Origin: a virus
Direction: 5' to 3' (one strand)
Virus record (IMG/VR): IMGVR_UViG_3300045999_005687
Span: 1-41,001 of that record
DNA length: 41,001 nt
The first letter of the stretch is position 1; every line of letters begins with the position of its first letter. The translations under genes were made by a program, and so were the position numbers. The notes beneath the pieces are model-generated. The model was not told the origin of the DNA. It saw only the letters and a list, made by a program, of their open reading frames with translations, and did no database searches. Shown in pieces: positions 1-41,001 of the stretch.

Positions 1-127
1 GCGCGTCAGCGGCCTGCTGACAAGCAGCGAGTGGCAGTCGCTCATCAGTGTCTACAACACCTGGCGTGATGCCCGCATCCAAGATGCCGACAGCGTGGCC
101 GCCAACAGTGTTGGCACCACCGTCAGC
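1..127. repeat. Left copy of 127-bp terminal overlap
   Basis: Bases 1-127 are identical to 40875-41001. The repeat lies inside a coding frame and has exactly the length of a common assembler k-mer, so it most likely marks closure of a circular contig rather than a biological terminal repeat. Confidence 0.95.
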
Positions 128-643
128 CTAACCGCCAGTGCCAATGGCCTCAGCTGGAGTGGTATCGGCTGTTGGTTCACCAGTGCACCAAGCGGTGAGC
201 AAGCCGGTCGCTACATCCAGGCCAGCGTGGAGCTAGTGGATGCAGCACAAGCGCTGCAGGTTGCACTACGGCAGAAGGAAAAGGCCAAGAGTGCCGAGGA
301 CCGTCCCGCACTTGGGACGTTCACCCTTGGCAGCTGCACGCTAACCCTGTTGCGCCCGCCCGTGACCTACCAAGACGTGCCGCAAATGCAGCTCACCGCT
401 GCAGGCACCAGCTACATCACTGGGCCGCTGACGGCAACCAAGGTATATGCGCTGGAAGGCGAGACGAATGCCAGTGGCTGGACGGCGCTGCAAAGCTGGT
501 TTGAAACCACAGTCGGCACCACACCAGCAGCAGGTGCTTACTTCCCCGTCAGTGCTCCAACGGCTACAGCCACCAATGACGTGGTGAACGGTTTGAAGGT
601 CATCACGTACACGGTCTCGCTCAGCGTTGGAGTTGCTCAATGA
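1..643 (+). CDS. Tail protein following the tape measure (3' part; gene starts at 40774)
   Basis: The frame is open from base 2 and joins, through the terminal overlap, an ATG at 40774, giving a protein of about 247 residues on the circle. It sits directly after the tape measure and overlaps the large tail-tip gene by ATGA, the position usually held by a distal-tail (Dit-like) or minor tail protein in siphophages. The sequence is rich in Ser, Thr, Ala and Gly, as in beta-rich virion proteins, and I recognise no specific family. The ATG at base 95 is internal and should not be used as the start. The role is inferred from gene order. Confidence 0.85.
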   Translation, partial: RVSGLLTSSEWQSLISVYNTWRDARIQDADSVAANSVGTTVSLTASANGLSWSGIGCWFTSAPSGEQAGRYIQASVELVDAAQALQVALRQKEKAKSAEDRPALGTFTLGSCTLTLLRPPVTYQDVPQMQLTAAGTSYITGPLTATKVYALEGETNASGWTALQSWFETTVGTTPAAGAYFPVSAPTATATNDVVNGLKVITYTVSLSVGVAQ

Positions 644-3600
644 CGGTTGATGTTCGCGCCAAGGTTTTCTGCAACCTCGGCACCGTCATCCAAGGCAGCC
701 TTGCTGATGAAGCGCTCAGCGCTGGCCAGGGGTTGATCACTTGTCGGGGACAGGTGGTGCTCAATGGGCTGAGCACACCAGCTGTGGGCAGCACTGTCAA
801 CTTTGGCTGGGTACGCGGCAGCACCATTGCCCGGATCCCGCGCACGTTGCGGGTACTGAGCAGCTTTGCTGACCCCTTTCGCGGCACCACCACGGTGCAG
901 CTGGGCGACAAGCTCGTTTATCTGGCCAACCTGCGCGGTGCCAAGGCGCAAGAGGAAGAGCCTGATGGCACCAATGGCCCTGATCCGGCCAATTACCCCA
1001 GCAGTGACTTCGACTACGACAGCCCTAACGCTTGCTATCTGCCGAAGGCAGGTGCCAAGCCGTTCAACTTCTCTACGCCGGATGCTGCCAGCAAGCTGAC
1101 GGTGCGTGAGGAATACGCCCTGGCACCGGCCAAGGTGATGGGCCGTGCACCGATGGGCATCTACGCCAGCTCAGTGCTGAGCAAATGCTGCTTTGCGCTG
1201 GGCATCTCGTTCACCGGCCAGCCGCTCACCAACGTCTTCCAAGACGACTTTGATCTGAGCGCCGGCTACGTGCAGGTGATTGATCAGCTGCTGAGCAGCG
1301 AGTCGCTGTTTGGCTACCTGACCGAAAACGAGACGCTGCAGATTGTCACCATTGACGGCTACGGCAGCGGCCCGCTGATCACCACCGATGAGCTGATTGA
1401 CCTGAGCGGCATCAATCAGGGCATCCTCCCCGGTCAGACCATCAGCGTCACCTTTGACTACAAGCGCCTCAAAGACACCGCTGCTGATGAAGCGCAGGCC
1501 GAGCTGGATGCCGAAGAAGCCGCGCAGCAGGTACTAGACGACCCGACTTCAACGCCTGAGGAAGAAGCCTCTGCGCAGGAGGAGTTGGATGACTTGGCTG
1601 AGGCTGAGCGTCAGCGCAACTGGGAAGAAGACACCAGCGTTACCTATAACCAGGAGTACACCTTCACGGTTGAAGAGGACGGCACAACGGTCTACAGCGC
1701 CACGTTCAGCCACAACCCCACAACCACCACCAGCACCACCTACGACGAGAGCAACTACGCCACGCTGCGCCGGTCTGTAGAGAAGCGAATCGTTGCCAGC
1801 GAGGTGGGCACCATCCTGCAGGCGGTCATCAACGCCAAGTACGAGGCCGGTGAAATCGGTGGTCCGCAGACCGGCGCCAACGACACGATCCTGCGCCAGT
1901 CCGCCCAACGCGAACTGGAGTTCACCACTGAAGAGACGTTTGAGTACGAGGTCGTCAAGGAAGAGGCCACCAACGAACCGCAGGCTCTGCCCCCAGACAA
2001 GCTTTGCCCTGACCCCAGCGGCACTGAGCGCGTCGTTGACGAAGACGCAAGCAAGCCCAAGCCGGTTGAGAAGCGTCAGATCAAAACGACGGTCACGCGC
2101 TACGAACCGCTGTGCAGCCTTCTGGCAAAGATGAACGTCAGCGGCTACGACTTCAGCACTTACGACCTGAACAACCTGCCGACTGCTCCCTACATCTCAG
2201 AGCAGACGATCACCTACTACGACACCAACCAGCCCACCGGCCAGACAAAGACGCGAGTGGACCGCTACTTGGCCCACGCGATCACGTTGGAAGGTCAGCA
2301 GTGGGTGGCAGAAAAGGGCACCAATGTCACCACTGACAATCAGCTGAACGAGCTGCTGGATCGCGGCTCCCAGCTGGTATTCAGCCACACCGAGGTGAGC
2401 ATCCAGCGGGATCGCACCTTTGGCGTGCAGCAGCGCCCTAGTAAAGAGCAGCTGCAGGCGGACGACAAGGAAAAGGATCTGCCTGTTGGCGGAGGCAACG
2501 ACAAGGGCCAGCAGCAGGTTGATTTGGAGCAGGAAAACAGCACCGTCGAAAGCTCACCCAAGACGCAGGTGCCCATGCCTTTGGCCTCAGATGACGCGGT
2601 GGTGTGGACGGCAGATAACGGCTACGAGTTCAAGGGCAGCAATGCCTCGTCCATGGCGATGCGTTATGCCCGCACCGTGAATGCGTTGCTGCGTGGCAAC
2701 CGCGCTGGCTTGTCACTGCAGCTGGCGGCCAAGGGGATGCCCCTGTATCCGCTGTCGTCTGTGTATCTGCAGGCGGGCGGGTTAACTGCGAGCTACAAGA
2801 GCAACGGCATGAGCTGGTCGTTCAACAGCGACGGGGTGCTCTGTGCCATGGACGCGCTGTTTGTGAGCGGCATCAGCGGCACAGGCACCCGCTGGTTTCC
2901 GGTGGCACCGGGCATCACGACGCTGCCGAGCAATCCGACCGTGAGCACCAACAGCGCTGCACCGGCCAACAGCACAACGACACCAGGCGGGTTCAACCCC
3001 ACTGCGCCTGGCTCAATCTTCAACAGCCTGCCAAGCGGTCAAGCGCCGGTCTATGCACAGAGCATTGCTCCCAGCAGTGGCGTGCCGGTTGTGATCGAGA
3101 CGCTGCCAGTGGTGGCGGGTACTCGCAGCATCGTGTCGGTGCTGGATCGGGACTACGCACTAACGCTCCCTGCTGGCACGGCAGTACTGGTGACGAAAGC
3201 CAAAGTGACAGCCGCAACGCATCTGGCTGCAGCAGTGGGCGCCGTCACGTTGAGCGGTCAGTCCGCAGGTCGCACTTATACGCGCCGTGTTCAGGCTGCT
3301 GCAGGCAGCTTTATTTGCACTGGCTATAGCGCTGGCAGCGTGCGCACCTACGGCATCGGCACGAACGCCGGCACGTTCACGCAGGCTGGTCAGCCTGCCC
3401 TGTTGGCGTACCAACAAAGCGCATTAGCAGCAGAGGCCGGCAGCTTCGTGATGAACGGCCAAACCGCCGCATTCCAAGTGCGCATCAATCTGGTCGCCAA
3501 CGCAGCTGCATTCGCAACCACCGGCCAACCGGCAACACTGTTACGCCAGTACAGGCTCGTGGGTGCGGCAGGGTCGTTCACGCTCACCGGCAAAGACAGC

Positions 3601-4293
3601 GGCTACACCCAGCCCGACCCCTACATCAACGATGTCTCCATCTTGCTGCATATGGATGGAGACAACAACGGGACGCTGTTTCCAGACAGCAGCACCAATT
3701 CAGCATCTAACACCGTTACGACGACTGGAAGCCCCTATACGACCACCAGCAACAAGAAATACGGTACTGCGTCAGCTGCTTTTGACGGGTCCTCGAACCT
3801 GCTCTACGGCTCCGGCTCAACGCTCTGGGCGTTTGGGTCAGGAGACTTCACGGTGGAAGCGTGGGTGTCACTCACGGCTATCAGCGGCGCCCAGTGCGTT
3901 GTGACCTGGGGCAGAACGTCAAGCCCTTCTTGGAGGCTTGATGTCACTGGTACCAACGGCGGTCAGCTTGAGTTCTACTACTGGAAGAGCGCTAGTCAGA
4001 ACTCAGTTGTCGGCACCTACGCATTTGCCTCTAACACGTGGTATCACGTTGCTGTATCCCGCGCCAGCGGAAACATCAGGTTGTTTGTCAACGGCACACA
4101 AGTGGGAAGCACAACAGCAGACGCCGGCACCATTGATACCTCGACGTATTTTTTGGCCATCGCCCGCTTACGAACAAGCACGTCTTGGACAAACGCGCTC
4201 ACAGGCAACATCGACGACCTACGCATCACAAAAGGAGTCGGCCGTTACACCGCCAACTTCACCGCTCCCGCTGCGGCGTTCCCCAACCCCTAA
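640..4293 (+). CDS. Large tail-tip/receptor-binding protein with C-terminal LamG-like domain
   Basis: This 1,217-residue protein is the largest in the genome and overlaps the preceding stop codon by ATGA. Its N-terminal part is probably the tail-hub/tip section. Residues about 278-335 form a very acidic helical stretch rich in Glu, Asp and Ala. Residues about 860-990 hold around five repeats of roughly 25 residues built on an AGSFxxTGQxA pattern. Residues about 996-1217 look like a concanavalin/LamG jelly-roll, with motifs such as FTVEAWV, WYHVAVSR and IRLFVNGTQVG, ending in IDDLRITKGVGRY. Such domains bind carbohydrate, so host-surface recognition is the likely job. It lies between a Dit-position gene and small virion proteins. 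The fold calls are from motif recognition only. Confidence 0.85.
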   Translation: MTVDVRAKVFCNLGTVIQGSLADEALSAGQGLITCRGQVVLNGLSTPAVGSTVNFGWVRGSTIARIPRTLRVLSSFADPFRGTTTVQLGDKLVYLANLRGAKAQEEEPDGTNGPDPANYPSSDFDYDSPNACYLPKAGAKPFNFSTPDAASKLTVREEYALAPAKVMGRAPMGIYASSVLSKCCFALGISFTGQPLTNVFQDDFDLSAGYVQVIDQLLSSESLFGYLTENETLQIVTIDGYGSGPLITTDELIDLSGINQGILPGQTISVTFDYKRLKDTAADEAQAELDAEEAAQQVLDDPTSTPEEEASAQEELDDLAEAERQRNWEEDTSVTYNQEYTFTVEEDGTTVYSATFSHNPTTTTSTTYDESNYATLRRSVEKRIVASEVGTILQAVINAKYEAGEIGGPQTGANDTILRQSAQRELEFTTEETFEYEVVKEEATNEPQALPPDKLCPDPSGTERVVDEDASKPKPVEKRQIKTTVTRYEPLCSLLAKMNVSGYDFSTYDLNNLPTAPYISEQTITYYDTNQPTGQTKTRVDRYLAHAITLEGQQWVAEKGTNVTTDNQLNELLDRGSQLVFSHTEVSIQRDRTFGVQQRPSKEQLQADDKEKDLPVGGGNDKGQQQVDLEQENSTVESSPKTQVPMPLASDDAVVWTADNGYEFKGSNASSMAMRYARTVNALLRGNRAGLSLQLAAKGMPLYPLSSVYLQAGGLTASYKSNGMSWSFNSDGVLCAMDALFVSGISGTGTRWFPVAPGITTLPSNPTVSTNSAAPANSTTTPGGFNPTAPGSIFNSLPSGQAPVYAQSIAPSSGVPVVIETLPVVAGTRSIVSVLDRDYALTLPAGTAVLVTKAKVTAATHLAAAVGAVTLSGQSAGRTYTRRVQAAAGSFICTGYSAGSVRTYGIGTNAGTFTQAGQPALLAYQQSALAAEAGSFVMNGQTAAFQVRINLVANAAAFATTGQPATLLRQYRLVGAAGSFTLTGKDSGYTQPDPYINDVSILLHMDGDNNGTLFPDSSTNSASNTVTTTGSPYTTTSNKKYGTASAAFDGSSNLLYGSGSTLWAFGSGDFTVEAWVSLTAISGAQCVVTWGRTSSPSWRLDVTGTNGGQLEFYYWKSASQNSVVGTYAFASNTWYHVAVSRASGNIRLFVNGTQVGSTTADAGTIDTSTYFLAIARLRTSTSWTNALTGNIDDLRITKGVGRYTANFTAPAAAFPNP

Positions 4294-4296
4294 TCA

Positions 4297-4308
4297 CCGG
4301 CAACCTAG
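4297..4308 (+). promoter_or_regulatory. GGVAACYTAG element
   Basis: CCGGCAACCTAG in the gap before the 4327 gene, ending 18 bases before its ATG. It is one of the recurring late-gene elements; four copies share this exact 18-base spacing. Confidence 0.65.
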
Positions 4309-4326
4309 CCCTAAAGACCTGCGTTC

Positions 4327-4749
4327 ATGGCTGCATTCAATAAGTTCAATAGCTTCGTGGAAGCGTTGGCCGAAAAGAAGCACGACCTCGGTGCAGACAC
4401 GCTGAAGGTGCTGCTTACGAACACCGCCCCATTGGCCACCAACAGCGTTAAAGCAGACCTCACTGAGATCTCTGCTGGCAACGGCTACACGGCCGGCGGC
4501 AATACCGCCTCGGTGACCAGCTCGGCGCAGACCTCGGGCACCTACAAGCTGGTACTCAGTGATCCCACAACTTGGACCGCCAGCGGTGGGAGCATTGGCC
4601 CGTTCCGTTATGCCGTGCTCTACAACGACACTGCCGCCAACGATGAGCTGATCGGCTGGTGGGACTACGGCAGTGCAGTCACCTTGGCTGCTGGTGAATC
4701 TTTCGCGGTTGACTTTGATCCGACCACCGGCGTTCTGACCCTGGCCTGA
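4327..4749 (+). CDS. Small virion protein, tail-fibre region
   Basis: 140 residues starting MAAFNKFNSFVEALAEKKHD. Proteins of this type (NKF..FVE.LAE.KH...D.LKV.LTNT.P) recur in phage structural regions and in metagenomic phages; I recognise the pattern but know no established function. The body is Thr/Ala/Gly-rich and probably a beta-sandwich. It is preceded by a late-gene element and its stop overlaps the next start by one base (TGATG), so the two are probably translationally coupled. A fibre, decoration or tip component fits the context. Confidence 0.8.
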   Translation: MAAFNKFNSFVEALAEKKHDLGADTLKVLLTNTAPLATNSVKADLTEISAGNGYTAGGNTASVTSSAQTSGTYKLVLSDPTTWTASGGSIGPFRYAVLYNDTAANDELIGWWDYGSAVTLAAGESFAVDFDPTTGVLTLA

Positions 4750-5150
4750 TGGCACTGACCACCACGATCAGCACCAAAGAGCTGCAGCGCCAAGCTGCAG
4801 AAGCCTTTGAAGGGCAGACCTACACCGTCTTCTTGGCGGTCAACAGTGGCACGCTGACGGCCGAATCCACTGCAGCTGTATGGCTGGCGGTCAAGGCTTC
4901 TGGGGGCGGCTACGCCGATGTGACTGGCACGATTGGCACCGGTGCTTACGTGTCCGGCAACGCTCGCTACGAGCTGCCCGCTATCAATGCCACCTTCACG
5001 GCCACTGGCGTGGGCTTTACCTACGACACGGTGTGCATCAGGATCGGCACTGCCACTTACCTGCACAGCCTGCTGGTTGAAACACCCAGCGTGACGATGG
5101 CCGCAGGGCAATCCAAGACCTACACGATCACCTTGGCCGTTGACGACTGA
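4749..5150 (+). CDS. Hypothetical virion protein (fibre region)
   Basis: 133 residues, overlapping the upstream stop by one base. The sequence is Thr/Ala/Val-rich with alternating beta-strand character and no Cys-rich or catalytic motif. It lies eight bases before the next gene in a tight run of structural genes. I do not recognise a family; a small adaptor or tip protein is inferred from location. Confidence 0.75.
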   Translation: MALTTTISTKELQRQAAEAFEGQTYTVFLAVNSGTLTAESTAAVWLAVKASGGGYADVTGTIGTGAYVSGNARYELPAINATFTATGVGFTYDTVCIRIGTATYLHSLLVETPSVTMAAGQSKTYTITLAVDD

Positions 5151-5158
5151 GGCACGGC

Positions 5159-6418
5159 ATGAGCACAAGCATCCGCGTTGATGTCACGCTCCAACGCCTG
5201 CAAAATCAAAGTCGTCAAGCAACTGAGCAGAATCGCAGCGACAAGCAGCAGCGTGAGCAAGCGTTTAAATCGGCAGGGTTAGCGCCAACTGCGGCCGACG
5301 TTGCGGCAGTCGGCAACACAGTTGACGCTCGCGCTGTTGAGTCAACCGGAGCCAGGGTTAGGTCACTGTTTGAGGCTAGAAGGCCCGCTGCTCAACGTCT
5401 GGCTACAGCATGGGCGCTTTGGACTGCTGACTGGCTGGGACTAGCCCGTGAGGGTGGCACCGGCCTATTTGACGCTGAAGGTGATCAATACGTTTACAGA
5501 TACTTTGACGCCAAAGATCTCAATTTCTTGTTTACCAAGCAGGCGAGCAGGCCTAGCGACCTTCCACCGACAAGTTTAAGTGTTGCGCAGCGCAGTTACG
5601 TTTATAGCGCGCCACTGGCAAGCCCAAATGTCACTGATAGCAACTGCGGTGGGCGCGAATACATTGGAAGCAATGGCGGCATGTTTGCCAACGGCAGCTT
5701 CGTGCCCGGCTTTCACTACACGCAATCACCGGTCATGGCATCTCGCCAAGGTGTGCTGTATGGCGTGCAGCGGCACTCTGTTGCGTACACCAACACCCCG
5801 TGGACACGGCAAATCTCTGGCCCAACGTCTCCAAGCGGTGTGACTCGTGAGTATCTTTATGTCTATTTTCGCTTTAATTCCAGAACGTCTAAGTTAGATG
5901 TCAAGACTGACAGCGCCACCTACACCACGACAACTGGCTCCATTGATGTGTCACCTTATGTTGAGGGCGGTTCTGTATGGGCGGACAAGTATTTGCAAAA
6001 CGCTTTTAGCGGAGACCCATCCTTGCCACTGCGAGCCATTGGCTATTACGGGGACTACCACCTGCAGAACGGACGAGCCAGCTTTCTCCGAAGACACGCG
6101 GCTGGATCAAGCGTTTACAGCAACCTGTACTCATCCATTTCGCGTGTTCTATGGGGTCAGGGAGAATTGCTGCAGTGGACTACCTTTGATGTTGGTGGCG
6201 CAGCTCCTGCCGAATTAAAGGTCGCGTTGGAGGCTTGTTTGGCTGAGGTGCCAACGCAAGCCTTTATAGCCACACCCGCGTTCAAAACCCAAGCCGAACT
6301 TGATTATTACAACGAGCTGTCACTGGCAGTTGTTGATCGACTGCTGCCAACTGGTGAGGACCAGTTCTACGCCCCGACGGGGCCGTATCTGTATCCGTTA
6401 CTGCTACCGCCTCAATGA
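5159..6418 (+). CDS. Putative tail fibre/appendage protein
   Basis: 419 residues. The first 50 residues are polar and helical (many Gln, Arg and Asn), as expected for a trimerising stem or attachment segment. The rest is rich in Tyr, Ser, Gly and aromatic residues, typical of receptor-binding virion proteins. It starts eight bases after the previous stop and overlaps the following small gene by ATGA. No named family is recognised and the fibre role is inferred from position. Codon and base use is slightly more AT-rich than its neighbours, which would fit exchange of host-range modules. Confidence 0.75.
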   Translation: MSTSIRVDVTLQRLQNQSRQATEQNRSDKQQREQAFKSAGLAPTAADVAAVGNTVDARAVESTGARVRSLFEARRPAAQRLATAWALWTADWLGLAREGGTGLFDAEGDQYVYRYFDAKDLNFLFTKQASRPSDLPPTSLSVAQRSYVYSAPLASPNVTDSNCGGREYIGSNGGMFANGSFVPGFHYTQSPVMASRQGVLYGVQRHSVAYTNTPWTRQISGPTSPSGVTREYLYVYFRFNSRTSKLDVKTDSATYTTTTGSIDVSPYVEGGSVWADKYLQNAFSGDPSLPLRAIGYYGDYHLQNGRASFLRRHAAGSSVYSNLYSSISRVLWGQGELLQWTTFDVGGAAPAELKVALEACLAEVPTQAFIATPAFKTQAELDYYNELSLAVVDRLLPTGEDQFYAPTGPYLYPLLLPPQ

Positions 6419-6540
6419 ACAACGAAGCCTTGGCCCGCCTTAAGCAACAAATGGCAGCGCTGACAAAGTACAACCGCGAACAGCGCCTGAAACGAGAGAA
6501 GGAGATCCAGCTACGGTTACAGCAAACAACAAAGCGCTGA
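6415..6540 (+). CDS. Small basic helical protein (41 aa)
   Basis: A 41-residue reading frame starting MNNEALARLKQQMAALTKYN that overlaps the preceding stop by ATGA and ends five bases before the next start. It is almost entirely Lys/Arg/Gln/Leu helix and probably a coiled coil. The tight spacing on both sides supports a real gene. No function can be assigned; a small fibre-assembly helper is one possibility. Confidence 0.65.
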   Translation: MNNEALARLKQQMAALTKYNREQRLKREKEIQLRLQQTTKR

Positions 6541-6545
6541 GCTGT

Positions 6546-7130
6546 ATGCCCACCCTCCCCTTTGTTCAAGCGCCAGAGGCACCCAAGGTGCGGCGTCTTG
6601 GCACACCAGCTAGCGGCATTTTGGAGATGCCGGTGTTGGGTGGTCTGACCGTTGGCGAGTCAGCAGTGGTGAGCGAACTGTTGGCCGCTGAGCAGAGCGC
6701 TTTTGTCAAAGGTGCGCAGATCGCCGATGCGATTGCCAAGGCCGAAGAGATCAGCATTTCCGAAGCGTTCAGCATCATCGAAAGCGCGATCAGCGGCAAA
6801 GCGCTGGAGGCTGAGGCTGAAGCCATTCGCACTCGCCATGCCGAGCAGATCGAGCAGGTGGCACGGGTGTATGCCAGCGCCGGTCAGCGCAACATGGAGG
6901 CCACGGTGACTGCGTTGATTCGATGCCGCTGCAGCCTCAGCGACTGGGGAGTGGAGGACACCCGCCAGATACATCGCGCCCTGTTCAACGCAATTTGGGC
7001 GTTGGCGCAGGAGGAGCAGGAAGCCGAGGCGATGCCCAACGACCCACCCACTGAGGAAGAATTGGGAAAGCCGCTGCCGGCGGATGGCGCCGGGGCGAAA
7101 CGGACTGGGCGGCGATCTTCTACGACCTAG
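6546..7130 (+). CDS. Putative tail assembly chaperone, short (G-like) product
   Basis: 194 residues in frame 0. It is mostly alpha-helical, with a GGLTVGESAVVSELLAAEQ segment near residue 30 and long Ala/Glu-rich helices. Near its end lies a lambda-type slippery heptamer, GGGAAAG (7064-7070), in the correct X-XXY-YYZ phase, and the -1 frame is open from 7055 to 7717. This is the architecture of siphophage tail assembly chaperones (lambda G and GT), which coat the tape measure during tail assembly. The identification rests mainly on that architecture. The position is unusual, because these genes normally sit directly before the tape measure, whereas here they lie about 7 kb after it. Confidence 0.8.
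   Translation: MPTLPFVQAPEAPKVRRLGTPASGILEMPVLGGLTVGESAVVSELLAAEQSAFVKGAQIADAIAKAEEISISEAFSIIESAISGKALEAEAEAIRTRHAEQIEQVARVYASAGQRNMEATVTALIRCRCSLSDWGVEDTRQIHRALFNAIWALAQEEQEAEAMPNDPPTEEELGKPLPADGAGAKRTGRRSSTT
7053..7093 (+). other. Programmed -1 ribosomal frameshift signal
   Basis: The slippery heptamer GGGAAAG is at 7064-7070, read in the upstream frame as G GGA AAG, the same heptamer as lambda G/GT. Six bases later comes a perfect 6-bp GC hairpin: CCGGCG 7077-7082, loop GATGG, CGCCGG 7088-7093. A purine-rich GAGGA at 7053-7057 lies six bases upstream and could act as an internal stimulatory Shine-Dalgarno. The -1 frame has a stop at 7052-7054 and is then open to 7717. Confidence 0.85.
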
Positions 7131-7717
7131 CGCACGGCTACCCCGGACAGTTCCACCGCACCAGCTACCAACGCGAGCTGCGCAGTGTTGTGCTGCGGGC
7201 GTGGAAGGAACTGCAGCGGATCCGCCGCGAGCAGGTGCAGCTGCAAGAGCTGCCCGTCGCTCAGCTGGCGGCACTACTGGCCAACGTCAACCGTGACCCC
7301 AAGAAAGGCAAGCCCTTCAGCCTGCAGGACTTCACCTTGTTTGCTGAGGAACGCAAGGACGACAGCGTGTTGACCCCTGAGGTTGCAGCTGTGGCCCTAG
7401 AGCTGCGCCACGAGGACAAGGCACCACCGCTGTTGATCACCTGCTGGCCGCAGGTCTTGGTCAGCGTCAAGGACGGCACCAAGGTGCCCAGTCCCCGAGC
7501 GCTGCGCAGTGACGACGATGCGGTGTGGGTGCTGGCACCCAAGTGGGAAGGCAGCAACGTGCGCGGCGGATTAGTGCTTGTTCGTGGGCGGATCAGCGGC
7601 ACCATCGTCCTGAGAGACCTGGACAAGCCACTGTTGAGCAATGCCTTCAAGCTGCCGGAACGCCCTGGTTTCGGCTGGATTGAGGCAGGCTGTCTCCTTG
7701 TCGCGGCGGAAATCTAG
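7070..7717 (+). CDS. C-terminal extension of tail assembly chaperone (GT-like), via -1 frameshift
   Basis: After slippage at 7064-7070 the ribosome continues in this frame for 215 residues, giving a fusion of about 390 residues. The first residues read as protein immediately (GETDWAAIFYDLAHGYPG), matching the W...I...LA..YPG pattern of the T-domain of tail assembly chaperones. There is no good start codon or ribosome site ahead of this coding stretch; the GTG at 7190 would discard the conserved part. The distal part (from about 7400) is beta-rich and makes the extension longer than usual T domains, so it may carry a second function. Confidence 0.75.
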   Translation, partial: AAAGGWRRGETDWAAIFYDLAHGYPGQFHRTSYQRELRSVVLRAWKELQRIRREQVQLQELPVAQLAALLANVNRDPKKGKPFSLQDFTLFAEERKDDSVLTPEVAAVALELRHEDKAPPLLITCWPQVLVSVKDGTKVPSPRALRSDDDAVWVLAPKWEGSNVRGGLVLVRGRISGTIVLRDLDKPLLSNAFKLPERPGFGWIEAGCLLVAAEI

Positions 7718-7721
7718 GCCC

Positions 7722-8111
7722 ATGGACGTGCTCACCCTCCGCACCGAGCTAGAGACCGTCCTGGTCAACTACTTGGGCGACTACACCCTGGCCAATGGCG
7801 CCAAGACGCCAGCGATCTCTGTGCGAGCTGCTGGGGAAAGCCTGCCGCCCAACACCACCGTCACTGGCATGGAGGTGGTGATCCTGCGGGAGCCTGAGCT
7901 GGTGCCCGTGCGCCAGTACAGCCGTGAGCAAGCCTTCAGCCGCTGGACGCTGTATCTGGTGGACTGGAGCGGTGACACCAGCCTTCAGGAAGTAGGTGGT
8001 GTGCTGATCAGCCAGTACCCCGGCAGCAATGCCGTCAGCATCAACGTGCCCCGTGGTGTGGGGCCAAGATCGCAGATGCGCGTTGACATCCAGACCGATC
8101 CCGAGGCATAG
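7722..8111 (+). CDS. Hypothetical virion-associated protein
   Basis: 129 residues starting with the ATG at 7722 (MDVLTLRTELETVLVNYLGD), four bases after the preceding stop; a longer upstream extension overlaps the chaperone extension and is unlikely. It has an N-terminal helix followed by a mixed alpha/beta body with no catalytic motif. Its size and fold pattern resemble tail-terminator or minor tail proteins, but I cannot assign a family. Context is the distal tail/fibre block. Confidence 0.7.
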   Translation: MDVLTLRTELETVLVNYLGDYTLANGAKTPAISVRAAGESLPPNTTVTGMEVVILREPELVPVRQYSREQAFSRWTLYLVDWSGDTSLQEVGGVLISQYPGSNAVSINVPRGVGPRSQMRVDIQTDPEA

Positions 8112-8128
8112 CGCCGGAAACCTTGGTT

Positions 8129-8473
8129 ATGGCGATCACACCAGCGAGCTACAACATCCGCCCGCAGCGCCGGGCTGACTATCCGCTGGCGGTGCAGTTC
8201 AAAGACAGCGCTGGCAACGGCATCAACATCACCGGTTGGACGGTGTTGGCCCAAGTGTGGGACAAGACGCGCACCACCAAGTACGGCGACTTCACCGTGA
8301 CCGTCACAGCTGCTGCAACAGGCAGCGTGACGCTGACCCTGCCGTACACGATCACGGCAACCCTGCCAGATGAGTGCCGGTATGACGTGATGCTGATCAA
8401 TGCCAACGGCCTGCGTGAGTATTACCTAGAGGGAATTGTCAGGCCCTCTCAGGGCTATACAGCACCAGCGTGA
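8129..8473 (+). CDS. Fibre/baseplate adaptor protein, BppU-N-like
   Basis: 114 residues starting at the ATG at 8129; an in-frame TTG six bases earlier lies inside a GGAAACCTTG variant of the late-gene element. The pattern DYPLAVQFKDSAGNGINITG then W.V.AQVWDKTRTT is typical of the small beta-sandwich at the start of upper-baseplate or fibre proteins (BppU-N-like), where it anchors appendages to the tail. It overlaps the next gene by one base. The family call comes from motif memory. Confidence 0.7.
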   Translation: MAITPASYNIRPQRRADYPLAVQFKDSAGNGINITGWTVLAQVWDKTRTTKYGDFTVTVTAAATGSVTLTLPYTITATLPDECRYDVMLINANGLREYYLEGIVRPSQGYTAPA

Positions 8474-8760
8474 TGTCAAACAGCGTTGAGGTCAGCAGCA
8501 CCGGACAGGTGCTTGTCACCGAAGTAGCGGAACAGACCGTTGAGGTCATCTCGCCCACTGCACCGCTGACGGTTGAGGTGCAAACAGCTGGTCCGCAAGG
8601 CCCACCGGTGAGCGAGGTGCTCACACTTGCCGATCTTGTTGATGTGGATGTAACTGGCAAGGTCGCCAGCAGCGTTCTGTACTACGACAACACTTCCGGC
8701 AAATGGCTGGGCAATGACATCAACACCGTCGTCACACTCACAGACGGCGGCAATTTCTAG
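8473..8760 (+). CDS. Hypothetical fibre-region protein with collagen-like patch
   Basis: 95 residues from the ATG at 8473, overlapping the upstream TGA by one base. The N-terminal half is a Val/Thr/Glu beta stretch, followed by a short collagen-like GPQGPP patch and then a LADLVDVDV segment common in phage fibre linkers. It is probably a fibre-stem or linker component. No receptor-binding domain is visible. Confidence 0.7.
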   Translation: MSNSVEVSSTGQVLVTEVAEQTVEVISPTAPLTVEVQTAGPQGPPVSEVLTLADLVDVDVTGKVASSVLYYDNTSGKWLGNDINTVVTLTDGGNF

Positions 8761-8766
8761 GCTGCT

Positions 8767-8779
8767 GCCGGAAACCTAG
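8767..8779 (+). promoter_or_regulatory. GGVAACYTAG element
   Basis: GCCGGAAACCTAG, ending 27 bases before the GTG start at 8807, in an intergenic gap. Confidence 0.6.
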
Positions 8780-8806
8780 ACGCAACGCAGTGTCTCGTCG
8801 TTAGCC

Positions 8807-9574
8807 GTGCCTAACACCATCCGCATCAAACGCTCGACGGGCAGCAGCGCACCCGCGAGCCTGGCCAATGCGGAGCTGGCTTTTTCGGAGGGCAATGCGG
8901 TTCTGCACTACGGAACTGGCACTGGTGGTGCGGGCGGTAGTGCCACCAGCATCATCAAGATCGGCGGCGCCGGTGCGTTCGTCACGCTGGACACCGCTCA
9001 GACGATCAGCGGCAACAAGACATTTACAGGTACCGTCAACCTCAGTAGCGCCACGCTGAGCGGCAACACGACCTTCAGCAACAACCTCACCGTCACTGGT
9101 GATCTGACGGTCAACGGCACAACGACCACCATCAACAGCACCACGCTGGCTGTTGACGACAAAAACATCGTCCTAGGCGATGTCGCCAGTCCCACGGACA
9201 ACACAGCTGATGGTGGTGGCATCACGCTGAAGGGTGCGACCGATAAGACCTTCAGCTGGAGCAATGCCACCGACAGCTGGACATCCAGCGAGGACTTTGA
9301 CGTTGCCAGCGGCAAGGTCTACCGCGTCAACGGCACCACTGTTCTAAGCGGCAGCAGCCTCGGTACCGGCGTCACCGGCTCCAGCCTCACCAGCGTGGGC
9401 ACGCTGACCAGCGGCACCTGGAACGCCAACACCATCAGCGTGGCCTACGGCGGCACTGGCGTCACGACGTTGACGGGTCTGGTCAAGGCCAACGGCACCA
9501 GTGCCTTCAGTGCTGCTGTTGCAGGCACGGATTACCTGAGCCCCAGCTCTGAGATAGATGGAGGTTTTTATTGA
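8807..9574 (+). CDS. Tail fibre protein, repetitive beta-structural
   Basis: 255 residues beginning at GTG 8807 (MPNTIRIKRSTGSSAPASLA). The opening TIRIKRS.G...P..LA.AEL.F.EG is a recognisable N-terminal module of phage fibre proteins, shared in form with the next gene. The remainder is a Thr/Ser/Gly/Asn repeat stretch (FSNNLTVTGDLTVNGTTTT and similar), the usual look of trimeric beta-helical fibre shafts. It ends in YLSPSSEIDGGFY. Host-surface contact is inferred from position and composition. Confidence 0.8.
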   Translation: MPNTIRIKRSTGSSAPASLANAELAFSEGNAVLHYGTGTGGAGGSATSIIKIGGAGAFVTLDTAQTISGNKTFTGTVNLSSATLSGNTTFSNNLTVTGDLTVNGTTTTINSTTLAVDDKNIVLGDVASPTDNTADGGGITLKGATDKTFSWSNATDSWTSSEDFDVASGKVYRVNGTTVLSGSSLGTGVTGSSLTSVGTLTSGTWNANTISVAYGGTGVTTLTGLVKANGTSAFSAAVAGTDYLSPSSEIDGGFY

Positions 9575-9580
9575 TCTGTG

Positions 9581-9593
9581 GCCGGCAACTTAG
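9581..9593 (+). promoter_or_regulatory. GGVAACYTAG element
   Basis: GCCGGCAACTTAG, 33 bases before the ATG at 9627. The gap is also structured: GTGGCCG at 9578-9584 pairs with CGGCCAC at 9619-9625. Confidence 0.6.
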
Positions 9594-9626
9594 GTCGTCC
9601 GGCTAGATAGCCACCTGGACGGCCAC

Positions 9627-9851
9627 ATGGCTAACACGATCAAGCTCAAGAGTTCTGCAGTTGCTGGCAAGGTGCCAACCACCAGCGATCTGGAGTTGCG
9701 CGAGCTTGGCATCAATGTCTATGACGGCGCCATCTACATGAAGCGCAATCAGGGCAGTGATGAGATCGTGCGGATCGCTTTTGCGAACCAAGATTATGGG
9801 CTGATCACAGGTAGCGCCAGCGGGACGTTGGACTACGGCGCCCTCACCTAA
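9627..9851 (+). CDS. Short fibre protein, N-terminal attachment module
   Basis: 74 residues, MANTIKLKSSAVAGKVPTTS, followed by LELRELGINVYDGAIYMKR. This is the same module that opens the previous fibre (TI.LK.S...G..P....L..GEL..N..DG..Y.K), here as a stand-alone protein. Its stop overlaps the next start by one base, so it is probably translated together with the S74-terminated fibre and may form its base. Confidence 0.75.
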   Translation: MANTIKLKSSAVAGKVPTTSDLELRELGINVYDGAIYMKRNQGSDEIVRIAFANQDYGLITGSASGTLDYGALT

Positions 9852-10642
9852 TGGCCACCCAAGTACAGAACCGTCGCGGCACTACTGCTGAGCACAGCAC
9901 CTTCACGGGTGCCAACGGTGAGCTGACGGTTGACACCACAAAGCGGACCTTGGTGGTGCATGACGGCGCCACGGCAGGCGGTCGGCCACTGCTGCGTGAA
10001 GACCAAAGCAATCTGCCGACTAGCGCACCAACCACAGGCATTTACAACGCCTCAGGGTCATTAGCCATCAGCACTACTGCGGATGGGGCGAGTTCTCCGA
10101 CAGAGCGGATGAGGATTACGAACGGTGGGGATGTTCTAATTGGTCAACAAACAAACCCCGCAACTTCTCGCGTTGTTATTCAGGTCCAAACCGGCACAGC
10201 CAACGGTGTCAATGCTCAGATCACATCTAACACCGGCACGTCTTATCCGTGGTCTAACTACAACGCCTCTGGTACATACGTTGGCGGCATTACTTGCACC
10301 TCAACTGCAACCAGTTTCCCCACCAGCTCGGACTACCGACTGAAAACAAACATCCAGCCTCTCGCTGGCGCCATCAGTCTCGTGTCTCAACTCAAGCCAT
10401 CAACGTTTGAGTTCAACGAGAACCCCGGCGAAACCGTCCAAGGCTTCATCGCTCACGAGCTGCAAGAGGTTGTGCCACTTGCTGTCATCGGTGAAAAGGA
10501 TGCCGAAGACGCCAACGGCAACCCGGTCTATCAAGGTGTCGATGCTGCAAAGCTGGTGCCGCTGCTGACGGCTGCACTGCAGGAATCAATCGGTGAGATT
10601 GAATCACTGAAGGCTCGTGTTGCTGCTCTTGAAAGCGCTTAG
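9851..10642 (+). CDS. Tail fibre/spike with C-terminal peptidase S74 chaperone
   Basis: 263 residues. The N-terminus (VQNRRGTTAEHSTFTGANGE, then LTVDTTKRTLVVHDG) is the standard fibre attachment module. From about residue 155 the protein is an intramolecular chaperone of auto-processing endosialidase type (peptidase S74): TSSDYRLKTNI carries the Ser160-Asp161 cleavage point with Lys165 as the partner of the Ser/Lys dyad, followed by GFIAHELQEVVP and YQGVDAAKLVPLLTAAL, and a C-terminal coiled coil. The domain trimerises the fibre and then cleaves itself off. It ends the fibre block and is followed by a hairpin at 10661. Confidence 0.9.
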   Translation: MATQVQNRRGTTAEHSTFTGANGELTVDTTKRTLVVHDGATAGGRPLLREDQSNLPTSAPTTGIYNASGSLAISTTADGASSPTERMRITNGGDVLIGQQTNPATSRVVIQVQTGTANGVNAQITSNTGTSYPWSNYNASGTYVGGITCTSTATSFPTSSDYRLKTNIQPLAGAISLVSQLKPSTFEFNENPGETVQGFIAHELQEVVPLAVIGEKDAEDANGNPVYQGVDAAKLVPLLTAALQESIGEIESLKARVAALESA

Positions 10643-10660
10643 TCCCCTTCACTACTCACC

Positions 10661-10682
10661 GGGGAGTTAGCCATAACTCCCC
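10661..10682 (+). terminator. Perfect 9-bp hairpin after fibre operon
   Basis: GGGGAGTTA, loop GCCA, then TAACTCCCC forms a perfect 9-bp stem 18 bases after the fibre stop codon. It is followed by AAAACCC, not a T-run, so it could stabilise the 3' end or be a weak terminator. The left arm plus loop (GGGGAGTTAG) also looks like a degenerate late-gene element. Confidence 0.5.
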
Positions 10683-10717
10683 AAAACCCGTACATTTCAT
10701 CCGACACCACCAAGCCA

Positions 10718-11029
10718 ATGTCTGATCTCACCGTCACCTGGAACATCGCCAATCTTGAGCGGGAGACCGCTGATGGCTATGTCTACACCGCTCACTACAC
10801 CGTCGATGCACACGACGGCACCTACTCCGCTGGCGCCTATGGCTCCATTGGTTTTGAGCGCCCTGAGAACCTGATCCCCTATGCCGACCTCACCAAGGAG
10901 CAGGTGATTGAGTGGGTCAAGGAAGCCCTGGGCAGCGAGAAGGTGGTGGAGATTGGTCAAGCACTGCTGAACCAAATTGAGGAGCAACGTCAGCCCACTA
11001 AGGCCGCTGGGCTGCCCTGGGCTGCTTAG
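10718..11029 (+). CDS. Conserved phage protein, DUF7936-like
   Basis: 103 residues, MSDLTVTWNIANLERETADG, then YTAHYTVDAHDGTYSAGAYG, IPYADLTKEQVIEWVKEALG. This layout (TWNI..LER...DG.V..AHW...A.DG.Y....YG...F.......IPY..LT...V..WV) belongs to a small family common in marine and cyanobacterial phages; the domain number is from memory. The function is unknown. It is flanked by hairpins and probably forms its own transcription unit. Confidence 0.75.
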   Translation: MSDLTVTWNIANLERETADGYVYTAHYTVDAHDGTYSAGAYGSIGFERPENLIPYADLTKEQVIEWVKEALGSEKVVEIGQALLNQIEEQRQPTKAAGLPWAA

Positions 11030-11084
11030 TGCGTTGCTCTAGTCTGAGAGTGTTCCCGCTCTGCCTTTGGCATCGGGCTGCTCT

Positions 11085-11105
11085 GCCCAGCTTCGGCTGG
11101 GCTTT
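11085..11105 (+). terminator. Intrinsic terminator-like hairpin
   Basis: GCCCAGC, tetraloop TTCG, GCTGGGC (11085-11102), followed by only a short T-run (TTT then GCTG). It lies between the 10718 gene and the lysis genes. Efficiency is uncertain because the T-tract is short. Confidence 0.6.
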
Positions 11106-11118
11106 GCTGTTGCTGCAA

Positions 11119-11130
11119 CGGGCAACTTAG
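11119..11130 (+). promoter_or_regulatory. GGVAACYTAG element before lysis genes
   Basis: CGGGCAACTTAG, ending 20 bases before the ATG at 11151 and lying just after a terminator-like hairpin, as expected if the element starts a new transcription unit. Confidence 0.65.
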
Positions 11131-11150
11131 CCATAGCAGACCTGCTGGCT

Positions 11151-11324
11151 ATGACCCCAGAAGAACTCGCAGGCTTAGCCGTTGCGCTATTGGCTGGTAG
11201 TGAACTGCTGAGCTACATCCCTGGTGTTAAGGCCAACGGCTGGTTGCAGTTGATCATTGCAGCACTGCGCGGCATCGCTGCTGCAGCTCAAGCTGAGCAA
11301 AACAACAAAAAGCGTCGCCGCTGA
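11151..11324 (+). CDS. Small membrane protein, candidate holin
   Basis: 57 residues from the ATG at 11151 (MTPEELAGLAVALLAGSELL); an upstream in-frame start would place the late-gene element inside the gene. It has a hydrophobic segment around residues 7-25, a second amphipathic/hydrophobic segment around 33-46, and a strongly basic tail (NNKKRRR). Small size, hydrophobic helices, a charged C-terminus and a location just before the endolysin fit a holin, but no family motif is recognised. Confidence 0.6.
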   Translation: MTPEELAGLAVALLAGSELLSYIPGVKANGWLQLIIAALRGIAAAAQAEQNNKKRRR

Positions 11325-11326
11325 TC

Positions 11327-11569
11327 GTGGTTGAAGTCTTGGCCGCCGTCATTGGTGCTGTCGTTGGCATTGGTGCCAGCGGTATTGGCAATTTCATGCG
11401 AAAAGACGACGAGGCAGCCCGCGCTGTCATCCGCTTGACCGTGGCTGTCGAGCACATCGCCGGCGAGGTTTCTTTGCTGCGGCAGGAAATTAAGGACGAC
11501 CGGCAAGAGCTATTCCCAAGGCTCAACTCAATTGAGCAACGTCTCACTGTTCTGGAGACCAAGGTGTGA
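11327..11569 (+). CDS. Membrane-anchored coiled-coil protein (holin/antiholin-like)
   Basis: 80 residues beginning at GTG 11327. Residues 3-23 are a glycine-rich transmembrane helix (VLAAVIGAVVGIGASGIGNF). The rest is charged coiled coil (IAGEVSLLRQEIKDDRQELF). It overlaps the endolysin start by GTGA. This resembles haemolysin XhlA-type or spanin-like helpers in lysis cassettes with the membrane anchor at the N-terminus; the exact role is inferred from context. Confidence 0.65.
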   Translation: MVEVLAAVIGAVVGIGASGIGNFMRKDDEAARAVIRLTVAVEHIAGEVSLLRQEIKDDRQELFPRLNSIEQRLTVLETKV

Positions 11570-12747
11570 GCATAATCCAGCTCCGTCAAGCCGCCAAGCA
11601 CTACAAAGAACTGCCGCATCAGCTGGCAGCGTGGGATTGGCTGCAGGGTCATCTCACCGATCAAGTCATCAGTGAGTTTGCGGAGCTGTATCGCGCCGAC
11701 CCAAAACCAAAACCACCACTGCCGGCTCCATGGGTAGCGCCTGCACTCAAGATTATTCGTGAGTTTGAAGGCTGCAAGCTGGAGGCTTACAAGTGCCCGG
11801 CTGGTGTTTGGACTATTGGCTGGGGCACCACGCGGTTGATGGATGCTCCAGTGCGGGGCGGTGACAAGATCAGCCAAGCACTAGCTGATGAGCTGCTGCA
11901 GAACGAGGTTGAAAACCTCTTCGGGCCTGGTGTGCTGCATCTGTTGCCGCTGGCCAAGCAGTGGAAGCCAGAACAGGTCGCAGCCATCGTCAGCTTCTCC
12001 TACAACCTTGGCCTTGGCGCCTTGGAAGAAAGCACGCTGCGCAAGCGGCTATTGGCAGGAGAAGAGCCGTGCAAGGTCGTGAGGGAAGAGCTGCCGCGCT
12101 GGGTTCATGCCGGTGAAGCGGTGCTGGCTGGATTGGAGCGCCGCCGTGCAGCCGAGGTTGCTTTGTTCTGTGGTGAGCAACGCTTGCAGACGCCACCGCA
12201 GCAGAAGCCCAGTCAACCGCTGAAGGTGCCGTACTACAGCCAGCGGGATTCCACCGTGGCGGGACAGGCAAACCGCATGTGCTTCAGCTCTAGCTGCGCC
12301 ATGCTGCTGGCCTACTTGCGGCCGGGAAGTATTGGCGGTGCGGCAGCGGATGACCAATACCTCAAAACGGTCTTGCGCTTTGGTGACACCACGGATGTGA
12401 ATGCTCAGCTGAAAGCGTTGGCGCACTACGGCATCCGGGCCACTTTCCAGCAGAACGGCGGCTGGGATGACCTGCAACGGCAGATTGCTCGCAACGTGCC
12501 TGTGCCCTGCGGGTTTTTGCATCACGGCACTAGCAGTAAGCCTTCCGGTGGCGGCCATTGGCTCACTGTGATCGGTGTCACGACCGGTCACGTCATCGTC
12601 AATGATCCATTTGGTGAAATGGATGTAGTGCGCGGCACCTACATCAACAGCAAAGGTGCAGGGCTTGCCTACAGCAAAGCCAACTGGGGACCGCGTTGGC
12701 TTGTGGAAGGCACCCGTAGCGGTTGGTGCATCATCGCTGAGCCATGA
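11566..12747 (+). CDS. Bifunctional endolysin: GH24 lysozyme plus C39-like peptidase
   Basis: 393 residues, GTG start overlapping the upstream stop. Residues about 55-205 are a T4/P22-type lysozyme (GH24): Glu68 in REFEG, Thr83 in VWTIGWGTT, and FSYNLGLGAL. The usual Asp nine residues after the Glu is Cys77 (AYKCPAG); in T4 lysozyme the equivalent Cys substitution is, from memory, still active. Residues about 217-393 resemble a papain-like C39-family peptidase: Cys239 (ANRMCFSSSCAMLL), His331 (GGGHWLTVIG) and Asp347 (VIVNDPFGEMD). The two domains would cut the glycan and peptide parts of the host wall. It overlaps the next gene by ATGA. Confidence 0.9.
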   Translation: MSIIQLRQAAKHYKELPHQLAAWDWLQGHLTDQVISEFAELYRADPKPKPPLPAPWVAPALKIIREFEGCKLEAYKCPAGVWTIGWGTTRLMDAPVRGGDKISQALADELLQNEVENLFGPGVLHLLPLAKQWKPEQVAAIVSFSYNLGLGALEESTLRKRLLAGEEPCKVVREELPRWVHAGEAVLAGLERRRAAEVALFCGEQRLQTPPQQKPSQPLKVPYYSQRDSTVAGQANRMCFSSSCAMLLAYLRPGSIGGAAADDQYLKTVLRFGDTTDVNAQLKALAHYGIRATFQQNGGWDDLQRQIARNVPVPCGFLHHGTSSKPSGGGHWLTVIGVTTGHVIVNDPFGEMDVVRGTYINSKGAGLAYSKANWGPRWLVEGTRSGWCIIAEP

Positions 12748-12929
12748 GAGAACCGAACGTCAGCCGCCGGATTCAACCAGGCCTGTGGATCGTTGAACGG
12801 CCAACAACAGGGGTGAAGGTGTGGATGGCCATGGCTAATGGCATCACGTACATGAGCTACGACGAGGACAACACAAGGCTGTGGCTGAGCCGCGAGCTAG
12901 ATGATCCAGAGCCTCCAGCTGCTGCATAG
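12744..12929 (+). CDS. Small hypothetical protein at end of lysis cassette
   Basis: 61 residues, overlapping the endolysin stop by ATGA, so probably translated with it. The central part (GLWIVERPTTGVKVWMAMA, TYMSYDEDNTRLWLS) looks like a small beta-rich domain. No family is recognised. It is the last gene of the late + strand run before the structured leader. Confidence 0.7.
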   Translation: MREPNVSRRIQPGLWIVERPTTGVKVWMAMANGITYMSYDEDNTRLWLSRELDDPEPPAAA

Positions 12930-12981
12930 CTGACTGACGAAATTAGGCATCAATACCCATAGGCATTCGTGCACGTGCGTG

Positions 12982-13212
12982 TATAGTGGAGGAGTCGGAA
13001 GAGATGGGCAGCGCCCACCACCGGCAGCACCTGAGATTTACGACTCCCTGCCGCTGCTGCAGACCAGGGAGGAGGCAGAGCGGATCTCCTAGCCCTACGG
13101 GGCCTTGAACCTTGAAAACTGAATAGCTCGCGGGAGTCGTCCCGCTCCGGTGGTGGCCTTCACCCGGCACCCATGAGTCCCGCCGGGGGCTCAACCACCA
13201 ACCGGAGATCTC
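12982..13212 (+). promoter_or_regulatory. Highly structured leader RNA with rRNA-type boxA
   Basis: A possible -10 box TATAGT is at 12982-12987, with no clear -35. Then several perfect inverted repeats follow: GGAGTCG 12991-12997 with CGACTCC 13041-13047; TGGGC/GCCCA 13005-13017; CTCCCTG 13044-13050 with CAGGGAG 13065-13071, which competes with the first stem; GCCC-TACG-GGGC 13092-13103; GCGGGA/TCCCGC 13130-13145; and CTCCGGTGGTGG 13145-13156 with CCACCAACCGGAG 13195-13207. The last stem contains the ribosome site of the 13213 gene. The mutually exclusive stems suggest attenuation or translational control. This 283-base gap has no protein gene that I can support. Confidence 0.65.
13107..13125 (+). 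promoter_or_regulatory. Cyanobacterial rRNA-spacer-like boxA plus D4-like segment
   Basis: GAACCTTGAAAA at 13107-13118 followed by CTGAATA. In cyanobacterial 16S-23S spacers, as I recall them, the boxA antiterminator is GAACCTTGAAAA followed by CTGCATA, so this is a complete boxA and a one-mismatch D4. It is preceded four bases upstream by a cUACGg tetraloop hairpin (13092-13103) and followed by a 6-bp hairpin (13130-13145), a nut-like layout. Confidence 0.7.
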
Positions 13213-13410
13213 ATGGACGACATCACCCGCAATGCCCTCGCCCGCGAGGCCGAAACCGCAGCGTTAATCGCTGAGGTGGATGCTGCCTTTGAGGCGTGGA
13301 GCCGCTCCACCGAGCAGTTGCTCACGGTGGCCCAAAAGGCCATCGCGCTAGCTGACTCGATTGAGCACGATCTGGGCAACGCCCAGGCCGCGCTTGAAGA
13401 GTGGCTCTAA
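13213..13410 (+). CDS. Small helical protein under structured leader
   Basis: 65 residues, MDDITRNALAREAETAALIA, predicted almost entirely helical with heptad-like Ala/Leu spacing. The GGAG ribosome site (13204-13207) lies in the 3' arm of a 12-bp stem, so translation is probably gated by RNA structure. I recognise no family. A small regulatory or antitermination partner is conceivable given the boxA leader, but that is speculation. Confidence 0.65.
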   Translation: MDDITRNALAREAETAALIAEVDAAFEAWSRSTEQLLTVAQKAIALADSIEHDLGNAQAALEEWL

Positions 13411-13444
13411 GGGCATCGCCCCTTCGGGGGCATCACTCCTGGGG

Positions 13445-13507
13445 GTCTCCATTCCTGCCGGGCTGGCGCTGGAAGCGACGCGCCACCTGGCTCCCATTTC
13501 TGGAGAC
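13445..13507 (+). promoter_or_regulatory. RBS-sequestering stem before 13513 gene
   Basis: GTCTCCA (13445-13451) pairs perfectly with TGGAGAC (13501-13507). The right arm contains the GGAG ribosome site of the gene starting at 13513, and an inner GGCGC/GCGCC helix is possible. This repeats the architecture seen before the 13213 gene. A GCCCC-TTCG-GGGGC hairpin (13418-13431) precedes it. Confidence 0.55.
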
Positions 13508-13512
13508 CACCA

Positions 13513-13893
13513 ATGACCATGACTGTTCCCACCACGGCGCAAATCGCGCACGGCTTGGAGCGTGGCGCACGGATCGCCGCTCCGGCCATTGCGTTTGCGA
13601 TCACCTGCATCGTGCTGCTGGCTGAGCTGGCCTATGCACTGGGCCGCCTGACTGGTGAGGCTATCTATGCCCGCAATGAGCAGCTTGCCGCCTTCTGGCG
13701 CCACTTGTGGGTGCCTGCCGCTGTTGTCAAGACGCTGCCAAAGCGTCAGTCCAAAACCGCACCAGTCATGCACCCGCTGGCACTGCTGGCAAGTGAGCTA
13801 CAGAGCTGCACCAGTAGCGAAGTGCGCCGCATCACCGGCAGTCGGCGCCGCTGCAGCAAGGCTGAGCTGGTGGCTGCCTACGTAGCCGCCTGA
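13513..13893 (+). CDS. Single-pass membrane protein with C-terminal SAP/Rho-N-like helix pair
   Basis: 126 residues. Residues about 23-45 are hydrophobic (APAIAFAITCIVLLAELAYA), probably a membrane helix. The C-terminal 40 residues (LASELQSCTSSEVRRITG, CSKAELVAAY) have the L..EL...S..E.R..TG.....K.ELV..Y pattern of small SAP/Rho-N-like nucleic-acid-binding helix pairs. An 11-bp inverted repeat brackets the gene. No known family member comes to mind; membrane-tethered nucleic-acid binding is inference. Confidence 0.6.
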   Translation: MTMTVPTTAQIAHGLERGARIAAPAIAFAITCIVLLAELAYALGRLTGEAIYARNEQLAAFWRHLWVPAAVVKTLPKRQSKTAPVMHPLALLASELQSCTSSEVRRITGSRRRCSKAELVAAYVAA

Positions 13894-13972
13894 ACCCCAC
13901 CCCCAGGAGTGAGCCACACCATCAAGAGCTGTTGCTACGCGGGAGGACTGGCGTAACCAGCCTTTTGGAACA

Positions 13973-14404
13973 TCAGACAAGCCAGCCTGCAATTCCATGG
14001 AAGGCTAAATCCATCACACGGCCGATCTCGTACCGATACGGCTCTTGAGTGCCCTTCTGCACTGCCTTGAACAGCTCTTGCAGGCCGATGCTGCCGTACT
14101 GGTGGGCGATGCACCACGCGCAGTCACGCGTCTCCTCATCAAGCCGGCGGCGGGTTGTCGCCTTGGTGATCTCCAGCGGGTTTCGGCCATAGCCGTTGCC
14201 ATGGGGGTCTTTGAGAACGCCGCGCTCAGGTGCCCGCTGCCACCGCTCACCGTGCCAGTGGATCAAGGCAACCGCTTCATCCATGGTCATGCCAATGAAG
14301 GCAGAACGCGGCTTGCTGGTGGTCGTCGTCATCAGATCAGCTGTTGTTGTGGGCGGAGAGTTTGTCGTTGGACCAAGGCGGTCAGTGTTGGGCATCGCTT
14401 TCAT
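13973..14404 (-). CDS. Hypothetical protein with zinc/nuclease-like CAWC-H segment
   Basis: 143 residues from 14404 (ATGs at 14395 and 14332 are alternatives; the latter begins MTTTTSKPRSAFIG). The C-terminal half contains PLEITKATTRRRLDEETRDC and CAWCIAHQYGSIG, a Cys-x2-Cys near a His, but no complete known motif. It overlaps the upstream gene by 23 bases and is the last gene of the long minus-strand early/control operon. No function is assigned. Confidence 0.65.
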   Translation of the reverse strand: MKAMPNTDRLGPTTNSPPTTTADLMTTTTSKPRSAFIGMTMDEAVALIHWHGERWQRAPERGVLKDPHGNGYGRNPLEITKATTRRRLDEETRDCAWCIAHQYGSIGLQELFKAVQKGTQEPYRYEIGRVMDLAFHGIAGWLV

Positions 14405-14570
14405 TGCGGCAACCCTTAGCCACCATCAGACACTCGTGCAGGATTTCAGCCTGCCACTGCTGTGCGTGTTCTGTGCAGTAGCCAAGTCCACATACACGCC
14501 ATTTCATACCTTCTTCCGTTTCGACATACTCGATAGTCGGTTCTTCCAACGGAATACTTAGCCCAACCAT
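14382..14570 (-). CDS. Small hypothetical protein, Cys-containing
   Basis: 62 residues, MVGLSIPLEEPTIEYVETEE, then WRVCGLGYCTEHAQQWQAEI. The start codon abuts a late-gene-type element in the same orientation (14571-14583). The Cys and His pair (C...YC.EHAQ) could bind metal. It overlaps the downstream gene. The function is unknown. Confidence 0.65.
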   Translation of the reverse strand: MVGLSIPLEEPTIEYVETEEGMKWRVCGLGYCTEHAQQWQAEILHECLMVAKGCRNESDAQH

Positions 14571-14583
14571 CTAGGTTCCCGTT
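14571..14583 (-). promoter_or_regulatory. GGVAACYTAG element (minus strand)
   Basis: On the minus strand AACGGGAACCTAG ends directly at the ATG at 14570. It is one of few elements outside the virion region, and the zero spacing to the start codon argues against a simple -10 box for that gene. Confidence 0.5.
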
Positions 14584-14805
14584 ATGGCTTGGGGTGATTG
14601 GATGGTGCCCAAGCCAGGGCCAGAGCACCTACTTACCTTGGAGCGTCAGAAACGGGCAGTTGAGAGCTACGACCTAGCGCAGGCGCAAGAGATGCTGCTC
14701 AAGCTGTGCCAGCTTTCCATGCACCAAGATCTGATCATCCGAGGAGCTACGCGACGGATCGCAGAGCTTGAATGCAGTCTTGCCCTTGCAGACCGCCAAG
14801 CTTGA
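14584..14805 (+). CDS. Small conserved cyanophage-type helical protein
   Basis: 73 residues on the + strand, opposite to its neighbours, ending in QDLIIRGATRRIAELECSLA. Short proteins of the form P.PG.EHL......A........LL......QD.IIR.A.R.IAELE are familiar to me from picocyanobacterial phages; their function is unknown. It probably forms a coiled coil. It converges with, and overlaps by 59 bases, the 3' end of the sigma gene. Confidence 0.65.
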   Translation: MAWGDWMVPKPGPEHLLTLERQKRAVESYDLAQAQEMLLKLCQLSMHQDLIIRGATRRIAELECSLALADRQA

Positions 14806-15778
14806 GCCGCAGAGTGGTCATCGCCCGCTTGTGCATCTGCTGCGTGGCCTGACGGCTCACCTCAAGGTCTTTGCCGATTTCCTCAAACGGCGTGGGATGA
14901 CGTGTGCTGTGGAAATAGCGCCGCTGAATGATGTGTTGATGCTCAGGGCATAGATCGTCAATAGCCTCATGTAGGGCATTGCTGAACTCTTGGAGGTTGT
15001 CGGGCTCAGGATGGAGACTGGTCGGATCAGCCACCACATCCATAAACTCGCCATACTTTTCACTGCCTGGCATCTTCTGATCCAAGCTGAGCACGCTGGC
15101 GTTGTGGTTCAAGTAGCCCAGCAGTGTTTCCTTTTGAATCTTGCAGTGTTTAGCAACCTCATCAATAGGTGGCATCTTGCCAGTGTCACGCATGTGTTGC
15201 TGCATGTAGTCCATTGACTTGCGTATCACATCATTGGCCTGCATTGGCAGATGTATGACGCGACTGTGGCGATTGATTGCTCGCGTGATGCCTTGCCTGA
15301 TCCACCAATAGCAATAGGTGCTGAACTTGTAGCCAAGGGCTGGATCAAACTTGAGGATCGCCGAGTCCAAGCCAATGAGACCTTCTTGAATCAGGTCTTC
15401 AAGCGTCAAGGTGCCGCAGTACTTCTTGTACTTGCCCGCAACGTTGACAGCCAGACGGATATTGGAAAGAAAGAAGCGATCACGAGCGCGGCGCCCCTTT
15501 TTAATGATGCCATTCTGTTGTTTGCTCGGTGATTGCACATCACCAATGGCAACCCAAGCTTGCACTTGACGAGCCAAGGTGATCTCTTCGGCCGCAGTGA
15601 GCAATGGGTAGCGGCGTGAGTGCTGAATGATCCAATCAACAGAGGTGCCAGGCGTGGCCATCGGCAGCAGAGTGGGAGAGAAATGGCTAAGCTGTGTGCC
15701 TAGAACTTCTTTTGAGGGTCTAGGCGTTACCGTAGTGGCAGGCTGCGGTGAGGCCGGCACCGCGTGAGGACCGGCCAC
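14747..15778 (-). CDS. RpoD-like sigma-70 family sigma factor
   Basis: Up to 343 residues from GTG 15778 (an internal ATG at 15661 would give 304). It holds a full set of sigma regions: 1.2 (SVDWIIQHSRRYPLLTAAEE, from about residue 46), 2.1-2.4 (RDRFFLSNIRLAVNVAGKY, LTLEDLIQEGLIGLDSAILK, FSTYCYWWIRQGITRAI, about 99-168), 3 (about 174-235) and 4 (LCPEHQHIIQRRYF to EEIGKDLEVSRQATQQMHKR, about 276-320). It resembles cyanobacterial group 2/3 sigma factors and would redirect host RNA polymerase. It lies at the end of the early minus-strand operon after dCTP deaminase, a sensible place for a middle/late switch. Region 2.4 is near-canonical, so promoter choice cannot be predicted from sequence alone. 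Confidence 0.92.
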   Translation of the reverse strand: MAGPHAVPASPQPATTVTPRPSKEVLGTQLSHFSPTLLPMATPGTSVDWIIQHSRRYPLLTAAEEITLARQVQAWVAIGDVQSPSKQQNGIIKKGRRARDRFFLSNIRLAVNVAGKYKKYCGTLTLEDLIQEGLIGLDSAILKFDPALGYKFSTYCYWWIRQGITRAINRHSRVIHLPMQANDVIRKSMDYMQQHMRDTGKMPPIDEVAKHCKIQKETLLGYLNHNASVLSLDQKMPGSEKYGEFMDVVADPTSLHPEPDNLQEFSNALHEAIDDLCPEHQHIIQRRYFHSTRHPTPFEEIGKDLEVSRQATQQMHKRAMTTLRLKLGGLQGQDCIQALRSVA

Positions 15779-15793
15779 CTGCCACCCTTTTAA

Positions 15794-16375
15794 TTAGACC
15801 GTGGCCAGCGTGACGCCGTGCTCTTGGTCTTGGTATTTGCCTGCGCGTTTTTCGTAAGTGATGTCACACGGGTCACCTTCAAAGAACAGCAGCTGACAGA
15901 TGCCTTCGTTGGCATAGATGCGGCAGTCGGCACCGGAAGAGTTGGAGAATTCCAAGGTGAGATGACCGCGCCAGCCAGCTTCTGCAGGGGTCATGTTGGC
16001 GATCACACCCATGCGGGCATAGGTGGATTTGCCGAGACAGATCACCGTGACGTTTGGCGGCACGCAAAGCTTCTCCAGCGCTACGCCAAGGCCATAGCTA
16101 TGGGCAGGCAGCACGAAGTAGCGGCCGCGTTCATCGCTTTGCAGCTCAACGTTGCGCAGGTTGTCTGGGTTGAATGCCTTGGGGTCCATGATCGTGCCCG
16201 GCACATGCTGGAACACGCGGAAATCTGCTGGTGAGAGGCGGATGTCGTAGCCGTAGGAGCTGCAGCCATAGCTGAGCACCTTGTGGCTGGCGACTTGACG
16301 GATGAGCGTGGGCTCAAAGGGGTCGATCATGCCGGCATCAGCACGGACACGAATCCAGTGGTCGGCTTTGATCAT
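15794..16375 (-). CDS. dcd: dCTP deaminase
   Basis: 193 residues from the ATG at 16375, the same length as E. coli Dcd from memory. It converts dCTP to dUTP for dTTP supply. Motifs: YGCSSYGYDIRLSP near residue 36, the nucleotide-binding GKSTYARMGV (115-124) and the catalytic-Glu segment TPAEAGWRGHLTLEFSN with Glu132. C-terminal EKRAGKYQDQ matches the lid region. The start overlaps the previous stop by ATGA; a longer frame upstream would run into the neighbour. Such genes are common in phages that remodel the nucleotide pool, including cyanophages. Confidence 0.93.
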   Translation of the reverse strand: MIKADHWIRVRADAGMIDPFEPTLIRQVASHKVLSYGCSSYGYDIRLSPADFRVFQHVPGTIMDPKAFNPDNLRNVELQSDERGRYFVLPAHSYGLGVALEKLCVPPNVTVICLGKSTYARMGVIANMTPAEAGWRGHLTLEFSNSSGADCRIYANEGICQLLFFEGDPCDITYEKRAGKYQDQEHGVTLATV

Positions 16376-16527
16376 TGCCCAGCCTCCCGTGCCTTCTTGG
16401 CCAGCACCCACGAAGCAAAAGCCACGATCAGGCTGGCGGTTTGATTGTGGATCGGTGCAGCGTGGGGGTAGCTGTCACGCCACCACTCAGCCAGCAGGTC
16501 TTCAAGCGTCGGCGTTGTTGTTGTCAT
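16372..16527 (-). CDS. Small hypothetical protein (51 aa)
   Basis: 51 residues, MTTTTPTLEDLLAEWWRDSY, then a hydrophobic helix (TASLIVAFASWVLAKK). The stop overlaps the dCTP deaminase start by ATGA and the start lies inside the end of the preceding gene, the usual packing here. The hydrophobic segment may be a membrane or packing helix. The function is unknown. Confidence 0.65.
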   Translation of the reverse strand: MTTTTPTLEDLLAEWWRDSYPHAAPIHNQTASLIVAFASWVLAKKAREAGQ

Positions 16528-16666
16528 CTGTTTTGGTGAGGAGGCCGGTGTAGGTGGACTTGAGCGGGTTGCCAGCGGGGAGTTGATCGCGGCCGCTGGC
16601 GGCGTAGGCAGCCTCTAGCCGGTCTTGAACGGCTTGCTGCTCGATGGGGTTGCAGTCAGGGTTCAT
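16502..16666 (-). CDS. Small hypothetical protein (54 aa)
   Basis: 54 residues from the ATG at 16666 (MNPDCNPIEQQAVQDRLEAA), which overlaps the preceding stop by one base (TGATG). It has a helical N-terminal half and a polar, Asn/Asp-rich end. It is located between the 112-residue protein and the 51-residue protein in the early operon. No family is recognised. Confidence 0.6.
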   Translation of the reverse strand: MNPDCNPIEQQAVQDRLEAAYAASGRDQLPAGNPLKSTYTGLLTKTDDNNNADA

Positions 16667-17004
16667 CAGAAAGGCATCGCTTGTGTGGTTTCGTTCTGCC
16701 ACTTGGTCGAGGCAGGGTTGATCGTTCCAAAATCACCATCACGGCCTTCACGTCCCTTGCCGTTGATGTAGAAGCCTTCGACTTCTACCTCTGCCTTTTT
16801 GTCGTAGTCCCACACCTTGCCGGTACGCATCTTTTCGTTGTCGTCGGCGCTGTTGATGATGTAGTTGGCAAAAGCAACAGCAGACTCACGGGGTACAAAC
16901 AGGGTGAGACTGCGGGGCTGCTTACCACCGTTGTCGTAACGGTTTTCGCCAGTGCTCCATTTGACAGCACGGGGCAGTGCAGCTTTGAAATCAGAGTCAG
17001 CCAT
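16666..17004 (-). CDS. Hypothetical protein, possible single-stranded nucleic-acid binding
   Basis: 112 residues from the ATG at 17004 (MADSDFKAALPRAVKWSTGE). The middle contains SLTLFVPRESAVAFANYIIN and then KVWDYDKKAEVEVEGFYING, giving a beta-rich small domain with Lys/Arg and aromatic residues. It lies a few genes after the ERF annealing protein, where many phages carry a single-strand-binding protein, but no OB-fold signature can be confirmed by eye. A longer TTG start at 17046 is possible but has no better ribosome site. Confidence 0.55.
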   Translation of the reverse strand: MADSDFKAALPRAVKWSTGENRYDNGGKQPRSLTLFVPRESAVAFANYIINSADDNEKMRTGKVWDYDKKAEVEVEGFYINGKGREGRDGDFGTINPASTKWQNETTQAMPF

Positions 17005-17029
17005 TGATGTTGAGAAAAGAGAAAAGGAT

Positions 17030-17233
17030 CTAGCCTTGCTGTTCAATCAAAGAAGGCAAGGCCATGCCACGCCGAGCTAAATCACGCAGCGCGGCACTGG
17101 TTGTGATGTTGTGCTGTTTAGCGTGCTCGCGTACCAGCTCCAGCTCTGAGGCATTCAGCCTGGTGTTGATCGGAGCAGCAGGCTGACCGCTACTGGGATA
17201 GCGACGCGGCTTTGCTGTTGAAACGTCAGACAT
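17030..17233 (-). CDS. Ribbon-helix-helix-type DNA-binding protein
   Basis: 67 residues. After a basic, disordered N-terminus the sequence PINTRLNASELELVREHAKQ then TTSAALRDLARRGMAL fits a short strand, helix, turn, helix plan (R-L-N followed by ELELVREHA and SAALRDLARRG), as in CopG/Arc/MetJ regulators. These bind tandem operator sites as dimers. It overlaps the upstream gene by eight bases. It is a candidate for binding the GTACGTGTACGTAC elements or the 10-bp repeats; the target is not shown by the sequence. Confidence 0.7.
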   Translation of the reverse strand: MSDVSTAKPRRYPSSGQPAAPINTRLNASELELVREHAKQHNITTSAALRDLARRGMALPSLIEQQG

Positions 17234-17432
17234 GATCAGTGAACCATTGGGTTGGATTGGAGACCAATGCGTAAAAGGTGACCTCCTGAATCCGCAGCGT
17301 TTGAGGTGTGTCGTAAAACTCTCTCAACACGTACAGGTTGCGCAGTGCAGTGTCGGCATGACAGTGCTGCATGGCCTGCAGTGGATGCTTAACCCATACA
17401 GGCCTGCCATCGGTGAGGGTGCCGAGGAACAT
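17226..17432 (-). CDS. Hypothetical protein (68 aa)
   Basis: 68 residues from the ATG at 17432 (MFLGTLTDGRPVWVKHPLQA). A TTG at 17456 would add eight residues (ILQEDDG). The frame is open further upstream to 17651, but there the amino acids are low-complexity Ser/Thr, the shadow of the neighbouring gene. The content VTFYALVSNPTQW suggests a small alpha/beta fold. It overlaps the ribbon-helix-helix gene by eight bases. No family is recognised. Confidence 0.6.
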   Translation of the reverse strand: MFLGTLTDGRPVWVKHPLQAMQHCHADTALRNLYVLREFYDTPQTLRIQEVTFYALVSNPTQWFTDHV

Positions 17433-17460
17433 GCCGTCGTCTTCTTGAAGAATCAAGTGC

Positions 17461-17691
17461 CTAACGCGAGTGATTGTGCGCTTGGACTTGCTTGATTTCT
17501 TCAAGGATCCGCTTGAGGCGGTCAACTTTGAGCACGGTGTTCCCGTATTGGGTGATGCGGTGCTCAAACGCGGCAACACGGAAAGCGTGGTCGATGTCAA
17601 GGCACTGGATGGCTGCATTGACGTGCTGCTGCGCAAACGTGAGGTGGTCATGCAGAGACAGCGGCAGCTGGTCGGGCGTTGATCCAGTCAC
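17461..17691 (-). CDS. Hypothetical helical protein (about 76 aa)
   Basis: The protein-like stretch HDHLTFAQQHVNAAIQCLDI, FEHRITQYGNTVLK, RLKRILEEIKQVQAHNHSR lies in this frame and clearly differs from the Ser/Thr-rich alternative frame. The start is unclear: GTG at 17691 overlaps the end of the ERF gene by 44 bases and has no strong ribosome site. The C-terminal helix is basic. The function is unknown; position suggests a recombination accessory protein. Confidence 0.5.
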   Translation of the reverse strand: MTGSTPDQLPLSLHDHLTFAQQHVNAAIQCLDIDHAFRVAAFEHRITQYGNTVLKVDRLKRILEEIKQVQAHNHSR

Positions 17692-18325
17692 TGATGAAAT
17701 CGGCGTGCGCCTGAGTTTTGATGTAGTCACTGACAGGAACCTCAGCAGCGAGGCCAAAGCGTGCGCGGAAGGCATCAGCCAGCTGTGGCACCAGATCTGA
17801 GCCAAGGTCTTGAACGCGATCAAGCAGAGCTTTCTTGGCTTCTGTGCTGAGGCGGCCAGGGTTAGGGCTGGCAACGGGAGCAGCAGGTACCACTGCTCTC
17901 TTGTGCGTACCCGTACCCGATTTGGCCACGGCTTTTTGCTCGGTGCCGAAGCTGTCGCCGTCGTCGTCTTCAGCGGCCAGGTTCAAGATCGCCAGCAGTG
18001 CGTAGCGACGGAGGTACGTGGTTGCCGCACCAAAGGCGTGCAGGGCATTGCGCTGCCCTTCGGTTGAAGGCATCGGCAGGTCTGACGTGACCGACTCACC
18101 GCTGGCGTGCAGGAGCGTGGTGCGCAGCAACGTGCAGCCACCTTCAAAGGGTGAGAAGGTTTGAGTGACGACAAGGCCGTGCTTGCTCAACACAGGGCTG
18201 ACAGCAGCGAGCACCGTGGCCAGATCGGCGTATTTGCCGTATTGAGCACTGGATTGCTTGAGGATGCGGCCCACCTCAGCGTGAAAGCCGGCGAGGGCCT
18301 GAGCAAGCGTTTGCAAGGGAAGCAC
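17648..18325 (-). CDS. erf: ERF-family single-strand annealing protein
   Basis: 225 residues from GTG 18325. The N-terminal 130 residues follow the P22 Erf-type pattern: FHAEVGRILKQSSAQYGKYA, DLATVLAAVSPVLSKHGLVV, LLRTTLLHASGESVTSDLP and GAATTYLRRYALLAILNLA then EDDDG. Erf proteins anneal complementary single strands during phage recombination and genome circularisation. A Pro/Ala linker separates a helical C-terminal domain. It is preceded by an operator-bearing promoter (18343-18371). The natural partner, a PD-(D/E)XK nuclease, is encoded on the other strand at 22282 beside the same operator element. Confidence 0.88.
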   Translation of the reverse strand: MLPLQTLAQALAGFHAEVGRILKQSSAQYGKYADLATVLAAVSPVLSKHGLVVTQTFSPFEGGCTLLRTTLLHASGESVTSDLPMPSTEGQRNALHAFGAATTYLRRYALLAILNLAAEDDDGDSFGTEQKAVAKSGTGTHKRAVVPAAPVASPNPGRLSTEAKKALLDRVQDLGSDLVPQLADAFRARFGLAAEVPVSDYIKTQAHADFISDWINARPAAAVSA

Positions 18326-18342
18326 CCCCGATGGACCCCATC

Positions 18343-18371
18343 AGTGTACGTGTACGTACAAGGTGGGTCAA
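18343..18371 (-). promoter_or_regulatory. Sigma-70-type promoter with GTAC operator in the spacer
   Basis: On the minus strand: -35 TTGACC (18371-18366), 17-base spacer, -10 TACACT (18348-18343). The spacer and the -10 hold TGTACGTACACGTACA (18360-18345), the genome's recurrent operator-like element. It drives the ERF operon. The -35 overlaps the stop codon of the repressor-like gene. Confidence 0.7.
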
Positions 18372-19090
18372 GTGTTGCTGGTGATCTCCTGCAGTTCCTG
18401 GCTCAGATCCAGGCAGCACCATTCCTGCAGCGCAAGCACTGCGCGGTTGTGCCCTTCGGAGTCCTTGAGTGTCTCTAGCTCTTCTGGTGACCAGCTGCGC
18501 CAGCCAGAGAGCACCTGCTGAAACGCATCAAGCTGTTCAGGCGTCAAGCTTGCGCAGTGCTGCTTCAGTTGCCCCCATGCCTCGGCTTTGCTGAGGCCGT
18601 GGCTGGTGGCATGGTTTTCAAAAAGCTGTTGCTTCTGGCTGCTGATCCGCTGTGCCAACTCAACGGACAGCAGCTTGGTCTTTTCCGGCGGTGGCCCGGA
18701 ATCAAACTGCGGCGGCGGGTCAAGCTGGCCGATGTAGCAGGCAAAGAAGTCCACTGCTGACCACGGCCGACCGCTGGCATCGGTGATCGGCTCAAGGGCT
18801 TGAACGCGATCCATCAAGGCACGGCTTTGGATCGGTCCGTAATCTCTCGCCGCCAGCCGCTGATTCAGGTACCCCAGCGTGGCGAAGAACCGTGGGCTGG
18901 TCTTGGGTTGGGTGCCGGCCCAGATGAAGCTGACGGTGTTGTTGGAGATCTGAGGGAGACCAGCGGCCTTAGCCCACTCCATCGGGGTCTTGGTGCTCCA
19001 GCCGCCGCTCCGCATCCAAGCCTTGATCATCAAGCCAAAGCGGACCCTGGCCTGCTCAAAGCGCTCGTCTTGAAACGGGGCAATATCCAT
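18368..19090 (-). CDS. Repressor-like DNA-binding protein with N-terminal HTH
   Basis: 240 residues. Residues about 36-80 (MEWAKAAGLPQISNNTVSFI, then SPRFFATLGYLNQRLAARD) read as a helix-turn-helix of Cro/CI type, with A-A-G-L-P...N-N-T-V-S at the turn and recognition helix. The rest is helical, with Gln/Glu-rich segments and no protease site (no Ala-Gly/Ser-Lys LexA dyad seen). It lies between the serine recombinase and the ERF gene, flanked on both sides by GTAC elements. It is therefore the best candidate for the lysogeny regulator that binds them; this is inferred. Confidence 0.7.
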   Translation of the reverse strand: MDIAPFQDERFEQARVRFGLMIKAWMRSGGWSTKTPMEWAKAAGLPQISNNTVSFIWAGTQPKTSPRFFATLGYLNQRLAARDYGPIQSRALMDRVQALEPITDASGRPWSAVDFFACYIGQLDPPPQFDSGPPPEKTKLLSVELAQRISSQKQQLFENHATSHGLSKAEAWGQLKQHCASLTPEQLDAFQQVLSGWRSWSPEELETLKDSEGHNRAVLALQEWCCLDLSQELQEITSNT

Positions 19091-19100
19091 GCGGACCCAT

Positions 19101-19112
19101 TACGTGTACGAA
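19101..19112 (-). promoter_or_regulatory. Partial GTAC operator upstream of repressor-like gene
   Basis: TACGTGTACGAA on the + strand (minus: TTCGTACACGTA) lies 11 bases upstream of the ATG at 19090. It is a degenerate copy of the GTACGTGTACGTAC element and could serve autoregulation. No convincing -35/-10 pair is seen. Confidence 0.55.
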
Positions 19113-19137
19113 CGCTAACCCCAGTGACCAGTGCTGT

Positions 19138-19170
19138 GAAGCGCGCTGCAGCAATGCTTCTCGGCGCTTC
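19138..19170 (-). other. 7-bp stem after the recombinase gene
   Basis: GAAGCGC (19138-19144) and GCGCTTC (19164-19170) form a hairpin in the 88-base gap between the recombinase stop and the GTAC element. There is no T-run in either direction. It may be a weak terminator or part of an attachment site. Confidence 0.35.
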
Positions 19171-19200
19171 GGGCAAGAAGTGCATTCGCTGCAAGAGGTC

Positions 19201-20595
19201 TCAGCGCAAGGCAATCTGCTGCACAGTGCGGCACTCCCATCCTTCCCCCTCCGGCTTGTAGGTCGTGTCGATCAGGCAGTGATCAATGACCGCGAGCAGG
19301 TAAGCGTTGCGCTCGCCGTCAGGCCTGGCCATGAACGTGTTTTCAGCGCGGAGCAGCATCGCCTTGGCCTGATCAACCCTGCTCTGATCGGGGTTGCTCA
19401 TCGCGGCCTCTAGGGCCTGCAGGCGACCCATGGCCTGCTTGAGGTCAGCTCGTACACCAGGGCTTTCCAGTTCGCTTAGCAGCGCTTCCAGCTTTCGTAC
19501 CCGCTGGCGCAGGTTGACCACCTCTGCCGATTCAGTGACCAGATCACCACGGGTTGCCCCTTTGAGCGCCATCGCCTCAAGGGCTTCGCCCAACTGGTGC
19601 AGCACAGCCATTTCCACCAGCTCAGCGCTGATCAGCTTGCGAAAGCCAGGGCACTCCCGCTTGGCAGCGCAGCGGAGGTAGCGGTACTTGGTGCCATTGG
19701 ACTTGTTGACCGTGCTGTGAGCAAGGGCATGGCCGCAATGGGCGCAATGACACAAGCCGGTCAAGGCATAAACCTTGTGGTTGGTGGTGGTGCCCCATCG
19801 CTTGCGGTTGGCCTGCAGGCGCCGCTGCAGCAGCTCTCCTTCCTCTGAACTGATCAAGGCCGGGAAGCAGTTGGTGATCAACACCGGGCCATCCCGTTTG
19901 CCGTAATGCCCAAGCAGTGAATGGCTGCGCAGCCACTTGTGCATCGTTGCGGCACAGCCGATCACCCCGTGCTTGGCGTAGATCCGGGCCGATAGGGCAT
20001 CGAGACGGGCACGACCCTCCATGTAGTCGAGCACCACGTCGCGGGCATCGTCCCAGCGCTCTGGGTGCTGTATGACGCCGTGCTTGGTGCCTGGCTCTCG
20101 CATCAGGTGCCACGGCAGCTGCTTGCTGGTGAATGCAGGCACGCCACGGGCGATGGCAGCAGCTTGGCCGCGCTTGATCTTGTCCGACAGGTCGCGGGAA
20201 TACAGCTCAGCCATCAAGCTCATTTGCTTGGCGCTGTACCAGCTCATGGCGCTGCCATGGGTGACCTGCAGGCCTGCAGCCAAGAACTCGACACCGTGCT
20301 GATCGCACAGCTGGATCAGCTCGGTCAGCAGCTCATCCTTGCGAGCGGCTCGACTGATGTCTGTGGCCAGCAGGCGGCTGAGGCGCCCGCTCCTGATGTC
20401 TTGCATCAAGTTCTGCCATGCAGCAGAACTGCGGCGCTTCTCAGAGCTGAAACCAGAGCCGACGTACTCGTAGAAGCGGGTAGCTCCTTGGCTGGCCAGT
20501 AGGTGGCGCTGGTTGGCTGGACTGTCCGATTGCTCGGCTTGGCGCTTGGTGCTGACGCGGATGATGGCGCCGACTTCGCCTGCAGTGACTGACAT
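19201..20595 (-). CDS. Large serine recombinase (phage integrase)
   Basis: 464 residues. The resolvase-type catalytic domain occupies about residues 8-150, with nucleophile Ser15 in IIRVSTKRQ and Arg-rich LLATDISRAARKDELL. A recombinase DNA-binding domain follows. A zinc ribbon at about 285-330 contains CHCAHCGHALAHS and later LRCAAKRECPGF. A C-terminal coiled coil (LRQRVRKLEALLSELE) completes the layout of large serine integrases, which insert phage DNA at attB without host factors except a directionality protein. Its presence argues for a temperate lifestyle. It is divergent from the 20759 ribbon-helix-helix gene. Confidence 0.93.
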   Translation of the reverse strand: MSVTAGEVGAIIRVSTKRQAEQSDSPANQRHLLASQGATRFYEYVGSGFSSEKRRSSAAWQNLMQDIRSGRLSRLLATDISRAARKDELLTELIQLCDQHGVEFLAAGLQVTHGSAMSWYSAKQMSLMAELYSRDLSDKIKRGQAAAIARGVPAFTSKQLPWHLMREPGTKHGVIQHPERWDDARDVVLDYMEGRARLDALSARIYAKHGVIGCAATMHKWLRSHSLLGHYGKRDGPVLITNCFPALISSEEGELLQRRLQANRKRWGTTTNHKVYALTGLCHCAHCGHALAHSTVNKSNGTKYRYLRCAAKRECPGFRKLISAELVEMAVLHQLGEALEAMALKGATRGDLVTESAEVVNLRQRVRKLEALLSELESPGVRADLKQAMGRLQALEAAMSNPDQSRVDQAKAMLLRAENTFMARPDGERNAYLLAVIDHCLIDTTYKPEGEGWECRTVQQIALR

Positions 20596-20611
20596 CTGCC
20601 ATGTCTACCAT

Positions 20612-20643
20612 ATCCCAGTCACTTGAGATGCTGCGACTGGGAT
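20612..20643. repeat. 9-bp dyad upstream of serine recombinase; attP or operator candidate
   Basis: ATCCCAGTC (20612-20620) and GACTGGGAT (20635-20643) form a perfect inverted repeat with a 14-base centre, 16 bases from the recombinase start codon. Serine integrase attP sites are imperfect dyads of roughly 50 bp close to the gene, but an operator for the recombinase promoter is equally possible. A second small dyad, GAGCGC-A-GCGCTC, is at 20674-20686. Confidence 0.4.
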
Positions 20644-20739
20644 CTTGCAACAGCAATGGGGCGTTGCCGCAGCGAGCGCAGCGCTCAGCGCAAGGACCCC
20701 AAAGCACTGAAACCGAAGAAAACCCTACGTCTCTGATCT

Positions 20740-20753
20740 TGTACGTGTACGTA
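20740..20753 (+). promoter_or_regulatory. GTAC operator overlapping leader of ribbon-helix-helix gene
   Basis: TGTACGTGTACGTA runs directly into the AAGG ribosome site of the gene at 20759. This placement would allow a bound protein to block transcription of the leader, consistent with autoregulation by the encoded DNA-binding protein. Confidence 0.65.
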
Positions 20754-20758
20754 AGGAC

Positions 20759-20971
20759 ATGGTGGAACTCCGGGCATTTCACGCCATGGATCCACAAGCC
20801 TTCAGCCACATGACACGCAAGCCCAAGCGCATGACCATCACGCTGCCCGACAAGACCTTTCGCGGCCTGGTGGAGCGCAGCAACAGGGAAGGGCGCTCCA
20901 TGTCGAACCTCTCCGCCTTTCTGCTGGAGCAGGCGATGGACCAGCCGGGCCAGCAAACGCAACAGCGCTAA
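20759..20971 (+). CDS. CopG/Arc-like ribbon-helix-helix regulator
   Basis: 70 residues from the ATG at 20759, supported by AAGG five bases upstream; ATGs at 20786 and 20810 are alternatives. The core KPKRMTITLPDKTFRGLVER then EGRSMSNLSAFLLEQAM is a textbook ribbon-helix-helix: beta strand R-M-T-I-T-L-P, helix A, S-x-S-N-L turn, helix B. These proteins are dimeric DNA-binding repressors. The GTAC element touches its ribosome site, and the gene is divergent from the integrase. It is a candidate Cro-like or excision/early regulator. Confidence 0.8.
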   Translation: MVELRAFHAMDPQAFSHMTRKPKRMTITLPDKTFRGLVERSNREGRSMSNLSAFLLEQAMDQPGQQTQQR

Positions 20972-21013
20972 CAGCCGTCTCAAAACGATCTCAAGGGACT
21001 CATCGCGCACCCC

Positions 21014-21043
21014 TTGCGGGTACAGGTACGCACCCGGTAATTT
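21014..21043 (+). promoter_or_regulatory. Promoter-like site with GTAC operator variant
   Basis: TTGCGG (21014-21019), then GGTACAGGTACGCACC (21019-21034), then TAATTT (21038-21043), an 18-base spacing. Base for base it follows the 22921 promoter closely. It lies upstream of the 10-bp repeats and the 21111 gene. Confidence 0.55.
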
Positions 21044-21110
21044 CCGGCAGATCCCGGCAAATGCCGGCGATCACCGGCAAATGCCGGCAAATCCCGTTAA
21101 TCCCCGGCAC
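21031..21110 (+). repeat. Eight tandem 10-bp direct repeats (iteron-like)
   Basis: Eight consecutive decamers in perfect 10-base register from 21031 to 21110, consensus ATNCCGGCAA. In order: CACCCGGTAA, TTTCCGGCAG, ATCCCGGCAA, ATGCCGGCGA, TCACCGGCAA, ATGCCGGCAA, ATCCCGTTAA, TCCCCGGCAC. The array ends exactly at the ATG of the 21111 gene. The period of one helical turn suggests binding of a protein array on one DNA face, as an origin iteron set or an autoregulatory operator. Confidence 0.85.
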
Positions 21111-21728
21111 ATGTCAAAGCGCGTTGAGCTGCGCCTTCCGCCCGATCTGGTCTTTCAACTCGAAGCCAGAAAACCCAAAACGCAGTCCCTGTCTAGCTTT
21201 TGCGCCCTTCTAATCGAGCAAGGGCTTGACGGGTCTGGTACTCTGGGAGGACCGAGCGCAGCCGGGACTCCCTCTACTTCTTCTTCTAATGGTATTACTT
21301 CTATAGAAGTAAATACTGTTGTTACGGAAGCGGTAAACGCAGAGGCTGAGCCTGCTGAACCGTCTCAAAAGCGTCGCAAGCGCAAACCCAAGGCAGATGG
21401 TGGGCCTGAGTTCGAGGCCTTCTGGCGTCAATACCTCGCGATCAAGCAACGGGCCAACGGTCAGACCAAGCCTGCGGCTGTTGAGGCTTGGGGCAAGGTG
21501 ACCAAGGAGATCACCGCTGGTCAGCTGCAGGCCGCTCTGACCGCTGCGGTCAACGAGCAAGCCAGAGCAATACGCGAGAACAACTGGGCTGCTCCGTTCC
21601 CGGATTGCCACCGCTGGCTGAGCAAGGGCTATTGGCAGCAACACGTCACTGGCACTGCTGCAGAAACGGTGCTTGCTGAGCGTCCGAGCTTCACACCCCC
21701 GCCTGAGTTCCCCGACGCACCGTTCTGA
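21111..21728 (+). CDS. Replication-initiator-like protein: RHH N-terminus plus DnaT/replisome-organiser-like C-terminus
   Basis: 205 residues from the ATG at 21111, directly after the 10-bp repeat array. Residues 1-43 (KRVELRLPPDLVFQLEARKP, SLSSFCALLIEQGL) are a ribbon-helix-helix module. A Ser/Thr-rich linker of about 40 residues follows, locally AT-rich. The C-terminus (EFEAFWRQYLAIKQRANGQT, AWGKVTKEITAGQLQAAL, FPDCHRWLSKGYWQQHV) matches the F..FW..Y...K.K..A..AW.K......PH..WL..G.W pattern of phage replication proteins with DnaT-like helper domains. It probably binds the repeats and recruits host helicase. The role is inferred. Confidence 0.75.
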   Translation: MSKRVELRLPPDLVFQLEARKPKTQSLSSFCALLIEQGLDGSGTLGGPSAAGTPSTSSSNGITSIEVNTVVTEAVNAEAEPAEPSQKRRKRKPKADGGPEFEAFWRQYLAIKQRANGQTKPAAVEAWGKVTKEITAGQLQAALTAAVNEQARAIRENNWAAPFPDCHRWLSKGYWQQHVTGTAAETVLAERPSFTPPPEFPDAPF

Positions 21729-22258
21729 TGACCACCTCCCACAAGCGCGTTGCACCGCATCGCGACAAGACCTTCAGGCGTCCGCTGTTTGAGTGCTACG
21801 CCTGCAACGACAGCGGGCTGCTGAGCAACGCTGATGGCCTACTGCGGCACTACCTGCCCGACTACGACTGCAAGCCGGATGGCAGCCCTTGTGGCGGCCA
21901 TGACCTAGCGCTGGTGTGCTGGTGCAAAGCGGCCTACAAGCAGCAAGGGCCCGATGGTCAGCTCTCGCGTGGTGGGTTCCGCGAAGACAGCGGTGCTGTG
22001 CGCCTGGTGCAGACCAGCAACGGACAGCAGGCCATCGGCAGTGAGCTGAGCAAAGAAGCAGCCCGTGAGCTGCACAGCGTCAGGCGTCAGCAGTGGGAAG
22101 CAGCTGAAGAAGCAATGACCGCTGCACGAGCCTCAGGAGAGCCGCCGTGGTTCATCACGGAGTCCAGGGTGGTCCTAGAGGCCTTACCGGCCTCAGAGCG
22201 GCGTTCTGGCGGCTTACAGAGCCTTGGCAGCATCCTCAGCGGCAAGCCTTCCTTTTGA
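21728..22258 (+). CDS. Hypothetical protein with zinc-finger-like Cys pairs
   Basis: 176 residues, overlapping the previous stop by one base. The N-terminal third holds several Cys pairs: FECYACNDSGLL, DYDCKPDGSPCGGHD and LVCWCKAAY, a likely zinc-binding module of CxxC...C.....C..H...CxC type. The C-terminal half is helical and charged. Coupling to the replication gene suggests a role in replication or helicase loading. No named family is recognised. Confidence 0.65.
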   Translation: MTTSHKRVAPHRDKTFRRPLFECYACNDSGLLSNADGLLRHYLPDYDCKPDGSPCGGHDLALVCWCKAAYKQQGPDGQLSRGGFREDSGAVRLVQTSNGQQAIGSELSKEAARELHSVRRQQWEAAEEAMTAARASGEPPWFITESRVVLEALPASERRSGGLQSLGSILSGKPSF

Positions 22259-22282
22259 CCCCAAGCGACACCTGTACGTACA
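22255..22282 (+). promoter_or_regulatory. -35-like box plus TGTACGTACA palindrome at nuclease start
   Basis: TTGACC at 22255-22260 overlaps the previous stop codon. The perfect palindrome TGTACGTACA at 22273-22282 touches the ATG of the nuclease gene. A -10 box at normal spacing would overlap the start codon, so regulation here may differ from the 18343 and 22921 sites. Confidence 0.5.
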
Positions 22283-22911
22283 TGAACTGGCTTGACCCGC
22301 TCCCCATCGACCACGACCCCAGTTCGTGGTCCTACTCACGCACTGATACCGGTCATCTGTTCCCGATCTCCATCACCGGGATCATTGGCGCCGTCACCCT
22401 CACCGATGCCGACCGCGACAACATCGAGGCTTACCGCCACATCTGGGAACCTCGCGGCAACACCGTCCACAGCTGCCTGGAGGCTTGGCTCAAAACCAAG
22501 GTGCGCCCTTCGGCAGATGAAGCCGGTGACTACGGCGATTGGATCTACCCCTTGGTTGATCACCAGATCTGGCAGCACTGCGACGTGATCGGGGCTGAAC
22601 ACCGCGTCTACGACATGCGCCAGAACTGGGCCGGCACGCTCGACGTGGTGGTGCGCTGGCACAAAGGCGGCTACGGCGTGCTCGATCTCAAGACCAAGAG
22701 CAAGCCAAGCAGCAAAAAGCAAGACGTGCGCCCTCAACTCGGTGCAGGCACCCGCGCCTTGATTGATCTGTACATCCTGTCCATAACGCGCAACCTCGTG
22801 CTCTGGGCCTACCCCGGCGAGATGCACCCCGATGGCTACGAGGCACAGGACTGCCTGGATGCCTGGACTGAGCTGTTTGAGCAGTACAAGCTGCGTCACC
22901 GCCCCTTCTGA
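22282..22911 (+). CDS. PD-(D/E)XK exonuclease, RecB-like
   Basis: 209 residues from the ATG at 22282; the frame extends upstream but there overlaps the previous gene. Catalytic pattern: Glu106 (VIGAEHRVYD), Asp121 (WAGTLDVVVRW), Asp135-Leu-Lys137 (GVLDLKTKSK) and downstream PQLGAG with Gln152, the core of RecB/lambda-exonuclease-like nucleases. With ERF it would form a two-component recombination system. The partners lie on opposite strands about 4 kb apart, yet both start beside the same GTAC element, suggesting common control. Confidence 0.85.
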   Translation: MNWLDPLPIDHDPSSWSYSRTDTGHLFPISITGIIGAVTLTDADRDNIEAYRHIWEPRGNTVHSCLEAWLKTKVRPSADEAGDYGDWIYPLVDHQIWQHCDVIGAEHRVYDMRQNWAGTLDVVVRWHKGGYGVLDLKTKSKPSSKKQDVRPQLGAGTRALIDLYILSITRNLVLWAYPGEMHPDGYEAQDCLDAWTELFEQYKLRHRPF

Positions 22912-22920
22912 TCTCACCCC

Positions 22921-22949
22921 TTGACGGGTACGTGTACGTACCTTATGCT
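22921..22949 (+). promoter_or_regulatory. Sigma-70 promoter with GTAC operator filling the spacer
   Basis: -35 TTGACG (22921-22926), exactly 17 bases, -10 TATGCT (22944-22949). The spacer is occupied by GGTACGTGTACGTACC (22927-22942), the most complete operator copy. It drives the run of small genes from 22972. A protein on this site would block RNA polymerase binding. Confidence 0.8.
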
Positions 22950-22971
22950 TTGAGGGACAGGCAGCGCTCCC

Positions 22972-23217
22972 ATGCCATCCACCCTCTGCACTCGACTACC
23001 CAACGCAAAACCCATGGACTGGGCCGAGCGTTACCTCTTCAACAGCACCCTTCTCTCTGATTGGTGCCACGAGTACGAACTCGACGAGATGTACGCCACC
23101 TTTGAAACGGCTGGCCTTCCCTACACCGTCCAATTTGTTCCTCCCGCTGCCGAGCGTGAGCCCTACGACTGGGCAGACGAATGCCGTTCGGCTGAATCCC
23201 GCAACTCTTTTTCGTGA
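22972..23217 (+). CDS. Small hypothetical early protein
   Basis: 81 residues, first gene after the operator-controlled promoter. It is acidic and aromatic: MDWAERYLFNSTLLSDWCHE, YELDEMYATFETAGLPYTV. Acidic small proteins made early are typical of host-interaction or DNA-mimic proteins, but there is no specific evidence. It is related in feel to the next two genes (each about 60 residues, with P-Y-x-V or G-x-P-Y segments), hinting at a small family of takeover proteins. Confidence 0.65.
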   Translation: MPSTLCTRLPNAKPMDWAERYLFNSTLLSDWCHEYELDEMYATFETAGLPYTVQFVPPAAEREPYDWADECRSAESRNSFS

Positions 23218-23224
23218 TCGGAGC

Positions 23225-23238
23225 TTGTACGTGTACGC
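23225..23238 (+). promoter_or_regulatory. GTAC operator overlapping a start codon
   Basis: TTGTACGTGTACGC covers the GTG start at 23231, with GGAG at 23220-23223. The element lies partly inside the coding start, so a bound protein would act as a roadblock. Confidence 0.55.
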
Positions 23239-23401
23239 ACCCGTTCAACTACAGCAGCTTCTAGACGCTGCCATCACCTCAGACGCCAACGAGGAAGACG
23301 CCACCGACTTCCTTGACGACCACGGCATCCCCTACTTCACCCACAACCGTCAATTCCTCATCGCCCTCGCCTACCGCAATGGCTGGCGCCCTGACTCATG
23401 A
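23231..23401 (+). CDS. Small acidic hypothetical protein (56 aa)
   Basis: Start chosen at GTG 23231, seven bases after GGAG; TTG at 23225 is too close to the ribosome site. The sequence MYAPVQLQQLLDAAITSDAN, then DATDFLDDHGIPYFTHNR is acidic and helical with a short strand. It overlaps the next gene by ATGA. Its IPY segment echoes the LPYTV segment in the preceding protein. The function is unknown. Confidence 0.6.
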   Translation: MYAPVQLQQLLDAAITSDANEEDATDFLDDHGIPYFTHNRQFLIALAYRNGWRPDS

Positions 23402-23586
23402 CCTGCACCTTCCGCGTTCAGTTCATCTCCGCTCTGGACCGCGCCCTCATCCGCAAAGGCGCCGAAATCCTCCCGCAAGAAACAACACTCGTCGCCCCAT
23501 CCGGTTGGGAACCAGACGAAGTGGCCGATGCCTTTGAAAACCAATATCCCGGTTCAACTGTCCTCCACTGCAAACCTTTCTCATGA
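23398..23586 (+). CDS. Small hypothetical protein (62 aa)
   Basis: 62 residues, MTCTFRVQFISALDRALIRK, overlapping neighbours on both sides by ATGA. It looks like a small alpha/beta fold with a hydrophobic strand first and WEPDEVADAFENQYPG as helix and turn. No family is recognised. It is part of the translationally coupled early run. Confidence 0.65.
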   Translation: MTCTFRVQFISALDRALIRKGAEILPQETTLVAPSGWEPDEVADAFENQYPGSTVLHCKPFS

Positions 23587-23852
23587 CATCCCAATCACGC
23601 CCTGACATGACGCCATGCGTGCGCTATCGCGCCTGGCTTGCTTGCTCTGGTCGCATCACAGGCCCTGAGTTTCCTTCCAACCCATACGAGTGGGCATACC
23701 TCCGCGAATCCATTCGTCTCTACAGCAAATGGGTTCATCAGATGTGGTCTAACTACAACCGCAAACCCATGCCAGAGCCGGCCTTCTCTGGTTTTACCGA
23801 TCAAGCTTTTGACAGCTGGTTGCAGCGCATCTACCTGCCTTCTGAAGTCTGA
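23583..23852 (+). CDS. Small hypothetical protein (89 aa)
   Basis: 89 residues with many Trp and Tyr (RYRAWLACSGRI, YEWAYLRESIRLYSKWVHQM). It overlaps the previous gene by ATGA and ends four bases before the next start. It is aromatic and helical. The function is unknown. Confidence 0.65.
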   Translation: MTSQSRPDMTPCVRYRAWLACSGRITGPEFPSNPYEWAYLRESIRLYSKWVHQMWSNYNRKPMPEPAFSGFTDQAFDSWLQRIYLPSEV

Positions 23853-23856
23853 CCCA

Positions 23857-24051
23857 ATGACATCACCAACCCTCCCTCCCTTCATCACTCGCACACCACG
23901 CCGCGTCTACACCCGTCCCGTGCAACCAACACGTCCTCCACATCGCACTCCACAACAAAAACCCTCCTTCCTTGAGCGTCATGGCGACACCATCACTTTT
24001 GTCTGGACCTGCATCCTCATTGCTGCTCTCATCTACACCGCCTTCTCTTGA
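23857..24051 (+). CDS. Small C-terminally anchored membrane protein (64 aa)
   Basis: 64 residues from the ATG at 23857. The N-terminal 40 residues are Pro/Thr/Arg-rich and probably disordered (RTPRRVYTRPVQPTRPPHR). The C-terminus ITFVWTCILIAALIYTAF is a single hydrophobic helix, so this is a tail-anchored membrane protein. The following gene starts inside it in another frame. Confidence 0.65.
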   Translation: MTSPTLPPFITRTPRRVYTRPVQPTRPPHRTPQQKPSFLERHGDTITFVWTCILIAALIYTAFS

Positions 24052-24337
24052 TCCCCTGCTAGAAGAACTCACACACCTAGCTCAACGTGAGAAGGAAATC
24101 CAAGCCAGACGCCAAGAGTTGCTTGACCTACTGGATCATCTGGTGGAAGCGGGCGAAGCAGAAGAGTCGCTTTCGTGGAACGACTGCAAGATCACCCGTC
24201 GCACCCGTAAGTCTTACTCCTACCCTCCACACATCCTTGAGCAACGCGAACAGCTCAAGGCATCCGAACGACTTTCACTCGCCCTGGGCGAGGCCACGAT
24301 AACCATCAAACACTTCTGGGAAATACGCGGCGCATGA
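23981..24337 (+). CDS. Coiled-coil hypothetical protein
   Basis: 118 residues from the ATG at 23981, with TTG 23972 as an alternative. The first 20 residues overlap the membrane-protein gene. The clear protein part begins at LDPLLEELTHLAQREKEIQA and continues as a coiled coil with Arg/Glu heptads, then EESLSWNDCKITRRTRKSYS. It overlaps the next gene by ATGA. The form (short coiled coil then a Trp-N-D-C strand) resembles Gam/DUF-type helper proteins only vaguely. The function is unknown. Confidence 0.6.
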   Translation: MATPSLLSGPASSLLLSSTPPSLDPLLEELTHLAQREKEIQARRQELLDLLDHLVEAGEAEESLSWNDCKITRRTRKSYSYPPHILEQREQLKASERLSLALGEATITIKHFWEIRGA

Positions 24338-24495
24338 CCAAGACCAAACTCAAGCCCACCAGCCTCCCTGTTGACCTCACGGCCTACCAACGCGCCATTG
24401 ATGCCGCAGCACGCACCGTCTCCGGCATCCCACGTCAACAACTCGAAGCCATCGTCGCTGCCGTGATCACCACCATTGGCAAGCCAGCTGCGTAG
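24334..24495 (+). CDS. Small hypothetical protein (53 aa)
   Basis: 53 residues, MTKTKLKPTSLPVDLTAYQR, overlapping the previous gene by ATGA. It has a basic N-terminus followed by two helices (AIDAAARTVSGIPRQQLEAI, VAAVITTIGK). Coupling supports a real gene. No family is recognised. Confidence 0.6.
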   Translation: MTKTKLKPTSLPVDLTAYQRAIDAAARTVSGIPRQQLEAIVAAVITTIGKPAA

Positions 24496-24519
24496 ATCTA
24501 CACACTACGAGGTTCAACA

Positions 24520-24885
24520 ATGACTCAAGAACACCCAATTACTCCGCCGCCTGAGCTGGTGGAACAGTGGCGCACCGCACCGGAATACGCATCTGCGCTG
24601 GAAAAGCTCACGATGGTGACCATGACGGATCGACGCCTTCAGGAAATCGCCAGCCAAGCAGCCCGCTGGGGTGCTGATCAGGAGCTGGAGGCGTGTTGCC
24701 ATCTGCTGCGACAGCAGGGGTTTGACGTGGTTGACGACCTTCGCGCGACCCGCCGCCCCAAGCCGCCGAGCTTGAAGGAGCAGGCACTTGAGCTTGTGGA
24801 CAGGCTTGAGAAAGCCGAGTCCCCTTGGGTGGTGATGAGCGAACTCGCCACCATCCGCCGCGCCCTGGAGCAACTCGATGACTGA
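24520..24885 (+). CDS. Conserved helical protein, family A (paralogue of 32383 gene)
   Basis: 121 residues. The pattern PPPELVEQW, then AARWGADQELEACCHLL, LRATRRPKPPSLKEQAL, A-L matches proteins common in picocyanobacterial phages (recalled), and a second copy lies at 32383 in the virion region with the same order (PPESLLKSW, GADMELEACEKYW, RYTRRPPMSVEAQAL). The function is unknown. It overlaps the next gene by eight bases. Confidence 0.75.
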   Translation: MTQEHPITPPPELVEQWRTAPEYASALEKLTMVTMTDRRLQEIASQAARWGADQELEACCHLLRQQGFDVVDDLRATRRPKPPSLKEQALELVDRLEKAESPWVVMSELATIRRALEQLDD

Positions 24886-25399
24886 TTACACAGCAACGCC
24901 CAAGCAATGGGCCGAAATAGAGCATTGGTCTGATGAATACGGCTACGCTCCTCAAACCTGCATCCTTGAACTCCGCGCCAGGGTCAAGACGCTAGAAGAT
25001 GCAGTTCACAAACATATTGTCGAAACGAATTCAAACATTGTGGCTTTATTTAGCCAGGTTGAATCGTTAGAAGCTGCTGAACGCCAAGCATCAAAAGTCC
25101 ACCAGATCAGCAAACCTCTGAAACTTACTGCAAAGCAGCAGGCAGAGTTAAAAGCATTACTGACGCCCGATTTTAGGGTTGGCATGACGCCAACTTCTAC
25201 TTCAAACCAAGTTGGTAATTCGCTGGTGGATCAGGTAGCCCGCGCTATCGGTCGAGACGATGAACCCATCAACTGGGAGGAAGAAGCCCGCGCTGCGATC
25301 CGCACGGTGGCCTTGTGGCTTAACGAAACTCCCTTTGATCTCTACCCCGGTGATCGCGGCATCATTGTCAATGCTCTTTATGACCAAGCAAATCAATGA
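24878..25399 (+). CDS. Hypothetical coiled-coil protein
   Basis: 173 residues. The N-terminus TATPKQWAEIEHWSDEYGYA with CILELRARVKTLEDAVHKHI is a layout I recall from cyanobacterial-phage proteins, followed by a coiled coil and a C-terminal helical domain (LVDQVARAIGRDDEP, ARAAIRTVALWLNE). It overlaps the next start by ATGA. The middle is more AT-rich than its surroundings, suggesting a patched insertion. The function is unknown. Confidence 0.7.
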   Translation: MTDYTATPKQWAEIEHWSDEYGYAPQTCILELRARVKTLEDAVHKHIVETNSNIVALFSQVESLEAAERQASKVHQISKPLKLTAKQQAELKALLTPDFRVGMTPTSTSNQVGNSLVDQVARAIGRDDEPINWEEEARAAIRTVALWLNETPFDLYPGDRGIIVNALYDQANQ

Positions 25400-25578
25400 C
25401 TGACTTCAAATTTGTGCCACTAAACAGCCTTGAGAATCGCCTCGGTGATGCTCTTGGCCTTGCCATTGCCATGATCCGCGATCCAAGCGCCGTGGACAAC
25501 AAAGCCATGGCTCAGATCGAGGCGCCATTCAAGGAATGGTGTGATGCTCTCGTTGATGGAGGTCTACTCAATGGCTGA
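25396..25578 (+). CDS. Small hypothetical protein (60 aa)
   Basis: 60 residues, MTDFKFVPLNSLENRLGDAL, then helix AIAMIRDPSAVDNKAMAQIE. It overlaps the previous gene by ATGA and probably overlaps the next small frame by eight bases. It is helical and mildly acidic. No family is recognised. Confidence 0.6.
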   Translation: MTDFKFVPLNSLENRLGDALGLAIAMIRDPSAVDNKAMAQIEAPFKEWCDALVDGGLLNG

Positions 25579-25648
25579 CACCACCCCACTGAGCCCCGCC
25601 GCGCTCTTGAATCCCTGCCCGATTAGTCAACATCACTACTCATCATGA
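25571..25648 (+). CDS. Possible micro-gene (25 aa)
   Basis: A 25-residue frame, MADTTPLSPAALLNPCPISQ, whose stop overlaps the ATG at 25645 by ATGA. The opening resembles the start of longer cyanophage proteins (M.DT..LSPAA), so this may be a truncated remnant kept as a translational coupler. Low confidence because of its size. Confidence 0.35.
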   Translation: MADTTPLSPAALLNPCPISQHHYSS

Positions 25649-25950
25649 AAGAATCTCAGCGCACCTGCCGCTTTGTCGAACTCAAGAACTACAACATTGA
25701 TAGAAAGGGTGATGACTTCCTCGAAGTCACAGAATGGACAAACGCTGAAGGCTTTGACATTCATCTAAGCCGAGGTCACCAGTCCCTTTCCATGACCTGG
25801 GAAGAATTCACAGCTCTGCAACAGGCTCTCGGCAACTGGATTGAACAACCCAACTCCACTTGCCCGCACATCGTTTCCAGCGATGAAGGTACCAGCTACT
25901 GCAAGCTGGCCGAGAAAACAGCAGATCTGCTAGCTAGGTTGCGTGCTTGA
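25645..25950 (+). CDS. Hypothetical protein (101 aa)
   Basis: 101 residues, MKESQRTCRFVELKNYNIDR, then beta strands (DFLEVTEWTNAEGFDIHLSR) and a helix (MTWEEFTALQQALGNWIEQ). The plan resembles small proteins that carry a strand-rich domain with a conserved W.EF..L..AL helix. Part of the early run; the function is unknown. Confidence 0.65.
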   Translation: MKESQRTCRFVELKNYNIDRKGDDFLEVTEWTNAEGFDIHLSRGHQSLSMTWEEFTALQQALGNWIEQPNSTCPHIVSSDEGTSYCKLAEKTADLLARLRA

Positions 25951-25992
25951 AGCCCAGTAGTCAGACCCACTTCTGGTACGGCAAAACAAGTC

Positions 25993-26169
25993 ATGACGAC
26001 ACACCGGCCTGAATACCAGCCCTGCAAACTCGTCTCCCTCTGCGGTCAGTTCCTCACACCTAATGGCACCTTCTCCGCAGACCCTGCTCGCGCACTCACC
26101 GCTCAACGATGGTGGCTTGAACGCGAACAACGACGCATCAATACCCCCACCATCATCCTCCGCGCCTAA
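25993..26169 (+). CDS. Small hypothetical protein (58 aa)
   Basis: 58 residues, MTTHRPEYQPCKLVSLCGQF, then DPARALTAQRWWLEREQRRI. It occupies the gap before the methyltransferase and overlaps its nominal N-terminus in another frame. Composition and the compact basic helix look like real protein. No family is recognised. Confidence 0.55.
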   Translation: MTTHRPEYQPCKLVSLCGQFLTPNGTFSADPARALTAQRWWLEREQRRINTPTIILRA

Positions 26170-26905
26170 CGGCAACCTCAAGCTATTGGATCTGTTTTCA
26201 GGCATTGGTGGCTTCTCCTATGCAGCTGAACAAATCGTTGGTGGCTTCACCACTGTTCAGTTCGTAGAGCGCAATCTCTACTGCCAACAGATCCTTCAAA
26301 AGCATTGGCCTCAAGTGCCGATCCACAATGACATCTGCACCTTTGTGCCTGAACTGGGATCAGCCGACGTTATTTGCGGTGGATTCCCCTGCCAAGACAT
26401 CAGCACCGCTGGCAAGCAAGCAGGTATCAAGCAAGGCACTCGGTCTGGTCTCTTTTACGAACTCATCAGAGTCGTTCGCCTGGTACGACCGCAATTCGTT
26501 GTCCTGGAAAACGTCGCAGCGATCCTTGCTAACGGACTGGACACCGTTCTCGGAGAGTTGGCCCAAGCAAGGTTTGATGCGGAGTGGGCGTGCATTCCGG
26601 CAAGTGCTGTGGGCGCCTGTCATCAACGAGACCGCTGGTGGCTTGTTGCCTACGCCAACGACAAACGACAGCCAGAACAGCAGTCTCCCACCATCACAAG
26701 CCGAGCGGGACGGATTGGCTGGAGCGATGCTCCGAGACGACTCAATCCAAACTGGCAAGGGTATGTATCTAAACCCGTGCTTTGTAGAGGAGATGATGGG
26801 CTTTCCAGTCGGCTGGACCGTTTGAAGGCATTAGGTAATGCCGTTGTTCCACAAGTGGCGACCATACCTCTCCTCAGGGTAAAGGAGCTGGCCAATGTCC
26901 GCTGA
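26063..26905 (+). CDS. DNA (cytosine-5) methyltransferase
   Basis: Up to 280 residues from the ATG at 26063; the first ~38 overlap the 58-residue gene and may not be real (a TTG at 26186 is the only later option near motif I). C5 methyltransferase motifs in order: LLDLFSGIGGFSYAAE (about 41-56, SAM binding), ADVICGGFPCQDIS with catalytic Cys110, VVLENVAAIL (147-156), GACHQRDRWWLVAY (184-197) and RLKALGNAVVPQVA (253-266). The target-recognition region between motifs VIII and IX is short, about 50 residues. It probably protects phage DNA from host restriction. A second long conserved-looking frame is nested inside. Confidence 0.9.
   Translation: MAPSPQTLLAHSPLNDGGLNANNDASIPPPSSSAPNGNLKLLDLFSGIGGFSYAAEQIVGGFTTVQFVERNLYCQQILQKHWPQVPIHNDICTFVPELGSADVICGGFPCQDISTAGKQAGIKQGTRSGLFYELIRVVRLVRPQFVVLENVAAILANGLDTVLGELAQARFDAEWACIPASAVGACHQRDRWWLVAYANDKRQPEQQSPTITSRAGRIGWSDAPRRLNPNWQGYVSKPVLCRGDDGLSSRLDRLKALGNAVVPQVATIPLLRVKELANVR
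26328..26825 (+). CDS. Alternate-frame ORF nested in the methyltransferase gene
   Basis: A 165-residue frame wholly within the methyltransferase gene. It is not random: VDSPAKTSAPLASKQ, SFAWYDRNSLSWKTSQRSLL, FSESWPKQGLMRSGRAFR, GGLLPTPTTNDSQNSSLPPS and the ending LNPCFVEEMMGFPVGWT match a type of phage protein I recall (SPARTS...WPRSG.MR.G...L.PTPT...LNP..VEWLMGFP.GWT). SPAKTS is the shifted reading of the PCQDIS motif and GFPVGWT that of SSRLDRLKALG, so both frames carry conserved motifs. Either a true overlapping gene or a by-product of conserved methyltransferase codons; translation is unproven. Confidence 0.5.
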   Translation: MTSAPLCLNWDQPTLFAVDSPAKTSAPLASKQVSSKALGLVSFTNSSESFAWYDRNSLSWKTSQRSLLTDWTPFSESWPKQGLMRSGRAFRQVLWAPVINETAGGLLPTPTTNDSQNSSLPPSQAERDGLAGAMLRDDSIQTGKGMYLNPCFVEEMMGFPVGWTV

Positions 26906-27329
26906 TGCCATCACCTTCAACGTCATCGGCATGGAAGCTGCCACGCAAGGCAGCAAACGTTCAGTCGGTAACGGCATCCTCCTTGAAACCAACAAACGCC
27001 TTCGCCCTTGGCGCCTTCTCGTCACTGATGCCGCACTCGCCACCAACTACCCACTCACCAACCTTCCCGTCTCAATCAGCATCACCTTCCGTTTCCTTCG
27101 ACCCAAAGGCCACTACAACAAATCCGGCCTATCCACAAAAGCTCCGGCCCACCTAACCTCTAAACAAAAAGGCGACATCGACAAACTCTCCCGTGCCGTG
27201 CTTGATGCCCTCACTGGCTCACTTCTTCTTGATGATTCGCAGGTGGTTCAGCTGGCTGCCCATAAGCGCTACTGCACACCAGAAGAAAAACCCGGAGCCC
27301 TCATCACCATCATTCCGCTGGCAACCTAA
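26895..27329 (+). CDS. RusA-family Holliday junction resolvase
   Basis: 144 residues, overlapping the methyltransferase stop. The RusA core is present: KGDIDKLSRAVLDALTG with Asp94 and Asp96, then LLLDDSQVVQLAAHKRY with Asp113/Asp114, and an N-terminal strand (ITFNVIGMEAATQGSKRS) as in the family. It cuts branched DNA before packaging or during recombination. It sits at the end of the early + strand block, just ahead of the terminase genes. Confidence 0.9.
   Translation: MSADAITFNVIGMEAATQGSKRSVGNGILLETNKRLRPWRLLVTDAALATNYPLTNLPVSISITFRFLRPKGHYNKSGLSTKAPAHLTSKQKGDIDKLSRAVLDALTGSLLLDDSQVVQLAAHKRYCTPEEKPGALITIIPLAT
27315..27329 (+). promoter_or_regulatory. GGVAACYTAG-like element at end of RusA gene
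   Basis: CCGCTGGCAACCTAA ends with the RusA stop codon, 19 bases before the ATG at 27349. It is the first copy met on entering the packaging/virion region, so it may be the start of late expression. Confidence 0.5.
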
Positions 27330-27348
27330 ACCAGCGGCACCCTGTGCC

Positions 27349-27663
27349 ATGGAACCCTGGTCAATCGTCGCTGAAGACCCATCAACCGGTGAACCGTTCG
27401 GTCTCGTCCTTCAACATGACGTAGATCCAGAACTCGCCGAACACATCGCTCGCAACCTCCTCGCTACCTTCCGCCTCACCGGTGCCTACCTCCCCACCAA
27501 AGGCATCAAATCCTTCGAAGGCCAATACCTCTTCCTCTACACCGTCTCCCCAGAACCCATACCCCGCCTAGCCACCATCTGGGCACGCTCCTTTCAAGAC
27601 GCTGAAAACAAGCTCAATATCCTCGCCGCTGATGGCACCCTCTTCATGCCGACCTCCGGTTAA
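27349..27663 (+). CDS. Hypothetical protein before terminase (104 aa)
   Basis: 104 residues from the ATG at 27349 (MEPWSIVAEDPSTGEPFGLV). Earlier in-frame Met codons lie in the RusA gene and give low-complexity sequence. It reads as an alpha/beta fold: VLQHDVDPELAEHIARNLLA, YLFLYTVSPEPIPRLATIWA. No family is recognised. It is located immediately upstream of the small terminase gene. Confidence 0.65.
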   Translation: MEPWSIVAEDPSTGEPFGLVLQHDVDPELAEHIARNLLATFRLTGAYLPTKGIKSFEGQYLFLYTVSPEPIPRLATIWARSFQDAENKLNILAADGTLFMPTSG

Positions 27664-27672
27664 ACTCTGGTG

Positions 27673-28113
27673 ATGGCAAAAGAGCGCGGTCACTACAAAC
27701 TAAACGCCAGCTTGATTGAGAAGGCTGGCAAACTCGCAGCCCTTGGTTGGTCGCAACGTGCCATCGCAGAAGCTTGTTGCGTGTCTGAATTTCAGTTCAG
27801 TGAATGGCTTAACAGCTCTGACCCTACTGAACTTGAATCCCAACTTTCCCAAGCCATTCAAGAGGCTGCTACAGCAGGCGAAGAAGCCCTTGTCGCCAAG
27901 ATCGCCCAAGGCGATACTCGTGACGCTCAGTGGCTCCTTACGCATTCCGCACGCTGGCGTGATCACTGGTCAGACGCAGCCGCTACGCGTCGTGAGATCA
28001 GCAATACCCTTGCCACCGTCGTTCAGGTCATTCAGCAGTCAGGCTTGACACCTGATCAACAAGATCAACTCCTTCTGCGAATGCAGGCTGCTGGTCTTGG
28101 TGCATCTAGCTGA
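27673..28113 (+). CDS. terS: Terminase small subunit
   Basis: 146 residues from the ATG at 27673 (GTG 27670 is adjacent). An N-terminal helix-turn-helix, IEKAGKLAALGWSQRAIAEA with CCVSEFQFSEWLNS, is followed by a helical oligomerisation region and a Gln-rich end (LTPDQQDQLLLRM). It directly precedes and overlaps terL. It would recognise the packaging site. Identification rests on the HTH, size and gene order. Confidence 0.8.
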   Translation: MAKERGHYKLNASLIEKAGKLAALGWSQRAIAEACCVSEFQFSEWLNSSDPTELESQLSQAIQEAATAGEEALVAKIAQGDTRDAQWLLTHSARWRDHWSDAAATRREISNTLATVVQVIQQSGLTPDQQDQLLLRMQAAGLGASS

Positions 28114-29455
28114 TCCGCTCAGCGCAGCACGCGCTCAGCTTCAACTGCAGCAGCGCGGTATTGCTAAGCACGACGATGCAGAAACGATCCTGGCCCGCAT
28201 CCGCCAAGACCTGCACCCTGGTCAGCTCGCTTTCGTCGAAGACCAAACCACCGAGATCCTCGGCATCTCTGCCGGCTACGGAGCAGGCAAAACCCGTGCA
28301 CTCGCCAGCAAGGCCGTTCACCTAGCTGCCGCCAATCAAGGCTTCATCGGCATCGTCATGGAGCCAACCGGCCCACTGATCCGTGACATCTGGCAAAACG
28401 ACTTCGACGACTTCCTGGAGGCCTACGACATCCCCTACACGTTCCGTGCCTCGCCGCTCCCGGAATACGTCTTGCACCTGCCTGGCGGTGACACCAAGAT
28501 CCTGTGCCGCAGCTTCGAGAACTGGCAGCGCTGCATCGGCATCAACGCTGCATGGTGCCTCTGCGATGAGATCGACACGGTGCCACCGTCCACCGCCAAC
28601 AAGGCCTTCCCGAAGATCCTTGGCCGTCTTCGTGCCGGCAACGTCCGACAGTTCGGTGCAGCCTCCACACCTGAGGGCTTTCGCTGGATGTGGCAAACCT
28701 TCGCCTCAGAAGAGACCAAGGAACGCGCTGATCGCAAGCTGATCAAGATGCGCACGGCAGACAACCCTTATCTGCCGCCGGACTTCATTGAGCGCCTACA
28801 GGCCAACTACGACCCAAACCTGCTGCAGGCCTATCTCAATGGTGAGTTCGTTTCACTCACCACTGGCCAGGTCTACGACCGCTTCAACCGTGACTTGAAC
28901 GTCCAAGCCGTGGACTGGGATCCCGAAGAGCCGATCCTGCTTGGCATCGACTTCAACGTCGGGAACATGAGCGGTGTCCTAGCCGTGCGTCGTGGCCGTG
29001 AGCTGCACGTCTTCGATGAGATCACCGGTGCCCACGACACCGATGCCCTTGCCCAAGAAGCTCGCCGCCGTTACGGCAAAGCACGCATCCTTGGCTATCC
29101 CGACGCCTCCGGTGCCAACCGCAGCACCAATAGCTCCCGCAGCGACATCGCCATCCTTGAGAGCTACGACATCAGCAACATGGCACCCTCAGCCAACCCA
29201 CCGGTGAGGGACCGTGTGGCGGCAGTGCAAGCGCTGCTGGAGAACGGCATGGCTGAACGCCGTCTGTTCATCGACAAGCGCTGCAAGAAGCTGATCGAGT
29301 GCCTAGAGCTGCAGAGCTACAACGAGAAAGGTGATCCAGATAAAGACGCTGGCTATGACCACATGAATGATGCACTGGGCTACATCGTCCATCGCTGCTT
29401 TGAGGTGGGCCGTGGCCACAGCGGTAAGGCTGTGCGCAACCTCAGGCTCTATTGA
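28097..29455 (+). CDS. terL: Terminase large subunit
   Basis: About 450 residues (TTG 28097 or GTG 28100). ATPase motor: Walker A GYGAGKT at about 60-66 and Walker B AWCLCDEID with Asp157/Glu158. Coupling motif region: AASTPEG (188-194). Nuclease domain acidic residues: Asp285 (LLGIDFNVGN), Asp336 (LGYPDASGA) and Asp425 (DHMNDALGY). It packages DNA into the prohead and cuts it. The circular contig without biological ends fits headful (pac) packaging, though cohesive ends cannot be excluded. Confidence 0.95.
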   Translation: MVHLADPLSAARAQLQLQQRGIAKHDDAETILARIRQDLHPGQLAFVEDQTTEILGISAGYGAGKTRALASKAVHLAAANQGFIGIVMEPTGPLIRDIWQNDFDDFLEAYDIPYTFRASPLPEYVLHLPGGDTKILCRSFENWQRCIGINAAWCLCDEIDTVPPSTANKAFPKILGRLRAGNVRQFGAASTPEGFRWMWQTFASEETKERADRKLIKMRTADNPYLPPDFIERLQANYDPNLLQAYLNGEFVSLTTGQVYDRFNRDLNVQAVDWDPEEPILLGIDFNVGNMSGVLAVRRGRELHVFDEITGAHDTDALAQEARRRYGKARILGYPDASGANRSTNSSRSDIAILESYDISNMAPSANPPVRDRVAAVQALLENGMAERRLFIDKRCKKLIECLELQSYNEKGDPDKDAGYDHMNDALGYIVHRCFEVGRGHSGKAVRNLRLY

Positions 29456-29474
29456 GGCCAATCTTTAGCTTGCC

Positions 29475-29487
29475 GCCGGCAACTTAG
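29475..29487 (+). promoter_or_regulatory. GGVAACYTAG element before portal gene
   Basis: GCCGGCAACTTAG, identical to the copy at 9581-9593, six bases before the GTG start at 29494. Confidence 0.6.
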
Positions 29488-29493
29488 TGCATC

Positions 29494-30954
29494 GTGCGGA
29501 CGGCTGTGCACTTCAATCTTGCTGCTACTGAACTCAAGCCAGTCCTCTCAATTCAGGACCTTGGTGTTCACGATCCTGGCATCGCTTGGCAGCGGATGCA
29601 GCCCCGCTGGGAACTCATTGAAGAGCTGATTGGCGGCACTCTGCAACTGCAAGCAGCAGGGCGCCGCTATCTGCCGCAGGAACTCAAGGAATCCGACGAG
29701 AGCTATCTCGCACGCCTACGCCGTAGCGTCTGTCCGCCGTACTACCAGCGCATTGAACAGATGCTGGCCGGCATGATCAGCCGCAAGCCGGTGCGGCTTG
29801 AGAACGTCCCTGATCCTGTGCAGGAGCACCTTTTTGATATTGATCTTTCGGGTAACGACCTCAACGTTTACCTGCATCAACTCGCCCGTACCTGCCTGCG
29901 CTACGGCCACGTTGGTGTGCTGGTGGACTTCCCCCGTGGCGACGAAGGTGACGACACCCCGGTCACCGACTTCAACCGCCCGTATTGGGTGAGCTACAGC
30001 CCACGGGACATCTTGGGCTGGCGCACGGATGTGGTGCAGGGCACGCAGAAGCTGACGCAGCTGCGTCTGCTGGAGCGCGTCGTCGTGCCCTACGGCGAAT
30101 ACGGCGAGGAAGTCGTCGAACAGGTGCGGGTGCTGACGCCCGGTGCGTTCCAGTTGTTCCGCAAGCAGGCTTCCCGCTCTCGTGATTGGGAGCTGGTCAA
30201 CGAAGGGCAGACCACCCTTGATGAAATCCCCTTTGCGGTGGCCTATTCCAACCGCATCGGCATCCTTGAATCCACTCCGCCGCTGGAAGAGGTGGCGCAT
30301 CTCAACCTGCAGAGCTACCGCGTCAGCTCAGACCTCAGCAATCAGCTGCACATCGCAGCAGTGCCTCGGTTCCATCTCTACGGTGTGCCAGCTGAACTTG
30401 ATGAGATCACTGCTGGCCCTGATTCAGCAATGGCTCTTCCTGTCGATGCCCGCGCTGAGTTCGTAGAACCACAGGGCACTTCTTACAATTATCAATTTCA
30501 AGCGTTAGACAGGATCGAGCGCCAGATCAATCAGCTCGGCCTGGCCGCTGTCATGGGTCAGAACATGACCAACCAAGCAGCTGAAGCCAAGGCCATCGAC
30601 CGCAGCCAAGGTGATGCGGCCCTGATGACCGTGGCATTGGGCCTGCAGGATCTGATCGACAACTGCCTGCGCTTCCACAGCGCTTTCCTTGGTCTGCCCA
30701 ACAGCGGCAGCAGCATGGTCAACAACGACTTCGTGGCCCGCACGCTGGAGCCTGGTCATGTAGCCGAGTTGATCAAGCTGCGCCTCAACGGTGACATCAC
30801 CCAAGAGACGTTGCTGATTCAGCTGGCTGATGGTGAGTGGCTCTACGACGACTTCAACGTCGATCAAGAGATCGAGGCAACCGCAGCGCAGCAGCAATCA
30901 AGGCTGGATGCACAGGCCGCGCAGCTTGATGCAAACTTGCAGCAACTGCCTTGA
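29494..30954 (+). CDS. Portal protein, DUF4055-like
   Basis: 486 residues from GTG 29494. The N-terminal pattern W..I.ELIGGT......G..YLP.ELKES...Y..RL.RSVCPPYYQRI, then IEQMLAGMISRKPV, is typical of the DUF4055 portal family. The middle has VGVLVDFPR and AVAYSNRIGIL. The C-terminus is Gln-rich and helical. The dodecameric portal would form the DNA channel and the terminase docking site. It directly follows terL. Confidence 0.88.
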   Translation: MRTAVHFNLAATELKPVLSIQDLGVHDPGIAWQRMQPRWELIEELIGGTLQLQAAGRRYLPQELKESDESYLARLRRSVCPPYYQRIEQMLAGMISRKPVRLENVPDPVQEHLFDIDLSGNDLNVYLHQLARTCLRYGHVGVLVDFPRGDEGDDTPVTDFNRPYWVSYSPRDILGWRTDVVQGTQKLTQLRLLERVVVPYGEYGEEVVEQVRVLTPGAFQLFRKQASRSRDWELVNEGQTTLDEIPFAVAYSNRIGILESTPPLEEVAHLNLQSYRVSSDLSNQLHIAAVPRFHLYGVPAELDEITAGPDSAMALPVDARAEFVEPQGTSYNYQFQALDRIERQINQLGLAAVMGQNMTNQAAEAKAIDRSQGDAALMTVALGLQDLIDNCLRFHSAFLGLPNSGSSMVNNDFVARTLEPGHVAELIKLRLNGDITQETLLIQLADGEWLYDDFNVDQEIEATAAQQQSRLDAQAAQLDANLQQLP

Positions 30955-30959
30955 CGGGC

Positions 30960-30971
30960 TTGGAAACCTAG
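30960..30971 (+). promoter_or_regulatory. GGVAACYTAG element
   Basis: TTGGAAACCTAG, ending exactly 18 bases before the ATG at 30990. The spacer resembles that of the next copy (AAAGGCCTGGGTTC against AAAGGCTGGGTTCA). Confidence 0.65.
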
Positions 30972-30989
30972 TCTTAAAGGCCTGGGTTC

Positions 30990-31706
30990 ATGGCACGGCG
31001 CTACAGCAGAGATAACCGAGGCAGGTTTTCATCTGCTGGCGCTACTGCCCGTGGCGGCAGGCTGGCAACAGCCAGTGGTAATAAGCGTGCAACGCAGACA
31101 AAGAGAATCGCTGGCGGTGGAAAAGGCGTGATCAGCGCAAAGTCCAAGCCGTCAGCAAAACCCACTGCGGCAGCTCCTTCAGTTGGAGCAAACAACATTC
31201 GCCGACTTGGCAAAAGCAAAGCCGGCCATCCGCGTGCATTACGCGCAAATGCTGTGCGCTCATATAAACCACAAACGCTTGAAGGGCAAGCGGCACAAGC
31301 GGTTAGACGCATTCAGTCTGTCGCCGGCAAGCCTGACACTAGTTTGAAAGGGCGTGTTCGCAAAGTGTTAGACGAGCACGATAAATTTACCCATAAAATC
31401 AATCTTCAACACGCTCGGCAAATCGCAAACCGTTCAGAGCCCGGCTTGAAAGGACGCCTTGCTGGCATTCATGGGCGTACCTCTGTCGGCTTTATGAACC
31501 GTGGAGCGCGTGACATCATTCAGGCTCGCGCTGCACGTGCAGCAGCTGCAGCAGCACGTGGCAGCAAACCAGCGGCTCGTGCTCAAGAGATCTACGCCAA
31601 TCAGCTGGCATTTACTGGTTCAGGTAAGGCTGCAAAAGGAAGCAATAACATTCAGCCAGGTCGTGGCAACACCCGGCCACCAAAACCTCGCCGTCGTCGC
31701 AGATGA
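30990..31706 (+). CDS. Basic virion-region protein with duplicated N-terminal module
   Basis: 238 residues, very basic and Ala/Gly-rich. Residues 1-43 (MARRYSRDNRGRFSSAGATA, then RGGRLATASGNKRATQTKR) share 37 of 43 residues with the start of the 31743 protein, while the rest differs. The C-terminus is Arg-rich (RPPKPRRRRR). The position between portal and scaffold suggests an internal capsid or DNA-associated protein. The RDNRGRFSS tag may target proteins into the prohead. The role is inferred. Confidence 0.75.
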   Translation: MARRYSRDNRGRFSSAGATARGGRLATASGNKRATQTKRIAGGGKGVISAKSKPSAKPTAAAPSVGANNIRRLGKSKAGHPRALRANAVRSYKPQTLEGQAAQAVRRIQSVAGKPDTSLKGRVRKVLDEHDKFTHKINLQHARQIANRSEPGLKGRLAGIHGRTSVGFMNRGARDIIQARAARAAAAAARGSKPAARAQEIYANQLAFTGSGKAAKGSNNIQPGRGNTRPPKPRRRRR

Positions 31707-31709
31707 TCA

Positions 31710-31724
31710 GGCCAGGAAAACTAG
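31710..31724 (+). promoter_or_regulatory. GGVAACYTAG element (variant)
   Basis: GGCCAGGAAAACTAG, again ending 18 bases before the ATG at 31743. It was duplicated together with the N-terminal module downstream. Confidence 0.6.
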
Positions 31725-31742
31725 CTCCAAAGGCTGGGTTCA

Positions 31743-32189
31743 ATGGCACGCCGGTACACTAGGGACAACCGTGGCAGGTTCTCTTCTGTAGGTGCTACTG
31801 CTCGTGGTGGGCGGCTGAGGACGGCGGCGGGCAATAAACGGGCTACTCAGACAGAGCGACTCGCCGGGGGTAAACCTGCAAGCACAATCGGAAAGGCTCG
31901 GCCTCGTGTTCAAGCCAAGCCCGTTCAGAGCAAAGGCCGCACTATCGGGCATAACGAGGCTTATGCAAGGCGCAGCGAGGCCCAACTTCGGCGGGGGATT
32001 GAGACTGGTCGCAGAGCGCAGGCTTACCTCAGCAGTCAAAACGCCTATGCCGCGCCCATTGGTAGCCGTTTGTCTAATGCTTGGGGCAAGGCTGGCCGTG
32101 TGGAATGGGGTAGCCGCAACGCTTTGAACTCAATCGCCAATAAGCGGCTAAACGAAGCCCGCAAGAACCGTAAAGGAGGTTTCTCATGA
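31743..32189 (+). CDS. Second basic protein with the same N-terminal module
   Basis: 148 residues opening MARRYTRDNRGRFSSVGATA, near-identical for 43 residues to the preceding gene, then diverging (SEAQLRRGIETGRRAQAYLS, NALNSIANKRLNEARKN). It is strongly basic. It is the product of a partial tandem duplication that included the upstream element. It overlaps the next small gene by ATGA. Likely an internal or minor capsid protein; unproven. Confidence 0.75.
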   Translation: MARRYTRDNRGRFSSVGATARGGRLRTAAGNKRATQTERLAGGKPASTIGKARPRVQAKPVQSKGRTIGHNEAYARRSEAQLRRGIETGRRAQAYLSSQNAYAAPIGSRLSNAWGKAGRVEWGSRNALNSIANKRLNEARKNRKGGFS

Positions 32190-32317
32190 CCAAACCTGAA
32201 GTCACTGCCGTAGGCCGCCTGCTCAAAGCCAAGCCTGGTCAGAAGCACGTGTATAAGGTCATCGCTGTGAAGCCTGATGGCGCCGTCAAGACGGTGATCA
32301 ACCAGCAGCTGGGCTAG
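32186..32317 (+). CDS. Small hypothetical protein (43 aa)
   Basis: 43 residues, MTKPEVTAVGRLLKAKPGQK then VYKVIAVKPDGAVKTVINQQ. A strong ribosome site, AAAGGAGGT, lies just upstream (32172-32180), and the start overlaps the previous stop by ATGA. It is basic with probable beta strands. The function is unknown. Confidence 0.65.
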   Translation: MTKPEVTAVGRLLKAKPGQKHVYKVIAVKPDGAVKTVINQQLG

Positions 32318-32382
32318 TGTTGAAGGGCAGCGGCGCTGTAACGCCCTGCCCCATGACCGCTTCGCCGTTAGGAGGCGCAACG

Positions 32383-32712
32383 ATGACTGAAGAGTATCAA
32401 GGCCCGACCCCCCCAGAGAGCTTGCTCAAAAGCTGGGAAGACAGGCATTTTGATGACGGCGAGAACGTCGATGTTTTGCTGATTGAGGCTTATCAAGCCG
32501 GTGCTGATATGGAGTTAGAGGCCTGTGAGAAATATTGGATGATGCACGGCATCAGCCCCGAAGGTGTTGTGCGGATGCGCTATACGCGACGGCCGCCTAT
32601 GAGCGTTGAGGCTCAGGCGCTAAGAGCTGTTGAACAGGCCGCATCCTGCGGGAGTATCACGCTTGACGTTGCCCAGCTGATCAAGAAAGCGATTGGCCGC
32701 TCAGCCCAGTAG
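32383..32712 (+). CDS. Conserved helical protein, family A (paralogue of 24520 gene)
   Basis: 109 residues from the ATG at 32383, seven bases after AGGAGG (32370-32375); earlier in-frame Met codons lack a ribosome site. It shares PPE..L..W, GADMELEACEKYW, RYTRRPPMS, EAQAL with the 24520 protein, though overall similarity is modest. It looks out of place in the capsid region and may be a moron-like insertion. The function is unknown. Confidence 0.7.
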   Translation: MTEEYQGPTPPESLLKSWEDRHFDDGENVDVLLIEAYQAGADMELEACEKYWMMHGISPEGVVRMRYTRRPPMSVEAQALRAVEQAASCGSITLDVAQLIKKAIGRSAQ

Positions 32713-32731
32713 AGACCCGCACTACTTGTTG

Positions 32732-32744
32732 GCCGGCAACCTAA
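32732..32744 (+). promoter_or_regulatory. GGVAACYTAG element (CTAA variant)
   Basis: GCCGGCAACCTAA, 27 bases before the scaffold-like gene at 32772. Confidence 0.6.
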
Positions 32745-32771
32745 TCAGCAACTCTGAGCCTGTGGCTCTAC

Positions 32772-33464
32772 ATGCCTGAAAACGACACCGCTCCTGTGGA
32801 GCAGTCTGCATCCATTGCTGACCTGCAAGCTCTTCAGGCCTTGCAGGCAGAGCTTGATGCCATGCGCCGCAAAAACGCGGAGCTGCTGGACGAGAAGAAA
32901 AAGCTGGCCAAGAAGCTGCCTGAAGTTCCTGACGGCGTTGATGTCCAGGAACTGCTGGACTTCAAGCGCAAGGTGGAACAGCAGCAGCTGGAATCCAAGG
33001 GCAAGTACGACGAAGCGCTCAAGACCTATGAGCAGCAGTACCGCGAACGGGAGTCACAGCTGCAAGCTCGGGTCGCTGAGCTGGAGGCCGAGAACCGCGA
33101 ACTCAAGGTGATCGGTCCTGCTGTCGCTGCCCTGGCCGACACCGTGCACGATCCCGATGAGGTGATCCGCCTGCGCCTCAAGCCTGATCAGATCGAGCGC
33201 GAATCGGATGGCAGCGTCGTCGTCGTGGACGGCTACCAGCGCACACCAATCAGCGACTGGGCACGCAGCAGCCTGCCGCAGTACCGCCTCAAGGCACCCA
33301 AACCCGCCGGCACCGGTGCACCGGTTGGTCGCAGCAGTGCTGAGCTACCCGCCGGCAGCAAAAACCCCTTCTCGCGTGAGCACTACAACCTCACCGAACA
33401 AGCACGGATCTACAAAACCGATCCTGATCTCTACGCACGCTTGAAAGCTGCAGCTAGCAAGTAA
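32772..33464 (+). CDS. Scaffolding-like protein
   Basis: 230 residues. Residues about 15-115 are an uninterrupted charged coiled coil (ADLQALQALQAELDAMRRKN, ESKGKYDEALKTYEQQYRER). This is followed by a short domain (VHDPDEVIRLRLKPDQI) and a C-terminal KNPFSREHYNLTEQARIYKT, a pattern seen in GP20-like minor structural/scaffold proteins. It directly precedes the capsid gene, the normal scaffold position. It probably assists prohead assembly. Confidence 0.8.
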   Translation: MPENDTAPVEQSASIADLQALQALQAELDAMRRKNAELLDEKKKLAKKLPEVPDGVDVQELLDFKRKVEQQQLESKGKYDEALKTYEQQYRERESQLQARVAELEAENRELKVIGPAVAALADTVHDPDEVIRLRLKPDQIERESDGSVVVVDGYQRTPISDWARSSLPQYRLKAPKPAGTGAPVGRSSAELPAGSKNPFSREHYNLTEQARIYKTDPDLYARLKAAASK

Positions 33465-33558
33465 TCCCTTTTGGCATACTTACAAGCAAGAGGGAAGGCT
33501 GTGCTGACCCATTGGCCTGTGGCCGCACCACAAACCCACTCTCTTTAGGAGCTGAACC

Positions 33559-34614
33559 ATGGCGGCAACAGTCCGCTCGGATATTGTCATCCCGGAGATT
33601 TTTACTCCGTACCTGGAAGAGGCCACCACTCTTCGCAATGCCTTTATCGCTTCTGGTGTTGTGCAGCCTCTTGAGGCTCTCAACGCTGTGGCCGATGGCG
33701 GCGACTACGTGAACGTGCCCTTTTTGGATGCCAACCTCAGCGGCGACGCTGAAGTGCTGGCCGATAACGCCAGCCTGACCCCTGGCAACATCACCGCCGA
33801 CAAGCAGCGCGGTGTTGTGCTGCATCGCGGCCGTGCGTGGGGAGTTCGCGAATTAGCGAAATTGGCCGCCGGAGCTGACCCGATGGCCGCCATCGGTAAC
33901 AAGGTGGCTGCCTACATCGCTCACCAACAGCAGAAGGATCTGCTGGCCACCCTCGCTGGTGTGTTCGGTGCTGTCGGTAGCAGCAACAGCTCGGCATCCT
34001 TTGTCGATCTGACTTTTGATGCCGGCGGTTCTGGTGAGACCCCTCTCACCCCTCGCCACGTGGCCAAGGCTCGCGCACTGCTGGGTGATCAAGGCGACAA
34101 GCTGAGCGCAATTTGTATGCACTCGGCTGTCTACTACGACCTCGTTGAGCGTCGTGCTATCGACTATGTGACCGCCGCTGAAGCTCGCGCAACCGCTGCT
34201 GCTTCTAACGCTGCTACCCCCGATGTGTTCGGTGGTTCTGTGGCTGGCGCTTACACCGCTGATGGCAGCGTGCCCTTCTACATGGGTATGCGCGTGATCG
34301 TCTCTGACGACGTGCAGACAAGCGGCTCTGGTTCCAGCAAGAAGTACGCCACCTACTTCTTCACCCCTGGCGCTGTTGCCTCCGGCGAGCAGCAGGGTCT
34401 GAAGACTGAAGTGGACCGCGACATCCTCGCGCTGGCCGACTACATGGCCGTGTCTTGGCACAACGTGTTCCACCCGATTGGTGCTCAGTACCAGACCGGC
34501 GGCGGTGCTAACCCCACCCAAGCCACCCTGGCCACTGTTGCCAACTGGACCAAGGTGTACGAGACCAAGAACATTGGCATCGTGCGCGGCACCGTCACCA
34601 GCAACTTCGACTGA
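33559..34614 (+). CDS. Major capsid protein
   Basis: 351 residues with a strong ribosome site (AGGAG at 33547). It starts MAATVRSDIVIPEIFTPYLE and contains DYVNVPFLDANLSGDAEVLA, RGRAWGVRELAKLAAGADPM, MHSAVYYDLVERRAID and MGMRVIVSDDVQ, typical of a HK97-fold capsid family of phages with cyanobacterial and marine hosts (recalled). Codon use is the most uniform in the genome, as expected for the most expressed gene. A 94-base untranslated gap precedes it. Confidence 0.88.
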   Translation: MAATVRSDIVIPEIFTPYLEEATTLRNAFIASGVVQPLEALNAVADGGDYVNVPFLDANLSGDAEVLADNASLTPGNITADKQRGVVLHRGRAWGVRELAKLAAGADPMAAIGNKVAAYIAHQQQKDLLATLAGVFGAVGSSNSSASFVDLTFDAGGSGETPLTPRHVAKARALLGDQGDKLSAICMHSAVYYDLVERRAIDYVTAAEARATAAASNAATPDVFGGSVAGAYTADGSVPFYMGMRVIVSDDVQTSGSGSSKKYATYFFTPGAVASGEQQGLKTEVDRDILALADYMAVSWHNVFHPIGAQYQTGGGANPTQATLATVANWTKVYETKNIGIVRGTVTSNFD

Positions 34615-34625
34615 GGCTGATCTTC

Positions 34626-34781
34626 ATGGGACTGACCGGGTTCAACCTGGCTCGTCGTGAAGAAGAGGAGGCTGCTGCTTCGGCAGTGGCCTCTGTTTCT
34701 ACAGAGTCGGAAGTCTGCTCAATGCCTGAGCAGAAAGATGCCCCCAAGCGCGGGCGCAAGAAGGCTGAGGAGGAAGGCTGA
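34626..34781 (+). CDS. Small acidic/basic head-region protein (51 aa)
   Basis: 51 residues, MGLTGFNLARREEEEAAASA, ending in DAPKRGRKKAEEEG. It lies 11 bases after the capsid stop and overlaps the next gene by one base. Short proteins with a GFN..RR opening and a KRGRKK tail follow capsid genes in several phages. The function is unknown; a decoration or connector accessory is possible. Confidence 0.65.
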   Translation: MGLTGFNLARREEEEAAASAVASVSTESEVCSMPEQKDAPKRGRKKAEEEG

Positions 34782-35038
34782 TGGCCGTCTTCCCTGCAAC
34801 CCAGACCGCTGGCACTCCTGGCAGTGCTGGCTTTGAGTTGATCACCGACACCAGTGCCCACACCGGGCGCTTCTTTCGCCTCTATGCCCTTGAGGCATCC
34901 GTGATCAACACCGCCACGGTGCAAAACGCCAGTGGCAACACCTTCTCTGCTGTACCCATCCCAGCAGGCGGTGCCATTGATGGGCTCTTCACCTCGGTGA
35001 CGCTCACCTCTGGCAAGGTCGTTGCTTACAAGGTCTGA
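34781..35038 (+). CDS. Small virion protein, possible head decoration
   Basis: 85 residues, beta-rich (FELITDTSAHTGRFFRLYAL, FSAVPIPAGGAIDGLFTSVT). Its position after the capsid gene and its size are those of a decoration or cementing protein. It overlaps both neighbours by one base. A strong terminator hairpin begins 15 bases after its stop codon. No family is confirmed. Confidence 0.65.
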   Translation: MAVFPATQTAGTPGSAGFELITDTSAHTGRFFRLYALEASVINTATVQNASGNTFSAVPIPAGGAIDGLFTSVTLTSGKVVAYKV

Positions 35039-35175
35039 TGACCGTGAAAGCCAAGGCGGGTGTTAGTGCCCGCCTTTTTACCAAGGGCAAACCCAAGAAG
35101 ACCCGGCAAGGCAATGGCCAGCACAGCCGGCCAAGCCACGGGCGCAAAAAGCTGAGAGGACAAGGGCGTGGCTGA
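35038..35175 (+). CDS. Small basic cyanophage-type protein (45 aa)
   Basis: 45 residues, MTVKAKAGVSARLFTKGKPK then KTRQGNGQHSRPSHGRKKL, ending RGQGRG. Very similar short basic proteins (KGKPKKTRQGN ... RGQG) are known to me from cyanobacterial-phage head regions. It overlaps the previous stop by one base and the next start (GTG 35168) by eight. The first codons contain a perfect intrinsic terminator, so expression of this and downstream genes may depend on readthrough or ongoing translation. Confidence 0.7.
   Translation: MTVKAKAGVSARLFTKGKPKKTRQGNGQHSRPSHGRKKLRGQGRG
35053..35079 (+). terminator. Intrinsic terminator inside the 45-aa gene
   Basis: AAGGCGGG (35053-35060), 8-base loop, CCCGCCTT (35069-35076) and a T5 run (35075-35079). 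It is a textbook rho-independent terminator just after the capsid/decoration genes but within the next coding region. It may lower expression of distal genes relative to capsid. Confidence 0.7.
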
Positions 35176-36181
35176 TCTGTCGCAGCAAGTAGAAGCGTTC
35201 CTACGCAACGCGCTGCGGCAAAAACAGCTGGAAGATCGCCTGATCCGCCAAGCACTCAGAGACCTGCGCACCACACTGGCTGCCGTAGAGCGAGTAGTCG
35301 GTCAGTCTGGTGTGCTCAGCTTCGGTCCTGGCCGTGAGCAAACCATCCGTGCTGTGGTGGCAGCTGTAGCCCGCAGCGTGCAGGAAAGCTTCGGGGTGCC
35401 GCAGCTGGCAGCGTTGCAGGAAGCGCTGACCCCGTTTGTTGAGCAGCAGCTGGAGTTTGCACGCCGCATGGTCACCATGGCCGGTGGTGATCTGGTGGCC
35501 GAGGGCGCAGCATCTGCTTCCAAGGCTCAAGTGCAGCGCATCGTGAACGACGCTGTGGTGGCCGGTAAGACCATGAGCACGCAGCTGACGCAAAGCCTGC
35601 CTGCATTGGTGGCAGATCGTGTGGAGCGCTTTGCACGCCTTGGCCTCTCGGATGTTGGCGGTGAGACGTTTGCCACCTACGAGAGCGCCGTCGTGCGCGT
35701 CACCGAGAACAACGTGGAGGCCTTGATCCGCACTGGTGTGCAGGAAGTGGGCAATGCTGCCCAGCAAGCGATCTATGAGTTTGAGACTGATCCCGATTGG
35801 ATGGGACCCGATGGCCTGGTCTGGACAGCAGTACTCGATTCCGATGTGTGCCCGATCTGTTTGAAGCTGGACGGCAAGCGGTTTCCGACTGACTACCGGA
35901 AGGTCTCACCGCATCCCCAGTGCCGCTGCTACCTCGTCCCGTGGAAGTGGCGCAACGAGACGATGACCGATCCACAAGGCAACCCGGTGCAGCCCAATCG
36001 CCTTGCTGATGGTGATGGCCCTGAAGGTGCCCTGTCGTTCAAGGTGGCTGCCAAGCAGTGGGTCAAGGACAACCCGGCAACAGCTCAGGCCATCTTTGGC
36101 AAGAAGCTTGGCCAGCGCCTCGTAGACGGTGAGATCAGCTTTGATCGTGCCGTCAAACTCTGGCAATCACCCAAGAGTTAG
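35168..36181 (+). CDS. Head morphogenesis protein, Mu F-like domain
   Basis: 337 residues from GTG 35168. The long helical N-terminal part holds LRQKQLEDRLIRQALRDL. From about residue 205 comes the MuF domain: VWTAVLDSDVCPICLKLDGK, then SPHPQCRCYLVPW, with Cys-x2-Cys and His/Cys residues that bind zinc in the family. MuF-like proteins are ejected or head-internal minor proteins near the portal. The C-terminal SFKVAAKQWVKDNPATAQAI resembles the family's tail. Here the gene lies after, not before, the capsid gene. Confidence 0.85.
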   Translation: MADLSQQVEAFLRNALRQKQLEDRLIRQALRDLRTTLAAVERVVGQSGVLSFGPGREQTIRAVVAAVARSVQESFGVPQLAALQEALTPFVEQQLEFARRMVTMAGGDLVAEGAASASKAQVQRIVNDAVVAGKTMSTQLTQSLPALVADRVERFARLGLSDVGGETFATYESAVVRVTENNVEALIRTGVQEVGNAAQQAIYEFETDPDWMGPDGLVWTAVLDSDVCPICLKLDGKRFPTDYRKVSPHPQCRCYLVPWKWRNETMTDPQGNPVQPNRLADGDGPEGALSFKVAAKQWVKDNPATAQAIFGKKLGQRLVDGEISFDRAVKLWQSPKS

Positions 36182-36194
36182 CCGGGCAACCTAG
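36181..36194 (+). promoter_or_regulatory. GGVAACYTAG element
   Basis: GCCGGGCAACCTAG starts on the last base of the MuF stop codon and ends exactly 18 bases before the ATG at 36213. Confidence 0.65.
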
Positions 36195-36212
36195 CGGCAA
36201 GGGTGTGCCGCT

Positions 36213-36770
36213 ATGACCGTCACTGTCGTTGCTACTGCTGGCGCTGCTGATGCCAACAGCTACCTGACAGTGGCTGCTGCAGACACACTGGCCAACCTGT
36301 ACCTCGGCACTCTCAACTGGGCATCAGCCAGTACCGACAACAAGGGTCGTGCGCTGATCATGGCTACGCGCTACCTCGATGAGCTGAGCTACGTCGGCAC
36401 CAAGGCGGCCACCACACAGGCATTGCTGTGGCCACGCACCGAAGCGGAATGCGGTGACTGGACCTTCACCAGCAGCGAGATCCCAAAGCCGATCAGGCAG
36501 GCCACCTTTGATCTGGCCGAATACCTGCTGGGTGATGGCAGCGCCCTCTCTGGTGGTGGTGCTGGCAGTAGTGAACTGATCAGTGGCATCCCGAATGCCA
36601 ATCTCAAGCGTGCGCAGATTGATGTGATCAGCGTTGAGTTCAATAGCACACCGCAAGCGGAGAGCAAGAACGCATTAAACGTTCTGCCGCATTTGACTAA
36701 AGTGTTGGGATGCTTATGCACCAGCACCGCAGTATCAGCCTTCGGGTCGCGCCTCGTCCTGCGAAGTTGA
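36213..36770 (+). CDS. Head-tail connector, DnaT-like (putative ssDNA-binding family)
   Basis: 185 residues. The pattern ATAGAADANSYLTVAAADTL, ALIMATRYLDELSYVGTKA and LLWPRTEAECGDW is that of the family annotated as DnaT-like putative single-strand-binding protein, which in phages lies at the head-tail connector position. The C-terminal 30 residues (LGCLCTSTAVSAFGSRLVLR) do not match my memory of the family and may reflect a changed end. Confidence 0.75.
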   Translation: MTVTVVATAGAADANSYLTVAAADTLANLYLGTLNWASASTDNKGRALIMATRYLDELSYVGTKAATTQALLWPRTEAECGDWTFTSSEIPKPIRQATFDLAEYLLGDGSALSGGGAGSSELISGIPNANLKRAQIDVISVEFNSTPQAESKNALNVLPHLTKVLGCLCTSTAVSAFGSRLVLRS

Positions 36771-36775
36771 GCAAG

Positions 36776-37354
36776 ATGCGCATTGCTGAAGGCCAACTTG
36801 ATTTCTTCAGCACTCCGGCTGTTGCACCGGAGAAAAAGCGCAGTGAAGGTCACCTGGCTAAGCCGCTCACCCGTGAGGAGCAGCGCCGCTTTGGCCGCAT
36901 GTATGCGGAGAACATCGGCCTGATCAAGATGTTTGGCGGGAAGTTGTGCCGCAAGTACAGCCACTGCATGGCCAAGGAGGACATCTTCTCCTGTTGCGAC
37001 ATCGCGTTCTTGAAATCGTGCCGGGCATGGGATCCCGATAAGGGGAAGCTCAGCACGATCTTCTGGAGCTTTGCGCAGGGCGAGGTGCTGCACTTCCTGC
37101 GCGGTCACAACTGGACGATCAAAGCCACCCACAAGGTGCGGCTGCTGGGCAACAACGCCAGGCGTCTGATGGCCTTGGGTTGGCAGCCCGCTGCGATTTG
37201 CAAAGAGCTGAGCTGCAGCAAGCAAGACCTCAAGGAAGCGCTGCTGGCGACCGCTGGTGTCGCCCATGACGTGAAGGGCTTTGACCTGCATGTGTGCCCA
37301 CGCATGACGCCGTGGGAAGTGCTTGAGGCTGAAGAGGAAGCCGCTGCCAGTTAG
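36776..37354 (+). CDS. Second, divergent sigma-70-like protein (region 2 plus HTH)
   Basis: 192 residues from the ATG at 36776, five bases after the previous stop; ATGs at 36710 and 36716 lie inside the upstream gene. Residues about 43-112 follow sigma region 2: MYAENIGLIKMFGGKLCRKY, MAKEDIFSCCDIAFLKSCRA, WDPDKGKLSTIFWSFAQGEV, LHFLRGHNW, matching the core-binding D.IQ.G...L..A...FDP..G.FSTYA...IRG.I..YLR. Residues about 133-156 (LGWQPAAICKELSCSKQDLK) form a region-4-like helix-turn-helix. Lying among head-tail genes and translated late, it is a candidate for a dedicated late sigma or appropriator. Confidence 0.75.
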   Translation: MRIAEGQLDFFSTPAVAPEKKRSEGHLAKPLTREEQRRFGRMYAENIGLIKMFGGKLCRKYSHCMAKEDIFSCCDIAFLKSCRAWDPDKGKLSTIFWSFAQGEVLHFLRGHNWTIKATHKVRLLGNNARRLMALGWQPAAICKELSCSKQDLKEALLATAGVAHDVKGFDLHVCPRMTPWEVLEAEEEAAAS

Positions 37355-37366
37355 GGGCAACCTAAG
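37354..37366 (+). promoter_or_regulatory. GGVAACYTAG element (CTAAG variant)
   Basis: GGGGCAACCTAAG, 22 bases before the tail-tube ATG at 37389; it overlaps the last base of the sigma-like gene's stop codon. Confidence 0.6.
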
Positions 37367-37388
37367 GCACACGCCACAGGTTTAAGTC

Positions 37389-37868
37389 ATGGCCACCGGT
37401 GCCTTCTTCAACTCGCTGGGGTATCGGTTTTGGGTGAAAGCCGGCACCACCGCTAGCACTAACCCTGCCAACAGCACCGGCATGACTGAGGTGCTGTCGC
37501 TGACCAACGCTGGCATCCAAGGCAGCAGCCAGACGCAGGAAGTGCAGGACTACGGCTCCACCCTTGGCTTCACCGCATCGCTGGTGACCACGCAGGCGTA
37601 CACCATCCCCTGCGAGATGAACCTGAACCTGAATGACGCTGGTTATGCCATTCTCAAGAACGCAGCCCTGAATGCTGCTGGTGGCACCACCGTTGAGTGG
37701 TATCGGGAATCGCCTGAGATGAGCAGCACCGGTAGCCCTGAGCATCACTCCGGCGTTGCGTTCGTGACTGACTTCTCCGAGTCGATTGCTGCAGGCAATG
37801 TGGCCACGGTGAGCTTCACCCTGTCTGGTTACGGCGCCTATAGCTGGAGCGCTGAGACCAACGCCTGA
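37389..37868 (+). CDS. Major tail tube protein
   Basis: 159 residues, beta-rich: GYRFWVKAGTTASTNPANST, VLSLTNAGIQGSSQTQEVQD, YGSTLGFTASLVTTQAY, FVTDFSESIAAGNVATVSFT. Size and the final F.L.G.G.Y.W motif suit a siphophage tube protein. It has its own upstream element and an excellent terminator 28 bases downstream, so it is a single-gene unit, as expected for an abundant structural protein. It precedes the inverted connector genes and the tape measure. Confidence 0.85.
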   Translation: MATGAFFNSLGYRFWVKAGTTASTNPANSTGMTEVLSLTNAGIQGSSQTQEVQDYGSTLGFTASLVTTQAYTIPCEMNLNLNDAGYAILKNAALNAAGGTTVEWYRESPEMSSTGSPEHHSGVAFVTDFSESIAAGNVATVSFTLSGYGAYSWSAETNA

Positions 37869-37895
37869 GCAAACTAGGCTGTCGGACGAACACAG

Positions 37896-37924
37896 AGCGG
37901 CCAGCTGGAGATGGCCGCTTTTTT
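37896..37924 (+). terminator. Rho-independent terminator after tail tube gene
   Basis: AGCGGCCA (37896-37903), 8-base loop, TGGCCGCT (37912-37919), T6 run (37919-37924). It separates the + strand tube gene from the convergent minus-strand connector genes. Confidence 0.88.
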
Positions 37925-37928
37925 GTGT

Positions 37929-38378
37929 CTACAAGCCGCCGAGACCATCAAGGCGGCGCCACTGCTCAGCAAAGAAGCGATCCAGCGGTTGCTTTTCTAA
38001 TGCGGGCCTGATCCAGTTCCGGCCCGGCACTAGCGTGCCCTTGCTGGTGGTGTAACCGGTCAGGATCAGACCGGCATACATGAAGCCGTCTTTGCTCTTG
38101 GGTTCCCATGTGAACCGCAACTGCGTGGCACTGGGGCGATCACGACGTTGCGAGCGGAGCAGACCGCCAAGGTCCACGATGTCTCTGGGGCTGCTGACGG
38201 TTTGACCGTTGCGGCGCTTGGTGCTGCGCGGCCAGCCGAACTGTGGGGTCTTGATTTCTTCCTTCAGCTGATCACCTAAGACCTTGCCGTAGCTGGTCAG
38301 GATCTGCGGCACTCTGAGCTTCAGCTGATTGGCATTCCAGCCAGTGAGTTTGAAGTTGGCCTTGACCTGTACTGGCAT
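37929..38378 (-). CDS. Neck/tail-completion protein, HK97 gp10-like
   Basis: 149 residues on the minus strand. The pattern LKLRVPQILTSYGKVLGDQL, FGWPRSTKRRNGQ, DLGGLLRSQRRDRPSATQL, YTTSKGTLVPGRNWIRPALE is that of HK97 gp10-type neck proteins (W...T.R.NG......R...D.G.L..S ... GR..I..A). It overlaps the stop of the upstream 38378-38773 gene by one base (TGATG). Such genes normally lie co-directional between head and tail-tube genes; here the pair is inverted. Confidence 0.8.
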   Translation of the reverse strand: MPVQVKANFKLTGWNANQLKLRVPQILTSYGKVLGDQLKEEIKTPQFGWPRSTKRRNGQTVSSPRDIVDLGGLLRSQRRDRPSATQLRFTWEPKSKDGFMYAGLILTGYTTSKGTLVPGRNWIRPALEKQPLDRFFAEQWRRLDGLGGL

Positions 38379-38773
38379 CAGCCCTGTACGTAGCGGGCCA
38401 GGCGGATCTTGTCACCGATCACCTGCTGCACGGTGCTGCCAAGCAAGCCTGTGGTGCCATAGGGATAGCGGCTATTGATCACTTCGCAGTCGATGCTGCC
38501 TTGACCAGCAAAGTTGAGCGTGCCGACCACACCCGGCTTGATCCGGGCATCCAATGCTTGTGGGTTGACCGCATAGCCCTCGTAGGTCTCCACTTCGGTA
38601 TCGACACCAGGGAAGTCTGAGCCTCTAGTGCTGCCTTGGCGCAGGTACAAGCTGACGGTGACTGTTTCGCTGGCGGGTACGACGTTGCCGGTAACCGCAT
38701 CAGTCACGGTGCCAACAGTCGGGACGGTGAAGATTGCAGTGGCGTTGGCCAGTGCAGCAAGAGCGCTAGTCAT
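38378..38773 (-). CDS. Head-tail joining protein (stopper-like)
   Basis: 131 residues on the minus strand, MTSALAALANATAIFTVPTV, then SETVTVSLYLRQGSTRGSDF, VDTEVETYEGYAVNP and LLGSTVQQVIGDKIRLARYV. It is beta-rich and similar in plan to stopper/head-closure proteins that pair with gp10-like neck proteins. It is coupled to the gp10-like gene and carries its own upstream GGVAACYTAG element in minus orientation. The role is inferred from pairing and position. Confidence 0.7.
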   Translation of the reverse strand: MTSALAALANATAIFTVPTVGTVTDAVTGNVVPASETVTVSLYLRQGSTRGSDFPGVDTEVETYEGYAVNPQALDARIKPGVVGTLNFAGQGSIDCEVINSRYPYGTTGLLGSTVQQVIGDKIRLARYVQG

Positions 38774-38775
38774 GG

Positions 38776-38787
38776 CCTAGGTTCCCG
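38776..38787 (-). promoter_or_regulatory. GGVAACYTAG element (minus strand)
   Basis: On the minus strand CGGGAACCTAGG ends two bases before the ATG at 38773. It is back to back with a + strand copy at 38792, which ties orientation to the gene served. Confidence 0.7.
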
Positions 38788-38791
38788 CGAT

Positions 38792-38806
38792 CGGCGGCAA
38801 CTTAAG
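38792..38806 (+). promoter_or_regulatory. GGVAACYTAG element (CTTAAG variant) before tape measure
   Basis: CGGCGGCAACTTAAG ends 18 bases before the GTG at 38825. With 38776-38787 it forms a divergent pair within 31 bases. Confidence 0.65.
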
Positions 38807-38824
38807 AGCACATGAAGGCGTGTT

Positions 38825-40771
38825 GTGGCAGATCAGCTGGGCAGTGCTGTACTCACGCTCAGTGTTGATGACAGCCAGTTCAACGCAGGGCTGCAGCGTG
38901 CCCAATCCACTGTTCAACAGGTGGGTGGATCACTGCAAGCCGCTCTTGGTACGCTAGGCCTTGCTACGTCTGCCGCTGGCATTGCGGCTTTTGTCGGCAA
39001 TCAAGTTACGCAGCTAGATGCAGCTGCTGCAGCTGTTCGCACCCTTGGTGTTGATTCGGAAGAGCTTGGCACAAGGCTTCGGGCATTATCGGTTGAGCTA
39101 AACAGCAACATCAGCACCTTGGACCTGACCAAGGCTGCTTATGACGTTGCCAGCTCTGGTTTTTCGTCTGCTGCTGATGCCACGCAGATCCTTCGCGCTT
39201 CGGCTCTTGGTGCCAAAGGTGGCTTTGCTGAAGTCAACGATGTTGCATCGGCACTGACTGGCGTCATTAACGCTTACGGGTTATCCGCATCAGATGCAAC
39301 CAAGATTGTCGATGGTTTTGTACAGACCCAAGCCGATGGTGTGATCACAGTGCGTCAGTACGCTGCAGAGATTGGCAACATTGCTTCAATCGCGGCCGCC
39401 TCTGGCGTTGGTATTGAAGAACTAAATGCGGCCATCGCAACGGCAACACTACGTGGCGTGCCGGTCTCTCAGACGTTCACGGGCTTACGTCAAGCACTGG
39501 CAAGCATTATTAAGCCATCGGAACAAGCCAAAGAGCTTGCTCAGTCGCTTGGCATTCAGTTCAATGTGGGTGCACTGCAAGCCAAAGGCTTAGGTGGTGT
39601 ATTGACCGAAGTGCAGCAAAAGACCGGTGGCGCTGCCGACAAGATTGCGATCCTGCTAGGCAGCGTGGAAGCGCAGGCCGCTGTTCAGCCGCTACTGAAT
39701 GACCAGCTGGTTAAATACAACGAACTACTTGAAAGGCAGGCCAATGCAGCTGGCGCCGCTGCTACAGCATCCGAAACAAACGCAGCAACAATTACTGGCG
39801 GGCTTCAGCAAATTGGAAATGGATTCTCAAACTTGGCGACGACGCTAGACTCGGTTTTGTCCCCTTTATTTGCTGGTTTCATCAAGGATATAAACAATGT
39901 TTTGTCAAAGCTCAATCAGGTTGCAGCACTGGCTCCAGACAAGGTGCTAGCACGTGAAAGGCAGGCCACCGATGCAGTTGCCGGTCAGCTTTTTCCTGGC
40001 CAAGGCAGTGGCTACTTTGGACCCGTAAGCGTGAATTACAATGGCAAGACATACAAGGGCAGTGCTACTGGCGTAAAGGAATCAATTCTTCAAGACCTGC
40101 TAAAAAGTGATCTCGCAAAGATCAATCAGGCAACTGAGGGAGGCGGCGCATCCCAGTCAACGGCCAAGCCTAAACCAAGCCTACCGGCTGCAAATGAAAC
40201 GAACTTAAAACAGGAGCTTTCTCTTGGCGCTTTTGATCCAAGATCCAAGGTCCAAGGCTTGCTTGATAAGGCTGCAAATATGGATCCCCAAAAACCGAAC
40301 ACAGATTCAGGAGCTCAAGCAGAGGAGATGTTGAACAAAGCGCGTCAAGCGCAGGAAGAAGCTTCAGCGAAAGTAGCAGAAGGATTCAACAAGGTCAGGC
40401 AAGCCTCTGACGCGCTAGCCCAATCGCAACAGGCATTGCGATCTGCACAAGAAGGCGCTTTTGACTTGCTAACAAACTCTCGCCAAGACGCTTTACTGAA
40501 CGCAGCACGCGCAGATCTTAACCAAGCAGTGCGTGCAGGTTTTTTTGATTCAGGAAAGGTTGGAAAGCTGAATGACAGTCAGCTAATAAGTGCGGCGTCA
40601 CAAGCTCGTGCGGTGTTAAAGGCAGATGACGCGCTTCTGAGAAGTCAGATTGACCTTGTAAGCGCCAACGAAGCACTTGAAAAAGCAACAACGACACTGG
40701 CCGAAAAAGATTGGAACGTCAAAGTTGACGTAAATGCCAACTCGGGCGACTACGCCGTCAATCTCGGTTAG
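38825..40771 (+). CDS. Tail tape measure protein
   Basis: 648 residues from GTG 38825. The N-terminus GSAVLTLSVDDSQFNAGLQR with AQSTVQQVGGSLQAALG is the classic start of tape measure proteins. The TIGR01760-like core follows: LSVELNSNISTLDLTKAAYD, GFAEVNDVASALTGVINAYG, GITV-like DGVITVRQYAAEIGNIASIA and LRGVPVSQTFTGLRQALASI. Hydrophobic helices around 330-350 (GNGFSNLATTLDSVLSPLFA) may insert in the host membrane. The C-terminal third is coiled coil, locally AT-richer. The length implies a tail near 100 nm. It ends two bases before the next gene. Confidence 0.93.
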   Translation: MADQLGSAVLTLSVDDSQFNAGLQRAQSTVQQVGGSLQAALGTLGLATSAAGIAAFVGNQVTQLDAAAAAVRTLGVDSEELGTRLRALSVELNSNISTLDLTKAAYDVASSGFSSAADATQILRASALGAKGGFAEVNDVASALTGVINAYGLSASDATKIVDGFVQTQADGVITVRQYAAEIGNIASIAAASGVGIEELNAAIATATLRGVPVSQTFTGLRQALASIIKPSEQAKELAQSLGIQFNVGALQAKGLGGVLTEVQQKTGGAADKIAILLGSVEAQAAVQPLLNDQLVKYNELLERQANAAGAAATASETNAATITGGLQQIGNGFSNLATTLDSVLSPLFAGFIKDINNVLSKLNQVAALAPDKVLARERQATDAVAGQLFPGQGSGYFGPVSVNYNGKTYKGSATGVKESILQDLLKSDLAKINQATEGGGASQSTAKPKPSLPAANETNLKQELSLGAFDPRSKVQGLLDKAANMDPQKPNTDSGAQAEEMLNKARQAQEEASAKVAEGFNKVRQASDALAQSQQALRSAQEGAFDLLTNSRQDALLNAARADLNQAVRAGFFDSGKVGKLNDSQLISAASQARAVLKADDALLRSQIDLVSANEALEKATTTLAEKDWNVKVDVNANSGDYAVNLG

Positions 40772-40773
40772 CC

Positions 40774-41001
40774 ATGAGCGTCACCATCGGAGCCTTCACC
40801 ACCAGCAAGCTCTTGGCTCAGCCCTACGGCTACCAAGAGACCGGCACCAGCGACGGCCTCACCGCTCGTTCGTGGCGCGTCAGCGGCCTGCTGACAAGCA
40901 GCGAGTGGCAGTCGCTCATCAGTGTCTACAACACCTGGCGTGATGCCCGCATCCAAGATGCCGACAGCGTGGCCGCCAACAGTGTTGGCACCACCGTCAG
41001 C
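40774..41001 (+). CDS. 5' part of the junction-spanning tail protein gene
   Basis: ATG 40774 opens MSVTIGAFTTSKLLAQPYGY and runs in frame past the window end. Through the terminal overlap it continues at base 2 and ends at 643. It begins two bases after the tape measure stop, suggesting translational coupling. Confidence 0.9.
   Translation, partial: MSVTIGAFTTSKLLAQPYGYQETGTSDGLTARSWRVSGLLTSSEWQSLISVYNTWRDARIQDADSVAANSVGTTVS
40875..41001. repeat. Right copy of 127-bp terminal overlap
   Basis: Identical to bases 1-127; removing one copy gives the 40,874-bp circular genome. Confidence 0.95.

Follow-up and report, generated by a model that had tools for sequence, protein, structure and literature searches.

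Operators of the CI type in phages lambda, 434 and P22 are 14 bp long, two-fold symmetric about a 4-bp centre and situated inside early promoters. Cluster A mycobacteriophages such as L5 and Bxb1 use one helix-turn-helix (HTH) repressor to read many short sites per genome, at promoter and non-promoter positions; these stoperators are distributed genome-wide (as many as 30), are oriented with transcription and block elongation, the repressor and its site co-diverge, and phages with different site spellings are heteroimmune (PMC6550527). For phages of marine Synechococcus and Prochlorococcus, lysogeny has long been debated. The sequenced genomes of marine isolates contain no intact prophages, attempts to isolate lysogens have failed and the integrase-bearing T7-like cyanophages have no repressor homologues (PMC8776855, PMC6157547). 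Among integrase-bearing phages of unicellular cyanobacteria, S-LBS1 encodes a tyrosine integrase, and S-TIP37-like phages lack repressor homologues and form no stable lysogens (PMC6157547, PMC8776855).

The window analysed here, that is, the whole stretch of DNA studied, is a virus record of 41,001 bases classed as a cyanosiphophage. The large terminase shares 73% identity with that of Synechococcus phage S-H1, 71% with that of KBS-S-2A and 65% with those of Prochlorococcus phages MED4-117 and MED4-184, which makes a picocyanobacterial host probable, most likely a Synechococcus of the sea or of lakes. Repeats in its early region point to a previously unrecognised repressor and a possible immunity system. 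As in Cluster A, many short sites occupy promoter and non-promoter positions, a single HTH protein is their candidate repressor, and site and candidate appear to diverge together, with a difference in spelling expected to mean heteroimmunity; unlike stoperators, the sites (eight near-palindromes of 14 bp) are restricted to the early region and mixed in orientation. The locus shares with the lambda, 434 and P22 CI systems its operator anatomy, an adjoining integrase and possibly a lambda-repressor-like N-terminal fold, but a LexA-like peptidase domain is not recognised, clustered OL/OR triplets are absent and the structural match is weak. The early region resembles the P22 Arc/Mnt and CopG systems in having ribbon-helix-helix (RHH) proteins, one of whose genes has a site just before it, although the DNA-contact residues of these proteins do not track the operator change. 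In contrast to S-LBS1 and S-TIP37, the clade to which the window belongs has a serine integrase together with a repressor–operator candidate. Should this be correct, the immunity system would be the first on record for phages that infect unicellular picocyanobacteria; a candidate repressor, its putative operators and a serine integrase can be named in a clade represented in dozens of metagenomic contigs.

Operator sites and promoters of the early region

The minus strand of the early region encodes a large serine recombinase or integrase (19201–20595; Pfam Resolvase, 5.4e-16; PHROG integrase, 1.6e-48), a 240-residue protein (18368–19090), an ERF single-strand annealing protein (17648–18325; Pfam ERF, 4.8e-21) and a small RHH protein (17030–17233). 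The plus strand encodes a second small RHH protein (20759–20971; RHH_5, 2.5e-8), an RHH-fused protein resembling replication initiators (Rep; 21081–21728; PHROG replication initiation, 1.8e-6), a PD-(D/E)XK-type exonuclease (22282–22911; PHROG exonuclease, 7.5e-12), a small early gene with no assigned function (22972–23217; ∼67% identity in relatives) and a second small early gene with an operator in its first codons (23225–23401). The ERF, exonuclease and second RHH genes are putative targets of regulation. The window also encodes, on the minus strand, a sigma-70-type factor (14747–15778) with recognisable regions 1.2, 2, 3 and 4; the same factor is present in a relative on contig L012 and is 32% identical in KBS-S-2A.

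The operator is a 14-bp inverted repeat, GTACG-N4-CGTAC, with the consensus GTACGTGTACGTAC, and eight copies lie within 17.9–23.24 kb. The perfect copies are in the ERF promoter (18346–18359, plus strand) and between the −35 and −10 elements of the small-early-gene promoter (22928–22941, plus strand). Two copies have a single mismatch: one precedes the start codon of RHH gene 20759 by 5 bp (20741–20754, plus strand), and the other overlaps both start codons, TTG 23225 and GTG 23231, of small early gene two (23227–23240, plus strand). Two mismatches occur just upstream of the 18368–19090 repressor candidate (19100–19113, plus strand), over the exonuclease start codon (22274–22287, minus strand) and inside the ERF gene, where GTACGGGTACGCAC is placed like a stoperator (17903–17916, minus strand); a variant with three mismatches lies upstream of the rep-like gene (21020–21033, plus strand). 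The seven copies listed in the first-pass annotation all exist, at coordinates that were 0–2 bases off, and the copy that it overlooked is the one within the ERF gene, which is conserved in relatives.

A pattern scan allowing up to three mismatches returned 15 matches, including several sites counted on both strands, compared with 0.96 ± 1.03 in 100 dinucleotide shuffles (maximum 5). Seven sites with at most two mismatches fall in 17.8–23.3 kb and none in the remaining 35.5 kb; with three mismatches allowed, the counts are ten and one. In a leave-one-out weight-matrix scan of the whole record each held-out site ranks 1–8, and the copies listed earlier all outrank everything outside the cluster. 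Both scans agree with the earlier statement that the virion region has no comparable copy.

Only two sigma-70-like promoters were found in 16.5–25 kb and each holds a perfect operator. Upstream of the small early gene, TTGACG-17-TATGCT (22921–22949, plus strand) encloses the operator within its 17-base spacer, as first described. The same layout had been assigned to 18343–18371; a promoter is present there on the minus strand (TTGACC-17-TACACT, for ERF), with the operator overlapping the −10 element. The third promoter, proposed at 21014–21043 (TTGCGG...TAATTT), was not flagged in the sigma-70-like promoter scan. Since shuffled sequence of equal size gives ∼1.5 promoter-like sites, promoters by themselves say little; the weight lies in the coincidence of operator and promoter and in conservation among relatives. 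Placement inside promoters, originally ascribed to the family as a whole, holds for two or three of the eight copies and most are not between −35 and −10, because four sites (19100, 20741, 22274 and 23227) lie no more than 17 bp from a start codon and another is intragenic.

Equivalent sites in related phages

Relatives were gathered with the terminase first and afterwards with 18368-protein and gene-22972 alignments. The early gene order is kept in dozens of these metagenomic relatives, from which the GTACG element is absent; CTAGC-N4-GCTAG occurs instead at the equivalent promoters and start codons and at the ERF-internal position. With at most one mismatch, each relative locus has 3–10 CTAGC-type sites (0.1–0.9 expected) and no more than one of the GTACG type, although these locus counts overstate the number of independent cases because the contigs often overlap or are near-identical, and 44 distinct protein sequences are the better count. 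The operator family is thus private to the window in its spelling only, the system itself being common to a clade. Its extension as one family over the divergent early and recombination region is corroborated by the differently spelled equivalents that relatives carry there.

Site positions agree between the window and its relatives at ERF, 22972, 23231, rep and inside ERF. The sequence upstream of 22972 is TTGACG-G-GTACGTGTACGTAC-CT-TATGCT in the window and TTGACG-C-CTAGCGTTGGCTAG-CC-TATTCT (TTGACG-17-TATTCT) in the relatives, in a register identical to the base; the register is likewise identical at the ERF promoter, where CTAGCGTTGGCTAG is again the equivalent, and where the second small gene begins. 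Equivalent CTAGC-type sites are found near the RHH and rep genes, those corresponding to the window's rep variant being CTAGCCGTGGCTAG and CTAGCGACCGCTAG. Inside ERF, CTAGCGCTAGCAAG or a near match occurs in almost every relative examined, ∼500 bases beyond the end of the 18368 gene; GTACGGGTACGCAC lies 451 bases beyond it in the window. The spelling has changed in a coordinated manner: in ten orthologous site pairings, G and C are always inverted at positions 1, 4, 11 and 14 and mostly at positions 5 and 10, whereas T2, A3 and A13 are unchanged. The two spellings form a natural operator-specificity pair that differs by a simple rule and should be useful for studying the origin of phage immunity specificities.

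A second GTACG-type phage was not found among viral contigs, where the 18368, 20759 and integrase proteins of the window retrieved no relatives as queries. An exact scan of these contigs for GTACG-type promoters gave three (L192, L193 and L194) with TTGAC..GTACG-N4-CGTAC..TA arrangements, such as TTGACACGTACGAACACGTACGCTAT; all are without related genes and perhaps represent independent use of the GTACG half-site. CTAGC relatives also have one conserved virion-region operator, with TTATAC behind it, just past the portal gene (L022:13612, L028:13068, L026:13067 and L027:10618), at a place where the window has no GTACG copy. A conserved hairpin-like leader, GGGGGCGACCCC, lies between the operator promoter and gene 22972 in the CTAGC group (for example around 7500–7540 of L022) and is absent from the window.

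Candidate readers of the operator and a proposed switch

Four candidate regulators were compared within the CTAGC group and against the window. Only the 18368–19090 protein has a predicted recognition helix that is constant among CTAGC phages but has been exchanged in the window, a change that matches that of the operator. The segment of residues 47–61 shows 96% conservation across 44 distinct relatives, and the window is identical at 0 of 15 positions, while it is 41% identical over residues 81–228; invariant residues are kept at 0 of 9 positions in the former segment and at 31 of 47 in the latter (Fisher p = 2.7e-4). The AlphaFold2 model (mean pLDDT 85) places helices 35–42 and 50–58, the predicted HTH, in a five-helix N-terminal part. 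Foldseek matches are led by XRE regulators, C proteins and lambda repressor, none of them significant (E ∼1), and the N-terminal domain modelled alone gave low confidence and no useful structural matches. No Pfam family, PHROG family or PDB sequence matched the protein, which would therefore represent an undescribed family, unlike the Cluster A repressors. The control module as a whole is diverged from that of the relatives (∼37% identity for the 18368 protein and ∼24% for the integrase), so that the changed helix could reflect general drift, and the contrast between GTACG and CTAGC specificity depends on a single GTACG-type phage, the window.

The first-pass annotation had proposed one regulator, either the HTH protein at 18368 or an RHH protein; the former is the most likely reader of the operator judging from these comparisons, and the RHH proteins are excluded or unlikely. 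The best placed of them is the 20759 protein, which as a CopG- or Arc-like dimer on each palindromic tetramer could control its own gene and the regulon. In its favour are its RHH_5 match, the operator 5 bp before its start codon and the palindromic GTAC or CTAG tetramers, whose 10-bp separation (one helical turn) suits RHH dimers. A CopG/Arc-type reader should have strand residues that track the operator, yet the presumed contact residues R-x-T-x-T are kept in the window and most CTAGC relatives although every conserved G/C position of the operator differs, and in some CTAGC phages a T is replaced by S or C; we consider this protein an unlikely regulator. Less likely still is the 17030 protein, whose strand does differ between the window (PINTRL) and the relatives (VxVxxHL), but which varies within the CTAGC group (VAVCAH, VQVGVH, IKVGAH and VKVNSS) while the operator stays constant, and which has no site at its own gene in the window. 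The RHH domain of Rep was rejected on the grounds that CTAGC phages differ among themselves in its contact strand (RINLTVQ, RLELRLP and RITLTLE), some of them having the window type, and that the strand follows the iteron array instead.

Action of the sites through an activator, or through an 18368 protein that both activates and represses, would accommodate the rep and repressor-gene sites, which are not clearly between −35 and −10. We judge it about as improbable as regulation by the 17030 protein, since the two best sites cover the spacer and −10 element, where a bound protein normally blocks polymerase, and the start-codon and ERF-internal sites are ill-suited to activation. Cyanobacterial LexA boxes (consensus RGTACNNNDGTWCB) contain GTAC half-sites, and a host factor such as LexA might on this ground be suspected of reading the sites. 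The half-sites found here are spaced by 2 or 6 rather than 4, relatives use CTAG at the equivalent places and the consensus has no match in the window, so such a reader is very improbable. Equally hard to credit is that the copies are chance occurrences, replication iterons or recombination sites: some do lie near rep and the serine integrase, but the counts are far above chance, the copies are at promoters and starts of many genes in places conserved among relatives, and a distinct 10-bp iteron array is already present at rep.

The reading that we favour, and regard as probable, is that the sites are operators of a single phage repressor, the 18368–19090 protein, from an undescribed family with a predicted N-terminal HTH, and that together with the serine integrase they make up a switch by which a temperate cyanosiphophage controls immunity and its early genes. 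As a dimer the protein would recognise both GTACG half-sites. Bound at the promoters of ERF and of small early gene 22972, it would cover the spacer and −10 element and block RNA polymerase; at the sites inside ERF and at the start codons of 18368, 20759, 22282 and 23225/23231 it may act as a roadblock in the manner of mycobacteriophage stoperators, and through the 19100 site it would damp its own gene. We infer an immunity role from the serine integrase adjoining the gene and the repressor-like anatomy of the system. The sequence itself shows the sites, their conserved positions, the coordinated change in spelling and the matching change in one protein; binding, repression and lysogeny are predictions. 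With GTACG rather than CTAGC specificity, the window phage and its CTAGC relatives would be expected to be heteroimmune, like the pair L5 and Bxb1. A broader proposal seems to us possible, though short of probable: that this widespread clade of picocyanobacterial siphophages is truly temperate under the control of a new family of repressors, and that its division into heteroimmune groups came about through G:C inversion around a fixed T-A core of the operator together with replacement of the recognition helix.

Searches of a genome collection with the 18368 alignment gave no relative and no lysogen; with terminase the sole matches were two short contigs belonging to marine metagenome bins, again without a lysogen. 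Considered as a possible integrated prophage, a 106-kb contig (L012/L134; 106,734 bases) appears instead to be an assembly chimera, in which a 70-kb phage of lower GC content with a 140-bp terminal repeat is joined at that repeat to a CTAGC-type cyanosiphophage, and it is thus no evidence of lysogeny.

Rep iterons and a further cyanophage group

Directly before the RHH-fused rep gene, at 21034–21113 of the window, are about eight helically phased 10-bp repeats (CCGGCAAATN). Across relatives the iteron sequence tracks the rep RHH strand, R-x-E-x-R occurring with the CCGGCAAA type and R-x-N-x-T with iterons of the CGGTTCARAT or ACGGCGCCAA type, which suggests that Rep reads its own iterons through the RHH domain. 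A further group of cyanophage contigs (L206, L211, L229, L241, L243, L253, L271, L293 and others) shares a 5′ leader, GGGGGCGACCCCACC, and has relatives of rep, exonuclease and RusA; an 18368 homologue was not found in it. The promoter palindrome of this group differs, being GGGGTATACCCC or GGAGTATACCCC, and possibly represents a third operator system.
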